Assembly (NCBI RefSeq): GCF_036885605.1
Contig: NZ_CP142523.1
Location: 3,782,001-3,846,000 of the forward strand
Direction: 5' to 3'
From: Janthinobacterium sp. TB1-E2
GTDB taxonomy: Bacteria > Pseudomonadota > Gammaproteobacteria > Burkholderiales > Burkholderiaceae_D
Length of the DNA: 64,000 bases
The number at the start of each line of letters is the position of its first letter. Position 1 is the first letter of the stretch. The notes beneath the pieces were generated by a model, which had not been told where the DNA came from, searched no databases, and was given only the letters and a program-made list of their open reading frames with translations. Both the position numbers and the translations under genes were made by a program. Shown here in pieces: positions 1-64,000 of this stretch.

Positions 1-105
1 GGTGCCGAAATAGAACACGGCGCAGACGATGCTGATCGACACGACCACCAGCACGCCATAGCCGAGCGCCAGGCGGGCCGCGATCGAACGGTGCAAATTA
101 CGCAC
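1..105 (-). CDS. Sensor histidine kinase, N-terminal fragment (cut by window edge)
   Basis: Only the first 35 codons are in the window; the gene runs off the left edge. The reading frame begins at a GTG (103-105) that overlaps the stop codon of the response regulator by 8 nt, the usual arrangement of a regulator-kinase pair. The visible residues begin with a short basic stretch (RNLHRS, then AAR) followed by a hydrophobic run (GYGVLVVVSISIVCAVFYF) that is a first transmembrane helix, as in inner-membrane sensor kinases. The kinase domains themselves are not visible, so the assignment rests on position and the membrane anchor. It is expected to phosphorylate the adjacent OmpR-type regulator. 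Confidence 0.7.
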   Translation of the reverse strand, partial: MRNLHRSIAARLALGYGVLVVVSISIVCAVFYFGT

Positions 106-784
106 TGTCGATCACGCCCAAGGTGTAGCCGACGCCGCGCACCGTATGGATCAGCGGCGGCGAAAATTCCTTGTCCACCTTGGTGCGCAAGCGGCTCACC
201 TGCACGTCGATGACGTTCGTCTGCGGGTCGAAATGGTAGTCCCACACGGCTTCGAGCAGCATGGCGCGCGTGACGGACTGGCCCTGGTGGCGCATCAGGT
301 ATTCGAGCAAGCGGAATTCGCGCGGCTGCAGTGCGATCTGCCGGTTGGCGCGCGTCACGCGCATGGTGCGCATGTCGAGTACCAGGTCGGCCACCTGCAG
401 CTGCGTCGATTCGGGCACGGGCGCGGCGCGGCGCAGCAGCGCCTCGATGCGCGCCAGCAGTTCGTCGATGGCGAACGGTTTTGACAGGTAATCGTCGCCG
501 CCGCTGCGCAAGCCGCGCACGCGCTCGTCGACGCTCGACAGGGCCGACAGCACCAGCACGGGCGTGTTGCGGCCCATGCCGCGCAGGCGCGCGACGATGG
601 CCAGGCCATCGATCTCGCCGGGCAGCAGGCGGTCGAGCACCAGCGCGTCCCAGTCTTCGCCGCAGGCCAGGCGCATGCCGTCGATGCCATTGTCGCAGGC
701 GGTAACGTCGTGGCCCGCCTCGCGCAGGCCAGCACAGATATAGCGGGAAGTTTCGGCTTCGTCTTCGATGACCAGGCAGCGCAC
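98..784 (-). CDS. OmpR-family response regulator
   Basis: DNA-binding two-component regulator of about 228 residues. The receiver domain (about 1-118) has the acidic pair E7/D8, the phospho-acceptor D51 in LVLDRLLPG and the conserved K102 in YLSKPF. A winged-helix DNA-binding domain (about 130-225) contains the typical RVTRANRQIALQPREFRLLEYL and VRGVGYTL segments. I chose the GTG at 784 because AAGGA lies about 7 nt upstream, whereas an upstream ATG at 814 has no such site. The gene overlaps the downstream kinase start. The target genes are unknown; the divergently placed DUF481 gene is a possible one. Confidence 0.88.
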   Translation of the reverse strand: MRCLVIEDEAETSRYICAGLREAGHDVTACDNGIDGMRLACGEDWDALVLDRLLPGEIDGLAIVARLRGMGRNTPVLVLSALSSVDERVRGLRSGGDDYLSKPFAIDELLARIEALLRRAAPVPESTQLQVADLVLDMRTMRVTRANRQIALQPREFRLLEYLMRHQGQSVTRAMLLEAVWDYHFDPQTNVIDVQVSRLRTKVDKEFSPPLIHTVRGVGYTLGVIDSA

Positions 785-1029
785 GGGGAATTCCTTGTAA
801 AGATCAGGCAGCAAATAGGCGCAGCATACGCCAGGCGCGCGCCACTTGCCAGCCCCGCCGCGTGCGACGCGCGATCACAGGGTCGGGTACAATACAGCCT
901 CGACAATGTTTGGCCGCGCCCACGCGCGCATTTTTTATCGGCGCCTCCCGGCTTGCCGCGGCCTGCAAACCATCACTGCCACTAACGAACATCAGGCGCG
1001 CCTGGCGCGCGCCACAAACCGATACAGCC

Positions 1030-1806
1030 ATGAAATCGACCCACTCTCTCGCACTGGCGCTGGCCATGGCCATCACTTGCGGCAGCGCCGCCGCAGCAGA
1101 TACCAAACAAAGCATGCTGTTCGATGAAATCCCCATCGGCAGCTGGAGCACTTCCGCCGAACTGGGCGCCATCACCACCTCGGGCAACACAGTCGGCACT
1201 TCCGTCACGGGCAAGATCGACGCGCGCCAGGAACTCGATGACTGGAGCAACCAGTACATCTTCAGCGGCTATTTCAAGGAAGACGAAACGACGAATGACG
1301 ATGGCGAGAAAGTGCGCGAACGCTCGGCCGAACGCTTTTCCGCCTCCGCCAAGGCGGCCTACAAGCTGATGGCCGACCATGAAAAGCTGTTCGTGCTGGC
1401 CTCACACGTGAACGACAAGTTCGGCGCCTACACCAAGTACTCGACCCTGGCCGTCGGTCATGGCTCGCGCTGGTACCAGTCGACAGACAAAAGCGTCGAC
1501 GTGGAATTCGGCCCTGGCTATTTCAGCGGCACCAACGACGCGGGCGAATCGGAACACGGCCTGACGGTGCGCGGCGCGGCCGCCATGAAGTGGAAGATCA
1601 GCCAGTCGGCCATGTTCACGCAGACGGTCAGCGTGGAACGGGGCACCTCGAACACCCACTCGATCGCCGAAACAGCCCTCAGCACGAAAATCAACGGCAC
1701 CATGCAGATGAAGGCCGCCTTCAGCGCCCGCAACGACACGCGCGTGCCGGACGACAAGAAGAACACGGATACGCAAACCTCGCTGACCCTGGTCTACTCG
1801 TTCTGA
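1030..1806 (+). CDS. DUF481 (YdiY-like) outer-membrane beta-barrel protein
   Basis: A 258-residue exported protein. A signal peptide (about 1-23, ending AAAADTK) is followed by GSWSTSAELGAITTSGNT, alternating hydrophobic strands and a terminal aromatic (LTLVYSF), the pattern of the DUF481 or 'salt-induced outer membrane protein' family. The start is the ATG directly before KSTHSLALALA, because upstream in-frame codons would bury the signal peptide. The next gene starts one base after its stop, so the two are almost certainly cotranscribed. The role is not established beyond outer-membrane location. A TACAAT hexamer at 888-893 is a possible -10, but no convincing -35 was seen. Confidence 0.82.
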   Translation: MKSTHSLALALAMAITCGSAAAADTKQSMLFDEIPIGSWSTSAELGAITTSGNTVGTSVTGKIDARQELDDWSNQYIFSGYFKEDETTNDDGEKVRERSAERFSASAKAAYKLMADHEKLFVLASHVNDKFGAYTKYSTLAVGHGSRWYQSTDKSVDVEFGPGYFSGTNDAGESEHGLTVRGAAAMKWKISQSAMFTQTVSVERGTSNTHSIAETALSTKINGTMQMKAAFSARNDTRVPDDKKNTDTQTSLTLVYSF

Positions 1807-1807
1807 C

Positions 1808-3682
1808 ATGCGGGCCACGCTGATGCGGCGCCTGCGCCTGGGCGCCCTGCTGTGCGCGGCGGCGCTGCTGAGCGGCTGCGCCGCCGTCACCGTCAGCTCC
1901 ATTTCACCGGCCGACTATCTGCAGCAGCGGCGCGGCGACATCCTCACCACGGGCAAACTGAGCGCCTCGGCCAGCGAGGTGCTGCGCATCATCGGCAGCG
2001 ACATCGCCGCCTGCGAAGCCAATACGGGCAGCTGCCGCGCCGACCTGGCCCGCTCCGAGCTGCTCAGCGACGAACAGCGCCTGGCCACCCTGTCCGAATT
2101 GTGGCTGGAAAGCGCGCTGGCGGAAGAAAAACAGGGCGGCCACCCGAGTGCCGAAACGCTGGCCGCCTGGCTCGAATCGGCCCGCTACGCGTATGCCTAC
2201 CTGTTCTACACAACCCGCACGCCGGGCCAGCGCGCCTTCGAGGAACGCCAGACGCAAATCCGCGACTACTACAACTATGCCGTGCAAAAGGCCGTCGGCA
2301 ATCTGTTCCGCCACCGTGGCGAATACCGCCCGGACGGCAATGTGATCCGCGTCGCCGGCTGGCAGATCGACAGCGAACTGTCTGCCCTGCGCCTGCCCGA
2401 TGACGGCACCCTGCCCGACGAACTGCTGCCGGCCACCTCGCTGTCGTTTTCCGGCCTGCGCAATGTGTACCGGCGCGACGGCTTCGGCGCCGACCTGGTG
2501 GCCGTCATGCCCAAGCCCCGGGCGCCGAAAGGCGAGTATGTGCCCTACCAGGAAACGCGTTTCCCCGTCGTCACGGCGCTGATCCGCTTCGACGGCAACA
2601 GCCTGCAGGAGGTATTGGCCACGCAACAGCTGCTGGTGATGCTGGTCGATCCGACGCGCAGCGAATCGACGCGCATGGCGGGACAGGAACTTCCCGTGGC
2701 GGCCAACTTCACGGCCGGCTATGGCCTGTGGCTGGCCCGCTCCGGCTTCGGCGTGCAGGCGTTGCGCACCCTGTTCGGCAGCGCCGACGGCATCTCGCGC
2801 CCGCAGGTGCACCTGATGCAGCCCTACGATCCGAACAAGCGCACCATCGTCATGCTGCACGGCCTGGCCAGCAGCCCGGAAGCGTGGATCAACGTGGCGA
2901 ATGAACTGATGGGCGACGAACAGCTGCGCCGCCGCTACCAGATCTGGCAGGTGTACTACCCGAGCAATGCGCCGCTGGCCGCCAACAACGCCGCCATCCG
3001 CAAGGCGCTGAACGCGACCCTGGCGCAATTTGACCCTGCCGCCAAGGCCGACGCGGCCAACGACATGGTCTTGATCGGCCACAGCATGGGCGGCGTACTG
3101 GCGCGCCTGATGGTTTCCGATGCCAGCAACACCCTGCTCGACGCCATCACGGAAGAATACAATTTGAAGGGCAAGAAGGCGGAAAAAGTCCGTGCGGGAC
3201 TGGCCCCCTATCTGAATTTCACGGCCATGCCGCAGGTAAACCGCGCCATCTTCATCGCCGCGCCGCACCGCGGCACCTCGTTCGCCAACCACAAGGTGGC
3301 GCGCTGGATCGCCAACCTCGTCACGCTGCCCATCACCATGCTCGACCAGTTGTCCGACGCGGCCGGCAGCCTGGCGCAGCTCGACACGGGCAGCAGCGAG
3401 CCGCTGCGCATCCCCAACAGCATCGATAACCTCAGCGACAAGGACCCGTTCGTGCGCCTGGTAGCCGACCTGCCCATCAGCCCGAACGTGCGCTACTACT
3501 CCATCATGGGCAACGACACGCCAGACCTGCCGCTGGCGGAATCGAGCGACGGCGTCGTGCCCTACGCCAGCGCCCACCTCGACGGCGCACAGTCGGAAAA
3601 AGTCATCCCCTCGTGGCACAGCGTGCAGGAAAGCCCGCAGGCGATTCTGGAGATACGGCGGATTTTGCGGCTGGCGGATTAA
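1808..3682 (+). CDS. Lipoprotein alpha/beta hydrolase
   Basis: A 624-residue predicted lipoprotein serine hydrolase. The N-terminus has a basic hydrophobic signal with lipobox LLSGCA. After about 330 residues of family-specific sequence comes an alpha/beta hydrolase fold: oxyanion-hole strand IVMLHGLASSP, nucleophile elbow GHSMGG (Ser about 426), acidic residue in ESSDGVVPY and catalytic His in PSWHSVQ (about 604). It probably hydrolyses an ester or amide at the cell envelope; the substrate cannot be told. It follows the DUF481 gene with one intervening base. The N-terminal half does not resemble a family I recognise. Confidence 0.82.
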   Translation: MRATLMRRLRLGALLCAAALLSGCAAVTVSSISPADYLQQRRGDILTTGKLSASASEVLRIIGSDIAACEANTGSCRADLARSELLSDEQRLATLSELWLESALAEEKQGGHPSAETLAAWLESARYAYAYLFYTTRTPGQRAFEERQTQIRDYYNYAVQKAVGNLFRHRGEYRPDGNVIRVAGWQIDSELSALRLPDDGTLPDELLPATSLSFSGLRNVYRRDGFGADLVAVMPKPRAPKGEYVPYQETRFPVVTALIRFDGNSLQEVLATQQLLVMLVDPTRSESTRMAGQELPVAANFTAGYGLWLARSGFGVQALRTLFGSADGISRPQVHLMQPYDPNKRTIVMLHGLASSPEAWINVANELMGDEQLRRRYQIWQVYYPSNAPLAANNAAIRKALNATLAQFDPAAKADAANDMVLIGHSMGGVLARLMVSDASNTLLDAITEEYNLKGKKAEKVRAGLAPYLNFTAMPQVNRAIFIAAPHRGTSFANHKVARWIANLVTLPITMLDQLSDAAGSLAQLDTGSSEPLRIPNSIDNLSDKDPFVRLVADLPISPNVRYYSIMGNDTPDLPLAESSDGVVPYASAHLDGAQSEKVIPSWHSVQESPQAILEIRRILRLAD

Positions 3683-3686
3683 CAAC

Positions 3687-3738
3687 CGTAGGTCGGATTA
3701 GGCGAAGCCGCCGAGGCCGCAGGCGGTAGTCCGACAAC
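3687..3738. repeat. REP-like palindrome, unit 1
   Basis: Starts with CGTAGGTCGGATTAGGCG and ends with the inverted arm TAGTCCGACAAC, separated by a GC-rich centre. It is the first of three related units between the hydrolase and the HD-GYP gene. The same arms recur at 12476-12715, so this is a dispersed intergenic palindrome of REP type. It may also act as a transcript 3' stabiliser or terminator for the hydrolase mRNA. Confidence 0.75.
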
Positions 3739-3761
3739 ATTATTGGCCACGCCCATAGTGA

Positions 3762-3797
3762 TGTCGGCTTACGCGCTCCGCGCTAAGCCGACCTACC
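3762..3797. repeat. REP-like palindrome, unit 2 (inverted orientation)
   Basis: GTCGGCTTA and TAAGCCGAC form a perfect 9-bp inverted repeat around CGCGCTCCGCGC. It is the reverse orientation of unit 1 and carries the C/T variant of the arm (GGCTTA rather than GGATTA). Alternating orientation of neighbours is typical of BIME-like arrays. Confidence 0.78.
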
Positions 3798-3826
3798 CGA
3801 CTGGTGCCAATGCCTGGGCTGGCAAC

Positions 3827-3871
3827 CGTAGGTCGGATTAGGCGGAGCCGTAATCCGACAACGTTGTTGCC
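3827..3871. repeat. REP-like palindrome, unit 3
   Basis: CGTAGGTCGGATTAGGCG, a short GAGCC centre and TAATCCGACAAC form the same palindrome as unit 1, followed by CGTTGTTG. It ends just before the stop of the HD-GYP gene, so the array sits between two convergent transcription units. Confidence 0.75.
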
Positions 3872-3883
3872 GTGCTCCCAGCA

Positions 3884-4879
3884 TCACACCGGCTCGCGCC
3901 ACTTGTCCTTGATCTCCAGCATGGCCGGCAGCTGCTCGACGAACAGCGCCAGCAGCTCAGGATCGAAGTGCGTGCCGCTGTCGCGCTGCATGGTGGCGAT
4001 GGCTTCGTCGATGGTCCAGGCGCGCTTGTACGGGCGTTCGCTGGTGAGGGCGTCGAAGACGTCGGCGATGGCGACGATGCGGCCTTCATGCGGGATTTCC
4101 TCGCCCTTCAAGCCTTGCGGATAGCCGCTGCCGTCCCATTTTTCGTGGTGCGTCAGGGCGATGGTGCGCGCCATTTTCAGCAAGCCGCTCGCGTGCTCGC
4201 CGATGATGGCCGCGCCGATTTCCGCGTGGCGGCGCATGACTTGCCACTCGTCCGCATCGAGCTTGCCCGGCTTTTGCAGGATGGCGTCGGGGATGCCGAT
4301 CTTGCCCACGTCGTGCATGGGCGCCGCATTCAATAGGTCTTCCGCCCTGCCCGCGCTGTAGCCGGCCGCGAGCGCCAGCTGGCGCGCGTAATAGCTCATG
4401 CGGATGACGTGCATGCCCGTCTCGTTATCCTTGTATTCGGCGGCCTGGCCCAGGGTCTGGATCACCTGCAGGCGCGAGCGGCGCAATTCCTCGGCGTCCA
4501 CCAGCGACAGGTGCGTGCGCACGCGGGCGCGCACGATGGGCGGGCTGACCGGCTTGGTGATGTAATCGACGGCGCCCGCGTCAAAACCGTCCGCCTCATC
4601 CTTCACGTCGCACAGGGCGGTGACGAAGATGACGGGAATGGGCGCCGTCGCCGGCATGGCTTTCAATTGGCGGCACACTTCATAGCCTGTCATCGCGGGC
4701 ATCATGATGTCGAGCAGGATCAGTTCGACGGGGTTGTTCTGCGCCAGCTCCAGCGCCTTCTCGCCATCCTTGGCGTACAGCAGGCGGTAATCGTCCTGCA
4801 GGATCTGGCGCAGCACCTGCAGATTCGTCGCTTCATCGTCGACCAGCAGCAGGATCGGTTTGTCTTCGTGTAAGGTCAT
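3884..4879 (-). CDS. Response regulator with HD-GYP c-di-GMP phosphodiesterase domain
   Basis: A 331-residue RpfG-type protein. The receiver domain (about 1-125) has acidic residues D14/D15, phospho-acceptor D57 in LILLDIMMP and the KPV lysine. The HD-GYP domain (about 150-325) has the metal-binding HDVGKIG pair, HHEKWDGSGYPQGL with an intact GYP, and the IADVFDALTS segment. It is expected to hydrolyse cyclic di-GMP in the cytoplasm when phosphorylated. The ATG at 4879 lies 13 nt after the stop of the MHYT hybrid kinase, so the two form an operon and the kinase is the likely phosphodonor. An upstream in-frame start would run into the kinase gene. Confidence 0.92.
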   Translation of the reverse strand: MTLHEDKPILLLVDDEATNLQVLRQILQDDYRLLYAKDGEKALELAQNNPVELILLDIMMPAMTGYEVCRQLKAMPATAPIPVIFVTALCDVKDEADGFDAGAVDYITKPVSPPIVRARVRTHLSLVDAEELRRSRLQVIQTLGQAAEYKDNETGMHVIRMSYYARQLALAAGYSAGRAEDLLNAAPMHDVGKIGIPDAILQKPGKLDADEWQVMRRHAEIGAAIIGEHASGLLKMARTIALTHHEKWDGSGYPQGLKGEEIPHEGRIVAIADVFDALTSERPYKRAWTIDEAIATMQRDSGTHFDPELLALFVEQLPAMLEIKDKWREPV

Positions 4880-4892
4880 CGTAAGCCCAATA

Positions 4893-7800
4893 TCAGGAAA
4901 GGTCGGCAAGCATAGGCGTTTCCAGCCACGCCAGCAGTTGGCGCAGCACGCCCGCGGCGCGCGCAAATTCAAAGTCGTCGATGGCGCTGGCCAGCGCCTG
5001 CAGTCGCTGCTGCTGGCCGTGCGGCGCCAGCATGGCCGCGATCTGCGCCATCAGGGCGTCGTCGAGCTGCCCGCCTTCCAGGCTGGCGATGGCTTGCCGC
5101 AGCAAGGCGCCAGCGGCGTCGGCATCGAGTGGCGCGCCGGCAGCCGGCGTACCCACTGCCACGGCCGGCATGCCCGATTCTTCCAGTTCGCCGGCCAGCG
5201 CCATGAAGGAGGCGGCCAGCTGCACCAGCAATTCGGTCGCCGGCAGCTGGCGCGCGATCGCCTGTTCGATGCGGCCCAGCAGGCTTTCGACCTGCACCAG
5301 GCACAGGTTGCCCGCAGCGCCCTTGATACGGTGCAGCAAATGGCCGGCCACGCTGCTGCCGCCGCGTTCCAGTTCGGCCGCCAGCATGGCGGCGCAGTCG
5401 CCATTGGCCTGCACGAAGCGGCCAATCGCCCGCTGCAAAGCTTCGCGGCCGCCCCACAGGGCGATGCCGCGCTGCCAGTCGACCTGGCCGGCGGCCGCAC
5501 GCGCCGCCGCGCCGGCCGCCGGCGGCGGCATGGACACGGCGATATCGAGCAGGCGGGCGATTTCCGCCGTCAGCTTGTGCATTTCCAGCGGCTTCGAAGC
5601 AAAACCGTTCATGCCTGCCGTCTGCGCCGCGCGCCGGTCCTGTTCCAGCACGCTGGCCGTCAGGGCGATGATGGGCGTCGCCTTCAAACCCTGCTCGCGC
5701 TCGTACACACGGATCAGACGCGTCGCTTCCAGGCCATCCATGCGCGGCATCTGCACGTCCATCAGGACGACATCGAAGCTGCCCTTGCTGAACTCGCGCA
5801 CGGCGCTCTCGCCATCGCTGGCGGCGATCACCTGGTGGCCGGCCGCGCCCAGGCTGATCAGGAGCAGCTCGACGTTCTGCGGCACGTCGTCGGCCGCCAG
5901 GATGCGCAGCGGCGGCAAGGCCACCACGGGCTGCTCGCTGCGGCGCGACACGGCCTTGCCCGGCGCCAGCGGCAGCAGCACGTGGAACACGCTGCCCACG
6001 CCCAGGGTGCTTTCCACCGTGATGGTGCCCCCCATCAGCTCGACCAGCTGCAGCGAAATCGTCGTGCCCAGGCCCGTGCCGCCAAAGCGGCGGCTCATCG
6101 AGGAATCGGCTTGCGTAAAGGGCGCGAAGATCTTGTCCAGGCGGTCGGCCGGGATGCCGATGCCCGTGTCGTGCACGGCGATATGCACCTGCTCGCCCTG
6201 CATGCCGACGGCCACGCGCACATGGCCCACTTCCGTGAACTTGACGGCGTTGCCGATCAGATTCGTCAGCACCTGCTGCACCCGGCGCGCGTCGCCCAGG
6301 AAGAACTGGCCCATGCCGGGATCGACATCGACATGCAGCACGAGGTCGCGCGCATGCGCCGTGATGCGCAGGGACGCGGCCACGTGGTCGACCAGGTCCG
6401 GCAGCGAAAAGTCCACCAGTTCCAGCTCGGTCGCGCCTTTTTCCAGCTTGGCCATATCGAGGATGTCGTTGAGCAGCTCGAGCAGCGAACGGGCCGACTG
6501 GCGCACCGTGCCCAGGTGGCGGCGCTGCAGGCTGTCCAGGGCGGTCCCCAGCAGCACTTCCGTAAAGCCGATGATGGCGTTCATCGGCGTGCGGATTTCA
6601 TGGCTCATGTTGGCCAGGAAACTGGTCTTCGATTCGGCGGCCAGCTCGGCGCGGTCTTTCGCCGCGCGCAGGTTTTCCTGCATGGCGCGCCGCTCGCTCA
6701 CGTCGGTGGCCAGCTTGACCACCTTGAACGGCTTGCCGTCCGTGTTGAAGATCGGGTTGTACGAAGCCTGTATCCACACTTCCTTGCCATGCTTGCCGAT
6801 GCGCTTGTACTCGCCCGTATTGAATTCACCCTGCGCCAGTTGCTGCCAGAACGCGCTGTAGTCGGGCGAGATCACATAGCCCGGCTCGCAGAAGATGCTG
6901 TGGTGCAGGCCCAGCACGTCGTCGAGCTGGTAGCCGACCAGGTCGAGGAAGTTCTGGTTGGCCGCCAGGATGCGTCCCTGCAGGTCGAACTCCGCGACGG
7001 CCGTCGCACGCGAGATCGCCGTCACCTTGCCCTCGTATTCCGCGTTGCGCAATTCGCTTTCCGTGATATCGAGGATGACGCCGTCGATCCAGCGCACCAC
7101 GCCGTCGTTATCGAGCACGGGGCCGCTGCTTTCGCGCACCCAGCGCTCGCGCCCGTCGCGGTGGATCATGCGGTAGACGTTCTCGAAATCGCGCCGTTCG
7201 CCGGCCGCCTGCACGCAGGTGTCGTTGACGCGCTGGCGGTCGTCTGGATGCACGAGGTCGAACAGCCTGACCCGCCCTTCGGCGAAGTCCTGCGGCAGCC
7301 AGCCCGTCAGATTGAAGACGGCGTCGCTGATGAAGATCATCTTCCATTCGGGCGCGAAGCTGCAGTGGAAGGACACGCCGGGGATATTGCGGATCAGGGT
7401 GCGGTACTGGCGCTCGCTGTCCTTGAGCGCCTGCTCCATGCTGCGCGACGAGCGCATGTCCGTGACAAATGCCACGAACAGGGGCTGGCCCGGCGTATCG
7501 ATCTTGCCGATCGCCACGCGCATGGGCAGCACGGCGCCATCCTTGTGGCGGCCATCGAGTTCGCGTCCGCTGTCGAGGATGCGCGAGGCGCCCGTTTCCA
7601 GGTAGTCGCGCAGATAGCCTTCGTATTCGGCCGCGTCGGCCGGCTGCAGCAGCACGCTGGCGTCGCGCCCCACGATTTCCGCTTCGCGCCAGCCGAACAG
7701 GCTTTCCGCGGCGGGATTGAAGGAGCGCACCTTGCCCTGGCCATCGATGGTGATCAAGCCATCGGCCGCCGTATCGACGATGGCGCGCAGGCGCGATTCG

Positions 7801-8600
7801 CTGACGCTGGCGTGGCGCAGCAGCTGGCGGTAGCGCAGCAAGCCGTTCGCGGCGGCCACGAAGACGGTCAGGGTGACAGTGATCAGGGCCACGGCCAGGG
7901 CCACGAACGAAGCTTGCACCGTGATCGTGTTCTCGCCTGCCGTGGGCGTGCCGGAAAAACGCGCGGCCAGCATGCCTGTGTAGTGCATGCCGGAAATGGC
8001 CAGGCCCATCACCACGCTGCTGAGCAGCAAGGAGGCCAATGGGCTCAGGCGCTGGCGCATGGCGCTCAGGCCGAAGCGTACCCACAGCGCCAGCATGGCC
8101 AAGGTCACGGCCACGAGCAGCGACAGGGCGAACAGCCAGGGTTCGTAGCGCAGGGCCAGAGACGTCTGCATGGCGGCCATGCCGCTGTAATGCATGGAGC
8201 CGATGCCCACGCCGACGAGCACGCCGCCCACCACCAGTTGCCGCCAGTTGATGCTCGGACGCGCCAGCAAGTGCAGCGCCACCCACGAAGCGGCCATGCC
8301 GGGCAGCATCGACAGCAGGGTCAGGCCAGGGTCGAAGGACACCCGCGTGCAGATGTCGAAGGCCAGCATGCCGATGAAGTGCATCGACCAGATGCCGCCA
8401 CCGAGCGCGATGGCGCCCGTGATGATGGCCGTCTGGCGCTGAAAGCCGCGCTCGCTGCTGCGCGCCATGCCGGCGATCTGCAGCGCCATGAACGAGGCAA
8501 AGATGGCGATACCGATGGAAAACAGCACCAGCCAGGCATTGTGCGTGCCATAAATGTACTGCGTGGTATCGGTCGATACGGCAAAGATGGAACTAAACAT
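4893..8600 (-). CDS. MHYT-PAS hybrid histidine kinase with REC and Hpt domains
   Basis: A 1235-residue membrane hybrid kinase. The N-terminal integral-membrane MHYT sensor (about 10-240) has three signature motifs, WSMHFIGM, GSMHYSGM and SGMHYTGM, thought to bind a metal and sense a diatomic gas or redox state. Three PAS/PAC modules follow (about 260-640), then HisKA with SHEIRTPMN, HATPase (NAVKF, DTGIGIP, GGTGLG), a receiver domain (DVVLMDVQMPRMDG) and a C-terminal Hpt domain with LLHRIKGAAGN. The ATG at 8600 is preferred to an upstream GTG at 8651, though neither has a strong ribosome-binding site. It is cotranscribed with the HD-GYP regulator, suggesting a relay from a membrane signal to c-di-GMP breakdown. 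Confidence 0.92.
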   Translation of the reverse strand: MFSSIFAVSTDTTQYIYGTHNAWLVLFSIGIAIFASFMALQIAGMARSSERGFQRQTAIITGAIALGGGIWSMHFIGMLAFDICTRVSFDPGLTLLSMLPGMAASWVALHLLARPSINWRQLVVGGVLVGVGIGSMHYSGMAAMQTSLALRYEPWLFALSLLVAVTLAMLALWVRFGLSAMRQRLSPLASLLLSSVVMGLAISGMHYTGMLAARFSGTPTAGENTITVQASFVALAVALITVTLTVFVAAANGLLRYRQLLRHASVSESRLRAIVDTAADGLITIDGQGKVRSFNPAAESLFGWREAEIVGRDASVLLQPADAAEYEGYLRDYLETGASRILDSGRELDGRHKDGAVLPMRVAIGKIDTPGQPLFVAFVTDMRSSRSMEQALKDSERQYRTLIRNIPGVSFHCSFAPEWKMIFISDAVFNLTGWLPQDFAEGRVRLFDLVHPDDRQRVNDTCVQAAGERRDFENVYRMIHRDGRERWVRESSGPVLDNDGVVRWIDGVILDITESELRNAEYEGKVTAISRATAVAEFDLQGRILAANQNFLDLVGYQLDDVLGLHHSIFCEPGYVISPDYSAFWQQLAQGEFNTGEYKRIGKHGKEVWIQASYNPIFNTDGKPFKVVKLATDVSERRAMQENLRAAKDRAELAAESKTSFLANMSHEIRTPMNAIIGFTEVLLGTALDSLQRRHLGTVRQSARSLLELLNDILDMAKLEKGATELELVDFSLPDLVDHVAASLRITAHARDLVLHVDVDPGMGQFFLGDARRVQQVLTNLIGNAVKFTEVGHVRVAVGMQGEQVHIAVHDTGIGIPADRLDKIFAPFTQADSSMSRRFGGTGLGTTISLQLVELMGGTITVESTLGVGSVFHVLLPLAPGKAVSRRSEQPVVALPPLRILAADDVPQNVELLLISLGAAGHQVIAASDGESAVREFSKGSFDVVLMDVQMPRMDGLEATRLIRVYEREQGLKATPIIALTASVLEQDRRAAQTAGMNGFASKPLEMHKLTAEIARLLDIAVSMPPPAAGAAARAAAGQVDWQRGIALWGGREALQRAIGRFVQANGDCAAMLAAELERGGSSVAGHLLHRIKGAAGNLCLVQVESLLGRIEQAIARQLPATELLVQLAASFMALAGELEESGMPAVAVGTPAAGAPLDADAAGALLRQAIASLEGGQLDDALMAQIAAMLAPHGQQQRLQALASAIDDFEFARAAGVLRQLLAWLETPMLADLS

Positions 8601-8946
8601 ACTGTCGTGGCATAAGAGAGTGAAACCTAACGTCGCAAAACATGACGGCACACCGCGCGCCGTCGCCAGGCTTTTTACTAAAGCGGCAATACAGCGGAAA
8701 TGACAACGGTAGCAGTCGACCAGGGCAAGGCTCGGTCATCACGCCCGCGCCTGCCGCGCGGGGGAAAGGTGCCCGTTCAGAGAGAACAGGCGGAATGCGT
8801 ACGAACTCTGGCGCGGATGTCTGGCCGCCAGCGTGACGATGATTTTTTAAAGAGCCATGAGTATAGTTGCTTTGCGAAAATATTCATAGGACTTCAGCAA
8901 TATAGTTGCCAGAAGAAAACTATTCTGCGGCTGCGATGCGACAGGC
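8601..8946. other. Intergenic region upstream of the MHYT kinase, no gene seen
   Basis: No convincing coding frame is present: the short frames here lack ribosome-binding sites and family features. The right half is more AT-rich and holds TATAGTTGC twice (8862-8870 and 8901-8909), 39 nt apart. It must contain the promoter of the MHYT kinase operon, since the neighbouring GNAT gene is transcribed towards it. Confidence 0.6.
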
Positions 8947-9405
8947 TCAGGAAAGCAGGCGCTCGGCCATCATCTCGCCATCGCCGTCGAGTCCCATCTC
9001 GACGAAACCGGCCTGCGCGTACAGTTGCCGGGCACGCGCATTGGCGGGTACATAGTAGAGCACCACCCTGCCCGCGCCGCGCGCGCGCATCTCGGCCAGC
9101 AGCAGGGCCAGGGCCGCCCGGGCAAATCCCTGGCCCTGCCACGGCGCCGCGATCATCAGGCGGTACAGCACATGCGTATCCTGCCGCCCCGCACTGCCCG
9201 GCAGCGCATACATGGCAAAGCCGATCAGTTCGTCGCCGGCATAGATGGCGCGCGCGTGCATGTTGGCATGGCTGGCGGCCAGCGCCAGCGACTCGGCATT
9301 GCTGGCAATAAAATCGCGTTGCGCCGCATGCAGCGGCAGCCCGATGACGGCCTCGGCGTTGGCCGTGCACACGGGACGCAGGGTCAGGGCAGCGTTGACG
9401 GCCAT
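8947..9405 (-). CDS. GNAT-family N-acetyltransferase (BltD-like)
   Basis: A 152-residue single-domain GNAT. The acetyl-CoA pyrophosphate loop is visible as APWQGQGFARAAL and the C-terminal strand as NARARQLYAQAGFVE. The opening LTLRPV and the QRDFIAS segment resemble spermine/spermidine acetyltransferases of the BltD/PaiA type. It would transfer an acetyl group to an amine in the cytoplasm; the substrate is unknown. A second gene of the same subfamily lies at 60055-60522. It is followed upstream by the SseB-like gene on the same strand, only 16 nt away, so the two may be cotranscribed. Confidence 0.85.
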   Translation of the reverse strand: MAVNAALTLRPVCTANAEAVIGLPLHAAQRDFIASNAESLALAASHANMHARAIYAGDELIGFAMYALPGSAGRQDTHVLYRLMIAAPWQGQGFARAALALLLAEMRARGAGRVVLYYVPANARARQLYAQAGFVEMGLDGDGEMMAERLLS

Positions 9406-9421
9406 GCTTTTTTTATTGCGC

Positions 9422-9790
9422 TCAGGCGTTCTGCCCCAGCATGCCGCGGAACCATGCCAGTTGCTCGCGCGTCAGGTAATTGGCGCCATCGCCGTGCAAG
9501 ATCACGATTTCGATCTCGGCGGGAATCGAGGCGACCAATTGCGCACCCGTCACGGGAATCTTCGGAAACGCGATGCCGGCCAGGAAGGCCAGGTCTTCCG
9601 CCACCGTCACGCACTGGCGTTCGGGATTGGGCGACGGCACGAGGAACAGGTCGATCTGCTCGCTCTGCCCACCGATAACGACGTGCAATTGCGCGGCCAG
9701 CAGTTCGGGCAGGATCAGCTCGATGTTATTCTCGGTGCGCGATTGCTGGAAAGCGCTTTTCAGGGGGGTGAGGACAGGAGTAGCGGTCAT
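9422..9790 (-). CDS. SseB-like N-terminal domain protein
   Basis: A 122-residue cytoplasmic protein with the fold-level pattern of the SseB N-terminal domain: a short helix, DLFLVPSPNPER, a helix with AFPKIPVTG and IVILHGDGANYLTREQLAWF. Proteins with this domain are often called 'enhanced serine sensitivity protein', but their biochemical role is unclear. The start is the ATG at 9790; upstream in-frame sequence is low-complexity and unlike the family. It sits 16 nt before the GNAT gene on the same strand. Confidence 0.62.
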   Translation of the reverse strand: MTATPVLTPLKSAFQQSRTENNIELILPELLAAQLHVVIGGQSEQIDLFLVPSPNPERQCVTVAEDLAFLAGIAFPKIPVTGAQLVASIPAEIEIVILHGDGANYLTREQLAWFRGMLGQNA

Positions 9791-9864
9791 GGCAAAGTGA
9801 AAAGATAAAGACGGCGGCAGTGTAGCAGAGGCGCCGCAAGGGACGCGCTCTGCTGGCGCAACGG

Positions 9865-12360
9865 CTACATCTTGTAGTGCAAGGACAGCAGCACGCTGCG
9901 CGGCGCGCCGTAACGCTCCAGCCCGCCCGACCACGCATAGCCGAGCGCCTGGTAATAGCGGCGGTCGAGCACGTTGTCGATATTCAGGCGCAGCTGCAGC
10001 TGCTCGCTGATGCGGTAACCGGCCGTCAGCCCGACGATGGCGTAGCCGCCCTGCCGCGTAAGGTAAGCCGTGTCGCGGCGCTCAATCTTGTCCTGCGCGT
10101 AGACGGAGGCGCCCACATTCCATTGCGCCAGGCTGCCACCCAGCTGTACGTTCGTCATCAGCTTGAACAGCTGCTTCGGTTCGTCCGTGGCGATGCGCTG
10201 GCCGATATTCGCCGCCACGCTGTCCTGCGTGTACTTGGCCAGTACATAGGTGTAGCCGCCCGCGATCTGCCAGCCCGGCAATGGCGAGCCCGACAATTGC
10301 AGATCGACGCCTTCGCTCCGCACCTGCCCGGCCGCACGGGCGCAGTAGATGGCGCCGCCCGTGGGACAATTAAGCTCATCGGCCATGGCGCGATTATTCT
10401 GCTTGATGCGAAACAGCGCGCCGCTGGCATTGAGCCGGCCGCCGAAATACTCGCCCTTGACGCCCACTTCCAGGTTGGTGCCGCTCAACGGCGGCAAGGT
10501 GTTGCCGCGCACGTCCAGCGAACTTTGCGGCTCGAAAATCTGCGTGCCGCTCGCATACACGGAGTGATGCCGGTCCACATCGTAGACGAGGCCTGCGTAC
10601 GGCGTGAATTTCGCATTTTCCGTCAGGCCGCGGCGCCAGGTCGGATTGGTGGCATACCAGCCCGTCACATCCTGCGCATACCAACCGAAGCGCCCGCCCA
10701 GCACCAGGCGCAGCGGATCGGCCAGGCTGAAGTTGCCGGCCGCATACACACCCTTCTCGTCCGTCTTGCGGCCCCAGTTGTAGGGCTCGAACGGCGCGCC
10801 GCGCATCGGGTAGGCGTAGGGATTCCACTGGCGGATATCGATCACGCGCGTGGCAGCGCCTTCCCAGCTCTGGCCCGCGTCCGAATCGTCGTGGCGGTAG
10901 CTGGCGCCGACGATCACGTCGTGCTTGCGGCCGAACCAGGTGACGGGGCCGCTCAGGCGCCAGTCGGCCACGACTTGCTCCGTGTTGTACTTCCAGCCCG
11001 TTTCCGACTGGTTCAGCTTGTATATTTCGCCATCGATGCGGCTGTTGGTGGTATTGCGCGTGCTGGACGAGGCGTCGATGCGCGTGATGGCGAAGCGGCT
11101 GCGCCAGCCCTTGTCGAGCCGCGTTTCCATGTCGGCGAAGAGGACGTTATTGTCGCGTTTCTGGAACGAGTCGGCATTGTTCAAGAAGGTCGACCGGGGC
11201 AAATCCATGTGACGGCCGTCAAGCAAGGTCGGCAAGCCGACAAACACGCCGTCCGTGCGGCTGTGCTGGCGCGAAAAACCGATGCCGGCCGTGGTCGACG
11301 GCGTCAGGTCCGCCTCGACGATCGCATACACGGTGCTGTTCTTGTTGTTGACCACGTCGACGAAACTGTCGCTGTCGCGCCAGCTGGCCGCCACCCTGCC
11401 CCGCACGCTGCCCGACGCATTCAGCGCATTGCTGGCGTCGACCGTCAATTGCCGGTCCTTCCAGCTGCCCAGGTGAGCCGAGGCGTTCAGCAAGGGCGTG
11501 GCCGTGGGGCGCTTGCGTATCATATTGATGCTGCCCGACGGCGCGCCCGCCCCTTCCATCAAGCCCGTGGCGCCGCGCACCACTTCCACCCTGTCGTACA
11601 TCAGCATGTCGGCCGAGACGTTGCGCTCGTTAAAACCCGTGACATCCAACGGCAAACCATCAACGTTGACGTGGCTCAAGGCGAAGCCGCGCGCGAAATA
11701 CGTGGTTTCCTGGTCGGACACGCCTTGCGTCTTGCCATAGATGCCGGGCGTGGCGCGCGCCACGTCCTGCAAGGTGGTCAAATCGAAATCTTCCATTTGC
11801 TGGCGCGAAATAACGCTGACCGTTTGCGGCGTGTGGCGCTGCGACAGGTTCAAGCCCGTGGCCGTCGATATATTACGGGCCGTATACAGCCCCGTGCCTT
11901 CCGTGGCGCGGTCCGCCTCGGCGCTGACGACAACGGCCGGCATGCTGGCAAGTCCCCCATCGGCCGTGCTGGTATTGATCTTGCGCAGCAGGTAATTGCC
12001 GTTGCCACCATCCGCCGCTTCCAGGCCGCTGCCCTGCAGCAGTTTTTGCAAGCCGGCCGTGACGCCATGGCGCCCCTGCAAACCCCGCGTCACCAAGCCG
12101 TCGAGCGCCACACCCTGGGTGGACAGGTTGATTCCGGCGGCGATGGCAAACGCGGGTAAGGCATCGCGCAAGCTGCCGGCGGGAATGTTGTACTCGCGCA
12201 CGTTGGCGGCCGGGCTGGCCTCGGCCGCCACCGCCATGTGCGGCAAGCCGGCGCCGGCCGCGCCCACGGCAAGCAACAGGACCAGCGCGGCGCGCACGGC
12301 GCCGGTGGTGGGATGGAGCGTCATGCGTGCTGCGGTAAAGTTACGGTGCTGCAAAGCCAT
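9865..12360 (-). CDS. TonB-dependent siderophore receptor with N-terminal signalling (STN) domain
   Basis: An 831-residue outer-membrane receptor of the FecA/FpvA class. After a long signal peptide (to about residue 46) comes an STN/secretin-like domain (about 55-110: REYNIPAGSLRDALPAFA), a TonB-box-like stretch (AVVVSAE), the plug domain (RHTPQTVSVISRQQMED, VEVVRGATGLMEGAGAPSG) and a 22-strand barrel. The STN domain is what signals ligand binding to a FecR anti-sigma factor. An AAAGGG site lies 8 nt before the ATG. The last residue is Met (LHYKM) rather than the usual Phe or Trp. The fecR and fecI homologues lie upstream on the same strand beyond a REP-like array, so this is a full cell-surface signalling system for a ferric siderophore. 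The ligand cannot be named. Confidence 0.93.
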   Translation of the reverse strand: MALQHRNFTAARMTLHPTTGAVRAALVLLLAVGAAGAGLPHMAVAAEASPAANVREYNIPAGSLRDALPAFAIAAGINLSTQGVALDGLVTRGLQGRHGVTAGLQKLLQGSGLEAADGGNGNYLLRKINTSTADGGLASMPAVVVSAEADRATEGTGLYTARNISTATGLNLSQRHTPQTVSVISRQQMEDFDLTTLQDVARATPGIYGKTQGVSDQETTYFARGFALSHVNVDGLPLDVTGFNERNVSADMLMYDRVEVVRGATGLMEGAGAPSGSINMIRKRPTATPLLNASAHLGSWKDRQLTVDASNALNASGSVRGRVAASWRDSDSFVDVVNNKNSTVYAIVEADLTPSTTAGIGFSRQHSRTDGVFVGLPTLLDGRHMDLPRSTFLNNADSFQKRDNNVLFADMETRLDKGWRSRFAITRIDASSSTRNTTNSRIDGEIYKLNQSETGWKYNTEQVVADWRLSGPVTWFGRKHDVIVGASYRHDDSDAGQSWEGAATRVIDIRQWNPYAYPMRGAPFEPYNWGRKTDEKGVYAAGNFSLADPLRLVLGGRFGWYAQDVTGWYATNPTWRRGLTENAKFTPYAGLVYDVDRHHSVYASGTQIFEPQSSLDVRGNTLPPLSGTNLEVGVKGEYFGGRLNASGALFRIKQNNRAMADELNCPTGGAIYCARAAGQVRSEGVDLQLSGSPLPGWQIAGGYTYVLAKYTQDSVAANIGQRIATDEPKQLFKLMTNVQLGGSLAQWNVGASVYAQDKIERRDTAYLTRQGGYAIVGLTAGYRISEQLQLRLNIDNVLDRRYYQALGYAWSGGLERYGAPRSVLLSLHYKM

Positions 12361-12402
12361 GTGGACCCTTTCGATGGTTCGGATTGTTCGTTCTCTACCT
12401 TG

Positions 12403-12427
12403 TATGACGAAGCAATCCGGAAAAAGG
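12403..12427 (-). promoter_or_regulatory. Candidate FecI-type ECF promoter for the TonB receptor
   Basis: Reading on the minus strand, TCCCTTTTTCCGG is followed by ATTGC and TTCGTCA, some 45-60 nt before the receptor start. ECF promoters of the FecI group often carry a CGTC-like -10. The match is by eye, and other placements are possible. Confidence 0.3.
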
Positions 12428-12475
12428 GACAGGGGAAATGCAAAATAAGCGGCGCGCGTCGGCTTGGCGGAACAT

Positions 12476-12508
12476 CGTAGGTCGGCTTAACGGGGCGCAG
12501 CCGCGCGT
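12476..12508. repeat. REP-like palindrome, unit 4, with a deleted arm
   Basis: Starts CGTAGGTCGGCTTAACGGGG like the full unit at 12594-12636, but breaks off after GCGCGTA and lacks the AGCCGACAAGA arm. Compared with the other copy, an 11-nt segment is missing. Confidence 0.72.
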
Positions 12509-12524
12509 ACCAGCCAACGTTGCC

Positions 12525-12559
12525 TGTCGGCTTACGCCCTGCGGGCTAAGCCGACCTAC
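12525..12559. repeat. REP-like palindrome, unit 5
   Basis: TGTCGGCTTACGCCC and GGGCTAAGCCGACCTAC form a near-perfect inverted repeat. It is identical to the unit at 12654-12688 and in the opposite orientation to units 4 and 6. Confidence 0.78.
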
Positions 12560-12593
12560 ACAAGCACACCAAGCTGCTCATATCCGCACAAAC

Positions 12594-12636
12594 CGTAGGT
12601 CGGCTTAGCGGGGCACAGCCGCGCGTAAGCCGACAA
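12594..12636. repeat. REP-like palindrome, unit 6
   Basis: Full-length copy: CGTAGGTCGGCTTAGCGGGG, a CACAGCCGCG centre and CGTAAGCCGACAAG. The outer arms pair over TCGGCTTA/TAAGCCGA. Confidence 0.78.
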
Positions 12637-12653
12637 GACCAGCCAACGTTGCC

Positions 12654-12688
12654 TGTCGGCTTACGCCCTGCGGGCTAAGCCGACCTAC
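12654..12688. repeat. REP-like palindrome, unit 7
   Basis: Same sequence as unit 5. Units 5 and 7 lie inside a 52-bp perfect direct repeat (12509-12560 and 12638-12689) with a period of 129 bp. Confidence 0.78.
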
Positions 12689-12699
12689 AAGACCCGCCA

Positions 12700-12715
12700 C
12701 GCGTAAGCCGACAAG
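12700..12715. repeat. REP-like half unit, unit 8
   Basis: CGCGTAAGCCGACAAG, a single arm of the same palindrome, directly after the fecR stop codon on the minus strand. It looks like a decayed or truncated copy. Confidence 0.6.
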
Positions 12716-12716
12716 C

Positions 12717-13685
12717 TCAAGCCGCCTCGACGCTGATCCAGTAGCGCGTGCGGTACGCCAGCCGGATCGGCAAGGAGCGCTGCAGCAAGAGCAGGATGTT
12801 GTCGGGGGCGTTCAACTGGAAGATGCCGTCCACGGGCAGGGCCGCCAGCGCGGGATCGCAGCGCAGCACCCCATAGCGATAGCGCGCCACCTGTTCCAGC
12901 AACTCGCCCAGCGGCATGCGTTCGGCGATCAGCACGCCCCGCAGCCAGGCGTCCGCATGCGATGCCAGCGGCGTCAAGGCGGAAACGGCCACGTCATCGA
13001 AACTGCCCTGCCGCCCCGCATCGATCCTGCGCAAGGCGTCGGGCGCTTGCGATGGCGCGATCTCGACGGCGCCCTCGCTGACGCTGACCTCGGTGCGCGG
13101 CGCCAGCATGGTACCGCGCTGGCGCACGCTGAAGTGCGTGCCCAGCGCGCGCACAGCGCCATTGCTGCTGCGCACGAGGAAGGGGCGCGCGGGCACGGCT
13201 GCGTCGTGCGCCGTGGCAACATGGATTTCCCCTGCATGCAAGTCCACCAGCCGTGCCGTGCCGTCAAAGCGCACGTCGATGGCCGTGTCCGTATTGAGCA
13301 CCAGTTGCGTGCCGTCGGGTAATGTCATGTGGCGGATTTCGCCCCTGGCCGTGCGGATGCCGGCGCGCCACGCTTGCCACGGTGCCGACTGGCTGGCCAG
13401 CCACAGGGCCGGCCCGGCCGCGATCAGCCCGGCCAAGCCGTAAAGCACGGCGCGCCGCTGCGGCGAATGCGGCGCCGCGTCCGCCGTCTGGCGCAGAGCG
13501 GGCGGCACGCTGGCCAGGGTGCTGCACACCAGCTCGGCCCGCTGCCACGCCAGTTCATGCGTGGGATCGCTGGCGCGCCAGGCCTGGAACGCTTGCTGCT
13601 CGTCGGAAGTCAAAGCGCCCCCGTGCAGGCGCACCAGCCATTGCGCCGCCGCCCGGGCCGCGCGGGGATCGATGGCCACGTTCAC
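12717..13685 (-). CDS. FecR-family anti-sigma regulator
   Basis: A 322-residue inner-membrane sigma regulator. The N-terminal cytoplasmic DUF4880-like part (about 1-60: AAQWLVRLHGG, FQAWRASDPTHELAWQR) precedes one transmembrane helix (about 80-97, YGLAGLIAAGPALWLA). The periplasmic FecR domain has GEIRHMTLPDGTQLVLNTDTA and a C-terminal STN-like part. It receives the signal from the receptor's STN domain and controls the adjacent sigma factor. Its ATG overlaps the sigma stop as ATGA, so the two are translationally coupled. Confidence 0.93.
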   Translation of the reverse strand: MNVAIDPRAARAAAQWLVRLHGGALTSDEQQAFQAWRASDPTHELAWQRAELVCSTLASVPPALRQTADAAPHSPQRRAVLYGLAGLIAAGPALWLASQSAPWQAWRAGIRTARGEIRHMTLPDGTQLVLNTDTAIDVRFDGTARLVDLHAGEIHVATAHDAAVPARPFLVRSSNGAVRALGTHFSVRQRGTMLAPRTEVSVSEGAVEIAPSQAPDALRRIDAGRQGSFDDVAVSALTPLASHADAWLRGVLIAERMPLGELLEQVARYRYGVLRCDPALAALPVDGIFQLNAPDNILLLLQRSLPIRLAYRTRYWISVEAA

Positions 13686-14188
13686 AGGATCAACAGAATG
13701 CAGCGCTCGAACGCCTGCACCATATAGCGCTTGATGCTACGCTCGCTCACGGCCAGGCGCCGGGCGATTTCCCCGTAGCCGAGGCCATCGACATGGGCCA
13801 GCAGGAAGGCGCTGCGCACGAGCGGCGGCAAGCCGTCGAGCATGGCATCGATGCGCTGCAGAGCTTCACGCACGAGCAGCCGCTCTTCCGGCGATTGCAT
13901 CAGCAATTCAGGTTGCTGCGCCAGCGTTTCCAGCCAGGCCTGCTCCAGCGAGAGGCGCCGGTAATGGTCGATCAGCAGGCGCTGCGCCACGGTCGTCAGG
14001 TAGGCGCGCGGCTCGCGCAAGCTTTGCCGGTTCTCCGGCGGCGCCATCAGCAGGCGCACGAAGGTATCGTGCGCCAGGTCGGCCGCATGGTCGGCGCACT
14101 GCAGCTTGGCGCGCAGCCAGCGCATCAGCCAGCCGTGGTGGCTGCTGTAGATGCCGGCTATCGACTCGCTGGACTGCGCAATGTTCAC
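13682..14188 (-). CDS. FecI-like ECF sigma factor
   Basis: A 168-residue extracytoplasmic-function sigma factor. Region 2 (about 15-80) has AADLAHDTFVRLLMAP and AYLTTVAQRLLIDHYRR; region 4 (about 110-160) has PPLVRSAFLLAHVDGLGYGEIARRLAVSERSIKRYM, here given as consecutive motif pieces LGYGEIARRL and SERSIKRYM. The start is a GTG at 14188 with GGAG 5 nt upstream; longer in-frame extensions read into non-family sequence. It directs transcription of the receptor gene when ferric siderophore is bound. A Fur box lies 39 nt upstream, so the operon is iron-repressed. Confidence 0.92.
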   Translation of the reverse strand: MNIAQSSESIAGIYSSHHGWLMRWLRAKLQCADHAADLAHDTFVRLLMAPPENRQSLREPRAYLTTVAQRLLIDHYRRLSLEQAWLETLAQQPELLMQSPEERLLVREALQRIDAMLDGLPPLVRSAFLLAHVDGLGYGEIARRLAVSERSIKRYMVQAFERCILLIL

Positions 14189-14226
14189 TGGGACTCCGAT
14201 GCGCGCAAGGCAAGGCGCGGCTAATT

Positions 14227-14245
14227 GATAATAATTCTCATTATC
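14227..14245 (-). promoter_or_regulatory. Fur box upstream of the FecI-like gene
   Basis: GATAATAATTCTCATTATC matches 16 of 19 positions of the classical Fur consensus GATAATGATAATCATTATC, with both outer hexamers intact. It lies 39-57 nt before the sigma factor GTG, where Fur-Fe(II) would block the promoter. The neighbouring fecI-fecR genes make iron control the expected function. Confidence 0.88.
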
Positions 14246-14322
14246 ACAAATCATTGCCTCCGGCGTCAATGCCGGCGCCCGCCTATCCCAGGAAACTGTT
14301 GTTTCAGCGTGGCTGCAATCTT

Positions 14323-14805
14323 CTAGCGGTCGGTATACAAGCTCTTCATCACCATGCCGCCGCGCATTTTCTTCGCGCCCGGCGCCAGCCCCGCCGGACA
14401 AGCGCCCTGAAACACGGCCGCCAGTTCCGTGCGCTGCACCTCGCTCTTGCCATTGACTTGCACGGTGGTGTCGGCACTCAAGGTATATGCCTTGGCCAGG
14501 TCTCCCTTGAAGGTGCCGGCCAGCCTGGCGTCCGGGCAGCTGGACGTAAATTGGTAACTGTCGCCCTGGCGGCTTTGCGACTCGATCTTGCATTCCTGCT
14601 CGAAGCCGGACCACAGGTCGTCGTCGATCAGGCGGTCGCGCGCGTGGTCGACGCAGATTTCCCAGGAAAATGGCGAGGTGGCGGGCGTCACCTTCCACAG
14701 CCCCGTGGCGCGTTGCAAGCGCTGCACAGGCTCGGCCGCCGAAGCGAACGTGGCCGCGCACAGGGGGAAAATAGTCATCAGGAGCAAGGTGGCGCTACGC
14801 TTCAT
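14323..14805 (-). CDS. DUF3617 exported protein
   Basis: A 160-residue exported protein with a signal peptide (MKRSATLLLMTIFPLCAATFASA, cleavage about 24). The body has GLWKVTPATSPFSWEICVD and spaced cysteines (ICVD, QECKIE, SSCPD, GACPAG), the layout of the DUF3617 family of periplasmic proteins of unknown role. The second of two close ATGs is chosen because AGAGGA abuts the first but is spaced about 6 nt from the second. It is convergent with no neighbour and probably monocistronic. Confidence 0.75.
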   Translation of the reverse strand: MKRSATLLLMTIFPLCAATFASAAEPVQRLQRATGLWKVTPATSPFSWEICVDHARDRLIDDDLWSGFEQECKIESQSRQGDSYQFTSSCPDARLAGTFKGDLAKAYTLSADTTVQVNGKSEVQRTELAAVFQGACPAGLAPGAKKMRGGMVMKSLYTDR

Positions 14806-14865
14806 GGGCATTCCTCTAGCTAAAAGTTTGAATATAGCAAAGAGGAATGCGCGCAGGCCACACGC

Positions 14866-15036
14866 TTAGCCGTGCACCTCGGGCCTTGCGGCCAGTACGA
14901 AGGGAATGGCAAACGGCCCCAGGAAAGTCACCAGAACGGCACGGATGGCCGTTATTCGTAAGGCGCGGCGTTTGGCGATGAAGAGGCAGGCGAAGGCCGA
15001 CAGCGACCAGATCAAGGCAGGCAGGTACTCGGTCAT
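14866..15036 (-). CDS. Small membrane protein, 56 residues
   Basis: A short frame with GGAG 6 nt before the ATG at 15036. It encodes MTEYLPALIWSLSAFACLF, a basic loop (AKRRALRI) and a second hydrophobic stretch (AVLVTFLGPFAIPFVLAA), so two membrane helices are likely. I recognise no family. It lies between pyk and the DUF3617 gene on the same strand. The clear ribosome-binding site and helical pattern favour a real gene over chance. Confidence 0.55.
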   Translation of the reverse strand: MTEYLPALIWSLSAFACLFIAKRRALRITAIRAVLVTFLGPFAIPFVLAARPEVHG

Positions 15037-15148
15037 CATGAACTCCGGAGGTGCCCTGGAAGGACAGAAAACCATGCTGACACGGAAATGCGGCCACCGC
15101 AATGGCAGATTGGACATCTGCTTTGCGGTGGATAGGGTCGTAATACGA

Positions 15149-16609
15149 TCAGTGCTGGCCGATCTTCATGATTTTCAGCGCATTCGTGCCGCCAACCTTG
15201 CCCATCGGCTCGCCCCAGGTCAGCACGACGGTGTCGCCCTTGGCCACGACTTTATGTTCGACCAACAAATCTTCCGCCTGCTGCAAGACCTTGTCGCGGT
15301 CCGTGCCGGACGTCAGTTCCAGGGTACTGACGTTGCGGTACAGGGCCAGCTTGCGGCGCGTGCCCACGCTCGGGGTCAGGGCGACGATCGGGATGTCGAT
15401 GTTGCAGCGGCTCATCCACAAGGCTGTGGAGCCCGATTCCGTCAGGGTGGCGATGGCTTTCACGCGCAGGTGATGGGCCGTAAACAGGGCGCCATACGCG
15501 ATCGACTGGTCGATGCGCGAGAAGGTGGCGTTGAGGAAATCGGCGTCCAGCTTGCAGGTATCCCACTTTTCCGCATCCAGGCAGATGGCGGCCATCGCCT
15601 CCACCGTTTCGATCGGGTAACGGCCCGACGCCGTTTCTGCCGACGTCATGACGGCATCCGTGCCATCGAGCACGGCATTGGCCACGTCGGACACTTCCGC
15701 GCGGGTCGGCACGGCGTTGACGATCATCGATTCCATCATCTGCGTGGCCGTAATCGCCAGCTTGTTCGATGCGCGCGCCATCTTGATCATGCGCTTTTGC
15801 AAGGCCGGCACGGCCGCATTGCCCACTTCCACGGCCAGGTCGCCACGGGCCACCATGATGCCGTCGGAAGCGTCGAGAATTTCCTGCAGCGCAGGAATGG
15901 CTTCCGCGCGCTCGATCTTGGCGATCATCATCGGCTTGTGGTCCCATGCTTCGCCGGCGATATTGGCCAGCTGGCGCGCCATGACCATGTCGGTGGCGTT
16001 TTTCGGAAAGGACACGGCCACGTAATCGGCCTGGAAGCTCATCGCCGTTTTCACGTCTTCCATGTCTTTCGCCGTCAGGGCCGGCGCCGACAAGCCGCCG
16101 CCCTGGCGGTTGATACCCTTGTTGTTCGACAACTCCCCGCCAATCTTGACGGTCGTATGGATTTCGCTGCCGACGACTTTGTCGACCGTCAGCACGATCA
16201 GGCCATCGTTGAGCAGCAGCACATCGGCCGTGCGCAAGTCGCGCGGCAATTCCTTGTAGTCGAGGCCGCAGCGCTCGATGTTGCCCAGTTCGCCGTTCTC
16301 GCCCCATTTCGCGTCGAGGATGAACTTGGCGCCGTTTTCCAGGAAAATCTTGCCTTCTTCAAACTTGCCGACGCGAATTTTCGGGCCTTGCAAGTCGGCC
16401 ATGATGGCCACTTCGCGGCCGCACAGGGCAGCCGCTTCACGCACCATGCGGGCGCGGTCGATATGGTCTTGCGCCTTGCCATGCGAAAAGTTCAGGCGCA
16501 CGACGTCGACGCCGGCCTTGAACATGCGGACCAGGGTATCGATATCGTTCGAAGCGGGGCCGATGGTGGAAACGATCTTGGTGGCGCGTTGCTGTACTTG
16601 CATGGTCAT
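15149..16609 (-). CDS. pyk: Pyruvate kinase
   Basis: A 486-residue pyruvate kinase, which converts phosphoenolpyruvate and ADP to pyruvate and ATP. Visible signatures are TKIVSTIGPAS at the start, RLNFSHG, the active-site block MIAKIERAEAI with the catalytic Lys, GIMVARGDLAVEVG and ITATQMMESMI, then the C-terminal domain with TESGSTALWMSR and VLTWGEPMG. The length is usual for bacterial enzymes. Two ATGs lie close together (16609 and 16603); either could be used. It lies directly downstream of gap on the same strand, 86 nt away, and probably shares its transcript. Confidence 0.95.
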   Translation of the reverse strand: MTMQVQQRATKIVSTIGPASNDIDTLVRMFKAGVDVVRLNFSHGKAQDHIDRARMVREAAALCGREVAIMADLQGPKIRVGKFEEGKIFLENGAKFILDAKWGENGELGNIERCGLDYKELPRDLRTADVLLLNDGLIVLTVDKVVGSEIHTTVKIGGELSNNKGINRQGGGLSAPALTAKDMEDVKTAMSFQADYVAVSFPKNATDMVMARQLANIAGEAWDHKPMMIAKIERAEAIPALQEILDASDGIMVARGDLAVEVGNAAVPALQKRMIKMARASNKLAITATQMMESMIVNAVPTRAEVSDVANAVLDGTDAVMTSAETASGRYPIETVEAMAAICLDAEKWDTCKLDADFLNATFSRIDQSIAYGALFTAHHLRVKAIATLTESGSTALWMSRCNIDIPIVALTPSVGTRRKLALYRNVSTLELTSGTDRDKVLQQAEDLLVEHKVVAKGDTVVLTWGEPMGKVGGTNALKIMKIGQH

Positions 16610-16695
16610 GGTTGCTGCTTTCTAAAATAAGTTGCTACAAGGGCCAGCCTTGTGGGCCGGCCGTCCTGGTGCGCTGGATCAGCGGTACTACGTTC

Positions 16696-17706
16696 TTACC
16701 TGGCCGCCATCAGGGCGACCGTCGTGTCGAGCATGCGGTTCGAGAAGCCCCACTCGTTGTCGTACCACGACGACACTTTCACGAGGCGGCCCGAAACCTT
16801 GGTCAGGGTCGAATCGAAATTCGACGAGGCCGGGTTGTGGTTGAAATCGATGGAAACAAGCGGTTCCGTCTGGTAAGTCAGGATGCCCTTCAGCGCGCCT
16901 TCCGACGCCGTTTTCAGCAAGGCATTCACCTCTTCCACCGTCGTATCGCGCTTGGCGATGAACGACAGGTCGACCAGCGAGACGTTGATCGTCGGCACGC
17001 GGATGGCGAAACCATCGAGCTTGCCATTGAGTTCCGGCAAGACCAGGCCGACGGCGGCAGCCGCGCCCGTCTTGGTGGGAATCATCGAATGCGTGGCCGA
17101 ACGGGCGCGGCGCAAGTCCTCATGCATCACGTCGGACAGCACCTGGTCGTTCGTGTAGGCGTGCACGGTGGTCATCAAGCCCGATTCGATGCCGATGGCG
17201 TCGTTGATAGGTTTGACCAGTGGCGCCAGGCAATTCGTCGTGCACGAGGCATTCGAGATGACCGTGTCCGTGGCTTTCAGCACGTGCTGGTTGACGCCGA
17301 ACACGATGGTGGCGTCCACGTCCTTGCCACCCGGCGCGGAAATGATGACTTTTTTCGCCCCGCCCTTCAGGTGGGCCGACGCTTTTTCCTTGGTCGTGAA
17401 GAAACCCGTGCATTCGAGCACCACGTCGACACCGAGCTCGCCCCACGGAATCAGGGCCGGGTCGCGCTGCGCGAAGACGCGGATGCGGTCGCCATTGACG
17501 AGCATATTGTCGCCGTCGATGGTGACGACGCCGGGAAACTTGCCGTGCACCGTGTCGTAGCGCGTCAAATGCGCATTCGACTTGGCGTCGCCCAGGTCGT
17601 TGATGGCGACGATCTCGATATCCTGTTGCTTGCCGCCTTCATAAAACGCGCGCAAGACGTTGCGGCCGATGCGGCCATAGCCATTGATGGCAACTTTGAT
17701 GGTCAT
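16696..17706 (-). CDS. gap: Glyceraldehyde-3-phosphate dehydrogenase, type I
   Basis: A 336-residue NAD-dependent glycolytic enzyme that oxidises glyceraldehyde 3-phosphate to 1,3-bisphosphoglycerate. The Rossmann motif [10 protein letters not shown] is at residues 7-16, and the catalytic Cys155 sits in [12 protein letters not shown]. The C-terminal [12 protein letters not shown] is present. The start is the ATG at 17706 with AAGGAG 5-6 nt upstream, rather than an upstream in-frame ATG at 17757. It lies between ppc and pyk. Confidence 0.95.
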
Positions 17707-17762
17707 GCTGTCTCCTTGATGTTTTCTGCTGAGTTCGTAAAGCCACCCAAAGTGCAACTGCT

Positions 17763-17789
17763 GGGGTCAGACCCGGCGGGTCTGACCCC
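17763..17789. terminator. Perfect 12-bp hairpin between ppc and gap
   Basis: GGGGTCAGACCC, a GGC loop and GGGTCTGACCCC form a perfect stem. It lies 27 nt past the ppc stop and 57 nt before the gap start, so it could end ppc transcription. There is no clear U-run directly after it on the minus strand. The same 12-bp arms occur at 37969-37996, so it is also a dispersed repeat. Confidence 0.6.
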
Positions 17790-17816
17790 GGATTTTCGGC
17801 GGCTCTGCCCTAAAAA

Positions 17817-20570
<2,754 letters not shown>

Positions 20571-21033
20571 GGTATGTATTTCCTGGGGCGGCCACGGCGG
20601 CACCGCACAGATTGCGTAGTTCGCGCTTCCCGGCCCGGGAAACGCCCATCGTCGAATTTGTAGTAAATTTACCTTATTGCTTCACCATCCTCTTGATTTC
20701 CATCAAAAAAAATCCTACTCAAAGGGCCAACAAGGGCTTACGAGCTATTTACCAGGGCAACAATATGAAAATTTACTACGCATTTAAGCGAAAGGCAATC
20801 AACTTTTGTCTTTCGAAGCGGAAAAGTGACGGCGCAACACACACGGCCGGCGCTCTCCTGTATGCTGCGGATGAAACAAGGATGTAATCCACATCTTTCA
20901 CACACCTGACAAAAACGTAGCGAGCGGATGAGAGTTGTGGCCGAGAAGCGCAGCTGTGCGGATGCACAGTGAGCATCGCAGGCCGCAAATCGCGATGCGC
21001 AGTAGCTTTGTCGGGTGTTTACTCTCTACTCCC
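20571..21033. other. Intergenic region between ppc and nsrR, no gene seen
   Basis: The first 300 bases are AT-richer than their surroundings and must hold the ppc promoter. A 91-codon frame at 20612-20887 lacks a ribosome-binding site and family features. The last part (20902-21018) is a long folded palindrome described separately. A small CGAAAG/CTTTCG hairpin lies near 20789-20817. Confidence 0.6.
20902..21018 (+). other. Structured multi-stem element directly upstream of nsrR
   Basis: An outer 12-bp stem, ACACCTGACAAA (20902-20913) with TTTGTCGGGTGT (21007-21018), has one T-G wobble and closes about 93 nt. Inside are a perfect hairpin CTGTGC-GGAT-GCACAG (20954-20969) and a perfect 7-bp stem GCATCGC/GCGATGC (20973-20979 and 20992-20998). 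GGCC at 20939-20942 and 20981-20984 offers an alternative pairing. The element ends 15 nt before the nsrR ATG, which has no Shine-Dalgarno sequence of its own. It could be a structured leader, a small RNA or a MITE-like repeat; the sequence alone does not decide. Confidence 0.6.
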
Positions 21034-21489
21034 ATGCGACTGACTGCCTATACCGACTACACCCTGCGCACCCTGATGTACCTGGGCGTGCACCGCGACC
21101 GCCTCGTCACCATCCAGGACATCGCCGACCTGCATGCCATCTCGAAAAATCATTTGATGAAGGTGGTGCACCAGCTGGGCCTGTCCGGCATCGTGGAAAC
21201 GGTGCGTGGGCGCAATGGCGGCCTGCGCCTGGCGCGCGATCCGGCCGAGATCAATATCGGCACCGTCGTGCGCGAGACGGAAAACGATTTTTTCATGGCG
21301 GAATGTTTCAACAAAGAAAACAATACCTGCCCGCTGACACCCGATTGCCTGCTGAAAGCCAAGCTGGGCCAGGCCACGGCCGCCTTCCTGGCCGTGCTCG
21401 ACACGGTGACCCTGGCGTCGATACTCGAAGCGACGCCGGGCGCGCCCGCGCTGGCGGCCGGCGTGATCCCCCTGCGCGTGGCAAAGTAA
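21034..21489 (+). CDS. nsrR: Rrf2-family NO-sensing repressor NsrR
   Basis: A 151-residue iron-sulfur repressor. The winged helix (about 1-75) opens MRLTAYTDYTLRTLMYLG and contains VTIQDIADLHAISKNHLMKV and RGRNGGLRLA. The cluster ligands C91, C99 and C105 sit in ECFNKENNTCPLTPDC; the spacing is C-x7-C-x5-C, slightly wider than the C-x4-C-x5-C of E. coli NsrR. Nitrosylation of the cluster relieves repression. The closest likely target is the hemerythrin-hmp operon at 23671-25299, whose upstream region has an NsrR-like site. The ATG lies 15 nt after the structured element. Confidence 0.9.
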   Translation: MRLTAYTDYTLRTLMYLGVHRDRLVTIQDIADLHAISKNHLMKVVHQLGLSGIVETVRGRNGGLRLARDPAEINIGTVVRETENDFFMAECFNKENNTCPLTPDCLLKAKLGQATAAFLAVLDTVTLASILEATPGAPALAAGVIPLRVAK

Positions 21490-21502
21490 GCACGCCAAAA
21501 AC

Positions 21503-21530
21503 AACAATGCCCGGCGAACCGGGCATTGTT
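21503..21530. terminator. Bidirectional terminator between nsrR and actP
   Basis: AACAATGCCCGG, loop CGAA and CCGGGCATTGTT make a perfect 12-bp stem. It is followed by TTTCC-like sequence on the plus strand and GTTTTTGG on the minus strand, so it can serve both convergent genes. Confidence 0.88.
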
Positions 21531-21553
21531 TCCTGCAGCGACTATCTAAAACA

Positions 21554-23236
21554 TCAATGCGCGCTGGCGCCTGCCGCGCCGATGCCCGTCTCCGAACGCA
21601 TTTGCTGCGCTTCGTAGCCGGCGCGGTCGATGCGCGCGCGCGGGCTCTTGTCGAGCACCGAGAACAGCCAGATGCCGACGAAGCCGGCCGTCATCGAGAA
21701 CAGCGCCGGCGAGGCGTAAGGAAACAGCGCTTCGCCATGGCCGAGCACGTCGACCCACACGGACTTCGACACCACCGTCAGCGCGACGGCCGTGGTCAAG
21801 CCGAGGAAGCCGCCGATGGTGGCGCCCCGCGTCGTGCAATCCTTCCACAGCACCGACATGAACAGCACGGGGAAGTTGGCCGAGGCGGCAATCGCGAAAG
21901 CCAGCGAGACCATGAAGGCGATGTTCTGCTTTTCAAAGGCGATGCCGAGCACCACGGCGATGATGCCCAGCACGATCGTCGTCACGCGCGACACTTTCAG
22001 TTCATTGGCGCCCGTGGCCTTGCCCTTCTTGATGACGGTGGCATACAGATCGTGCGACACGGCCGACGCGCCCGACAGGGTCAAGCCCGCCACGACGGCC
22101 AGAATCGTGGCAAACGCGACCGCCGACATGAAGCCGAGGAAGACGTTGCCGCCCACGGCCTTGGCCAGGTGCACGGCCGCCATGTTGTTACCGCCCAGCA
22201 GCTTGCCTGCCGCATCCTTGAACTCGGGATTGGTGCTCACCAGCACGATGGCGCCAAAGCCGATGATGAAGGTCAGGATGTAGAAATAGGCGATCCAGGT
22301 GGTGGCCCAGAACACGGATTTGCGCGCTTCCTTGGCGCTCGGCACCGTGAAGAAACGCATCAAAATGTGCGGCAAACCGGCCGTGCCGAACATCAGCGCC
22401 ATGCCGAACGAGATGGCCGAGATCGGGTCCTTGATGAAGGAACCAGGGCCCATGATGGCTTCCTTGGTGGCGTGCACGTCGACCGACTTGGCGAACAGCG
22501 CTTCCGGGCTGAAGTTGAATTGCGCCAGCACGGCCACGGCCATGAAGGTGGCGCCGCCCAGCAGCATCACGGCCTTGATGATCTGTACCCAGGTGGTGGC
22601 CGTCATGCCGCCGAACAGCACGTAGATCATCATCAAGGTACCGACCAGGACGACGGCGATCCAGTATTCGAGGCCGAACAGCAGCTTGATCAGCTGGCCC
22701 GCGCCCACCATCTGCGCGATCAGGTAGAACGCCACGACGACGAGGGTGCCGGACGCGGAAAAGATGCGGATCGGCGCCTGCTTGAAGCGATAGGCGGCCA
22801 CGTCGGCAAAGGTGAAGCGGCCCAGATTGCGCAGGCGCTCGGCCATCAAAAAGGTGATGACAGGCCAGCCGACGAGAAAGCCGATGGCGTAGATCAGGCC
22901 ATCGTAGCCGTTCAGGAAGACGGCGGCGGAAATGCCGAGAAACGAGGCGGCCGACATATAGTCGCCCGCGATGGCCAGGCCGTTCTGGAAGCCCGTGATG
23001 CCGCCGCCGGCCGTGTAGAAATCGGAGGCCGACTTGGTCTTCGCGGCCGCCCACTTGGTGACGAACAGGGTGAAGATGACGAAGGCGGCGAACATGATGA
23101 TCGCCGTCCAGTTGGTCGGTTGCTTGACGGCCTGGCCCAGGTCGGCGCCGGCCGCGAACACGGCGTTGCTGGCACCCAGCAAGGCCAAGGCGCTCAGACA
23201 GGACGCTCCGCGCAGCGCATGCTTGGCGGCGCTCAT
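21554..23236 (-). CDS. actP: Cation/acetate symporter (SSS family)
   Basis: A 560-residue inner-membrane sodium:solute symporter of the ActP type. An N-terminal signal-like segment is followed by about 13 membrane helices; recognisable motifs are [33 protein letters not shown], seen as SDFYTAGGG and [11 protein letters not shown], then [16 protein letters not shown] and [15 protein letters not shown]. It takes up acetate and other short-chain acids. Its ATG overlaps the stop of the DUF485 gene as ATGA, the standard yjcH-actP arrangement. It converges on nsrR across a shared terminator. Confidence 0.93.
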
Positions 23237-23541
23237 GCCTGCACCCGTGCCTGGATGGCGTTGCTCAGGTCGTCGAATTGCTTGTTGGCGCGGCGCACAT
23301 AGATGCCGGTAACCAGTACGGTAAACACGATGACGAACAGGCCGATCGGCATGCCCCAGGTCATCACGCCGGCGCCCGTTTTCGTGGCCAGGAATTCCTT
23401 GTTGAAGGCGATGAGCAGGATGTAGCCGTAGTACACGAGCATCATCAGGCCCGTCAGTGCCCAGCCGAAGCGGGAACGCACCTTGACCAGCTGATGATAG
23501 CTGGGGTCGCTCTTGATTTTTTGAACCAGATCGTCATGCAT
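23233..23541 (-). CDS. yjcH: DUF485 membrane protein (YjcH-like)
   Basis: A 102-residue protein with two membrane helices ([20 protein letters not shown] and [16 protein letters not shown]) and the family start [22 protein letters not shown]485 proteins accompany ActP acetate permeases; their exact role is unknown. AGGAGG lies 7 nt before the ATG at 23541, which fixes the start over an upstream ATG. It is translationally coupled to actP. Confidence 0.9.
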
Positions 23542-23670
23542 TGTGTTGCCTCCTGTTATGTAAAAGCGTGCTCTTTTGTGCGAGCTTGGATTCACAGTAC
23601 AGCGCGAGGCTTACCCGCCCCTTACGGCAGCGTTTTTTCTCGCGGGGACAACATAAGGCAGGCAGAAAAA

Positions 23671-24852
23671 TCAGTTCAAGGCGGCAGCCGGTCCGAAGAA
23701 TTCATGGTGCGTCTGCTGTTCCGGCACGCCCAGTTCGCGCAAGTATTGCTTGACGGCCCGCATGAATGGCTGCGGTCCCAGGAAATAGGCATCGACATCG
23801 CGCGAGGCCGGCAGCCAGTCATTCAGCTGCTCTTTATTCAGCAAGCCGACGGCATCCGGTGCATCGTGTTCGCCACCATGTTCCGCATAGCAGTAATAGC
23901 GCTGCAGCTGCGGATGTTGCGCGGCCAGCTCGTCGATCTGCGCGCGAAACGCATGCACGCCGTGGTTGCGCGCCGCGTGGATGAAGTGCACGGGACGCTT
24001 GCCGCGCAGGGCCGCCGTCAGCATGGCCAAGGTCGGCGTGATGCCCACGCCGCCGCTGATCAGCACCAGCGGCTTGTCGCTGTCTTTCAGCACGAAGTCG
24101 CCCGATGGCGGCGTCAGCTGCACAGTGTCGCCCGCCTGCACATGGTCGTGGAAATGGTTCGACACCTTGCCGCCCGCTTCGCGCTTGACGCTGATGCGGT
24201 AGGTCTGGCCATTGCTGGCGGCCGACAGCGAGTACTGGCGGCGCATGGGCACGCCATCGACGGTGGCCACCACGCCGATGTACTGGCCTGGCGCGAAGTC
24301 GAGCACGGGCTGGCCATCAACGGGCGCCAGCAGGAAGGATGTGATCTCGCCGCTTTCCACTGTCTTGCTGCGCACGGTAAAGTCGCGCGCGCCGCTCCAG
24401 CCGCCCGGTGCGGCCGCCTGCGCCTTGTAGATGCGCCCTTCTTCGCCGGCCAGGATGTCGGCCAGCTGGCCGTAGGCCGCGCCCCAGGCATCGATGACGG
24501 CATCGCTGGCGACCTCTGCGCCCAGCACTTCGCGGATCGCCTGCAGCAGGCTGGCACCCACGAGCGGATAGTGCTCGGCGCGAATCTGCAAGGCCACATG
24601 CTTGTTGACGATGGTCGACACGAGGTCGCCCAGCGCATCCAGTTGATCGATATGCTTGGCATACATCAGCACGCCATTGGCTAGCGCGCGCTGCTGGTCG
24701 CCGCTGTGCTGGTGCGCCTGGTTAAAGTACGGCAGCACTTCCGGATGGTCGCGGAACAGATTCTTGTAGAAGTGGCGCGTCAGCGCTTCGCCGCCCTGCT
24801 CGAGGATGGGGACGGTGGCCGTGATGATGGCGCGTTGTTCTTGGGTCAGCAT
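23671..24852 (-). CDS. hmp: Flavohemoprotein, nitric oxide dioxygenase
   Basis: A 393-residue NO dioxygenase that turns NO and O2 into nitrate using NAD(P)H. The globin domain (about 1-140) has LTQEQRAIITATVP, PYFN and the proximal-His region NKHVALQIRAEHYPLVG. The FAD-binding domain has RQYSLSAASNG and the NAD domain GGVGITPTLAML, ending HHEFFGP. AGGAG precedes the ATG by 6 nt. It follows a hemerythrin gene by 33 nt, and both are likely repressed by NsrR. Confidence 0.95.
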   Translation of the reverse strand: MLTQEQRAIITATVPILEQGGEALTRHFYKNLFRDHPEVLPYFNQAHQHSGDQQRALANGVLMYAKHIDQLDALGDLVSTIVNKHVALQIRAEHYPLVGASLLQAIREVLGAEVASDAVIDAWGAAYGQLADILAGEEGRIYKAQAAAPGGWSGARDFTVRSKTVESGEITSFLLAPVDGQPVLDFAPGQYIGVVATVDGVPMRRQYSLSAASNGQTYRISVKREAGGKVSNHFHDHVQAGDTVQLTPPSGDFVLKDSDKPLVLISGGVGITPTLAMLTAALRGKRPVHFIHAARNHGVHAFRAQIDELAAQHPQLQRYYCYAEHGGEHDAPDAVGLLNKEQLNDWLPASRDVDAYFLGPQPFMRAVKQYLRELGVPEQQTHHEFFGPAAALN

Positions 24853-24885
24853 GTAAAACTCCTGTGTGGATATGGGTAAGCGGTC

Positions 24886-25299
24886 TCAGGCCAGCGTCTC
24901 TACAGCTGGATATAACTCATGGTCTTCGCGGCGCATGCGCTGGAACAGCGCGTGCAGCACGGTATTGGCTTCGCTGCGGAAGGCTTCCGGTTCGGCTTCC
25001 AGGCGCACGGGCGTATTCCAGCGGCCGGCGAAATCGAGGTAAGCGCCGGCGATGCCGTGCATTTCGTTTTCGTACTGGCGCCCCAGCTGGGCCACCTTGG
25101 CCACGCCGGACGCTTGCGCGGCCGGATACAGGTAGCGCTGCTCGACGGCCAGGTGCAGCTTGATCAAGCCGCTCATGGCGATGATCTGTTCGGCAATCGC
25201 CTGCGCCTGCGCGGCCACACCGCCGCGCGCCAGCTGGCGCAAGTCGTCGATGGCGGCCAGGATGGCCAGATGCTGCTGTTTGAATTTGTCGATATTCAT
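24886..25299 (-). CDS. Hemerythrin-domain protein
   Basis: A 137-residue four-helix hemerythrin-like (HHE) protein. Candidate diiron ligands are His in QQHLAI, LHLAVEQRYLYP, NEMHGIAG and REDHELYP, in the expected order. Proteins of this type next to hmp bind O2 or NO or help protect iron centres. It is the first gene of the operon with hmp. The likely NsrR site lies 48-70 nt upstream of its ATG. Confidence 0.88.
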   Translation of the reverse strand: MNIDKFKQQHLAILAAIDDLRQLARGGVAAQAQAIAEQIIAMSGLIKLHLAVEQRYLYPAAQASGVAKVAQLGRQYENEMHGIAGAYLDFAGRWNTPVRLEAEPEAFRSEANTVLHALFQRMRREDHELYPAVETLA

Positions 25300-25346
25300 G
25301 GCGTTTTTCTCTTGTTGAGTGCAGCCAGTGTAGCGGAATTGGCATA

Positions 25347-25369
25347 AACATGCAAATTACATGTATCTT
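25347..25369 (-). promoter_or_regulatory. NsrR-like operator upstream of the hemerythrin-hmp operon
   Basis: Half sites AACATGCAAAT and ACATGTATCTT around one central base match the E. coli-type NsrR motif (AAGATGCATTT, one base, AAATGCATCTT) at 17 of 22 positions. The site is upstream of two NO-related genes, with nsrR itself 4 kb away. The consensus is from established work on NsrR; binding here is inferred. Confidence 0.7.
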
Positions 25370-25525
25370 TAAAGCTTCGACGTTTCCTGGAGGAATGTAA
25401 ATCGACATGCGCCACTATGTGCGGCACAGAACACAAGCTTCCGCGATGCCTGCCTATAATTTGCTCATCACAGCGCGGGCCCGTTTGCAGCCGTGCCGCA
25501 CCCTCCACTCCAGCCAAGGATGAGC

Positions 25526-26419
25526 ATGAGAATGAAGACGGACACTGCCAAGACGGGCACGGGCCAGGCGCAGCAACTGGCCGGCATCATCAACGAACAC
25601 CACACGGAACTGCTGGACGGCTGGATGGCCGGCCTGATCGCCCGCCTGGTGCGGCGCGACAAGATCGCGGAAAACGAGCTGCGCCAGCAGGCATCGCAAT
25701 TGCTACCGCTGCTGGCGGGCGCGCTGGAAAGCGGCGACTCGTTCGACATCGAAGGCGGCGCCTGGGACGATACGCGCCAGCTGATCGCGGAAATATCGCA
25801 GTCGCGCGTGCGCCAGGGCTATTCGCCGATCGACACGGCCAGCTTCATGTTCGCCTTGAAAGAGCCGCTGTTCGGCTACCTGCGCAAGGCGATCACGGCG
25901 CAGCCGGAGCAGCTGGGCGACGCCATCGTCAGCACCAGCAAACTGTTCGACGAGCTGGGCCTGCTGACCATCGCCATCTACCAGAAGGCGCGCGAACAGG
26001 TGATTCTGCGCCAGCAGCAGGAATTGCTGGAACTGTCCACGCCCGTCGTGCAGCTGTGGCAAAACGTGCTGGCCCTGCCCCTGATCGGTACCCTCGACAG
26101 CGCACGCACGCAGGTGGTGATGGAGAGCCTGCTGCAAAAGATCGTCGATACGGGTGCCCTGATCGCCATCATCGACATCACGGGCGTGCCGACCGTCGAC
26201 ACCCTGGTGGCGCAGCACCTGCTGAAAACCATCGCCGCCGCGCGCCTGATGGGCGCCGACTGCATCATCAGCGGCATCCGCCCGCAGATCGCACAAACCA
26301 TCGTGCACCTGGGCGTCAACCTGGAAGACGTGATGACCAAGGCCACCTTGGCCGACGCCTTCGTCGTGGCCCTGAAACGCACGGGCTCCAGCATCAGCTA
26401 CCAGCAGCAAGCACACTGA
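25526..26419 (+). CDS. RsbR-like stressosome scaffold and sensor
   Basis: A 297-residue RsbR homologue. The N-terminal helical sensor (about 1-165) fits the RsbRD-N type, with GYSPIDTASFMFALKEPLF and RQQQELLELSTPVVQLW. The C-terminal STAS domain (about 175-290) has the phosphorylatable Thr226 in DITGVPTVDT; the second site is Ser in the SGIRP motif where Bacillus RsbR has Thr. RsbR and RsbS form the large stressosome complex that binds RsbT. AAGGA precedes the ATG at 25526 by 5 nt; two other in-frame ATGs are nearby. It heads the cluster and is divergent from the hemerythrin gene. Confidence 0.88.
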   Translation: MRMKTDTAKTGTGQAQQLAGIINEHHTELLDGWMAGLIARLVRRDKIAENELRQQASQLLPLLAGALESGDSFDIEGGAWDDTRQLIAEISQSRVRQGYSPIDTASFMFALKEPLFGYLRKAITAQPEQLGDAIVSTSKLFDELGLLTIAIYQKAREQVILRQQQELLELSTPVVQLWQNVLALPLIGTLDSARTQVVMESLLQKIVDTGALIAIIDITGVPTVDTLVAQHLLKTIAAARLMGADCIISGIRPQIAQTIVHLGVNLEDVMTKATLADAFVVALKRTGSSISYQQQAH

Positions 26420-26426
26420 GGAGCCT

Positions 26427-26789
26427 ATGGAAAGAATCCCCATTTTACGCATGGGCCGGCTGCTGCTGGTGACGATCCAGGTGGACATGCACGACCGCCT
26501 GGCGATGACCTTGCAGGACGACCTGACTACCCGCATCGTGACGGACCGCGCCACGGGCGTGCTGATCGACATTTCCGCGCTTGACATCGTGGACTCCTTC
26601 ATCGGCCGCATGATCAGCAACACGGCGGCGATGGCGAAAATCCTCGACGCGCGCACCGTCGTCGTCGGCATGCAGCCAGCCGTCGCCATCACCCTGGTGG
26701 AACTGGGGCTGACCCTGGAAGGCGTGAGCACGGCGCTCAACGTGGAGCTGGGCATCAAGATGCTGGAACGGGGCGGCGCATGCGCATGA
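26427..26789 (+). CDS. RsbS-like STAS-domain antagonist
   Basis: A 120-residue single STAS protein. Ser57 in DIVDSFIGRM is at the position phosphorylated by RsbT in Bacillus RsbS (Ser59). It starts 7 nt after rsbR with a strong GAGGAG site. It should co-assemble with RsbR and hold RsbT until phosphorylated. Confidence 0.9.
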   Translation: MERIPILRMGRLLLVTIQVDMHDRLAMTLQDDLTTRIVTDRATGVLIDISALDIVDSFIGRMISNTAAMAKILDARTVVVGMQPAVAITLVELGLTLEGVSTALNVELGIKMLERGGACA

Positions 26790-26799
26790 CGGGGGCGCC

Positions 26800-27246
26800 A
26801 TGCTAGGCGCGCAGGCACAGGAGCGGACGCAGACGGGAGGGCCGCAGACGCAGCAGATCCTGCCCCTGCATAGCGACGAAGACGTCGTGCGCTTGCGCAA
26901 GCAGGTACGCGACAGCATGGTCGCCATGGGGTTTGGCCTGATCGAACAGACCAAGATCATCACGGCGGCCAGCGAGCTGGCGCGCAACACCCTGCGCTAC
27001 GGCGGCGGCGGCGAAGCGCGCATCGCGCGCGTCTGCGATGGCGCGCGTCAGGGACTGGAGCTGCGCTTTGTCGATGCGGGACCGGGCATCGACGATATTC
27101 CCCTGGCGCTGACCGATGGCTACACCAGCGGCGGCGGGCTGGGACTGGGGCTGGGCGGCGCCAAGCGCCTGGCCGACGCATTTCACATCGACACGGCGCC
27201 CGGCGCGGGCACCACCGTCACCATCGCGAAATGGAAGCTGTTTTGA
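26800..27246 (+). CDS. RsbT-like switch serine/threonine kinase
   Basis: A 148-residue GHKL-type kinase. The N box is ASELARNTLRYGG, the G1 box is DAGPGID and the glycine lid is GLGLGLGGAKRL. RsbT phosphorylates RsbR and RsbS, leaves the stressosome and activates a partner. It starts 10 nt after the RsbS gene and overlaps the next gene by 16 nt. No RsbU, its partner in Bacillus, is present here. Confidence 0.9.
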   Translation: MLGAQAQERTQTGGPQTQQILPLHSDEDVVRLRKQVRDSMVAMGFGLIEQTKIITAASELARNTLRYGGGGEARIARVCDGARQGLELRFVDAGPGIDDIPLALTDGYTSGGGLGLGLGGAKRLADAFHIDTAPGAGTTVTIAKWKLF

Positions 27247-28328
27247 ACCACCAGGAACCACAGCCTGACATTCTCAGGCAAAGAAGTTTTCCCATCGGCG
27301 AACCGAGCGAGATCGCCGCGGCCCGCCGCGCCGGCAACGAGCTGGCGCGCCGCATCGGCTTCGATGACGTGCGCACGGGCCAGCTGGCCATCATCATCAG
27401 CGAAGCGGCGACCAACATCGTCAAGCACGCGCAGCGCGGCGAAATCCTGCTGCGCAAGGTGCTGCGCGGCGGCACCAGCGGCATCGAAGTACTGGCCATC
27501 GACAACGGCCCCGGCATGGCCAATGTACGCCAGCACATGCAGGATGGCCATTCCACCACGGGCACCTATGGCGTGGGGCTGGGCGCGATACGCCGCCTGG
27601 GCCAGGAATTCGACCTGTACACGGCGCCTGGCAAGGGCACGGTGCTGATGGTGGTGGTCTGGGGGCAGCACGCCAGCAGCGCCATCCCCGCCCATCCGAA
27701 CTGGCGCATCGGCGCCGTGTGCCTGCCGCTGGCCTCGGAACAGGTGTGCGGCGACGCCTGGAACGTGGTCTGCGAAGGCCATGAACTGAGCCTGATGGTG
27801 GCCGATGGCCTGGGCCACGGCCCGCTGGCGGCGCGCGCCTCGGAACGCGCCAGCGCCTTGCTGGAAACCGACACGCCCGGCTTGCCGCCCCTGCCCGCGC
27901 CCTTCATCGAACTGGCCCACGGCGCCCTGCGCACGACGCGCGGCGCGGCCATGGCGGTGGCGCATATCGACAGCGCGCGCCGCGAATTGCGCTATGCGGG
28001 CGTGGGCAATATCGCCGCCTGCGCCTTCGATGCGCAGCAGCGCCGGCATCTGCTGTCGCATAACGGCATCGTCGGCAGCAACCTGCGCAAGGTGCAGGAG
28101 TTCTGCTATCCATGGCAGCTGGGCACGACCTTGATCATGCACTCGGACGGCTTGCACACGCGCTGGGACCTGGAACAGTATCCGGGCCTGGCGCAATGCC
28201 ACCCCAGCCTCGTCGCCGCCGTGCTGTACCGCGATTTTGCGCGCGGGCGCGACGACGTCACGGTGGTGGTGCTGCGCGAACATGAGGAATGCCAGGCCGT
28301 CACCGAGGAAAGGAGCGAAACAGCATGA
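27231..28328 (+). CDS. ATPase plus SpoIIE-type phosphatase (RsbX-like)
   Basis: A 365-residue two-domain protein. The first half (about 20-140) is a second RsbT/RsbW-type GHKL domain with SEAATNIVKHAQ, IDNGPGMANV and GTYGVGLGAIRRLG. The second half (about 155-355) is a PP2C/SpoIIE phosphatase with VADGLGHGPLAARAS and RDDVTVVVLR. By position it corresponds to RsbX, which dephosphorylates RsbS and RsbR and resets the stressosome. It overlaps the RsbT gene and is coupled to the following kinase by ATGA. Confidence 0.9.
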   Translation: MEAVLNHQEPQPDILRQRSFPIGEPSEIAAARRAGNELARRIGFDDVRTGQLAIIISEAATNIVKHAQRGEILLRKVLRGGTSGIEVLAIDNGPGMANVRQHMQDGHSTTGTYGVGLGAIRRLGQEFDLYTAPGKGTVLMVVVWGQHASSAIPAHPNWRIGAVCLPLASEQVCGDAWNVVCEGHELSLMVADGLGHGPLAARASERASALLETDTPGLPPLPAPFIELAHGALRTTRGAAMAVAHIDSARRELRYAGVGNIAACAFDAQQRRHLLSHNGIVGSNLRKVQEFCYPWQLGTTLIMHSDGLHTRWDLEQYPGLAQCHPSLVAAVLYRDFARGRDDVTVVVLREHEECQAVTEERSETA

Positions 28329-30148
28329 CGCAACGCATATTGACGGCCCATATCGGCAGCGAACTCGATGTGGTGGGCGCACGCCAGCGCGCGCGGCAGA
28401 TCGCCGCCCTGTGCGGCTTCGGCGTGCAGGACCAGGTGCGCATCGCCACGGCCGTGTCGGAACTGGCGCGCAACGTCTACAACTACGCCGGCAGCGGCAA
28501 GGTGCATTTCGCCATCGACGGCCAGACGGCGCCGCAGGTGCTCAGCATCCGCATCGAGGACCAGGGTCCCGGCATCGCACAGCTCGACAAGATACTGGCC
28601 GGCACCTACCGCTCGCCGACGGGCATGGGCCTGGGCATCCTGGGCGCCCAGCGCCTGATGGACCGCTGCCATATCCACAGCACGCCCGGCGAAGGCACGC
28701 AGATCACGCTGCACAAGCTGTTCCCGCGCGACGCGCGCCTGCTCGACGGGAGCATGATCGGCACGCTGTCCGGCAGCCTGCAGGCGCTGCCTTCGGATAT
28801 CACGCTGTCCGAAGTGCAGCAGCAGAACCGCGAACTTTTGACCACCCTGGCCGAACTGAAGACGCGCCAGGACGACCTGCTGCAGCTGACGCGCGAACTG
28901 GAAGACACCAACCGGGGCGTGGTGGCGCTGTTCGCGGAACTCGACGAAAAAGCCGACCACCTGCGCCGCGCCGACCAGATGAAATCGCGCTTCCTGTCGA
29001 ACATGAGCCATGAATTCCGCACCCCGCTCAGCTCCATCCGCGCCCTGTCCAAGCTGCTGCTCGACCGCATCGACGGCGAGCTGTCGGAGGAACAGGAAAA
29101 GCAGGTGATGTTCATCCTGCAAAGCGCAGTCAGTCTGAGCGACCTGGTCAACGACCTGCTGGACCTGGCCAAGATCGAGGCGGGCAAGGTCGACGTGCAC
29201 GCCAACAGCTTCCATGTGGCCGACCTGTTCAGCGCCCTGCGCGGCATGCTGCGTCCGCTGCTGGTGTCCGATACCCTCACCTTGACCTTCATCGACCCCG
29301 ACCCGGCGCTGCACATCCACACGGATGAAGGCAAGCTGTCGCAAATCCTGCGCAACTTCATCTCCAACGCCCTCAAATTCACCGAGGCCGGCGCCATCGT
29401 CGTCAGTGCCACGCCCTTGCCGGAGCAGGACGCCATCCGCTTTTCCGTCTCCGACACGGGCCTGGGCATCGATGCCGAAGACGTGCAGCTGATCTTCGAG
29501 GAATTCAGCCAGGTGGAAAACCACATGCAGCGCAAGGTCAAGGGCACGGGCCTGGGCCTGCCCCTGTGCCGCAACCTGGCCACCCTGCTCAATGGCACGG
29601 TGTCCGTGGAAAGCACACCGGGCCACGGTTCGCTGTTTTCCGTCGTCCTGCCCACCAGCTACCATGCGCCCGAAGGCAGCCTGCCGCCCAGCGCGCCGGC
29701 CAACGACAATGGCAACGACCAGCGCATCGGCGTGCTCGTGGTGGAAGACAATCCGCCCGTGCGCCTGCTGTATGAAAAATTTTTGGCCGGCAGCGAATTT
29801 CGCGTCGTTCCCGCGCGCAGCGTGCGCGAGGCGCAGGAGCGCTGGGAACAGCAGCGCCCCGCCGCCGTCATCCTCGACATCCTGCTGCACGGCGAAACGG
29901 CCTGGCATTGGCTGGCCGAGCTGAAAAACGACCCGCTGCGGCGCCAGGTACCTGTCATCGTCGCCACCGAGATCGACGACGTGCGCAAGGGACTGGCCCT
30001 GGGCGCCGAGGCCTACTACATCAAGCCGCTGTCGCGCCAGCAATTGCTGGCGACCCTGCGCGCGCTGATCGGCAATACACATCACCGGCAAGAGCCGGCT
30101 CCGCCGCAAGGCACAACCACATGGGACAATGCGCATGCTACCGGATAA
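28325..30148 (+). CDS. Hybrid kinase with N-terminal RsbT/RsbW-like ATPase domain
   Basis: A 607-residue cytoplasmic protein without membrane segments. Order of domains: RsbT/RsbW-like GHKL ATPase (about 1-135: AVSELARNVYNYAGSG, IEDQGPGIAQL, GMGLGILGAQRLMD), a coiled coil (about 155-215: QQQNRELLTTLAEL), HisKA with SHEFRTPLSS, HATPase (NALKF, DTGLGID, GTGLGLPLC) and a receiver domain with LDILLHGE and IKPL. The start overlaps the phosphatase gene (ATGA) and the stop overlaps the next kinase by 20 nt. The fused ATPase is a plausible docking point for the RsbS/RsbR proteins. Its partner regulator is probably the next gene. Confidence 0.9.
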   Translation: MTQRILTAHIGSELDVVGARQRARQIAALCGFGVQDQVRIATAVSELARNVYNYAGSGKVHFAIDGQTAPQVLSIRIEDQGPGIAQLDKILAGTYRSPTGMGLGILGAQRLMDRCHIHSTPGEGTQITLHKLFPRDARLLDGSMIGTLSGSLQALPSDITLSEVQQQNRELLTTLAELKTRQDDLLQLTRELEDTNRGVVALFAELDEKADHLRRADQMKSRFLSNMSHEFRTPLSSIRALSKLLLDRIDGELSEEQEKQVMFILQSAVSLSDLVNDLLDLAKIEAGKVDVHANSFHVADLFSALRGMLRPLLVSDTLTLTFIDPDPALHIHTDEGKLSQILRNFISNALKFTEAGAIVVSATPLPEQDAIRFSVSDTGLGIDAEDVQLIFEEFSQVENHMQRKVKGTGLGLPLCRNLATLLNGTVSVESTPGHGSLFSVVLPTSYHAPEGSLPPSAPANDNGNDQRIGVLVVEDNPPVRLLYEKFLAGSEFRVVPARSVREAQERWEQQRPAAVILDILLHGETAWHWLAELKNDPLRRQVPVIVATEIDDVRKGLALGAEAYYIKPLSRQQLLATLRALIGNTHHRQEPAPPQGTTTWDNAHATG

Positions 30149-31649
30149 CAACAGCGATGCTCTGATCCTGAACGTCGATGACAGCGACGGCGCACGCTAC
30201 GCCAAATCGCGCATCCTCAAACGCGCCGGCTTCAAGGTCATCGAAGCCTCGAATGGGGGCGACGCGCTGCTGCGCGCCCGCCAGGACCGCCCCAACCTGA
30301 TCCTCCTCGACGTCAAGCTGCCCGACATCAACGGCCTGGAAGTGTGCCGCCAGCTGAAGGGCGGCGCCGAGACGAACACCATCCTGGTGCTGCAGACGTC
30401 CGCTTCCTGCATCGGCACGGCCGACAAGATCCGCGCCCTCGATGGCGGCGCCGACAATTACCTGGTCGAGCCGATCGAGGCCGATGAACTGATCGCCAAC
30501 GTCAAGGCGCTGCTGCGGCTGGGACGGGTCGAGCGCGCGCTGCGTGACGTGGACCGCCGCAAGGATGAATTTCTGGCCACCCTGGCGCACGAATTGCGCA
30601 ACCCGCTGGGCCCCATCCGCACGGCACTGGCCCTGCTGTGCAAGCTCGACCCCGTCGTGCCGGCCGTGCAGGACAACGCACGCCGCACCATCGGCCGCCA
30701 CACCGACCACCTGGTGCGCCTGGTAGACGACCTGCTCGACGTGTCGCGCATCTCGCAGGGCAAAATCTCGCTGCAATGGGAAAGCGTGAGCCTGGCCAGC
30801 GTCATCCGCAGCGCGCTGGAGACGAGCTCGCACAGCGTCGAAGCGCGCGGCCATGCGCTGGACGTGAACCTGCCCAAGGAAGAGCTGTGGGTCTGCGGCG
30901 ACGCCGTGCGCCTGTCGCAGATCGTCGCCAACCTGCTGCTCAACGCGGCCAAGTTCACGGCGCCGGGCGGGCGCATCGCCATCACCGCCGTGCGCGAAGG
31001 CGACAACGTGCGCATCCGCCTGAGCGACAACGGCATCGGCATCGCCGCCGCCAGCATCGACAGCATCTTCGGCCTGTTCGAGCAGAGCGGCCACTCGCCC
31101 GACCGGGTGCAGGACGGCCTGGGTATCGGCCTGTCGCTGGTGCGCAACCTGGTGACCTTGCACGGCGGCCAGGTCAGCGTGCACAGCCCCGGCGTGGGAC
31201 TGGGCAGCACCTTCGAAGTCATCCTGCCGCTCGACGCCAACCTGCCGCAGCCGGCCGCGCCAGCGCCGGAGGCGGCCGCCGGCGGCAGCCAGCGCATCCT
31301 CGTCGTCGACGACAACTGCGATGCGGCCGACACCCTGGCCGAACTGCTGGAAATGTACGGCCACACGGTGCGCACGGCCTACACGGGCACGCAAGCGACC
31401 GAGCGCACCCTGGAATTCAAGCCCGACATCGTCTTTCTCGACATCGGCCTGCCCGACATGAGCGGCTACGACGTGGCCATCAAAATGCGCCAGCTGCCGA
31501 TACCGCAGCAATTCCTGCTCGTCGCGCTGACCGGCTATGGCCAGGAACACGACCGGCAGGCGGCCCTGGCGTCGGGTTTCAACGAACACTTCGCCAAGCC
31601 CGTCGATTTTGGCAAGCTGGCCATGCTGGGATTGCATATCGCACCGTGA
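30129..31649 (+). CDS. REC-HisKA-HATPase-REC hybrid histidine kinase
   Basis: A 506-residue cytoplasmic kinase. The N-terminal receiver (about 10-130) has LILLDVKLPDING and ends LVEPIEADE, where Glu replaces the usual Lys of the KP motif. HisKA has LAHELRNPLGPI, HATPase has LLNAAKF, DNGIGI and GLGIGLSLV, and the C-terminal receiver has IVFLDIGLPDMSG with AKPVD. It overlaps the preceding gene by 20 nt, using ATG 30129 or 30135. It should exchange phosphate with the upstream kinase's receiver and is the last gene of the stressosome cluster. No DNA-binding output is attached. Confidence 0.9.
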   Translation: MRMLPDNNSDALILNVDDSDGARYAKSRILKRAGFKVIEASNGGDALLRARQDRPNLILLDVKLPDINGLEVCRQLKGGAETNTILVLQTSASCIGTADKIRALDGGADNYLVEPIEADELIANVKALLRLGRVERALRDVDRRKDEFLATLAHELRNPLGPIRTALALLCKLDPVVPAVQDNARRTIGRHTDHLVRLVDDLLDVSRISQGKISLQWESVSLASVIRSALETSSHSVEARGHALDVNLPKEELWVCGDAVRLSQIVANLLLNAAKFTAPGGRIAITAVREGDNVRIRLSDNGIGIAAASIDSIFGLFEQSGHSPDRVQDGLGIGLSLVRNLVTLHGGQVSVHSPGVGLGSTFEVILPLDANLPQPAAPAPEAAAGGSQRILVVDDNCDAADTLAELLEMYGHTVRTAYTGTQATERTLEFKPDIVFLDIGLPDMSGYDVAIKMRQLPIPQQFLLVALTGYGQEHDRQAALASGFNEHFAKPVDFGKLAMLGLHIAP

Positions 31650-31720
31650 GCGCGGTGGCGGCTGCGTGTTGCCAGGGCGTCCGCTATAATCGGCGGCCGC
31701 CTCACCTCTGGAACCATGAC

Positions 31721-32842
31721 ATGAAAACCCGCACGCCGCTGCTGCGCATCACCATGATACTGGGCGCCCTGCACGCCCTGCTGGGCTGGCTGCTGCTGCC
31801 TGCCCTGCCCGTCGGCCTGGCCGGCTGGCTGCTGGGCGGCGCCGTCTTACTGGCCTCGACCATGCTGATGCCGATGACCATCTTCGCCCGCGCCGTCACC
31901 AACGATGGGCGCCTGGCCGACCGCTTGAGCTGGGCCGGCTCGCTGTGCATGGGCTTTTTTTCCTCGCTGTTCGTGCTCACGGTGCTGCGCGAGCTGCTGA
32001 TGCTGATTCCCGCCACCCGACCGCACGCGCAGGCGTCCGCCGTGGCCGTCCTCGTTCTGGCGCTGCTGGCCACCGCCGTCGGCTACCTCAACGCCCGCAG
32101 GGTGGCGCGCGTGCGCGAGGTCGACGTGCCCATCGCCGGCCTACCGGCCGCCTTGCAGGGTTTGACCATCGTGCAACTGAGCGACATCCACGTGGGCGCC
32201 ACCATCAAGCGCGCCTACGTGGAAGCCATTGTCGCGCGCGCCAACGGCCTGCGGGCCGACATCATCGCCATCACGGGCGACGTGGTCGACGGCACGGTGG
32301 CGCAACTGGCCAGCCACACGGCGCCGCTGGGCGAGCTGCGCGCGCGCCATGGCGTCTTCCTCGTGACGGGCAACCACGAATACTATTCGGGCGCCGCGCC
32401 GTGGGTGGCGGAGTTCCGCCGCCTGGGCTTGCGCGTACTGATGAACGAGCACACGGTGCTCGAACACGACGGCGCACGCCTGGCCCTGGCCGGCGTCACC
32501 GATTTCAACGCGGCCAGTTTCGACCCTGCCCAGAAAAGCGACCCGCAAGCGGCCATCTCCGGCGCACCCGCCGATATCCCCCGCATTCTGCTGGCGCACC
32601 AGCCGCGCAGCGCGCCCGGGGCCGAAGCGGCCGGCTACGATCTGCAACTGTCGGGCCACACGCACGGCGGACAATTCTGGCCCTGGAATCTGTTCGTGCC
32701 GCTGCAGCAGCCGTATGTGGCGGGCCTGCACCGGCAAGGCCGCTTGTGGATTTATGTGAGCCGCGGCACCGGTTACTGGGGCCCGCCGAAACGCATCGGC
32801 GCGCCGGCGGAGATTACGCGGCTCAGGCTGGTGGCGGCGTAA
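31721..32842 (+). CDS. Membrane-anchored metallophosphoesterase
   Basis: A 373-residue protein of the YaeI-like calcineurin-type phosphoesterase group. Four hydrophobic segments (about 9-30, 34-55, 72-98, 106-125) precede the catalytic domain. Metal-binding motifs are QLSDIHVG, ITGDVVDG, VTGNHEYY and SGHTHGGQFWPW. It is likely to hydrolyse a phosphodiester or pyrophosphate at the inner membrane, as related enzymes do in lipid metabolism. A TATAAT at 31685-31690 suggests its own promoter, separate from the kinase genes. Confidence 0.88.
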   Translation: MKTRTPLLRITMILGALHALLGWLLLPALPVGLAGWLLGGAVLLASTMLMPMTIFARAVTNDGRLADRLSWAGSLCMGFFSSLFVLTVLRELLMLIPATRPHAQASAVAVLVLALLATAVGYLNARRVARVREVDVPIAGLPAALQGLTIVQLSDIHVGATIKRAYVEAIVARANGLRADIIAITGDVVDGTVAQLASHTAPLGELRARHGVFLVTGNHEYYSGAAPWVAEFRRLGLRVLMNEHTVLEHDGARLALAGVTDFNAASFDPAQKSDPQAAISGAPADIPRILLAHQPRSAPGAEAAGYDLQLSGHTHGGQFWPWNLFVPLQQPYVAGLHRQGRLWIYVSRGTGYWGPPKRIGAPAEITRLRLVAA

Positions 32843-32894
32843 TTCGGCTTTGCAGCAGGCATTGCGTTGGAGGTAGTCGTCAAAAAACATCGCA

Positions 32895-33504
32895 TCACAA
32901 ATCGCCACCTATGCCAAAGATGCGGAATATTCCCTGATCAGAAATCCGCCGAGGCTCCACAAACTCCAGCCCCACCATCTCACAATTTTCAAGATAAGAA
33001 CTCACATACTCAACGATATTCTTCATACCAGGAAAAAGACCATGCTGGCTCACATTCCCAAGCGAAGCCTCAAAAAATCTCCGGTTGCTCGAACATGCCA
33101 GCCGAATTAACGGACCAAAGCCATCCACATAAAAATCGTAGCCCAAAAAACCTGGCATCATCGGGTGGGATACTGCCAGAATTATCAATCCATATCAGAT
33201 CATCTTTTTCCCGCCCACTTTCCGACAAAGATAGAATAGTTTGGACCTCGGATAAATCACGGCATATTCCACAACTATATATCTTGTTGGCAGCGAGTCC
33301 GATTTTTCGCCGCAAGTTCACCAGTTCATAGCCAAGCCTTTTGGCAAAGAAAGCAGTATCGAGACTGCGCCACGGATCTCGATCCATTCCGCGATAAATC
33401 GCTGTGCCATGAACAGTATCAATACTTCGCAAGCAGTCCCCGTGAATTTCCCCCACATTGACTGGCGCTGAAACAATCAAATATGTAGTGGCGATATCTA
33501 ACAT
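32895..33504 (-). pseudogene. Hypothetical protein gene with a frameshift in a poly-A/T run
   Basis: A strong ribosome-binding region (GGAGG and AAGGA) precedes the ATG at 33504. The first frame reads MLDIATTYLIVSAPVNVGEI onward to WIDNSGSIPPDDAR, then goes off into a short tail ending at 33070. A second frame takes up smoothly as GYDFYVDGFGPLIRL and runs to 32895. They join if one base is removed from the six-A run at 33145-33150 (six T on the coding strand), giving about 202 residues. I recognise no family. The region is visibly AT-richer than its neighbours. A sequencing error is possible; otherwise this is a disrupted gene or a homopolymer switch. Confidence 0.65.
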
Positions 33505-33588
33505 TTTATCCTTACCTCCAAGATCAATTCCTGCAAGGAAAATTCGGCCATAAGAAAAAATCTTGCGCGTTTCCACAACTCAAAGGGC

Positions 33589-33951
33589 TCATCCAGGGCA
33601 GCTGCTTATTTTCATGCCAGGTTTGAAGGCAGTGCGTGAATCGGGATGGCTTACCCCGTAAGAGAAAACCATGCAGCCAAAGAAGATTATAAAGACGATA
33701 TAAAACCATTTTGAACGAAAAAAACCATCTCTGACGTAATCATCAGGGACAATATCGATGCCGGCCACAGTATCACTTCTTAACGTGCGGAAGAGCTTAT
33801 GCGCGCCATACAACTGAAGAAATGTGCCTGCAACCACCCAGCCCCATGAAAATTCAGGGCTTAACTTTCCGCAGCCAGTTGAAAAATGTACATCGATGAA
33901 TATTGCAATCGCCAATACGGATACAAAAAATATCTTTTTGGTTTTGGACAT
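33589..33951 (-). CDS. Small three-helix membrane protein
   Basis: A 120-residue protein in AT-rich sequence. Three hydrophobic segments (FFVSVLAIAIFIDVHF, WGWVVAGTFLQLYGA and WFYIVFIIFFGCMVFSYG) and a charged middle (DDYVRDGFFRSKW) suggest an inner-membrane protein. AAGGGTG lies 6 nt before the ATG, and the stop of the DUF4303 gene is only 5 nt upstream, so they are cotranscribed. No family recognised. Confidence 0.7.
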   Translation of the reverse strand: MSKTKKIFFVSVLAIAIFIDVHFSTGCGKLSPEFSWGWVVAGTFLQLYGAHKLFRTLRSDTVAGIDIVPDDYVRDGFFRSKWFYIVFIIFFGCMVFSYGVSHPDSRTAFKPGMKISSCPG

Positions 33952-33956
33952 TTTAT

Positions 33957-34715
33957 TCACCCTTGCTCTGCGCAACTGACCATCCAGCGCTCGAAACGCG
34001 CCACCACGGCCGGTGGATTCAATCGTTCCATCGCGCCTTCCACTGCTTCGCTGTCGCTGACCTCGAACAGCAGCACGCAATCGTCGCGCTGCGCGCCCGC
34101 ACCAAAACAGCCTTCGGCATCGAGCTGCGCCAGCGCCGCGATGCAGGCGTCGAACACGCCGGTGCGGAAGGTGTCGAAATCGACGTCGAACGGCAAATCG
34201 CGGTGCGCCTGCAGCAGCAATCGGTAGGCGCTGTCGAAATACGCGACCCCGTCCTCAAACGCCCATTCCGCCGGATTCCACAACATCTCTTCACCGTACT
34301 CCGAGGCGGCCAGCGCTTCGCGGCTGTTGGCCGCCGGCCCGATGGTCATGGCACTGTCGTCGCTGACCAGCGCGAAAGCGTCGATGTGCTGGCCGGGATG
34401 GGCACGGCGCACGGCCCCAAATGCCAGGCGGGCGGCATCCGCTACCAGTATTCGCAGCAGAGCGAAATCAAAGATGGCCGGATCGATGAGCATGGTGCGC
34501 GCCAGGGTATGGCCACCGGCGACAGCTGCATCGCAATGGGACAGATAGGCGGCCTGCGCTTCCGCTATGCTCGCATACTGCGTGCGCGTCTCCTCGCCCC
34601 AGGTCATGGCCGCGCCGCTGGCCGTCCACACGGTCGTGCCAAAGACGCGCGCTTCCTGGAAGCGGGCTGGCTGACCGCCATCGAAGGTGTAAAACAGGCT
34701 GTAGTTGTCAGGCAT
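33957..34715 (-). CDS. DUF4303 protein with WGR-like N-terminus
   Basis: A 252-residue cytoplasmic protein. The N-terminal 75 residues (FYTFDGGQPARF, TWGEETRTQYASIAEAQAAYL) resemble a WGR domain. The remainder has ILVADAARLAFGAVRRAHPG, AFALVSDDSAMTIGPAANS and GVFDACIAALAQLDAEGCFG, the pattern of DUF4303 proteins, which often occur near toxin-immunity or polymorphic-toxin genes. The function is unknown. It has normal high GC, unlike the two genes downstream, with which it forms an operon. It ends 17 nt after the LysR gene's strand partner (same strand). Confidence 0.68.
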   Translation of the reverse strand: MPDNYSLFYTFDGGQPARFQEARVFGTTVWTASGAAMTWGEETRTQYASIAEAQAAYLSHCDAAVAGGHTLARTMLIDPAIFDFALLRILVADAARLAFGAVRRAHPGQHIDAFALVSDDSAMTIGPAANSREALAASEYGEEMLWNPAEWAFEDGVAYFDSAYRLLLQAHRDLPFDVDFDTFRTGVFDACIAALAQLDAEGCFGAGAQRDDCVLLFEVSDSEAVEGAMERLNPPAVVARFERWMVSCAEQG

Positions 34716-34731
34716 GAGAATTTTTCATTGT

Positions 34732-35655
34732 TTAATCGGGCCGCATCTGCGCGGCGAAATCGCGCTGGCGGAATTGCTCCAGCAGGAAATCGACGAACAC
34801 ACGCGTCTTTGCGGGCAGCAGTTTCTTGCTCGGATAGTACACGGACAGTGGGCCGGAATCGGCATGCCAGCCGGGCAGCAGCCGGACCAGGGCTCCGCTG
34901 CGCAAATGGGCCAGCGCATGCGGCATGGGCAGCAGCGCCACGCCGACACCGAGGATGGCCGCCTGCGCCATCGCTTCCGGATCGTCGAAGATGGCGCGCG
35001 GGCGGCATTCGGCCACGCCTTCGCCGCCCGCGCCATCGCGCAGTATCCAGCTGCGCAATCGGCCGCTACCGGCCGAGCGGCGCGCCACGCCGTCGAACTG
35101 GGCCAGATCCGAAGGGTGCGTGGGCATGGCCTTGCCCCGCATGAAAGCGGGCGATGCCGTGGCGACGATGTGGGCGTGGCCCAGTTCGCGCGCCACCACG
35201 CCCGGCGTCAATTCGATGCCACCGCCGATGGCCACGTCAAAACCTTCGCCGATCAAGTCCACTTGCCGGTTGTCGAAATGGCAGTCGGGGATGACACCGG
35301 GGTAGCGGGCGATGAAGTCGCCCAGCAGGGGCACCACGTAGCTGCGCCCGAACGATGGTGCCATGCTGATTTTCAGTATGCCGGCCGGCTGGCCGCCCTC
35401 TTCGGCCACGCCGGCAATGGCTTCGCGCAAGGTGGACAGGGCGCCGCCTATCTGCTGCAGGAAGCGTTCGCCCCCTTCCGTCAGGGTCAAACGACGCGTG
35501 CTGCGCTGGAACAGCCGCAGCCCCAGGCTCGCTTCCAGCCGCGCCACATTCTTGCTGACGGCCGCCGGCGTCAGCCCCAGGCGGCGCGCGGCGGCCGAAA
35601 AGCTGCCCAGCTCGGCAGACAGCACGAACGATTGCAAGTGATTGAGGGCTTCCAT
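34732..35655 (-). CDS. LysR-family transcriptional regulator
   Basis: A 307-residue regulator. The winged helix-turn-helix (about 1-60) has LQSFVLSAELGSFSAAARRLGLTPAAVSKNVARLE, read as SFSAAARRLG and PAAVSKNVARLE; a substrate-binding domain follows. It is divergent from the short-chain dehydrogenase gene at 35779, which is the classical target arrangement for LysR regulators. The effector is unknown. Confidence 0.9.
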   Translation of the reverse strand: MEALNHLQSFVLSAELGSFSAAARRLGLTPAAVSKNVARLEASLGLRLFQRSTRRLTLTEGGERFLQQIGGALSTLREAIAGVAEEGGQPAGILKISMAPSFGRSYVVPLLGDFIARYPGVIPDCHFDNRQVDLIGEGFDVAIGGGIELTPGVVARELGHAHIVATASPAFMRGKAMPTHPSDLAQFDGVARRSAGSGRLRSWILRDGAGGEGVAECRPRAIFDDPEAMAQAAILGVGVALLPMPHALAHLRSGALVRLLPGWHADSGPLSVYYPSKKLLPAKTRVFVDFLLEQFRQRDFAAQMRPD

Positions 35656-35778
35656 GCCCCTATTCTACCAGCTCATTTAATACCAATGGTTGAAAGTGAT
35701 TGTAGGGATTGATGGCTAGCGCGCCAGGAATGAAAGGCAGATACTGAATTCCTCGACTCCTCACTCAGAAAGCACATC

Positions 35779-36546
35779 ATGCAAACCCAAGCCACCACCA
35801 GCACCTCCCTGCCACTGCAAGATAAGATCGCGTTTGTAACGGGCGGCTCGCGCGGCATCGGCGCCGCCATCGTGCGCCGCCTTGCCAGCCAGGGCGCCAA
35901 CGTCGTCTTCACCTATCAAAGTTCCGCCGCCGAAGCACAGGCGCTGGCCGCCAAAGTGGAAGCGGCCGGCGGCAAGGCCTTGGGCGTGCAGGCCGATGCG
36001 GCCGACGCCACCGCCCTGACGGCCGCCATCGCCAAGGTGGCGGCGCAGTTTGGCCGTGTCGACATCCTCGTCAACAATGCGGGCGTGTTCCTGCCCGGCG
36101 CCATCGACGACTTTTCGCTGGAAGACTTCGACAAGACCTTGAACGTCAACGTGCGCGCCGTGTTCGTCGCCATCAAGGCGGCCGTAGCGCACATGCCAAC
36201 GGGCGGGCGCATCATCAATATCGGCAGCACGAATGCGCACCGCATGCCGTTCGGCGGCGCGGCCGCCTACGCCATGAGCAAATCGGCGCTGAGCGGCCTG
36301 ACGCAAGGCCTGTCGCGCGACCTGGGCCCGCGTGGCATCACCATCAATAACGTGGAACCGGGCCCCGTCGCCACGGACATGAACCCGCCGACGGGCGACT
36401 TCGCCGACCTGATGCACGGCCTGATGGCCCTGCCCCGCCACGGCACGGCCGATGAAATCGCCGGCATGGTCGCTTACCTGGCCAGCGCGGAAGCGGCGTT
36501 CGTCACGGGCGCGGGGCTGAAGATCGATGGCGGTTTTGCCGCCTGA
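35779..36546 (+). CDS. Short-chain dehydrogenase/reductase (FabG-like)
   Basis: A 255-residue classical SDR. The NAD(P) motif is VTGGSRGIGAAI (about 14-25), followed by NNAG, and the catalytic residues lie in INIGSTNAH (Ser) and YAMSKSAL (Tyr and Lys). The ending TGAGLKIDGGFAA is standard. Its substrate is not evident. The 3' end overlaps the convergent flavoprotein gene by 73 nt. It is probably controlled by the divergent LysR gene. Confidence 0.9.
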   Translation: MQTQATTSTSLPLQDKIAFVTGGSRGIGAAIVRRLASQGANVVFTYQSSAAEAQALAAKVEAAGGKALGVQADAADATALTAAIAKVAAQFGRVDILVNNAGVFLPGAIDDFSLEDFDKTLNVNVRAVFVAIKAAVAHMPTGGRIINIGSTNAHRMPFGGAAAYAMSKSALSGLTQGLSRDLGPRGITINNVEPGPVATDMNPPTGDFADLMHGLMALPRHGTADEIAGMVAYLASAEAAFVTGAGLKIDGGFAA

Positions 36547-37463
36547 TCGAGTCCGAACATCAGCGAGCGGTGCGCCGCCACGCCGGCCATGGCGCCATCA
36601 GCCACGGCGAACGCCACGCTGCCCGCCATGCGGCCCGCGTCGCCGCAGCAAAAAACGCCGGGCACGCTGCTGGCCTTTTGCTCGTCGGTGCGCACGAACG
36701 GCCCCATGGGCCCCTCTTCCAGCACGCAGCCCAATTCGCCGGCCAGGGAACTGGCCAGGCGCGTGCGGGTCGCCACGAACAGGCCGGCCATCGCGTGGCG
36801 GCTGCCGTCGGCCGTGACTACGTCGGCCACGCCGTCGATCCGCGCCACGGGCGTGCGCACCAAAGTTACGCCGCGTGCCGCCAGTTGCGCCAGCTGCGCC
36901 GCATCGGGCTCGAACGCGCCATTGAGGAAAAAAGTGACCGTGCCCCAGTCGGGCAGCATCAGCGCATGGTGCATGGACAAGGGGCCGGTGGCCAGCACGC
37001 CGATGGCGCCCTGCTCCAGTTCATAGCCGTGGCAATACGGGCAGTGAAAGACGCTGCCGCCCCAGCGCTCGGCCAGGCCATCGACGGGCGGCAGTTCATC
37101 GATCACGCCGGTGGCCAGCACGAGGCGGCGGCCGTGCACGACATGGCCGTCCGCCAGGGTCACATCGAAGCCATCGCCATCGCTGCTGGCCGCGGCCTGC
37201 ACGGCCATGCCGTCCCGCCAGGTGACGCTGGCATACGCCATCAGCTGCGCCTTGCCCTCGGCCGCGATGGCGGCCGTGCCGCTGCCGTCCTGGGTCAGGA
37301 AACCGTGGGAATGGCTGGCGTAGCGGTTGCGGCGCTGGCCGCCGTCGATCACCAGCACGCGGCGGCGGGCGCGCGCCAATTGCGTGGCGGCGGACAGGCC
37401 CGCGTAGCTGCCGCCGACGATGATGGCATCGAACGGGATGCCAGGCGATTCAGGAATGTGCAT
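36474..37463 (-). CDS. Thioredoxin-reductase-like FAD oxidoreductase
   Basis: A 329-residue pyridine-nucleotide flavoprotein. The FAD motif is VGGSYAGLSAATQLA, the redox-active pair lies in HCPYCHGYE, and the second FAD motif is PGVFCCGDAGR. It resembles single-subunit thioredoxin-reductase-like proteins. Its last 24 codons (from about SLMFGLDQ) read antisense through the end of the SDR gene; relatives usually end near that Gly, so this tail may be dispensable. AAGGAG precedes the ATG at 37463. It overlaps the Rrf2 gene by 14 nt. Confidence 0.88.
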   Translation of the reverse strand: MHIPESPGIPFDAIIVGGSYAGLSAATQLARARRRVLVIDGGQRRNRYASHSHGFLTQDGSGTAAIAAEGKAQLMAYASVTWRDGMAVQAAASSDGDGFDVTLADGHVVHGRRLVLATGVIDELPPVDGLAERWGGSVFHCPYCHGYELEQGAIGVLATGPLSMHHALMLPDWGTVTFFLNGAFEPDAAQLAQLAARGVTLVRTPVARIDGVADVVTADGSRHAMAGLFVATRTRLASSLAGELGCVLEEGPMGPFVRTDEQKASSVPGVFCCGDAGRMAGSVAFAVADGAMAGVAAHRSLMFGLDQAAKPPSIFSPAPVTNAASALAR

Positions 37464-37902
37464 GTGGTGCTCCTTTGTGGGTGGCGTATTGTTGGCTGAA
37501 ACGGTCGGCCAGGTCGGCCAGGGTGACGGCGCCAAAGCGCTGGATCAGCAGCGCCTCGGCTTCATCGAAGGCGCCGGCCAGCGACTGGTTGACAACCTGC
37601 TCGACCAAACAGCCCGGCTGATCGACACGGTTGCCCATGGCGAAGATGGTGGGCGAACCCACGGCCACGTAGATGTCTTGCAGGGTCACCTTGTGCAGGT
37701 CGCAGACGATGCGCCAGCCGCCGCCATGGCCCTTGTCCGACGCCACGTAGCCGCGCTCGCGCAGGCCAGCCATCACGCGCCGCACCAGCACGGGGTTCGT
37801 ATCCAGGTAGCCGGAGAGTTCCTCGGACGTCATCGGGCGTCCCGCATGGGCCATGTGCAGCAGCACATGGAGGATCGATGATAGTTTGCTGTCGCGCCTC
37901 AT
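37450..37902 (-). CDS. Rrf2-family regulator
   Basis: A 150-residue winged-helix regulator (SSILHVLLHMAHAGRPMTSEELSGYL, VRRVMAGLRERGYV, GHGGGWRI). Only isolated cysteines are present (RIVCDL and QPGCLV), so it is not a cluster-type Rrf2 like NsrR but closer to YwnA/redox Cys types. The start at 37902 is chosen because the residues before it do not belong to the fold. It is cotranscribed with the flavoprotein gene and probably autoregulates that pair. Confidence 0.87.
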   Translation of the reverse strand: MRRDSKLSSILHVLLHMAHAGRPMTSEELSGYLDTNPVLVRRVMAGLRERGYVASDKGHGGGWRIVCDLHKVTLQDIYVAVGSPTIFAMGNRVDQPGCLVEQVVNQSLAGAFDEAEALLIQRFGAVTLADLADRFSQQYATHKGAPHAHS

Positions 37903-37968
37903 GTAACTAATGATAGTACATAATCCCCACAGATGCAAACCAGTTGCAAACTCCTGCGTAAAAAAAAA

Positions 37969-37996
37969 GGGGTCAGACCCTCTCGGGTCTGACCCC
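37969..37996. terminator. Perfect 12-bp hairpin with A-run, upstream of the Rrf2 gene
   Basis: GGGGTCAGACCC, loop TCTC and GGGTCTGACCCC are preceded on the plus strand by nine A. On the minus strand the hairpin is therefore followed by a T-run, as for an intrinsic terminator of the cytochrome operon (stop at 38020). The arms are identical to those at 17763-17789. Confidence 0.82.
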
Positions 37997-38019
37997 AGCC
38001 TTTGCTTCAGGGTGTATTT

Positions 38020-39426
38020 TTACGCTGCTGATGTTTCCTTGCGTCTGCGTCCCCGCCACCACAGCAGCAAAGCAAGCAGCACCAGCACGCCGACGATGAT
38101 GCCCGCGCGGGCCAGGCCGATCAGGTTCGACGGTGCGCCGCCATTGCGCAAGGTCGTCACCTGCTCCGCCGTCACCTTGATGGCGGGATTGCCGTACATC
38201 CGCTGCACGTAATTGCCGAGGGTGACGATCTGCTCGTCCGACAGAGTCTGGCGAAACGCGGGCATCAGGTGGCCGGCATGGCTACCCTTGCCGTCCTGGC
38301 GCTCCACGCCATCGAGTATCGCCATCACCAGGTTGTTGCTGTTGCCGCGGCCCGTCGCCGAGTTGTGGAACAGCGGCGGCAAGCTGCCGTCGAAACTGCC
38401 CTCGCCCTTCGCCTGGTGGCAGCTGGCGCACTGCGCATCGTAGAGCTGCGCACCCGACATCGTGTTCAGGTTTTGCGGCAGCGGCACGCCGCGGATGCTG
38501 CTCAACTCGTCGCCAGCCTGGCCCCATTGCGTCACCGGTTTCACGTCCGCCTTGTCGCGGATGGCAGGCACGCTCTTGATGTAGTGCGCGATGGCGTTCA
38601 AGTCCGCGTCGCTCAGGTGCTTGAGGCTATGGTCGATGGCCTCGGCCATCGGGCCTGCCGCCTGGCCCCGGTGCGCGGCGCGGCCCGTGCGCAGGTAGCC
38701 GGCCAGTTCCTGCTGGCTCCAGCCTCCCACGCCGCTGTTGACGTCCGACGTGATGTTCGGCGCATACCAGGTGCCCAGGTCGGCGCCGCCCAGCTCCTTC
38801 GACAGCTGCTCGGCCATCAGGGCGTTGCGCGGCGTGTGGCACGTGGTGCAGTGGGCCAGACCTTGCGCCAGGTAGGCGCCACGGTTCCACTCCATGCTTT
38901 TCGACGCATCGGCCACGAACGGTTTTTTATCGAGGAAGAGCAGATTCCAGCCCGCCATCGACAAACGGATATTGAACGGGAATGGCAAGTCCGTCTTTTG
39001 CGCCGGCGCCGTGTCCACTGCCGCCACGCCATGCATGAAGTAGGCGTACAGGGCGGCCGTGTCGTCATCCGTCACCTTGGCGTAGGCCGTGTAGGGCATG
39101 GCCGGGTACAGATTGGCGCCGTCGGCCCGCACGCCGTGGCGCACGGCGGCGGAAAACTGCGCCAGCGTGTAGTTGCCGATGCCATGCGTTGTCGACGGCG
39201 TGATGTTGGTGGCGACGATGGCGCCCAGCGGCGTGGCCAGGGCCAGGCCGCCCGCCATCGGCTTCCCGCCAGGCACGCTGTGGCAGGCGATGCAGTCGCC
39301 GGCCGTGGCCAGGTAGCGGCCGCGTTCGATCGCCTGCACGTCCGCGCCCGGCGCTTGCGCCGCCAGCACGGGCAAGGCCAGGGACAGCAAGGCGGCGCCG
39401 GCCGCCAGTCTGAAGATCGCCATCAT
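38020..39426 (-). CDS. Tri-heme cytochrome c subunit of a membrane-bound dehydrogenase
   Basis: A 468-residue periplasmic cytochrome. After a signal peptide (AIFRLAAGAALLSLALPVLAA) there are three heme sites, CIACH (about 43), CTTCH (about 188) and CASCH (about 336), and a C-terminal membrane helix (AGIIVGVLVLLALLLWW) with a basic tail. This is the cytochrome subunit of gluconate, alcohol or sorbitol dehydrogenases, passing electrons to ubiquinone. GGGAGG lies 6 nt before the ATG, which overlaps the flavoprotein stop as ATGA. Confidence 0.92.
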   Translation of the reverse strand: MMAIFRLAAGAALLSLALPVLAAQAPGADVQAIERGRYLATAGDCIACHSVPGGKPMAGGLALATPLGAIVATNITPSTTHGIGNYTLAQFSAAVRHGVRADGANLYPAMPYTAYAKVTDDDTAALYAYFMHGVAAVDTAPAQKTDLPFPFNIRLSMAGWNLLFLDKKPFVADASKSMEWNRGAYLAQGLAHCTTCHTPRNALMAEQLSKELGGADLGTWYAPNITSDVNSGVGGWSQQELAGYLRTGRAAHRGQAAGPMAEAIDHSLKHLSDADLNAIAHYIKSVPAIRDKADVKPVTQWGQAGDELSSIRGVPLPQNLNTMSGAQLYDAQCASCHQAKGEGSFDGSLPPLFHNSATGRGNSNNLVMAILDGVERQDGKGSHAGHLMPAFRQTLSDEQIVTLGNYVQRMYGNPAIKVTAEQVTTLRNGGAPSNLIGLARAGIIVGVLVLLALLLWWRGRRRKETSAA

Positions 39427-41033
39427 GCCGTGCCTCCCTGTTGTTCGTCGAGGATATGCTTGACGGTGCGCAGGGCCACGGCCAGGCCGTTTTCCGTCGA
39501 ATTGCAGGTGCCGGACGTGGGCAGCACGCCCGTGCTGCACAGGAACAGGTTGGCGTGGTCGAAAGTGCGGCCCCACTGGTCGCACACGGCCTTGGCCGGG
39601 TCGGAGCCCATCGACAGGGTGCCGCAGATGTGCTGGTTGTTGGCGAACACGCCTTCCTTGCTATGGCGCAGATTGGTGCCGCCCATCAGTTTGGCGATGC
39701 GCTCGAAATCCTGCTTCGAGCGTTCGTGTCCACGCTTCGTGTACTCGTCGATCGCGTAATGCGCCTGCGGCTTGGGAATGCCCATGGCATCCTTCTCGCT
39801 GCTGAGGGCGATGCGGTTTTCCGGATTCGGCAGCACTTCCAGCACGTTTTTCAAGCTCATTTCACGGGCCGAGCGGAAACGCAGCTGCTGTTCGAATGCA
39901 TCGCCAAACACCCCCTTGCCGATCAATTCCCTGGTGGCGCCATCCACGCGCGAGATGTTCGTGAAGTCCAGGCGGTACGGCGAATGCTGGCTGCGGAAAT
40001 CGCCATCGCGCATGGTATTGATGGAATTGGGGCTTTGCGGGCCCCGGCCCAGCCACAGGTCTTCATCGGCGTCGAAGGTGATCGAGGTGCTCGGGTGGTC
40101 CATCAGGTTGCGGCCCACCATGTCGCTGCTGTTGGCCAGGCCGTTCGGGTATTTGTCCGAGGCGGAAACGAGCAGCAAGCGGGGGCTTTCGATGCCGTTG
40201 GCGGCCAGGATGAAGGTCTTGGCCGTGACCCGGCGGCTCTTCTTGTCGACGTCGTAGTACAGGGCGGCCGTGATGCGGCCCTGCGCATCGTGCTCCAGCT
40301 TGTAGACGTTGGCGTTGCAGACGATCTTGACGCCCGCTGCTTCCGCCTGCAGCGCGGCGATGCCGCCATGGTATTGCGCGTCGATGGGGCAGATCGGCTG
40401 GCAGCTGTTATTGCCGCAGCAGGCCGGGCGGCCATCGTAGCTGACACTGTTGCGCGCCACCGTGTTGCCAACCACCTTGAACGACGGGTCGAGGCGCTCG
40501 CGGATGCGGCGCATGGCGTACGGTTCCGTCACGGAGTCCATTGGGAATGGCTGCTTGCGCGGCGAACCCGTGTTCTCGGCACCCGAAACGCCCATGATCT
40601 CTTCCGCTTCCTGGTAGAACGGCTCCAGGTCTTCATAGCTGATCGGCCAGTCGACGCCCACGCCATACAGGGTATGGATGCGGAAGTCGTTCGGCACGTT
40701 GCGCCACGCTTGCGCGGCCCAGTGCCACGAAGTGCCGCCGAACTGGCGGATGTATTCGGCCGGGTATGGGTACGGGCCGGCCTGCACCAGGTAGCCGTTG
40801 TCCTTCGGCTGGTAGATCGGGTGCGGCGCCGTGGCCACCGATGGATATGGCGACATCCAGTCGCTGCGGCGCGTCGTGTTGCGGAAACGGGCGACGATTT
40901 CGCCGCGCGACACGCGCGGGCCCGCTTCCAGGATCAGCACCGAGGCGCCGGCCAGCGCCAGCTTGCGCGCGGCCAGGGAACCGATGATGCCGGAGCCGAT
41001 CACGAGGTAATCGGCGGAGAGTTCTTCAGCCAT
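39423..41033 (-). CDS. GMC-family flavoprotein dehydrogenase subunit
   Basis: A 536-residue FAD oxidoreductase. The N-terminal FAD motif is VIGSGIIGSLAARKLALAG; a Cys-rich segment (RPACCGNNSCQPICP) is typical of the gluconate/sorbitol dehydrogenase large subunit, where it holds an iron-sulfur cluster. The C-terminal catalytic His and Asn lie in QHICGTLSMG and GTCNSTENGLA. It oxidises a polyol, sugar acid or alcohol in the periplasm, exported with the Tat small subunit. It is middle gene of the three-gene operon. AAGGAG precedes the ATG. Confidence 0.92.
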   Translation of the reverse strand: MAEELSADYLVIGSGIIGSLAARKLALAGASVLILEAGPRVSRGEIVARFRNTTRRSDWMSPYPSVATAPHPIYQPKDNGYLVQAGPYPYPAEYIRQFGGTSWHWAAQAWRNVPNDFRIHTLYGVGVDWPISYEDLEPFYQEAEEIMGVSGAENTGSPRKQPFPMDSVTEPYAMRRIRERLDPSFKVVGNTVARNSVSYDGRPACCGNNSCQPICPIDAQYHGGIAALQAEAAGVKIVCNANVYKLEHDAQGRITAALYYDVDKKSRRVTAKTFILAANGIESPRLLLVSASDKYPNGLANSSDMVGRNLMDHPSTSITFDADEDLWLGRGPQSPNSINTMRDGDFRSQHSPYRLDFTNISRVDGATRELIGKGVFGDAFEQQLRFRSAREMSLKNVLEVLPNPENRIALSSEKDAMGIPKPQAHYAIDEYTKRGHERSKQDFERIAKLMGGTNLRHSKEGVFANNQHICGTLSMGSDPAKAVCDQWGRTFDHANLFLCSTGVLPTSGTCNSTENGLAVALRTVKHILDEQQGGTA

Positions 41034-41042
41034 GATGGCTCC

Positions 41043-41567
41043 TTAAATTGGTTTTCTGGCCCAGCTGCCGTAGGCGCCGTAGGAATACGTGGGAGGTTTG
41101 AGCACGTCGGCGACGACGGCCGCGTTCAAGGCCTGCTCGTAGGCGACGCAGACGGCCGCCTCGCCCGTGCCCACGATGCCCAGATACCAGGCGCTGGCGA
41201 TCTGGCGCGGCAAGGCCGCCAGCGGCGACTGGGCCGGGTCGAGCGCGTCGAGCGCTTCCTGCAGGCCGGCAGCCTGCAAACCCTGCGCATTGATCAGCGC
41301 CAGCAGCGCGCGCACCTTCGCGGGGAAGGCGGCGTCCTGCGCCACTAGCGCGTCATACAGGCGTGTGGCCAGCACGGGGTCGAGCACTTGCCGTCCCACC
41401 AGCATGGCCGACACGCCGAGGAAGGCGCCCTGCTCCGCATTGGCGACCGGTTCGGCCAGCGCCCAGGGAATCAGCGCCGCGGCCGAAGCCGACAGCAGGC
41501 CGGCCAGCACCATGCGGCGGCCGGGATTCAGGGGGCCGCGGCCCTCCTTATTATGTGTAGCGTCCAA
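41043..41567 (-). CDS. Small subunit of FAD-dependent sorbitol/gluconate-type dehydrogenase (Tat-exported)
   Basis: A 174-residue protein with a twin-arginine signal (NPGRRMVLAGLLSASAAALIPWALA). The rest, including WYLGIVG and the end PTYSYGAYGSWARKP, matches the FAD-SLDH small-subunit family. It carries the flavoprotein across the membrane. I chose the TTG at 41567, since GGGAG lies 6 nt before it; a TTG at 41591 lacks such a site. It is first gene of the dehydrogenase operon and 28 nt after the porin gene. Confidence 0.85.
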   Translation of the reverse strand: MDATHNKEGRGPLNPGRRMVLAGLLSASAAALIPWALAEPVANAEQGAFLGVSAMLVGRQVLDPVLATRLYDALVAQDAAFPAKVRALLALINAQGLQAAGLQEALDALDPAQSPLAALPRQIASAWYLGIVGTGEAAVCVAYEQALNAAVVADVLKPPTYSYGAYGSWARKPI

Positions 41568-41595
41568 TTGAAGCTCCCGTGAGTTCAGCAACCGT

Positions 41596-42762
41596 TCAGA
41601 AAGAATGCTTGAGACCGACCATCACCACCGTCTGCCCGCCGTTCGACGACGGCGTGCCGTTTTGCGAATCGCCGACCGAGGCGACGGCGTTGACGATCGC
41701 GCCGTCCTGGCCCAGGGTCTGGCCGCGCGCCAGCTGGCGCGCTTCGATCAGATAGATCGCCGTGCGCTTGGACAGCGCGTAATTCTGTTCGAACGACAGC
41801 TGGCGGTAGCGCGCGCGATCGGCGATGCCGTTGGCGTGGCTGGCGAAGGTGTCGCTGTAGCCGGCGGACAGGAACCACTGTGGCGTCAGCTGGTAGCTCG
41901 AGATCAGGCCGGCCGTATTGAAGATGGCCGTGTCGCGGAAGGCCGAGCGGCTGCCCGCCTGGTATTGAACGTTGCTGGCATTCGCGCCCACCATCCACTT
42001 GCCCATGGTGTAGCGCGCGCTGGCGGCGATGAACGTTATGCTTTCCGCCGAGGCGTAGCCCTGGTTGAGGGCCGAGATGCCGAAGCTGCCCGATGCGTTA
42101 TCGCTCCAGCCGGCGCCGTTCTGCCCATTTTTCAGTTTCAGGTAGCCGAGCGCGAATTCGGCTGGCGACGTGCTGTACTTGACGGCGGCGCTGAAGCTGC
42201 TGCCCACGGCATTGCCGTCGGCCGCTTCGCCAAAGCCGTATTGCGCGCTGGCCTGCAAGCCACGCCAGGCGGGCATGCTGTAGGTGACGGAATTGCTGAT
42301 GCGCACGGTCGTGTCGAGGCCGTCGATGTCGCCCGGGTGGGCGCCGGTGGCGCCCGTCAAGACGTTGCTCGACGCCAGGGAACCCACGAGCAGGTAGTAC
42401 GGCGTGTACTGGCGGCCCGCCGTCACGGTGCCGTAGGCTGCCGATTGCAAGCCCACATAGGCCTGGCGGTTGAACAGGGCGCTGGCCGAACTTTGCGCGC
42501 CTGTATCGCTTTCAAAGCCGTTTTCCAGCAGGAACAGCGCCTTCAGGTCGCCGCCCAGGTCTTCCACGCCCTGGAAACCGATCTTGCTGGCGGACAAGCT
42601 GCCGCTGCGCATATAGGTAGTCGACTTGCCGCCCTGGTTGCTCGCGTACGCGGTGGCCGCGTCGACCACGCCGTAGATGGTGATATTGCTTTGGGCGCAA
42701 ACGTTTGCGCCGACGAGCGTGGAGACGGCGAGCGCCGCAGCGCGCATGCATGGTGTGTTCAT
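41596..42762 (-). CDS. Gram-negative porin (betaproteobacterial type)
   Basis: A 388-residue outer-membrane porin. A signal peptide (AALAVSTLVGANVCAQS) is followed by NITIYGVVDAATAY, the conserved GSRIGFQGVEDLG-like block here as ASKIGFQGVEDLG, GRQYTPYYLL and the terminal GLKHSF. It forms a passive channel, perhaps for the dehydrogenase substrate, because the operon follows within 28 nt. AGGAA lies close upstream. The upstream region carries a perfect FNR-type box. Confidence 0.92.
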   Translation of the reverse strand: MNTPCMRAAALAVSTLVGANVCAQSNITIYGVVDAATAYASNQGGKSTTYMRSGSLSASKIGFQGVEDLGGDLKALFLLENGFESDTGAQSSASALFNRQAYVGLQSAAYGTVTAGRQYTPYYLLVGSLASSNVLTGATGAHPGDIDGLDTTVRISNSVTYSMPAWRGLQASAQYGFGEAADGNAVGSSFSAAVKYSTSPAEFALGYLKLKNGQNGAGWSDNASGSFGISALNQGYASAESITFIAASARYTMGKWMVGANASNVQYQAGSRSAFRDTAIFNTAGLISSYQLTPQWFLSAGYSDTFASHANGIADRARYRQLSFEQNYALSKRTAIYLIEARQLARGQTLGQDGAIVNAVASVGDSQNGTPSSNGGQTVVMVGLKHSF

Positions 42763-43076
42763 TTTTTTCCTGACTTTGCTGTTTTATCTGGCGAAATACG
42801 GGCGTGGCGCCGCGTTGCAGTTCCCTCCCGCGAGGGGAGCGTCCGCTGTTCTTCTTGATCTGGATCAAGTGAAGCAAATTATACGCTTATTTACTCACAT
42901 GTAAGTGATTGACCGTAAGGCTTAGTCTTATAGCAAATCCGGCAGGCGTGACGACGCAAGCCCCGCAGCACGGGGAAATCACAGGAACAGGCATGGGAAA
43001 AGCAGCGGCGGCGCATGCTGAAAAACACGCGCCTGATGGCCGTACGGAAAGGGAAAGATGGGAGCGGGGTTGCCGC
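42763..43076. other. Intergenic region between porin and MarR genes
   Basis: No gene seen. This region holds the porin promoter with an FNR-type site (42855-42868) and an ACTCACATGTAAGT near-palindrome (42893-42906) inside an AT-rich stretch. The part towards the MarR stop has no recognisable feature. Confidence 0.6.
42855..42868 (-). promoter_or_regulatory. FNR/Anr-type binding site upstream of the porin
   Basis: TTGATCTGGATCAA is a perfect match to the FNR/CRP-like consensus TTGAT-N4-ATCAA. It lies 93-106 nt before the porin ATG in AT-rich sequence, a usual position for an activator. This implies control by oxygen limitation of the porin and possibly the dehydrogenase operon. Confidence 0.68.
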
Positions 43077-43532
43077 TCAGCGCAGGATGGCGGGCGCCAC
43101 CGGCAGGGTTTCAAGAGCAATAAACGCTTCCAGGGCGCGGCGCATGTCTTCGAACACTTGCTTGCCGTAAGCCGCTTCCAGATGCGCATATTGCAGGTCG
43201 ATCAGCTTCCCCATCTGCATCAGCAAACTGGCGCCCGCTTCGGACAGGTGCACCTTGCGGCGGCGCTGGTCGCCTTCGAACTTGCTGCGCCCGATCAGGC
43301 CGATCTCTTCCATGCGCGCCAGGATGCCGCTCATGCTGGGGCTCGAAATCTGGCAGATCTCGCACAGCTCGCGCGGTTCCAGGGTCGGGCTTTCATTCAG
43401 CGCGCGCATGATGCGCCACTGCTGCTCCGTCACGCCGAAGTGATTGAGGATGGGGCGGAAATGCTGGAGCAGGCTGTCGCGGGCCTTCAGCAGCAGTTGC
43501 GGCATGTTCGGATAACGGATCGGTAGCTGCAA
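43077..43532 (-). CDS. MarR-family regulator (HpaR-like)
   Basis: A 151-residue winged-helix regulator: GVTEQQWRIMRALNESP, LCEICQISSPSMSGILARME and KFEGDQRRRKVHLSEAG. The sequence is like HpaR/FarR regulators of aromatic or fatty-acid genes. The TTG at 43532 is the likely start, since AGGAG lies 6 nt upstream; other candidates are GTG 43559 and ATG 43505. The gene lies alone between the porin and DUF885 genes. Its target may be the porin. Confidence 0.85.
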   Translation of the reverse strand: MQLPIRYPNMPQLLLKARDSLLQHFRPILNHFGVTEQQWRIMRALNESPTLEPRELCEICQISSPSMSGILARMEEIGLIGRSKFEGDQRRRKVHLSEAGASLLMQMGKLIDLQYAHLEAAYGKQVFEDMRRALEAFIALETLPVAPAILR

Positions 43533-43634
43533 GTGGAACTCCTGGGTGGACCGGCACAATGAGCGTCATTATACGACTGGCCCGAGGAGAGGAGCGGCAA
43601 AATTCCCCTTCCCTGCCGCTCCCATGCCTTGGCG

Positions 43635-45443
43635 TCAGCCCCTGGCTTTTCTCTGCTCCGGAATGAAGTGCTCGCGCACGGCCTTGGCCAGCAGCTCCGG
43701 CGGCAGCAAGCCCTGTCCCAGCAGGAAGTTGTTGAACGCCAGGCGGTCGAATTTGTCGCCCAGCGCCAGCTCCGTTTCCGCGCGCAGTTGCAGGATGCGC
43801 GTATAGCCATAGAAATAGCTGCCCGCCTGGCCCGGCATGTTGAAGGTATAGCGGTCCAGCTCCTGGCGCGCCATCGGTTTCGACAGCATCACTTCGTCCG
43901 TCAGGATGCGCCCCGCTTCCTCGCGCGTGACCTGCCCCAGGTTCAGCATCGGGTCGAGCATGGCGCGCGCCGCGCGCAGCATGCGGAATTGCAGCGCGAT
44001 GAACTGGCCTTCGGCCGGCTCGTACGGAATCATCTCCGCTTCCGCGTACAGCGCCCAGCCTTCCACGTTGACGCTGTTGAACGCGTACAGGCTGCGCGCC
44101 TGCGACACGCCCCGCTCCACCATGGCGCTGAACTGCAGCTCGTGGCCAGGGCGGCCTTCGTGCGCGCTCAGGGTCCAGGCGGCGCCCGCGAAATTGAAAT
44201 CGTCATACGCCTCGCCCTTGCCGCTGGCGGCCGGATTGCTGACGGGGAGGACGAACTGTCCGTGCTCGCCCGTATTGCCGATCAGCGGAGGCGGACGCAT
44301 ATGCGGCGCCGGCTGGGCCGCCGATTCGGCGGCGGACGCCAGGCGCATGGTCATGGCGCGCGCAGGAATATCGACCACGCGCTGCCGGGCGATGCGCTGT
44401 TCCAGCTGCGTATTGACACCCTTGTAGTGCGCTTCGAGCTGCTCGTTGGGGATGGAATCGGCCTTCAGCGCGCGCATCACCTGGCGGTAGTCCGTGCCGT
44501 CGACGCCCTTCAAGGCCAGCTTGGCCGCCACCACGGGCGCCAGCGCCTGCATGGCGGCGCGCGTTTCCAGGTAAGCCACCTGCGCCCGTTCGACCAGCGC
44601 GCGCGGCTCGATGTCGATGCCCACCTGTTTCAGGCGGAATGCATACAGCTCGGGCGCCATGCGGAAATCCGTGCGTGACAGGGGCAGCACCACTTGCTTT
44701 TCCCATGCCGCATACTCGTTCAGCTGCTGCTCCATGGCCGCCAGTGCGCTCTCCGCACCCTTGATCTTCATGTCGGCAAACAGCTTGCGGATGCCGGCGA
44801 TATACGTCGGCACATTTTCCAGCGACTGCTCCACCTGCAGGCGCACGGGTCCCGCCAGGCCAGGCTGGCCGATCTTTTCCGTGAAGCGCGCCTTTGCCTG
44901 CGCCGTGATCGGCGTGCTGCCCGGGAACTGGCCCACGTAGCGTTGCAGGCGCTCGAGCGCCTTGGCCCGGCGCGCGGCCGGGCGCTGCTCCTGCAGCAGG
45001 CTTTGCATGCTGCCAAAGACCATTTGCGGCACATCGACCCACGGCAGGGTGTATTTGGCTTCCAACTGCGTGCCCATGATCTCCTGGTCGACGGCGCCGA
45101 TCAGGATTTCCAGGTCCTGGCGTATGCGCTCGTCGCGTTCCAGTTCCAGCTTTTGCTGCAATTGCGCGCGCGCCTTCTGCATGGCCGCCACGTGGCGCTC
45201 GGTGATGTTCGGCCCCAGGTCGGCAGCCAGGCCGTCGTATTGGGCCAGGCCTGTGTCGGACGCGTCTTCGGGCGAGAACTGCGCCTGCGCCGCCAGCACG
45301 ATGGCCGCGTTGCGGTTGCTGGTCTCGACCCAGGCCGATGAAGCGGCGGCAGCTGCAGGGACGGCGGCCATGGCGGGCATGGTAAACGCGATGGAGAGTG
45401 CGGCTACCAGCACGGTCTTGCACAATTGCGGAGTGACGGACAT
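43635..45443 (-). CDS. DUF885 family exported protein (M32-like peptidase fold)
   Basis: A 602-residue exported protein. Signal peptide to about residue 27 (VAALSIAFTMPAMA). The C-terminal half has LSAHEGRPGHELQF, a HEGxPGH block resembling a metal-binding peptidase motif, plus NVEGWALYAEAEM and GSYFYGYTRILQLR, all typical of DUF885. Family members are thought to be hydrolases but lack a settled function. AAGGA precedes the ATG. It is monocistronic by layout. Confidence 0.85.
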   Translation of the reverse strand: MSVTPQLCKTVLVAALSIAFTMPAMAAVPAAAAASSAWVETSNRNAAIVLAAQAQFSPEDASDTGLAQYDGLAADLGPNITERHVAAMQKARAQLQQKLELERDERIRQDLEILIGAVDQEIMGTQLEAKYTLPWVDVPQMVFGSMQSLLQEQRPAARRAKALERLQRYVGQFPGSTPITAQAKARFTEKIGQPGLAGPVRLQVEQSLENVPTYIAGIRKLFADMKIKGAESALAAMEQQLNEYAAWEKQVVLPLSRTDFRMAPELYAFRLKQVGIDIEPRALVERAQVAYLETRAAMQALAPVVAAKLALKGVDGTDYRQVMRALKADSIPNEQLEAHYKGVNTQLEQRIARQRVVDIPARAMTMRLASAAESAAQPAPHMRPPPLIGNTGEHGQFVLPVSNPAASGKGEAYDDFNFAGAAWTLSAHEGRPGHELQFSAMVERGVSQARSLYAFNSVNVEGWALYAEAEMIPYEPAEGQFIALQFRMLRAARAMLDPMLNLGQVTREEAGRILTDEVMLSKPMARQELDRYTFNMPGQAGSYFYGYTRILQLRAETELALGDKFDRLAFNNFLLGQGLLPPELLAKAVREHFIPEQRKARG

Positions 45444-45509
45444 CGGGGGATTCCTTCCTGAGGTGAACGATGAGCGAAGCGGCGAGTATCGGCCAGCCCC
45501 GGGTAACTG

Positions 45510-46559
45510 TCAATTCACCCCGTTCAGCGCGGGCAGGTTCCATGGCGTGACGATCTGGATGGCGGACAAGGGCGGCACCTGCGCCAGGGCCGGCAGCGCG
45601 CCCTGCGCCCGCAGTATCTCTTGGCAGGCGCGGCGCATGTCCTGGCCCAGGTCATGGTGCAGCACGGCGTGGATGGCGCCCGACTTGAGCAGCGCCACGT
45701 TGTCCGCATCGAGGTCGTGGCCGATGAAGACCTGGCAAGGCCGGCCCGCCTGCGCGAATGCCTGCACGATGGCGGTATTGCCGCCGCCGATCGAATACAC
45801 GGCGGCGATGCCTGGATGCGTAGCCAGTGCTTCACGCACCAGCGCGCCCGTGGCGCCGTCGATGCCGTGGCCTTCGCTCACTTCGACGATGGATAAATGG
45901 CGGTGCCGTTCGCGCAGCGCGCGGCGAAAGCCGATCTCGCGCTCTTCCTCGCCATGAAAACGGTTGCTGCTCAGGGTCACCAGCACTTGCTGTTTCCTGG
46001 GCCGTTGGCCCGCGCCCAGCCACCGGCCGATCAGGCACGCGGCCGTCTCGCCCGCCGCGCGGTTATCCATGCCCACGTAGCCGCGGCGCACGGAAGCTGG
46101 CAAGTCCGTCACCAGGGTCACCACGGGAATGCCGGCCGCCGCCAGCCGGTTTACTGCCTCGGCCACGAGCGGCAAGTCCGGCGCCTTCAGCAGCACGCCG
46201 TGGCTGCCGTTCTTGCGGATGCGCTCCAGCTGGTCGACGATGCCGTCCACTTCCAGGGTTTCATGCAGGTGAAAACGCGAGCGCAGCACGGCCGGATGCA
46301 AGGACGGCAGTTCCGCTTCCAGTGCGGCGCGCACGGCGTCCGTAAAGCGGCGCGGCGCCACCATCAGCACGTCGAGCATGAACTTCCTGCCGGCCAGACC
46401 CACCTGCGTGCTTTGCCGCGCCAGTTCATCGAGCGCCTGCATCACGCGGCGCACGGTATTCGCGTGCACGCCCCCGCGCTGCTTGATCACGCGGTCGACG
46501 GTCGCCACGCTGACGCCGGCCTGCAGCGCCACGACCTTGACGGGAAACGGATGCGTCAT
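45510..46559 (-). CDS. LacI-family transcriptional regulator
   Basis: A 349-residue regulator. The N-terminal helix-turn-helix has VVALQAGVSVATVDRVIKQRGGV, with TVDRVI in place of the common TVSRVL, followed by the hinge HANTVRRVMQALDEL. A periplasmic-binding-type domain (VNRLAAAGIPVVTLVTDLP, YVGMDNRAAGE, QVFIGHDLDAD) binds an effector, probably a sugar. It is divergent from the PhyH and Gfo/Idh genes, which are its likely targets. Confidence 0.92.
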   Translation of the reverse strand: MTHPFPVKVVALQAGVSVATVDRVIKQRGGVHANTVRRVMQALDELARQSTQVGLAGRKFMLDVLMVAPRRFTDAVRAALEAELPSLHPAVLRSRFHLHETLEVDGIVDQLERIRKNGSHGVLLKAPDLPLVAEAVNRLAAAGIPVVTLVTDLPASVRRGYVGMDNRAAGETAACLIGRWLGAGQRPRKQQVLVTLSSNRFHGEEEREIGFRRALRERHRHLSIVEVSEGHGIDGATGALVREALATHPGIAAVYSIGGGNTAIVQAFAQAGRPCQVFIGHDLDADNVALLKSGAIHAVLHHDLGQDMRRACQEILRAQGALPALAQVPPLSAIQIVTPWNLPALNGVN

Positions 46560-46575
46560 GCCATGTCCATTCCAT

Positions 46576-46609
46576 TGATGGTTTTTTGATGGATTTTCTG
46601 ATGAAAAAT
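46576..46609. promoter_or_regulatory. Candidate LacI operator region between LacI and PhyH genes
   Basis: TGATG occurs three times at 11-12 nt spacing (46576, 46587, 46599), and TTTTC-TGAT-GAAAA (46594-46607) is a perfect inverted repeat. It lies between the divergent genes, about 55 nt before the PhyH start. The role is inferred from position. Confidence 0.4.
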
Positions 46610-46662
46610 GCCGATTTTCATCCCTATACTGATTCTACAACGTAAAACTCAGGAGACACCGC

Positions 46663-47850
46663 ATGACCACCCAAGACGCCGCGCCGCCCGCCCCCTTCTG
46701 GCTGTCGCCGCAAGACTGCCAGCTCGATGATTTCATCCACACCGTCAGCCAATGCACTGTGCTGGCTGACTATCCGCACGCCACCGCGGTGGAAGACAAT
46801 ATCCTCGTCTACGATTGCGACAGGGTGCGTGCGCTGGCCACCAGTACCGCGTCGCTGCGCGCGCTGCAGGCAGAATGGGGCAAGGCGCTGATGGATGGCC
46901 CCGGCGTCATCGTGTTCCAGCGCGCCGTCGACGACACGGCGACGCTGGAACAGGTCAGCAGTGTCTTTCGCGCACTGATCGCCGAACAGCACGCGAGCGG
47001 CCAGGCGGGCGGCGACCATTTCGCCAAACCGGGCGCGAACGACCGCATCTGGAACGCCCAGCAAAAACTGTGTCTGCGCGCGCCCGAAGCCTTTGCGCGC
47101 TACTACGCCAATCCCGTGTTTGCGTGGATAGCGGAGGCGTGGCTGGGACTCGCCTACCAGATGACGGCACAAGTGAACGTCGTCAACCCGGGCGGCGCGG
47201 CCCAGGCGCCGCACCGCGACTATCACCTGGGCTTCCAGAGCGCCGTCAGTTGTGCCGCCTATCCCGCTCCCGTGCACCAGATGTCGGCCTTATTGACCTT
47301 GCAGGGTGCCGTCGCCCACTGCGACATGCCGGTCGAATCCGGTCCCACCCTGTACCTGCCGTATTCGCAGCGCTACCAGGCCGGTTTCCTCGCCTGGCAG
47401 CAACCGCCCTTCCGCGATTATTTCGCCCGGCATTGCGTGCAACTGCCGCTCTCCCAGGGCGACGCCGTCTTCTTCAATCCCGCCCTGTTCCATGCGGCGG
47501 GCCATAACCGTTCGTCCGACATCCGCCGCATGGCGAATTTGCTGCAAGTGTCGTCGCCGTTCGGGCGCGCCATGGAAGCGCTGGACCGCCGCGCCATGAG
47601 CGCCGCGCTGTATCCGGCACTGCAGGCGCTGCGCGACCAGGGTGCCCTGTCCGGCGACGGCATCGGCCACGCGATTGCAGCCTGCGCCGAGGGCTATGCC
47701 TTCCCCAGCAACCTCGATCGCGACCAGCCCATAGGCGGCATGGCACCGCCCACGCAGCAGCAGCTCATGCACGAAGCGCTGGCACAGGACTGGCCCGCCG
47801 CCCGCTTCCTCGACGCCCTGGACAGCCATGCCTGGCGCCAGCAAGCTTGA
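46663..47850 (+). CDS. Phytanoyl-CoA dioxygenase family protein
   Basis: A 395-residue Fe(II)/2-oxoglutarate-type oxygenase. The metal ligands are His and Asp in APHRDYHLG and the distal His in NPALFHAAGHNRS, with the 2-oxoglutarate Arg nearby. The substrate is unknown. AGGAG precedes the ATG by 7 nt. The next gene is an oxidoreductase of the Gfo/Idh/MocA family starting 31 nt later; both face a LacI regulator, which suggests a catabolic pathway for a sugar or cyclitol derivative. Confidence 0.88.
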   Translation: MTTQDAAPPAPFWLSPQDCQLDDFIHTVSQCTVLADYPHATAVEDNILVYDCDRVRALATSTASLRALQAEWGKALMDGPGVIVFQRAVDDTATLEQVSSVFRALIAEQHASGQAGGDHFAKPGANDRIWNAQQKLCLRAPEAFARYYANPVFAWIAEAWLGLAYQMTAQVNVVNPGGAAQAPHRDYHLGFQSAVSCAAYPAPVHQMSALLTLQGAVAHCDMPVESGPTLYLPYSQRYQAGFLAWQQPPFRDYFARHCVQLPLSQGDAVFFNPALFHAAGHNRSSDIRRMANLLQVSSPFGRAMEALDRRAMSAALYPALQALRDQGALSGDGIGHAIAACAEGYAFPSNLDRDQPIGGMAPPTQQQLMHEALAQDWPAARFLDALDSHAWRQQA

Positions 47851-47881
47851 TCCCCTATCGCGACATCCTCGGAGACTCCCT

Positions 47882-49000
47882 ATGCAAGACATCAACATCG
47901 GCCTGATCGGCGCCGGCTACATGGGCAAGGCCCACACCATCGCCTACAAGGCCGTGCGCGGCATTTTTCCCACGGCCTTGAACCCCGTATGCGAGTGCAT
48001 CAGCACCAGCAGTGCGGAAGGCGCGGCCCGCAGCGCGCAGGAACTGGGCTGGAACCGCTCCACGGGCGACTGGCGCACGCTGGTCAATGATCGCGCCATC
48101 GACGCCATCATCGTCGCCACGCCGCCGGCCACGCACAAGGACATCGTGCTGGCCGCGCTAGCCCTGGGCAAACCCGTGTTCTGCGAAAAGCCACTGGGCA
48201 TGACGGCCGCGGAATCCCTGCAGCTGGCGCAGGCGGCCGAAGCGGCGGGCGTGGCCAACATGGTCGGCTACAACTACATCCGCACGCCGGCCAGCCAACT
48301 GGCGCGACAGATCATCGAATCGGGCGAAATCGGCGAGATCATCCACGTCGCCGCCGAACACGTGGAAGACTATCTGCACGACCCGCGCGCGCCTGCCTCG
48401 TGGCGCACGCGCGAGGCGACGGCCACCAGGGCAGGTGCGCTGGCCGACGTGGGCTCGCACCTGCTCAACCTGGCCCTGCGCCTGGGCGGCCCCATCGACT
48501 CGCTGGTGGCGGACATGAATACCGTGCACGCGCAACGGCAAGGGCCGGCTGGCATGGAAGCGGTGGAGAATGACGACCAGGGAAATGTGATGCTGCGCTT
48601 TGCCAGCGGCGCGCTGGGCGCCCTGACCTTCAGCCGCGTGGCGGCCGGACGCAAGATGGGTTACACCTACCGCATCACGGGGACGAAAGGCGCCCTCGCC
48701 TTCGACCAAGAAGACCAGAATGCATTATGGCTGTACGACGCCGGCCGCCCCGCGCAGCGCCAGGGTTTCCAGCGCCTGCTGATGGGACCCGCCCACCCCG
48801 ACTACCTGGCGTTCAGCCAGGGCGCCGGGCACGGCACCGGCTACAACGAGCAGATCGTCATTGAAGCGCGCGACTTTTTGCAGGCCATCGCGGGCGGCCA
48901 GCCGGTCTGGCCCACCTTCCGCGACGGCTACGAGGTGGACCGGCTGGTAGCCGCGGCGCTGCGCTCCATGCAAGAGCGCAGCTGGATTACCGTACGTTGA
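47882..49000 (+). CDS. Gfo/Idh/MocA family oxidoreductase
   Basis: A 372-residue NAD(P)-dependent dehydrogenase. The Rossmann motif is GLIGAGYMGKAH, the family block is VFCEKPLGMTAAES, and the C-terminal domain has ADVGSHLLNLALRLGG with the catalytic His. It likely oxidises a sugar, inositol or deoxy sugar. GGAG precedes the ATG; an upstream in-frame start at 47828 lies inside the PhyH gene. It forms an operon with PhyH. Confidence 0.9.
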   Translation: MQDINIGLIGAGYMGKAHTIAYKAVRGIFPTALNPVCECISTSSAEGAARSAQELGWNRSTGDWRTLVNDRAIDAIIVATPPATHKDIVLAALALGKPVFCEKPLGMTAAESLQLAQAAEAAGVANMVGYNYIRTPASQLARQIIESGEIGEIIHVAAEHVEDYLHDPRAPASWRTREATATRAGALADVGSHLLNLALRLGGPIDSLVADMNTVHAQRQGPAGMEAVENDDQGNVMLRFASGALGALTFSRVAAGRKMGYTYRITGTKGALAFDQEDQNALWLYDAGRPAQRQGFQRLLMGPAHPDYLAFSQGAGHGTGYNEQIVIEARDFLQAIAGGQPVWPTFRDGYEVDRLVAAALRSMQERSWITVR

Positions 49001-49007
49001 ACGGCGT

Positions 49008-51011
49008 TTAGTAGGCCAGTCCGTAACCGAACTTGTACAGCGGATGCGCCGTGTCATACGGCACGTCCGATTTCTGCACCTGCACTTCGGCCATCGACGA
49101 TGGCAACTCGAACGGCAGCTTGCCTTGCGGCTTGGCCTTGCCCGTCAGGACATCGAACAGCGCGCCATCGCTGACACCGAAGTTGGCGACGATGGCGCTG
49201 GCCTTGTCCTGCACGTTGCCGAGGATGGCCGGGCGGTCCAGGTACACGGTGACCACCGTCTTCGGCGCCAATTTCGCCGCGTTCTTGATCGCCTCGTAGT
49301 CGGCGTCGCCGTCGACATAGTTCAAGCGTCCTTCGTGCTGCATGCTGCCGAAGATGTAGTTCGGGTGCAGGATTTCATACGGCGCGGCCACGCGCAGCAG
49401 GGCCACGTCCGCTTCCTGCGGCGTGGCGACCACCGTGTAGCCATATTGCCTGGCCACGGCCGCATCGATGCCGTACAGGTAGACCTTCTTGACGGTGGCC
49501 GCCAGCGGCAAGACCTTGTCCTTGTTTTCCAGCAGGACCAGCGAGCGGCGCTGAGCGTCCAGGCCAGCATCGACGAAATCCGCCTTGCCCACCGTGGTGG
49601 CCGCCTTGGCCGCATCGACGAACGGATGCTCGAACAGGCCCTGCTTGAATTTCTGGATCAGGATACGGCGCGCCGAGGCGTTGATGCGCGCTTCCGTCAG
49701 TTGGCCGCGCTGCACGGCTTGCGTCAGGTATGGCGCTTCCGTCACGCCGCCAAACTGGTCCATCCCCGCCGTCACGGCTTTTACATAACGCTCGGCCTTG
49801 GTGGCGTCTTCCATGCCCCACGGCGTGCCGAAGCCCATGAAGGAAGGCGCGACGCCAGGCGCCGTGCCGTTGCGGCAGTTGGCGTCGCAGTCCGACGTGA
49901 TGCCCCAGTCGGACAGGATCACGCCTTCAAAACCGTATTTGCCGCGCAGCAGATCCGTCAGCATGGTCTTGCTGAAGCCGGCCGCCACTTGTTCCAGGGT
50001 GATGCCGTCGATCGTGATATTGCCGTCCGGTAGAGCGTAGGTCGGCATGACGGAAGCCGCCTTGGCCGTGAAGGCGCCCTCGAACGGTTTCACGTGGTAG
50101 GCGAAATTATTTCCCGGGTAGGTCATGTAGCGGCCATAGTAATTGTGGCCGTCGTAGCCCTCTTTCGTGGCGCCGTAGCCGACCCAGTGCTTGACGACGG
50201 CCACCACGCTGCCGTCATGCAAGCCCGTGTTCCCATCCTGGAAGCCCTCGATATAGTGCTGCACCATGCGCTTGGCCAGGTCCGCGTCTTCGCCAAAGGT
50301 GCCGTTGATGCGCGACCAGCGCGGCTCGGTGGCCAGGTCGGCCTGCGGCGACAGGGCCTGCGTGATGCCGACGGCCAGGTATTCCTGGCGCGCGATGTCG
50401 CCGAAGCGGCGCACCAGCGCATCGTCGCCGATGGCGGCCAGGCCCAGGGTTTCAGGCCATTGCGAGAAGCCCTTGGTGCCGGCGCTGGCGCCCACCGTGT
50501 ACTGGAAATGGTGGCGCGGGTCCGTGCTGATGGACACCGGGATGCCGTGGCGCGACGTTTCGCTCAGGGCCTGCACCTTGTTGTACTGGGCCGCCATATT
50601 GGCCGAGTCGCCCGCCATGCGCGTAATGAATGTGTTGACGTACTGCTTGACGATCAGGTCCTGCAGGGCCGTCAAGTCATACGCGCCGCCCTGGCCGATG
50701 CCGGTGGGGTCGGCCACTGTGGGCGCCGTACCGTGCATCATCAGCCCCGCTTTTTCATCGAGGCTCATGTGCGACAGCAGATCGTCGGCGCGCACCTCGG
50801 CCGGCAGGCGCCAGTCTTCGTATCGATCGATCTTGCCGTTGCGGTTCATGTCCTTGAAGGCATAGCCGTCGACCTGGATCTGGCTGTAGGTGGTGGCGCC
50901 GAACACGGGCTGCTTGTATTCCACGCTGCCGTTATTGCCGCAGGCGGCCAGGGCAAGCGTGGCGACGCAGCCGGCGACCATGCGGGCCATCGGTTTCAAA
51001 GTGCAATTCAT
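49008..51011 (-). CDS. GH3 glycoside hydrolase lipoprotein (beta-glucosidase-like)
   Basis: A 667-residue secreted lipoprotein. The lipobox is LALAACG. An EF-hand-like loop follows (DMNRNGKIDRYED), then the GH3 (alpha/beta)8 domain with HGIPVSISTDPRH, VVAVVKHWVGYG and the catalytic nucleophile Asp in GVILSDWGI. The second GH3 domain ends SSMAEVQVQKSDVPYD and FKFGYGL-like KFGYGLAY. It hydrolyses beta-linked glucosides or oligosaccharides at the cell surface or in the periplasm. The second of two close ATGs (51014 and 51011) has GGAG 6 nt upstream and is chosen. It converges on the Gfo/Idh gene and is divergent from the AraC regulator. Confidence 0.92.
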   Translation of the reverse strand: MNCTLKPMARMVAGCVATLALAACGNNGSVEYKQPVFGATTYSQIQVDGYAFKDMNRNGKIDRYEDWRLPAEVRADDLLSHMSLDEKAGLMMHGTAPTVADPTGIGQGGAYDLTALQDLIVKQYVNTFITRMAGDSANMAAQYNKVQALSETSRHGIPVSISTDPRHHFQYTVGASAGTKGFSQWPETLGLAAIGDDALVRRFGDIARQEYLAVGITQALSPQADLATEPRWSRINGTFGEDADLAKRMVQHYIEGFQDGNTGLHDGSVVAVVKHWVGYGATKEGYDGHNYYGRYMTYPGNNFAYHVKPFEGAFTAKAASVMPTYALPDGNITIDGITLEQVAAGFSKTMLTDLLRGKYGFEGVILSDWGITSDCDANCRNGTAPGVAPSFMGFGTPWGMEDATKAERYVKAVTAGMDQFGGVTEAPYLTQAVQRGQLTEARINASARRILIQKFKQGLFEHPFVDAAKAATTVGKADFVDAGLDAQRRSLVLLENKDKVLPLAATVKKVYLYGIDAAVARQYGYTVVATPQEADVALLRVAAPYEILHPNYIFGSMQHEGRLNYVDGDADYEAIKNAAKLAPKTVVTVYLDRPAILGNVQDKASAIVANFGVSDGALFDVLTGKAKPQGKLPFELPSSMAEVQVQKSDVPYDTAHPLYKFGYGLAY

Positions 51012-51231
51012 CATTATCTCCAAGACTGTTTTTGTAGGTATCAAGGCGCGGCAGCAAGGCCGGCCGAAAACAATATAGCGTGAGAATGCGTGAGTTTCTT
51101 GACCGCGCAGCACGCGTTTTATACCCGCGAGAACAATTTTTGGTTAGATGGCACAACAACCAACAATCTCCTACAAAGTGCTAATATTTGTGAAAAATTA
51201 CTACAACAAGCAGGATAAGCAGGAGACAGCC

Positions 51232-52269
51232 TTGCACAAACCCGACACGCGTACGGTTTCGAACCGGATCGCGCAGCAATGCGCGCGCGCCATGCAGGCC
51301 GATGGCCACGACCCCGCCGAGTTTTTTCAGCGCACGGGCATCACGCCGGCGCAGCTGGACGAACCGGGCGGCCGCATCAACGCCGAGCGGCACCGCCGCA
51401 TGACGGCCTACGCCCAACAACTGCCGCAGCACCGCGGCTTGCTCGACCTCGACGTAACGCACTGGTTCGCGCATTACTCGGGCATCGCCCACGTCTGCTT
51501 CAACCGCCCCACCCTGCGCAGCGCGCTGCACGAGCTGCTGCACTTGCGGGGATTGATCGGCGAATTCGATTTCATGCTGATGAGCGAAAATGGCACGCGC
51601 ATCGAGATCGAATACCTGTCCGAGTTCTGCCCGTCGGGCGGCGCCATGCAGGCGCTGGCCAATTTCCGCATGCTGTCGCTGGTGGCGCGCGCCTACGACG
51701 ATGGCGCGCCCACCGCCTTCCGTGCCGGATTCCAGGGCAAGGCGCCATGGTTCGCGCCGGCCATTTCCGAGTGCTTCGGCGCCGCCGCCACCTTTGGCCA
51801 GGCGCGCAATACATTGACGTTCGACGCACCGGCGCTGAACCGGCCCTTCGCCCAGTTCAACGCCATGCTGGCGCCGCACGCGCTGCGGCACGCGCAGGGG
51901 CAATTGCAGCAGCTGCAGGGGGCGCAGCTGTTTTCGGCCCGCGTGGAGCAAGCCATCATCGATCTGCTGGGCCGGCAAGGCGCGGGCGACGCCGATAGCG
52001 CCTCGCTGCTACCGGCCCTGTGCGACGGCCTGGCGATGAACCGCTGGACCCTGCAGCGCCAGCTGCAGCAGGAGCAGACCTCGTTCCGCGCACTGGAACT
52101 GCGCGCCAAGAGCCGCGAATCGCGCCGTTTGCTGCGCGAAACAAGCCTGAGCGTGGCGGAAATCGGCGACCGCCTGGGCTTTTCCTCGCAAAGCGCGTTC
52201 ACCCGCTTCTTCAAGAACCAGTTCGAACTGCCGCCGGCACGCTACCGGCAGGATGCCGCCGGAGCCTAG
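51232..52269 (+). CDS. AraC-family transcriptional regulator (OruR-like)
   Basis: A 345-residue regulator. The N-terminal part (HKPDTRTVSNRIAQQC, RTGITPAQLDEPGGRI, FPDFDFML-like EFDFMLMS) is the arabinose-binding-type domain of the OruR group; the C-terminal AraC domain has RRLLRETSLSVAEIGDRLGFSSQSAFTRFFK, given as SVAEIGDRLGF and SAFTRFFK. I prefer the TTG at 51232, because AGGAG lies 6 nt before it, to the ATG at 51148, which has no good site. It is divergent from the GH3 gene, a likely target. Its stop codon overlaps the convergent reductase stop (CTAG). Confidence 0.85.
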   Translation: MHKPDTRTVSNRIAQQCARAMQADGHDPAEFFQRTGITPAQLDEPGGRINAERHRRMTAYAQQLPQHRGLLDLDVTHWFAHYSGIAHVCFNRPTLRSALHELLHLRGLIGEFDFMLMSENGTRIEIEYLSEFCPSGGAMQALANFRMLSLVARAYDDGAPTAFRAGFQGKAPWFAPAISECFGAAATFGQARNTLTFDAPALNRPFAQFNAMLAPHALRHAQGQLQQLQGAQLFSARVEQAIIDLLGRQGAGDADSASLLPALCDGLAMNRWTLQRQLQQEQTSFRALELRAKSRESRRLLRETSLSVAEIGDRLGFSSQSAFTRFFKNQFELPPARYRQDAAGA

Positions 52270-53006
52270 ACGTTCAGTTGCCGGTTCATGGCGACGATGT
52301 CGTCATGGCTGGCATGCGCGCCCAGCTTGGCGAACTGCGCCGGCATCCGGTCGCGTATCGCGGCCGCCTTGCCGGGAACCGCCGCGGCAAGCGCCCTGGC
52401 CATGGCGGGCGCCTCAAGGTCGCAACAGTAGGCGGGGGTGCAGGGCTGCTGGCGCCAGGACTGCGCCAAGGTGCCGCCATCGACCGCGTCAAATCCGGCC
52501 TGCTCCACCAAGGTCATCGCCGCCTGCATGGCCATCGGGTCATCTCCGGCGACGGCAATGGCGAGGCGGCCCGGCGTGCCTGCGGGCTGGCCCAACGCGG
52601 CCAGCGTATGCGCGAGCACATTGTTGAAGGCCTTGACCACCGGACGCCCCAGCTGGGCCGACACCCAGACGCTTTCGGCCATGCCCGCATCGATCTGCGC
52701 AATCGCCGCGTCACGCATGCCAGGGTAATAATTACTGGTGTCGATCACGGTGACCTGCGGCGGCACCCCGTCGAACAGGCCGGCAGGCAGGCTGGCCATG
52801 GCCGGCAGCGGTATGGCCAGCACCACCACGTCCACGCCATCGACGGCGCCATGCACATCGGCCGGCACAGCGCCGATGTCGTCGGCCACGCTTTGCACGC
52901 CTTTGACGCCGCCGGAATTGGCTATCTTCACCTCATGGCCGGCGGACAGCAGCTTGCGCGCCAGGGTTGCGCCGATATTTCCCGTTCCAATAATTCCTAT
53001 CTTCAT
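52266..53006 (-). CDS. NADP-dependent oxidoreductase (F420-dependent-reductase-like fold)
   Basis: A 246-residue NAD(P)-binding protein. The N-terminal Rossmann motif is MKIGIIGTGNIGATLARKLL; DVVVLAIPLPAMA and VIDTSNYYPGM follow, as in NADPH:F420 reductase-like and 'NADP-binding protein' families. The substrate is unknown. ATG 53006 and 53012 are both possible; the second gives GGAG too close. It is divergent from the HxlR gene, which probably controls it. Confidence 0.85.
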   Translation of the reverse strand: MKIGIIGTGNIGATLARKLLSAGHEVKIANSGGVKGVQSVADDIGAVPADVHGAVDGVDVVVLAIPLPAMASLPAGLFDGVPPQVTVIDTSNYYPGMRDAAIAQIDAGMAESVWVSAQLGRPVVKAFNNVLAHTLAALGQPAGTPGRLAIAVAGDDPMAMQAAMTLVEQAGFDAVDGGTLAQSWRQQPCTPAYCCDLEAPAMARALAAAVPGKAAAIRDRMPAQFAKLGAHASHDDIVAMNRQLNV

Positions 53007-53073
53007 GTTCATGAGCTCCGTGTCGTTGATCGTCCAATCTGCTGTGATTTTAGGAGCCTTATGCAATAATGGG

Positions 53074-53102
53074 AAGTACCCACCAAAAAGTAAGTAACCC
53101 AC
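53074..53102. promoter_or_regulatory. Candidate HxlR operator between the reductase and HxlR genes
   Basis: AAGTACCCAC (53074-53083) and AAGTAACCCAC (53092-53102) are direct repeats 18 nt apart within the 100-bp divergent promoter region. Their position upstream of an HxlR gene suggests its binding site. Confidence 0.42.
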
Positions 53103-53107
53103 ATATC

Positions 53108-53500
53108 ATGACAAAACAACGGGAATGGAATTGTGGCGATCCGCAAAATCGCCGAGACTGGGCCGACGCCACCACCGAGACCTTGCGCGTACTCGAAGGC
53201 AAATGGAAGATCATCATCCTGTGCCAGCTGTTTGCGGCCAAGGCACCGTTGCGCTTTTCCGACCTGGAGCGCCTGATTGAGGAAGTCAACCAGAAAATGC
53301 TGATCCAGCAGCTCAAGCAGCTGGAAAAGGACGGTATCGTCGTGCGCAAGGTCTATGCGCAGGTACCGCCCAGGGTGGAATATGCATTGAGCGAGATCGG
53401 CCATGCGCTGGGACCGTCGATGCAGGCGCTGATCGAGTGGGCCGAACTGCGGCGCGCACGCCTGGCGCACGCCGCTGCCGATCCTGCCGCGCCAGATTAA
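53108..53500 (+). CDS. HxlR-family redox/electrophile regulator
   Basis: A 130-residue winged-helix regulator: LRVLEGKWKIIILCQLFA, RFSDLERLIEEVNQKMLIQQLKQLEKDGIVVRK and VPPRVEYALSEIGHALGP. A Cys in NCGDPQN and one in ILCQLF could sense electrophiles, as in YodB-type regulators. The start at 53108 is preferred because an upstream ATG at 53069 would put the coding region across the operator repeats. Its stop TAA overlaps the convergent RND stop (TTAA). Confidence 0.87.
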   Translation: MTKQREWNCGDPQNRRDWADATTETLRVLEGKWKIIILCQLFAAKAPLRFSDLERLIEEVNQKMLIQQLKQLEKDGIVVRKVYAQVPPRVEYALSEIGHALGPSMQALIEWAELRRARLAHAAADPAAPD

Positions 53501-56500
53501 ACCTGCGGCGCAGCCCTTGCCTGCGGCCGTATCCGGAACCAGATCGCATACATGGCGGGCAAGAACACCAAAGTCAGTACCGTGCCGGCAAACGTGCCGC
53601 CGATCAGGGTATAGGCCAAAGTACCCCAGAATACCGAATGGGTCAGCGGGATAAACGCCAGAATGGCCGCCAGCGCCGTGAGGATCACGGGACGCGCGCG
53701 CTGCACGGTCGCTTCCACCACGGCGTCGAACGGCGCCAGGCCGGCCGCCTCGTTCTGGTGGATCTGGCCGATCAGGATCAGGGTATTGCGCATCAAAATG
53801 CCCGACAGCGCGATCAGGCCGACCAGCGCATTGATGCCGAACGGCTGCTGGAACAGCAGCAAGGTAGGCACCACGCCGATCAGGCCCAATGGGCTGGTCA
53901 GGAACACCATCACCATCGCCGAGATCGAACGTACCTGCAGGATGATCATCAGCAAGGTCAATGCCAGCATGATGGGGAACAGCGGCAGCATGGCTTGCGT
54001 GGCCTTGGCCGATTCCTCGATGGAGCCGGCCTGCTCGATGCGGTAGCCGGCCGGCAGCTTGTCGATGACCGTTTGCAGCTGCGCCGTGATGGCGCCCGAG
54101 ACGTCGGGCGGCTGCATGCCGTCGGCGATGTCGCCGCGTACGGTAATCGTCGGCTGGCGGTCGCGCCGGCGCATCACCGGTTCTTCCGAGCGCACCTCGA
54201 CGCTGCCAACCTGCGACAGCGCGATGCGCTCGCCATTCGCGCCGGCTAGGGTCAGGTCGGCGATGCGCGCCGGGTCCAGCCGCACGTCGCCGGCCGCGCG
54301 CGCCACCACCTGCACCGTGCGGATATCTTCGCGCACGGCCGTAACGGGCACGCCGCTGAGCAGGAACTGCAGCTGCTGCGCCACCGCGGCCGACGTCAGG
54401 CCCATCGCCTGCAAGCGCTCCTGCTGCAGGCTGAAATGCAGGGTCGGCGTACGCGTGCCCCAGTCCGTATTCACGGTACGCATCAAGGGGCTGGCCTGCA
54501 TCACGGCTTGCACCTGGCCGGCGACGCCGCGCAACACCTCGGGATCGGGGCCGCTGACCCGGTAAGCGACGGGGAAAGGCGAGTAAGGGCCGAACACCAG
54601 TTGCGTGACGCGCACCCTGGCCTCGGGCGCCAGCCCGGCGGCGACGGCCACGCGCAAGCGCTGTTTCAACGCGTCGCGCGCCTGCTGGCTGTCGGTGCGC
54701 ACGACGATCTTGGCAAACGACGGGTCGAGCAATTCCGGTCCCATCGCCAGGTAAAAGCGCGGCGCGCCCTGGCCCACATAGGCCGTGACGATCTTCGCCT
54801 CGCTCTGGTGCGCCAGCCACGCTTCCACCTTGGCCGCCGCGCCGCTGGTCTGCCCGATCGCGCTGCCGTAGGGCAGCTGCACTTCGATCAGCACTTCAGG
54901 ACGGTCCGATATCGGGAAAAACTGCTTCTTGACGACGGCCATGCCCAGCACGGCCAGCACGAACAAGCCGATCACGGTGCAGAACACCAGCCATTTGCGG
55001 GCGATCACGCGCCCCAGCAGCCGGCGAAAACGGTGGTAGCGCGGCGTGTCGTACAGCGCATCATGGCCGCCGGCGACGTGTTTGAGTTCAGGCAGCAGCT
55101 TCACGCCCAGGTAGGGAGTGAACACCACCGCCACCACCCACGAGGCGATCAGGGCGATGCCGACGATCCAGAACATATTGCTCGTGTATTCGCCGGCGCT
55201 GGAGCGGGCAAAGCCGTTCGGCATGAAGCCCACGGCCGTGACCAGGGTGCCGGCCAGCATCGGCGCGGCCGTGTGGCTCCAGGCATAAGCGGAGGCGGCG
55301 ATGCGGCTGTAACCCTCTTCCATCTTCACGACCATCATTTCGATGGCGATGATCGCGTCATCCACCAGCAGGCCCAGGCCCAGGATCAATGAACCGAGGG
55401 TGATGCGGTCGAAGTTCTTGCCAGTGGCCGCCATCACGATGAACACCACGGCCAGGGTCAATGGCACGGCGGCAGCCACCACGATGCCGACCCGCCAGCC
55501 CATGCTGATAAAGCACACCAGCATCACCACCAGCAGCGCGGCGAGGAACTTGAGCATGAATTCGTCGACGGCCGCGCCGATATTGACTGCCTGGTCGGTG
55601 ACCTTGGCCAGGCTCATACCCAGCGGCATGGCGGCGCCGATGGCCGTCACTTCCCCGTCCAGCGCCTTGCCCAGATCCAGCCCGTTCCAGCCGTCGCGCA
55701 TGACCACGCCCAAGAGCAGCGCCGGTTCGCCGCCATTGCGCACCATGAAACTGGCCGGATCTTCCTGGCCACGGCGCACGGTGGCGATATCGGACAGGGC
55801 CAGGGTGCGCCCCTGCGACGCCACAGGTGTATCGCGGATCTTTTGCAACGCGTCGAGCGCGCCGTCGAGGCGGATGAATACCTGCGGCCCGCGCGTCTCG
55901 ACCGAGCCGGCCGGGCTCAAGGCATTCTGGCCGTTCAGCGCGGCGAACACGTCCTGCGCCCGCACGCCCAGGGTGGCCAGGCGCTCCTGCGAAAACTCCA
56001 CGTAGATGCGTTCGGCCTGCTCGCCGATGATATTGACCTTTTTCACGCCCGGCACGTGCAGCAGCCGCTGGCGCAGGGTTTCCGCCTCGCGCACCAGAAG
56101 GCGCTGCGGCTCGCCCTTGGCCTTCAGCGCATACAGGGCAAAGGTGACGTCGGCGTATTCGTCATTGATCATGGGGCCGATCACGCCGGCCGGCAAATTG
56201 GCCGCCTCGTCGCCGGCCTTCTTGCGCGCCTGGTAAAACTCGGCCTGCACCTGCTCGGGCGGCGTGCCGTCGAGCAGGGTCAGTGTCGTGAAGGCCAGGC
56301 CCGGCGTGGTATAGGTCTCGGCCCGTTCGTACCAGCGCAGCTCCTGCAGGCGCTTTTCGATCTTCTCGGCCACCTGGTCCTGCATTTCGCGCGCGCTGGC
56401 GCCGGGCCAAGCGGTGACGATAGTCATCACCTTGACCGTGAACGCAGGGTCTTCCGCGCGACCCAGCTTGAAGAACGACAGCAGACCGGCCAGCGAAATG

Positions 56501-56574
56501 AGACAGATCAGGAACAGGGTGACGGAACGTTCGCGCACGGCCAGCGCGGACAGGTTGAAGCCGGCCGCGCTCAT
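53497..56574 (-). CDS. RND-family efflux transporter permease
   Basis: A 1025-residue inner-membrane pump. Recognisable parts are the first membrane helix, IVTAWPGASAREMQDQVAEKIE, GLLVDDAIIAIEMM in the fourth-helix region with conserved acidic residues, GVIGPMINDEYADV and MRNTLILIGQIHQNE. It belongs to the drug or solvent RND group. The ATG overlaps the stop of the membrane-fusion gene (ATGA). The matching outer-membrane factor lies apart at 58475 on the other strand, under the same TetR regulator. Confidence 0.92.
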   Translation of the reverse strand: MSAAGFNLSALAVRERSVTLFLICLISLAGLLSFFKLGRAEDPAFTVKVMTIVTAWPGASAREMQDQVAEKIEKRLQELRWYERAETYTTPGLAFTTLTLLDGTPPEQVQAEFYQARKKAGDEAANLPAGVIGPMINDEYADVTFALYALKAKGEPQRLLVREAETLRQRLLHVPGVKKVNIIGEQAERIYVEFSQERLATLGVRAQDVFAALNGQNALSPAGSVETRGPQVFIRLDGALDALQKIRDTPVASQGRTLALSDIATVRRGQEDPASFMVRNGGEPALLLGVVMRDGWNGLDLGKALDGEVTAIGAAMPLGMSLAKVTDQAVNIGAAVDEFMLKFLAALLVVMLVCFISMGWRVGIVVAAAVPLTLAVVFIVMAATGKNFDRITLGSLILGLGLLVDDAIIAIEMMVVKMEEGYSRIAASAYAWSHTAAPMLAGTLVTAVGFMPNGFARSSAGEYTSNMFWIVGIALIASWVVAVVFTPYLGVKLLPELKHVAGGHDALYDTPRYHRFRRLLGRVIARKWLVFCTVIGLFVLAVLGMAVVKKQFFPISDRPEVLIEVQLPYGSAIGQTSGAAAKVEAWLAHQSEAKIVTAYVGQGAPRFYLAMGPELLDPSFAKIVVRTDSQQARDALKQRLRVAVAAGLAPEARVRVTQLVFGPYSPFPVAYRVSGPDPEVLRGVAGQVQAVMQASPLMRTVNTDWGTRTPTLHFSLQQERLQAMGLTSAAVAQQLQFLLSGVPVTAVREDIRTVQVVARAAGDVRLDPARIADLTLAGANGERIALSQVGSVEVRSEEPVMRRRDRQPTITVRGDIADGMQPPDVSGAITAQLQTVIDKLPAGYRIEQAGSIEESAKATQAMLPLFPIMLALTLLMIILQVRSISAMVMVFLTSPLGLIGVVPTLLLFQQPFGINALVGLIALSGILMRNTLILIGQIHQNEAAGLAPFDAVVEATVQRARPVILTALAAILAFIPLTHSVFWGTLAYTLIGGTFAGTVLTLVFLPAMYAIWFRIRPQARAAPQV

Positions 56575-57677
56575 GGACGCACTCCCGCGGCGGCGGCCAC
56601 TGGCACCTGTTCGACCCTGACCTGCTCGCCCTGGCGCAGCAGATGGGCGCCCAGCGCGACGATGCGTTCGCCCGCCTTCACGCCATCCACGTCGGCACCA
56701 TCCTCGTGCAGCCGCAGCAACCTGACGGGCCGCCAGCTGACCTGCGACGGCGCGCCGCCGATCACCCACACGCCCTGCCCCTTGCCCGCGTCATGCAGCG
56801 CCGCCAGCGGTACTTGCACGCTGGCGGCGCCAGCATGCGCGCCGGGCAGGCGTAAGGTGACGGTGGCACCCAACGGCGCGCTTGACAGCGCCGCGTCGAG
56901 CACATAGCGCGCCTCGAAAGTGCGCGTTTGCCGGTCCGCCGTCTGCGACAGTTGGCGCAAGGTGGCCGGCACGCCGGCACCCGGCCTGCCGAACAGGGTA
57001 GCCTGGCCCGTGGAGCCGAGCGCGGGACGCAAGGTTTCAGGCAGCTGGATCGCCGCTTCGCGCCGGCCGTCATGGGCCAGGCGCACCACCACCTGCCCGG
57101 CCGCGACCACCTGGCCCGGTTCGGCCAGGGTGTCCATCACGACGCCGTCGGCGTCGGCCAGCAGCACCGCGTACTGCAGCGCATTGCGCGCCACCCCGGC
57201 CTGGGCTTCGGACGCCTTGAGCTGGGCGGCGGCCGCGTCAGCCGCCGCCTTTACCTGGTCGTAGCTGGATGCCGAGATGGCGCCCGTGCCGCGCAAGTCG
57301 CGGTAGCGCGCTTCTTCATCCGCCGCCTGGCGCGCGCGGGCGCGGTCGGCGATGACTGTTTCGTGGCGCGCCTGCGCCAGCAGTTGCAAGTCGTCGGCGT
57401 CGAGGCGCATCAATGGCTGGCCACGGCGCACGGCCTGGCCGGCGTCGACCAGCCGTTCGCGCACCTTGCCGGCCACGCGAAAACCGAGATCGCTCTGCAC
57501 GCGCGGCGCGACCACGCCCGTGAAGCTGCGCGTGCCCGCCTCGGCGCCCTGCACCGTGACGGCGCGCACCAGCGGCGTGGCCGTGCGCGGATCGGCCTGC
57601 GCCTTGTCGGCGCAGGCGCTCAACACCAGGGGTAAAGTGGAAATGACAACAGATGAAGCGAGGCGGCGCCAGCGCAT
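56571..57677 (-). CDS. RND efflux membrane fusion protein (periplasmic adaptor)
   Basis: A 368-residue lipoprotein adaptor. The lipobox is LVLSACAD. The domains are a biotinyl-lipoyl-like region (GFRVAGKVRERLVDAGQAVRRGQPLMRLD), an alpha-helical hairpin, a beta-barrel and a C-terminal region (RIVALGAHLLRQGEQV). It bridges the RND pump to the outer-membrane factor. It is first gene of the mfp-rnd operon. A TetR-type operator (57721-57745) lies upstream, between it and the TetR gene. Confidence 0.92.
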   Translation of the reverse strand: MRWRRLASSVVISTLPLVLSACADKAQADPRTATPLVRAVTVQGAEAGTRSFTGVVAPRVQSDLGFRVAGKVRERLVDAGQAVRRGQPLMRLDADDLQLLAQARHETVIADRARARQAADEEARYRDLRGTGAISASSYDQVKAAADAAAAQLKASEAQAGVARNALQYAVLLADADGVVMDTLAEPGQVVAAGQVVVRLAHDGRREAAIQLPETLRPALGSTGQATLFGRPGAGVPATLRQLSQTADRQTRTFEARYVLDAALSSAPLGATVTLRLPGAHAGAASVQVPLAALHDAGKGQGVWVIGGAPSQVSWRPVRLLRLHEDGADVDGVKAGERIVALGAHLLRQGEQVRVEQVPVAAAAGVRP

Positions 57678-57720
57678 AGGAATTCCATGAATGAGTGATC
57701 AGAGCCCCCATTCTGGTACT

Positions 57721-57745
57721 AGTGACCAATTAAGTCAATCGTCAC
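57721..57745. promoter_or_regulatory. TetR-type operator upstream of the efflux operon
   Basis: AGTGACCAA-N11-GTCAC, with arms AGTGAC and GTCAC(T). The same 25-bp pattern occurs at 58419-58443 in front of the outer-membrane factor gene. Both flank the TetR gene, so they are its likely binding sites. Confidence 0.75.
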
Positions 57746-57760
57746 TTATCATTGAAGCGG

Positions 57761-58381
57761 CTATGGCGACAAACTGCGCAACACCAGACTGGACAGCTGC
57801 ACCACGGCCGTTTCGCTGCTGTCGACGCTGTGTTGCAGCAGCAAGGGATTGACGTAGGGGCGCATCACCAGGTAGATGGCGCTGGCCGTTTCGTCGAGCG
57901 GCGTCTTGCGTTCGAAGTCGCCCGTCTTGCGCCCCTGCTGCAAGATATCCTGCAGCAAGGCGCCCATCGCCAGCTCGTAGGCCTGCACGGCCGGCCAGCG
58001 TTCGGTGGCGGCCGATGCGGCGATGTCGTACAGCTTGCGGTCCTGGAAAAACAGCCGCAAGCTGGCCTCGACGCTGGCCTTGAACATGCGCCGCAGCTGC
58101 TCTGGCGGCCGCCCGGCCGCCGCGACAGCCGCCTTCACCTCGGTCTCGATCTGGTGCAGGCAGTTGCCGCAGATATGCTCGCCGATCGCTTGCTTCGATT
58201 CGAAGAACTTGTAGATATAGGCCTTGGAAAAGCCGATTGCCCTGGCCAGGTCGGAGACAGTCGTCTTTTCATAGCCGTAGCGGCTGAAGTAATCGGTGGC
58301 GGCGGCAACGATCTGGTCGCGCACGTCGTGGCCGGCGGGGCCGCGTGCTGGGCTGGGTGTGTCGGGTGTGGTGGAATTCAT
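57761..58381 (-). CDS. TetR-family repressor of the RND efflux system
   Basis: A 206-residue regulator. The helix-turn-helix (about 20-70: IVAAATDYFSRYGYEKTTVSDLARAIGFSKAYIYKFFESK, as YGYEKTTVSDLARAIG and KAYIYKFFES) is followed by a ligand-binding helical domain. It lies between mfp (same strand, downstream) and the divergent outer-membrane factor gene. The two identical-pattern operators suggest it represses both the RND operon and the outer-membrane factor, and its own gene. Confidence 0.9.
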   Translation of the reverse strand: MNSTTPDTPSPARGPAGHDVRDQIVAAATDYFSRYGYEKTTVSDLARAIGFSKAYIYKFFESKQAIGEHICGNCLHQIETEVKAAVAAAGRPPEQLRRMFKASVEASLRLFFQDRKLYDIAASAATERWPAVQAYELAMGALLQDILQQGRKTGDFERKTPLDETASAIYLVMRPYVNPLLLQHSVDSSETAVVQLSSLVLRSLSP

Positions 58382-58418
58382 GGCGACAGCTTAACGCGCC
58401 GCGCCGGAATGCACAATA

Positions 58419-58443
58419 AGTGACCAAAATGTATTATAGTCAC
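58419..58443. promoter_or_regulatory. TetR-type operator upstream of the outer-membrane factor
   Basis: AGTGACCAA-N11-GTCAC, with the same arms and spacing as the site at 57721-57745. It lies between the divergent TetR and outer-membrane factor genes, 32 nt before the latter. Confidence 0.75.
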
Positions 58444-58474
58444 ACATTATTCTCTTTTGAACTGGAAGACCACC

Positions 58475-59944
58475 ATGCCACTGCCACGCCTGCGCCTCCC
58501 CTGTCTGCTGATCGCTGCCGGCCTGGCCGCCACCGGCTGCACCGTCGGCAACGATTACCACCGGCCCGAGCTGCCGCAAGCGGCGCAATACCTGCACCAG
58601 GCGGCGCTCGGCGCGCGCCAGGACGCTGACTCTGCCGAACTGCGGCAGTGGTGGACGGCCTTCGGCGATCCGCGCCTGACCCGCCTGGTGACGGTGGCGC
58701 TGGCGCAAAACCTCGACCTGGCGCAAGCGCAGGCCAGGGTCAGCCAGGCGCGCGCGGCCATCGGTGCGGCCGACGCCGCGCTGCTGCCGTCGGCCAGCCT
58801 TGGCGGCCAGGCGGCGCGCGCCTACCAGTCCGTGCAAACGCCGCTGGGCCAAGTCTTGAACACCACGCCAGGCTATGAACGCGCCGGCAGCGCGCGCGAA
58901 TTGAACCTGCAAGCATCGTGGGAACTCGACCTGTTTGGCGGCCTGCGCCGCGAACGCGAAGCGGCGCGCGCCGATTACGCAGCCAGCGAAGCGGGATGGG
59001 CCGCCACGCGGCTGTCCGTAGCGGCGCAAACGGCCGACCTGTACCTGACGATCCAGGGGCTGCAGGCCCGGCTCGACCTGGCGCGCCGGCAGGTCGGCAC
59101 GGACGCGGCGCTGCTGGAACTGGCCACGCTGTTATATGACAAGGGATTGGCGAACGAGCCGGCGCTGCGGCAGGCCGAAGCGTCGCTGGCGCAGGCGCGC
59201 GCCGTCGTGCCCGGCCTGGACACGGCACGCGAAGTGGCGCTGCATGCGCTCGACGTCATGCTGGGCGCGGCGCCCGGCACTTATGGCGATGACATGGCAG
59301 CCGCCGGCGTGATGGCGCGCGCGCCGCGCATCACGGCCGGCGGCTCGCCGGGCGAACTGCTGCGGCGCCGGCCCGACCTGATCGCCGCCGAACGGCGCCT
59401 GGCCGCCGCCAGCGCGCGCACCGGCGCGGCCGTCGCCGAGTATTACCCGAAACTGAGCCTGGGCGCGCTGTTTGGCAGCGCCACGGCCGGCGGCGCCCTG
59501 TTCGGCAGCGGCTCCGGCCAGGCCGCCGGCATACTGGGCCTGCGCTGGCGCCTGTTCGATTTCGGCCGCATCGACGCGCAGATCGAAGCTTCCCGTGGCC
59601 AGGAAGCCGAACTGCTGGCGGCCTACCGGCTCGCGGCGCTGCACGCCGCCGAAGACGTGGAAAACGCCGGCTCGGCCCTGCTGCGCCACGAAGAACAGGC
59701 CAGCTTGCTGGCGCAAGGCGTGCATGCGCTAGAGCGCGCCCGCGCCGCCGCGCTGGCCGCCTACGAGAAAGGTGTGGTCAGCCGCCTTGACGTGCTGCAG
59801 GCCGACTCCCGGCTGCTGCGCGCAGCGGACGCACGCGAACAGGCGCAAACGGCATCGGCGCGCGCTGCCGTCGCCACCTACCGGGCGCTGGGCGGCGGCT
59901 GGCAGACGCCGCAGGCGGGGACGGAGGCAGTGGCAGCCCGGTAA
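58475..59944 (+). CDS. RND efflux outer-membrane factor (NodT family)
   Basis: A 489-residue outer-membrane lipoprotein channel of the TolC/NodT type. The lipobox is LAATGCTV. WWTAFGDPRLTRLV, a proline-rich turn and repeated AIGAADAALLPS and GLANEPALRQAEASLAQAR helices are typical. GGAAG precedes the ATG at 58475; a TTG at 58457 is less likely. It completes the tripartite pump encoded on the opposite strand and is probably derepressed with it. Confidence 0.92.
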   Translation: MPLPRLRLPCLLIAAGLAATGCTVGNDYHRPELPQAAQYLHQAALGARQDADSAELRQWWTAFGDPRLTRLVTVALAQNLDLAQAQARVSQARAAIGAADAALLPSASLGGQAARAYQSVQTPLGQVLNTTPGYERAGSARELNLQASWELDLFGGLRREREAARADYAASEAGWAATRLSVAAQTADLYLTIQGLQARLDLARRQVGTDAALLELATLLYDKGLANEPALRQAEASLAQARAVVPGLDTAREVALHALDVMLGAAPGTYGDDMAAAGVMARAPRITAGGSPGELLRRRPDLIAAERRLAAASARTGAAVAEYYPKLSLGALFGSATAGGALFGSGSGQAAGILGLRWRLFDFGRIDAQIEASRGQEAELLAAYRLAALHAAEDVENAGSALLRHEEQASLLAQGVHALERARAAALAAYEKGVVSRLDVLQADSRLLRAADAREQAQTASARAAVATYRALGGGWQTPQAGTEAVAAR

Positions 59945-59969
59945 ATGCCGATGGCGGCCATGCCATTAT

Positions 59970-60003
59970 TGTTCCACCGCTGCCTGGCGCGGGCGGTGGA
60001 ACA
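59970..60003 (+). terminator. Terminator-like hairpin after the outer-membrane factor gene
   Basis: TGTTCCACCGC and GCGGTGGAACA are a perfect 11-bp stem with a 12-nt loop. A TTTT follows after ten bases, so it may end the transcript. Confidence 0.65.
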
Positions 60004-60054
60004 GCATTGCCTTTTGAGTAAGTTTTCCGCATACTCGTACGCCCTACCTTTCCA

Positions 60055-60522
60055 ATGCCTTTGAACATGACCATCAGCCTGCGCCCCGTCACGGCCGACA
60101 ATTTCGACATCATCAGCGAACTGCCCCTGCTGCCCCAGCAGCGCGACTATCTGGCCAGCAACGACTATTCGATCGCGCAGGCCAGCTTTTACCCCGCCAC
60201 CATGCATACGCGCGCCGTGTATTGCCTCGAGGAGGTGATCGGTTTCCTGATGTTCGTCTCGCCTGACGACGACGATCCGCCCGGCCACTATCAGATCTGG
60301 CGCTTCATGGTCGACCACCGGCGCCAGGGACAAGGCCATGGGAGGGCTGCGCTCGCCCTGGCGCTGGCGGAAATCCGCGCCCGACCGGATGCGCGCAGCA
60401 TCGAGATTTGCTACAAGCCGGGCAATGCCAACGCTCAAAAATTCTATGCCAGCATGGGCTTCGTGGAAAAAGGCATGGATGCCGATGGCAACGACATGCT
60501 GGCAGTCATCGAACTGGCTTAA
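60055..60522 (+). CDS. GNAT-family N-acetyltransferase (BltD-like)
   Basis: A 155-residue GNAT. RRQGQGHGRAALALALAE is the acetyl-CoA loop and NANAQKFYASMGFVEKG the C-terminal strand. It shares LRPV, QRDY/FAS and the loop with the gene at 8947-9405, so the two are paralogues. ATG 60055 and 60067 are both possible and neither has a clear site. Its stop overlaps the convergent HxlR gene by 4 nt. Confidence 0.85.
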   Translation: MPLNMTISLRPVTADNFDIISELPLLPQQRDYLASNDYSIAQASFYPATMHTRAVYCLEEVIGFLMFVSPDDDDPPGHYQIWRFMVDHRRQGQGHGRAALALALAEIRARPDARSIEICYKPGNANAQKFYASMGFVEKGMDADGNDMLAVIELA

Positions 60523-61007
60523 CTGTCCTGCGCTGCGTTCGCATCGACCCTGGCATCGAACGCCAGCCGCGCCGCATCGATGGCGTCGCGGTGGCCATGC
60601 GCCCAGGCGCCCAGCGCGCTGATGGGGACTAATAGCGAGCGGCCCAGGTCCGTCAGGGCGTAGTCGACGCGCGGCGGCACGGTGGGAAACACGGTGCGCG
60701 TCACGAGGCCATCGCGCTCGAGCCCGCGCAGGGTCAACGTCAGCATGCGCTGCGAAATGCCGCCGATCAGGCGGCGCATCTCGTTGAAGCGCTTGGTGCC
60801 ATTGCCCAGCAAGATCACCACCATCACGCTCCATTTGTCGCCCACGCGCGTGAGGATGTCCGTGATCGGGCGGCAGGAAGCGGCCACGCCCGCATGGCCG
60901 CCCTCGTCGCGCATGCGCCGCTCCAGTTCCGCCCCTTGCGCGGCGGCGTCGCCAATAGTCACATCCGTGTGCCCCAGTGTGGAAAAAGTGCCTTCTTGCG
61001 CGTTCAT
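60519..61007 (-). CDS. HxlR-family regulator of azoR
   Basis: A 162-residue winged-helix regulator. The core is CRPITDILTRVGDKWSVMVVILLGNG, RRLIGGISQRMLTLTLRGLERDGLV and VPPRVDYALTDLGR. A Cys in ASCRPI is at the position used for redox sensing by related proteins. It starts at ATG 61007 and is divergent from azoR, 69 nt away. The pair is a common arrangement for quinone or azo-compound response. Confidence 0.88.
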   Translation of the reverse strand: MNAQEGTFSTLGHTDVTIGDAAAQGAELERRMRDEGGHAGVAASCRPITDILTRVGDKWSVMVVILLGNGTKRFNEMRRLIGGISQRMLTLTLRGLERDGLVTRTVFPTVPPRVDYALTDLGRSLLVPISALGAWAHGHRDAIDAARLAFDARVDANAAQDS

Positions 61008-61076
61008 TTGATAGTCACTATATTTACCTCGGTTACAAAAACATACCACCCGATCATACCACCCAAGAAGGCCCAT

Positions 61077-61649
61077 ATGAACATCCTGCATATCGATTCG
61101 AGCATCCTCGGCGAGCATTCCATCAGCCGCCAGTTGTCCGCCGCCATCGCCGCCCGCCTGCAAGCGGCCGCGCCTGGCGCCACCGTCCACTACCGCGACC
61201 TGGCTGCGCAACCGTTGCCGCAATTTACGGCCGCGCCCAGCGACACCGACGGCGCGGCGCTGGTCGGCGCGCTCGAGCAAGTGCTGGCCGCCGACGTCAT
61301 CGTCATCGGCGCGCCCATGTACAACTTCGCCATCCCCAGCCAGCTCAAGTCGTGGCTCGACGCGCTGGCCGTGCCAGGCAAGACCTTCCAGTACGGCGCC
61401 AACGGTCCCGAAGGTTTGCTGGGCAGCAAGCGCGTGATCATCGCCTCGACGCGCGGCGGCTACTACGGCGCCGACACGCCGATGGCCAGCCTGGAACACC
61501 AGGAAAGCCATCTGCGCGCCTTCCTCGGTTTCCTCGGCATCACGCAGATCGAGATCGTGCGCGCCGAAGGCGTCAAGGTCAGCGACGCAGCCAGGGCGCA
61601 TGCATTGACGGGCGCTTTCGAGCAGATCGGCGCGCTGCAAGCGGCCTGA
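61077..61649 (+). CDS. azoR: FMN-dependent NADH-azoreductase
   Basis: A 190-residue flavodoxin-fold azoreductase. The opening NILHIDSSILGEHSISRQL binds the FMN phosphate; APMYNFAIPSQLKSWLD and TRGGYYG are family blocks. It reduces azo compounds and quinones with NADH. The ATG follows a short leader; GAAGG lies nearby. The divergent HxlR gene probably represses it. Confidence 0.93.
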   Translation: MNILHIDSSILGEHSISRQLSAAIAARLQAAAPGATVHYRDLAAQPLPQFTAAPSDTDGAALVGALEQVLAADVIVIGAPMYNFAIPSQLKSWLDALAVPGKTFQYGANGPEGLLGSKRVIIASTRGGYYGADTPMASLEHQESHLRAFLGFLGITQIEIVRAEGVKVSDAARAHALTGAFEQIGALQAA

Positions 61650-61658
61650 TGAGTGCCA

Positions 61659-61686
61659 ACTGCGCCGCACGCCGGTGCGGCGCAGT
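61659..61686. terminator. Hairpin between azoR and the ABM gene
   Basis: ACTGCGCCGCAC, a GCCG loop and GTGCGGCGCAGT form a perfect 12-bp stem right after the azoR stop. No U-run follows, so termination is uncertain. Confidence 0.55.
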
Positions 61687-61755
61687 CCATGGTGGCCAAC
61701 CGGCAAGGAAGCGCCAGATGCGCTAAGCTGCGGAACCCCAACCACAAGGACCACC

Positions 61756-62043
61756 ATGACCCTGATCATCGTCGCCACCATCGATGCCCAAGCCCAACAT
61801 ATCGACGCCGTGCGCGCCGCCCTGGAATCCGTCGTAGCACCGAGCCGCGCGGAAAGCGCCTGCCTGCGCTACGAACTGCACCTCGACAACAAGATTCCCA
61901 CGCGCTTCATCATGCTGGAAGAATGGACCGACAAGGCAGGCCACACGGCGCATGAAGCGACGCCGCACTTCAAGACGCTGGTCGCCGCCGTGGGCGACAA
62001 GGTCGTCAAGATCGACATCGCGGAATTGAGCAAGCTGAAGTAA
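61756..62043 (+). CDS. ABM-domain (antibiotic biosynthesis monooxygenase-like) protein
   Basis: A 95-residue protein. LIIVATIDAQAQHIDAV, ALESVVAPSRAESACLRYELHLD and EEWTDKAGHTAHEATPHF fit the ABM dimeric alpha-beta barrel family, such as YgiN. These act as quinol monooxygenases or bind reactive small molecules. AAGGA lies 5-6 nt before the ATG. Its position next to azoR supports a role in quinone or redox stress. Confidence 0.85.
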   Translation: MTLIIVATIDAQAQHIDAVRAALESVVAPSRAESACLRYELHLDNKIPTRFIMLEEWTDKAGHTAHEATPHFKTLVAAVGDKVVKIDIAELSKLK

Positions 62044-62081
62044 GGCCGGCGCGCCGCGCTAGCGCGTGGCCGTATTAGAAA

Positions 62082-62104
62082 GTTGCCATCTATAATGTGG
62101 CAAC
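62082..62104 (+). promoter_or_regulatory. Palindromic operator covering the -10 of the exported-protein gene
   Basis: GTTGCCA (62082-62088) and TGGCAAC (62098-62104) are perfect inverted repeats with a 9-nt spacer that contains a consensus TATAAT (62091-62096). A repressor bound here would block the promoter. No -35 was found. Confidence 0.55.
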
Positions 62105-62112
62105 TTTTCTTT

Positions 62113-62694
62113 ATGGCCATCATGACTCCATTTTCCTGCATACGCGGCGCCGCAGCGGCTGCCGCCTTGACGCTCTGCATCAGCGCGTCGGCGCAAGCTC
62201 CCCTTCCATTGACCAAGCTGGTGGGCGAATACAATCTTGCCTCGTCGGCGACCGTGCCGGCCAGCACCTGGGGCTATTCCAAGGGACGCATTTTGGTCAA
62301 GCAACTCGATGAGCGGCATCTGATGATCGTCCTGTCCTGCGAGTGGAAACGCGAACCGAAAGCCGTCTGCGGCGATTATTTCTATGCCCAGCAGCGCGAC
62401 GACGGCCTGTATCTGCAGGACATGAATACCTTCGCCATGCGCCTGTACTTCGATCCCGCCACGCGCAAGCTCACCATCATTTCGCGCGGCGCCGACGCGA
62501 AACAGAGCGTGCGGCATGACGTATTCGCCGCCACCACCGCGCCGCTCACGGACCCCGCCCTCGTGCGGCGCATGAAGCGCGAACTGTCGAATGCCGACAG
62601 CAAGGAAAACCGGCGCGTGTTCGGCCCCTACACCAAGTGGGACTACCAGGAAAACCGCATTGAATTCCAGCGCCAGGACTTGACGGCGCCGTGA
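62113..62694 (+). CDS. Exported hypothetical protein
   Basis: A 193-residue protein with a signal peptide (AAAAAALTLCISASAQA). The mature part has LVGEYNLASSATVPASTWG, IVLSCEWKREPKAVCGDYFYAQ and EFQRQDLTAP. I recognise no family. ATG 62113 and 62122 are both possible. A -10-like TATAAT with flanking palindrome lies just upstream, so the gene is probably regulated on its own. Confidence 0.7.
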   Translation: MAIMTPFSCIRGAAAAAALTLCISASAQAPLPLTKLVGEYNLASSATVPASTWGYSKGRILVKQLDERHLMIVLSCEWKREPKAVCGDYFYAQQRDDGLYLQDMNTFAMRLYFDPATRKLTIISRGADAKQSVRHDVFAATTAPLTDPALVRRMKRELSNADSKENRRVFGPYTKWDYQENRIEFQRQDLTAP

Positions 62695-62765
62695 TGGCGC
62701 GCCTGGGCGGGCTTCAGACGCGATACGGTCTGGCCCGCAATGGGCCTGGTCGGCCGACGAGGGAC

Positions 62766-63011
62766 CTAGCGTTTTTCAATTCCGATCATTTTTGGCGGCG
62801 ATGGATCTTTTCTGCGCTCGCATACCAATACGCGCAAAGCGACAGCTAGCGACACGCCATTTGTGTGCAAGTATTTTGCCGCCACAGCGGTGCCAAGCAT
62901 TTCCTGGAAAATAATCGCCACATCTATTTTTTGTGCGGTCAATGCGTCGATCCGCCTGGGATGATCAAGCTCCAACTGCACGAGGCCACCGATGTAATTT
63001 TTATTTACCAT
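62766..63011 (-). CDS. Possible small hypothetical protein
   Basis: An 81-codon frame with IDVAIIFQEMLGTAVAAKYLH and ALRVLVCERRKD. It lies 73 nt after the ECF sigma gene on the same strand, so it could be cotranscribed. The ribosome-binding site is weak and I recognise no family. If it is not a gene, the 390 bases from 62695 to 63084 hold none. Confidence 0.35.
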   Translation of the reverse strand: MVNKNYIGGLVQLELDHPRRIDALTAQKIDVAIIFQEMLGTAVAAKYLHTNGVSLAVALRVLVCERRKDPSPPKMIGIEKR

Positions 63012-63084
63012 GTAAATTCATGTCAAGTATGGAACAGGCACCGTAACCTCCCGCTTCGGGACTACCGTAGTTCGGCAGCCCCCC

Positions 63085-63654
63085 TCATTGATCTTTTTCC
63101 AGTATCTTGCGTATCTCTGCCCTTACTCTGTGGATACGGCTTCGTACAGTTCCCATCGGGCATCCCATCCTTATTGCAATCTCGTCATAGCGCATACCTT
63201 CATCCTCGCGCAACAATAATGCCTTTTTCAAGGGCGCCGGCAAATTGGCGATTAATCGAATAATTTCCATCCCCGTTTCCATTGCACTGCATATCTCTTC
63301 CGGACTATCTTCATGAACCATTTTCAATGCACCAATGGAATAATCCGTATCATCAATTAAATCAAGCGAACTTGATTTAATTTCCCCGTCACCACGATAA
63401 TCAGACCTTATACAGCGCATGGCCATTGAATATAACTTTGGATAAAACATCGAACACCCACAACCTCTTTTAAACCATAGAAAAACATTGAAAAATATAA
63501 GCTGAACCATGTCATCGATATCTTCCTCGCGAGGAATGGACTGACTTACCAAATTTCTTATGCGGATACGATATCTGATATACAGCGCATGAAATGCCGA
63601 TGCAGTATTCACACAATTAATTTCTAATGAGAAATTTTCATTTCCATCGGACAT
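63085..63654 (-). CDS. ECF-type RNA polymerase sigma factor in AT-rich DNA
   Basis: A 189-residue sigma-70 family protein. Region 2 (about 20-85) has AFHALYIRYRIRIRNLV, EDIDDMVQLIFFNVFLW and AMRCIRSDYR; region 4 (about 130-185) has LPAPLKKALLLREDEGMRYDEIA and CPMGTVRSRIHRVRAEI. It is unlike the FecI-type factor at 13682 and has no recognisable anti-sigma gene beside it. Codons and flanks are much AT-richer than the rest of the window, which suggests a different origin. The genes it controls are outside the visible region or unknown. Confidence 0.85.
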   Translation of the reverse strand: MSDGNENFSLEINCVNTASAFHALYIRYRIRIRNLVSQSIPREEDIDDMVQLIFFNVFLWFKRGCGCSMFYPKLYSMAMRCIRSDYRGDGEIKSSSLDLIDDTDYSIGALKMVHEDSPEEICSAMETGMEIIRLIANLPAPLKKALLLREDEGMRYDEIAIRMGCPMGTVRSRIHRVRAEIRKILEKDQ

Positions 63655-64000
63655 GCATCACTCACTGTAGACAAAGTTGATCTCATATCCTAGCAGCAAG
63701 AATATATCCTCAAGCTAACACCCAAAAGAACATTGATTTATATCAATACATGCAATACAAGATATTTAATATTATAAAAAAATAAATCTATATTCCATCA
63801 AGAAATAATTAACCATGAAATGTTTTTTATGCACGAAAAAATAACACTGTTCCAGACTTAATTAAATCTATTGAGGTAATTAATGTTTCCTTATAGAAAT
63901 TTTCTATTGATAGCTTATTGACGTGTTCGCCTTCGTGCGCAAGGATAAATGTTTATGTAGTAATATTAAAAAAAATATTCAAAGCATTTTGGGTGAGCAT
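63655..64000. other. AT-rich region, no gene seen
   Basis: These 346 bases are strikingly AT-rich, with runs of A and T and only very short frames. They hold the promoter of the sigma gene and possibly of a gene beyond the right edge. No palindrome or motif was clear enough to name. Confidence 0.6.

Follow-up and report, generated by a model that had tools for sequence, protein, structure and literature searches.

The window analysed here, a 64,000-nt stretch of a Janthinobacterium chromosome, holds a strongly folded segment that ends just ahead of an nsrR-like gene. The question raised by this locus is whether the fold is a switch built into that gene or belongs to something else. The evidence below argues that the hairpin upstream of nsrR is a copy of a jumping hairpin rather than a built-in gene switch; related hairpins usually lie beside stop codons, with the same core and different ends.

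A single long hairpin upstream of nsrR

The segment at 20902-21018 (117 nt) folds at -57.2 kcal/mol, compared with -39.1 +/- 3.2 kcal/mol for shuffled sequences (z -5.58), and none of 200 shuffles was as stable, which bears out the judgement of an earlier note on this DNA that such a fold is unlikely by chance. The opposite strand folds more weakly (-44.2 kcal/mol, z -3.8). The stems described in that note were all recovered: a 12-bp outer stem (ACACCTGACAAA/TTTGTCGGGTGT, 20902-20913 with 21007-21018, 11 Watson-Crick pairs and one G.U), a 6-bp hairpin with a GGAT loop and an inner stem (GTTGTGGCC/GGCCGCAAA). The spacing of 15 nt from the element to the nsrR ATG (21034) was also as described. 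The term multi-branched had to be given up, since the stems are nested in a single unbranched, irregular hairpin and neither of our two covariance models (R1 and R2, below) has a branch point. The naming of the gene stood in part: its product belongs to the Rrf2 family of regulators (Pfam Rrf2, E 4e-36), and its matches to the NCBIfam RirA and NsrR models lay under their cut-offs. The locus is made up of the following parts.

20897-20899, no strand: TTC, left remnant of a presumed TTA target duplication, degenerate in the nsrR copy (from the empty site in 19 congeners)
20900-21020, + strand (best-folding strand): the whole putative MITE copy with IS5-type ends, one of about 47 covariance-model copies in the genome, with an empty site in congeners; boundaries placed to within 1-2 bp here
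20902-20915, + strand: 5' arm ACACCTGACAAAAA, the left terminal inverted repeat, equal to the terminal inverted repeat ACACCTAACAAAAC of a resident IS5-family IS bar two substitutions; arm pairs covary among copies
20916-21005, + strand: 90-nt conserved structured core CGTAGCGAGC...GCGCAGTAG, aligned in 35 copies and matched by R2 (E 8e-10)
20954-20969, + strand: apical hairpin CTGTGC-GGAT-GCACAG (helix 4), with double changes among copies at most of its pairs
21006-21018, + strand: 3' arm CTTTGTCGGGTGT, the right terminal inverted repeat, from the fold and from covariation among copies
21019-21021, no strand: TTA, right half of the presumed target duplication, from the empty-site comparison; the family-wide TNA signal lies at offset 2, in this copy at offset 0
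21034-21489, + strand: nsrR-like Rrf2 regulator (Pfam PF02082), neighbour only

Dispersed copies and empty sites

A blastn search of the element's own genome (a 6.3-Mb chromosome) returned 40 places on both strands with unrelated neighbours, and a covariance model built from 35 of these (R1) found 47 strong copies with E values near or below 1e-11. At about 120 nt the element is thus short and present in many dispersed copies. The count also answers the test that the earlier note had proposed, in which one copy per genome would mean a leader and many a mobile repeat. Copies occur in 33 of the 36 congeners searched, ranging from one to at least 57; two of the three congeners without any are incomplete assemblies.

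Gene context was read from our own gene calling within loci taken from genomes. In orthologous 20-kb regions of two congeners, G029 and G035, several loci are empty. Among these are L015, where two convergent genes meet at TAA-c-TTA, L025, which reads TGATCA, and L035. Presence/absence polymorphism is therefore seen at nsrR and at further loci, and the hemE-nfi interval of E. coli K-12 is a candidate empty site. Where orthologous sites in G029 and G035 are filled, the flanks are 95-99% identical and the elements differ, and at several loci the difference between filled and empty exceeds a clean insertion. The L031 comparison shows the same arms around a core of another subtype, a pattern suggestive of gene conversion. 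At L024 both arms differ at most positions with pairing kept. The G029 copy at the L027 locus is a perfect palindrome, as would be expected of a footprint of template switching, a process that produces perfect stems (PMC8794818). From these patterns we propose that the arms drift after insertion while complementarity is kept, through hairpin-templated repair, selection for pairing or both, and that cores may be exchanged between copies by gene conversion.

Some copies depart from the usual layout. Mini-forms of about 45 bp, with arms joined by only GACGCGCAGCA or similar, lie in the source genome at 31460-31500, 2169269, 2874340 and 2937531 (L324, L326, L328 and L329) and are probably deletions between ACCG repeats of the core. 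At 6194250 of the same genome (L331) a hairpin repeat has the same arms (AACACCTGAGAAAAC...TTTTTCAGGCGTT) around a different core that resembles the superfamily core by eye. Two added complementary segments, GGCTCGGCGCCCCC and GGGGGCGCCGAGCC, are found in L172, L182 and L187 of G029 and at the L043 locus of the source genome, where their predicted pairing crosses the inner helix in a pseudoknot-like way; some copies with the extra-segment insert have the 3' segment only.

Covariation and strand preference

In an alignment of 35 copies, standard pairs fill 92.5% of the pair cells, against 30-38% in slid controls, and double changes occur at 33 of 46 pairs (170 double-changed cells, 43 in shuffles). 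The superfamily alignment gave double changes at 25 of 33 pairs (132 cells, 34 in shuffles). Variation is greatest in the outer arms, which nevertheless keep their pairing: in L030, L036, L044 and L046, which are off-consensus, 12-13 of 14 positions are Watson-Crick. The covariation check suggested in the earlier note is thus strongly positive, but the signal arises among copies of a mobile element and not among nsrR orthologues. Covariation among copies of a mobile hairpin can mimic proof of a local riboregulator. Part of it could also be mutational: template switching can itself yield compensatory changes, so covariation alone is no proof of selection on RNA.

The two strands are not equivalent. 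In the core G.T outnumbers A.C by 187:9, and the arms show 31:9. Choosing the pairs on the + strand inflates this G.T ratio; the count from the arms and the folding energies give a fairer picture. By energy the + strand is the more stable in 36 of 36 Janthinobacterium copies and in 24 of 28 superfamily members. The G.U asymmetry and the conservation of the core across genera suggest that the core may be kept for a function that needs the single-stranded + strand fold, most likely as RNA.

Ends shared with IS5-family elements

Scanning the source chromosome for the arm sequence as a pattern revealed two inverted matches separated by 0.9 kb (588,090-588,985). This is an IS with ends GAACACCTAACAAAAC and GTTTTGTTAGGCGTTC and a TTA flanking each side, and its transposase is divided between two ORFs (Pfam DUF4096 and DDE_Tnp_1, NCBIfam transpos_IS5_3). 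The split-frame transposase may be inactive. The element's arms, about 16 bp long, match the terminal inverted repeats of this IS5-family IS, and its interior is not common to the IS. Among 77 distinct Janthinobacterium copies, TNA lies at offset 2 outside the arm in 32 at the 5' end and in 20 at the 3' end, compared with 1-10 at other offsets, and this is where the resident IS has its TTA. Identical triplets on both sides at offset 2 occur in five of the 77, so that exact duplications are rare and the genus shows TNA enrichment instead; in the nsrR copy the duplication is degenerate (TTC/TTA). In genome G056 identical TWA duplications flank 12 of 12 copies, and in G055 YTAR duplications flank four of five.

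The same core is found with different ends: Janthinobacterium copies have ACRCCTGACAAAAC and TNA sites, G056 copies AACCTGTCTAAAGTCT and TWA duplications, and G055 copies CAGGCYGTTGAAAAAC and YTAR duplications. There are 289 end sites in G056 which, among the matches listed, are element pairs or singles by appearance. An IS of another IS5 subgroup in G055 (transpos_IS5_4, 305 bits) has ends equal to those of the G055 elements, as the resident IS has in the source genome. No IS carrying the arms was seen in Curvibacter. In Pseudomonas, Mitsuaria and Paucibacter, some copies pair at just 4-8 positions of the arms, which do not resemble IS5 ends, so IS5 elements may not explain the family in all hosts. 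G055 also holds a form of about 206 bp (L374, L375) with the same ends and an added nested hairpin of about 65 nt, in about six copies by end spacing.

It is highly probable, in our estimate, that the element is a non-autonomous mobile element (MITE) in which a conserved structured core of 90-110 nt lies between two terminal inverted repeats of an IS5-family IS. A resident IS5-family transposase would recognise the arms and insert the element at TNA, elsewhere at TWA or YTAR, as the common ends and the target duplications suggest.

Related cores across Gammaproteobacteria

Long forms of the core occur in other Burkholderiales, and a pattern scan returned named Beta- and Gammaproteobacteria and Troglogloeales MAGs. 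A second covariance model, R2, was built from 28 long forms with zero Janthinobacterium sequences, and it recovers the Janthinobacterium copies with a best E of 2.5e-11, and 8e-10 for the nsrR copy. In 114 genomes, one per genus and drawn evenly across the class, R2 has matches in 40, roughly a third, with high copy numbers in Rudaea (61), Pseudomonas (58) and Halomonas (39). A plasmid copy from Yersinia (L383) scored 68 bits (E 9e-16), and a chromosomal copy in E. coli O121, adjoining the hemE stop codon, scored 71 bits (E 4e-17); at the corresponding site in E. coli K-12, hemE and nfi are 9 nt apart. DNA resembling the Yersinia copy was found by blastn in 5,375 of 5,426 E. coli genomes, at a median of 5 places.

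Rfam 15 gave no family over its gathering threshold in the whole window or in the element at 8 loci with long forms; the best sub-threshold match was sX9 (E 1.2, minus strand). None of the papers searched contains the element's sequence strings, and literature searches on Janthinobacterium with REP or MITE turned up nothing of relevance, subscription papers and ISfinder lying outside their scope. Repeated hairpins in Actinobacteria (L234, L264, L289 and others) are bounded by the same CGTAGCGAGCG...GCGCAGTAGG motifs; R2 was silent in two such genomes, and these hairpins were left out of the superfamily. One Pseudomonas contig bearing an element also carries a guanidine-I riboswitch (L271, 4884-4988, 89 bits).

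We put forward tentatively, as a reading that may well prove too broad, that these copies form an unrecognised superfamily spanning Gammaproteobacteria. An RNA-like core would be kept across genera while its ends are swapped to suit the resident IS5-family transposase; copies would settle at stop codons and act as RNA at gene ends, and ERIC would be a distant branch. Such a superfamily offers natural replicates, in which one core occurs with different ends and in different hosts and close relatives differ in whether a site is filled or empty. These replicates, together with the blastn relatives in nearly all E. coli genomes, make mobility and RNA function separately testable.

Placement at gene ends

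A gene tail lies on the element's 3' side in 25 of 36 copies. In 21 of the 36 a convergent gene ends at the 3' arm, with its stop codon -14 to +6 nt from the arm. There is no stop-codon excess on the 5' side. Of 47 places in other taxa, 30 have the tail of a gene as their closest neighbour on the 3' side. The TNA triplets at the 3' end are mostly stop codons read from the other strand (TCA 13, TTA 6, TAA 1), and enrichment of the TNA target means that insertion sites can coincide with stop codons. TNA covers the stop codons TAA and TGA (TTA and TCA on the other strand); insertion there would duplicate the stop and leave the protein intact, and this may be why such insertions survive. The target triplet explains the tight placement and leaves over the prevailing orientation.

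If the core were a functional 3'-end RNA element maintained by the host, such as a terminator, an mRNA stabiliser or a modulator of translation termination, with transposition as its mere means of spread, then the observed class-wide conservation of core sequence and pairs, the G.U asymmetry and the proximity to stop codons would be expected. One Thiobacillus core used as query gave just 2 matches in plasmids and none in phages, which would also fit. However, presence and absence vary even among close congeners, a single genus spans copy numbers of 0 to at least 57, and an enterobacterial member occurs in 95 plasmid records. Moreover, where the element adjoins a stop codon, that gene's mRNA bears the less stable strand. 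We regard this explanation, as opposed to a selfish MITE, as possible and on balance doubtful.

That the core inserts into pre-existing hairpins such as terminators, whose stems then serve as its arms, is improbable. It would account for arms that vary from locus to locus within one genome and yet pair, and the Pseudomonas copy L271, with an A/T-run beside a GC stem, is terminator-like. Against this, the empty sites at L015, L025, L035, L037 and nsrR are without such a hairpin, and most Janthinobacterium arms are one consensus, equal to the IS end.

A REP-like element moved by a RAYT (HUH tyrosine) transposase is very improbable. GTAG (or GTCG) stands beside the hairpin in almost all copies, as GTAG does at the foot of REPs, which are likewise often near or overlapping gene ends (PMC3733652), and the source genome has three Y1_Tnp genes. 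A crude scan found no GTAG hairpin near any of the three, and no copy of the element adjoins them, so that 0 of 3 RAYT loci in this genome are flanked by the repeat. The element is also far longer, at 120-146 nt against 20-40 for REPs (PMC3733652), and both the target duplications and the pairing of its terminal repeats suggest a DDE transposase instead.

The insertion at nsrR

The nsrR gene is present in the congeners searched, and the element stands upstream of it in 2 of the 21 genomes read, the source genome and G029. The other 19 of the 20 congeners have an empty site, ...CATCT-TTA-TGAAC..., plain CCACATCTTTATGAACGA...ATG or close variants. Since only G029 of the 20 congeners is filled and 19 are plain, the element was probably inserted, at or near a TTA, in the ancestor of the source strain and G029. 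On this sequence evidence, the copy at nsrR arrived recently and by chance in the gene's 5' region, and its neighbourhood is incidental. Of the options that the earlier note had set side by side, the MITE-like repeat was the right one, given the many copies, unrelated neighbours and empty sites.

A cis-acting nsrR leader, in which a folded 5' UTR acts as riboswitch or riboregulator to gate translation, has in its favour the 15 nt to the start codon, the strong sense-strand fold and the position within the 5' region, but it is refuted as a conserved function and most unlikely as an explanation of the element, which is missing in 19 of 20 congeners that keep nsrR and has about 47 copies at other sites by unrelated genes, mostly at 3' ends. 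A putative translational effect on nsrR in the source strain, as a by-product, is possible. The absence of a Shine-Dalgarno sequence before nsrR, to which the earlier note had pointed, is real but uninformative on the element, because the 20 congeners have no obvious one either and 19 of them are element-free. Also near nsrR, the window contains a putative flavohaemoprotein-like ORF, Hmp-like by sequence (23671-24852, minus strand); a flavohaemoprotein is a typical NsrR target.

Relation to known repeats

We know of no agreed reason for the conserved folds and 3'-end positions of ERIC and REP, which have been known for decades. Minor E. coli repeats such as RSA have also been catalogued and are further candidates for comparison with the superfamily. 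Bacterial IS5-family MITEs resemble the element in length (about 120 bp), in terminal inverted repeats common with a resident IS5-family IS, in a short duplication, in many copies and in a mostly intergenic position. Unlike them, the element has a conserved structured core as its interior, found with the ends of two IS5 subgroups.

ERIC (IRU), a 127-bp enterobacterial repeat, is similar in length and is a single long imperfect hairpin. One E. coli ERIC copy, near cusC (L385), aligns with R2 end to end at a level that is not significant (10.1 bits, E 0.35 in 15.8 kb), and the other ERIC copy gave no match; ERIC may be a distant relative of the superfamily. TA duplications have been described for enterobacterial repeats of the ERIC kind (PMC2759123). 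The 168-bp Yersinia repeat YPAL (RU-2) is likewise not A+T-rich, forms a hairpin and targets sites beside dyad symmetry (PMC2229807), whereas its published sequence (PMC2759123), judged by eye alone, is without a recognisable core. Two Yersinia repeats found de novo, Kristensenii39 (142 bp) and Aldovae3 (154 bp), are compatible with the superfamily, to which the Yersinia copy L383 belongs, in their reported copy numbers, those for E. coli included (PMC2847712).

Other repeats occupy some of the same gene ends. At the L013 locus in G029 and the L041 locus in G035 the element is absent and another palindromic repeat (GGGGTCAGACCCGGCGGGTCTGACCCC or similar) lies at the same gene end, and at the L011 locus in G035 a typical GTAG-REP (GTAGGTCGGATTAGCGCGCAAGCGCGTAATCCGAC) takes the element's place.
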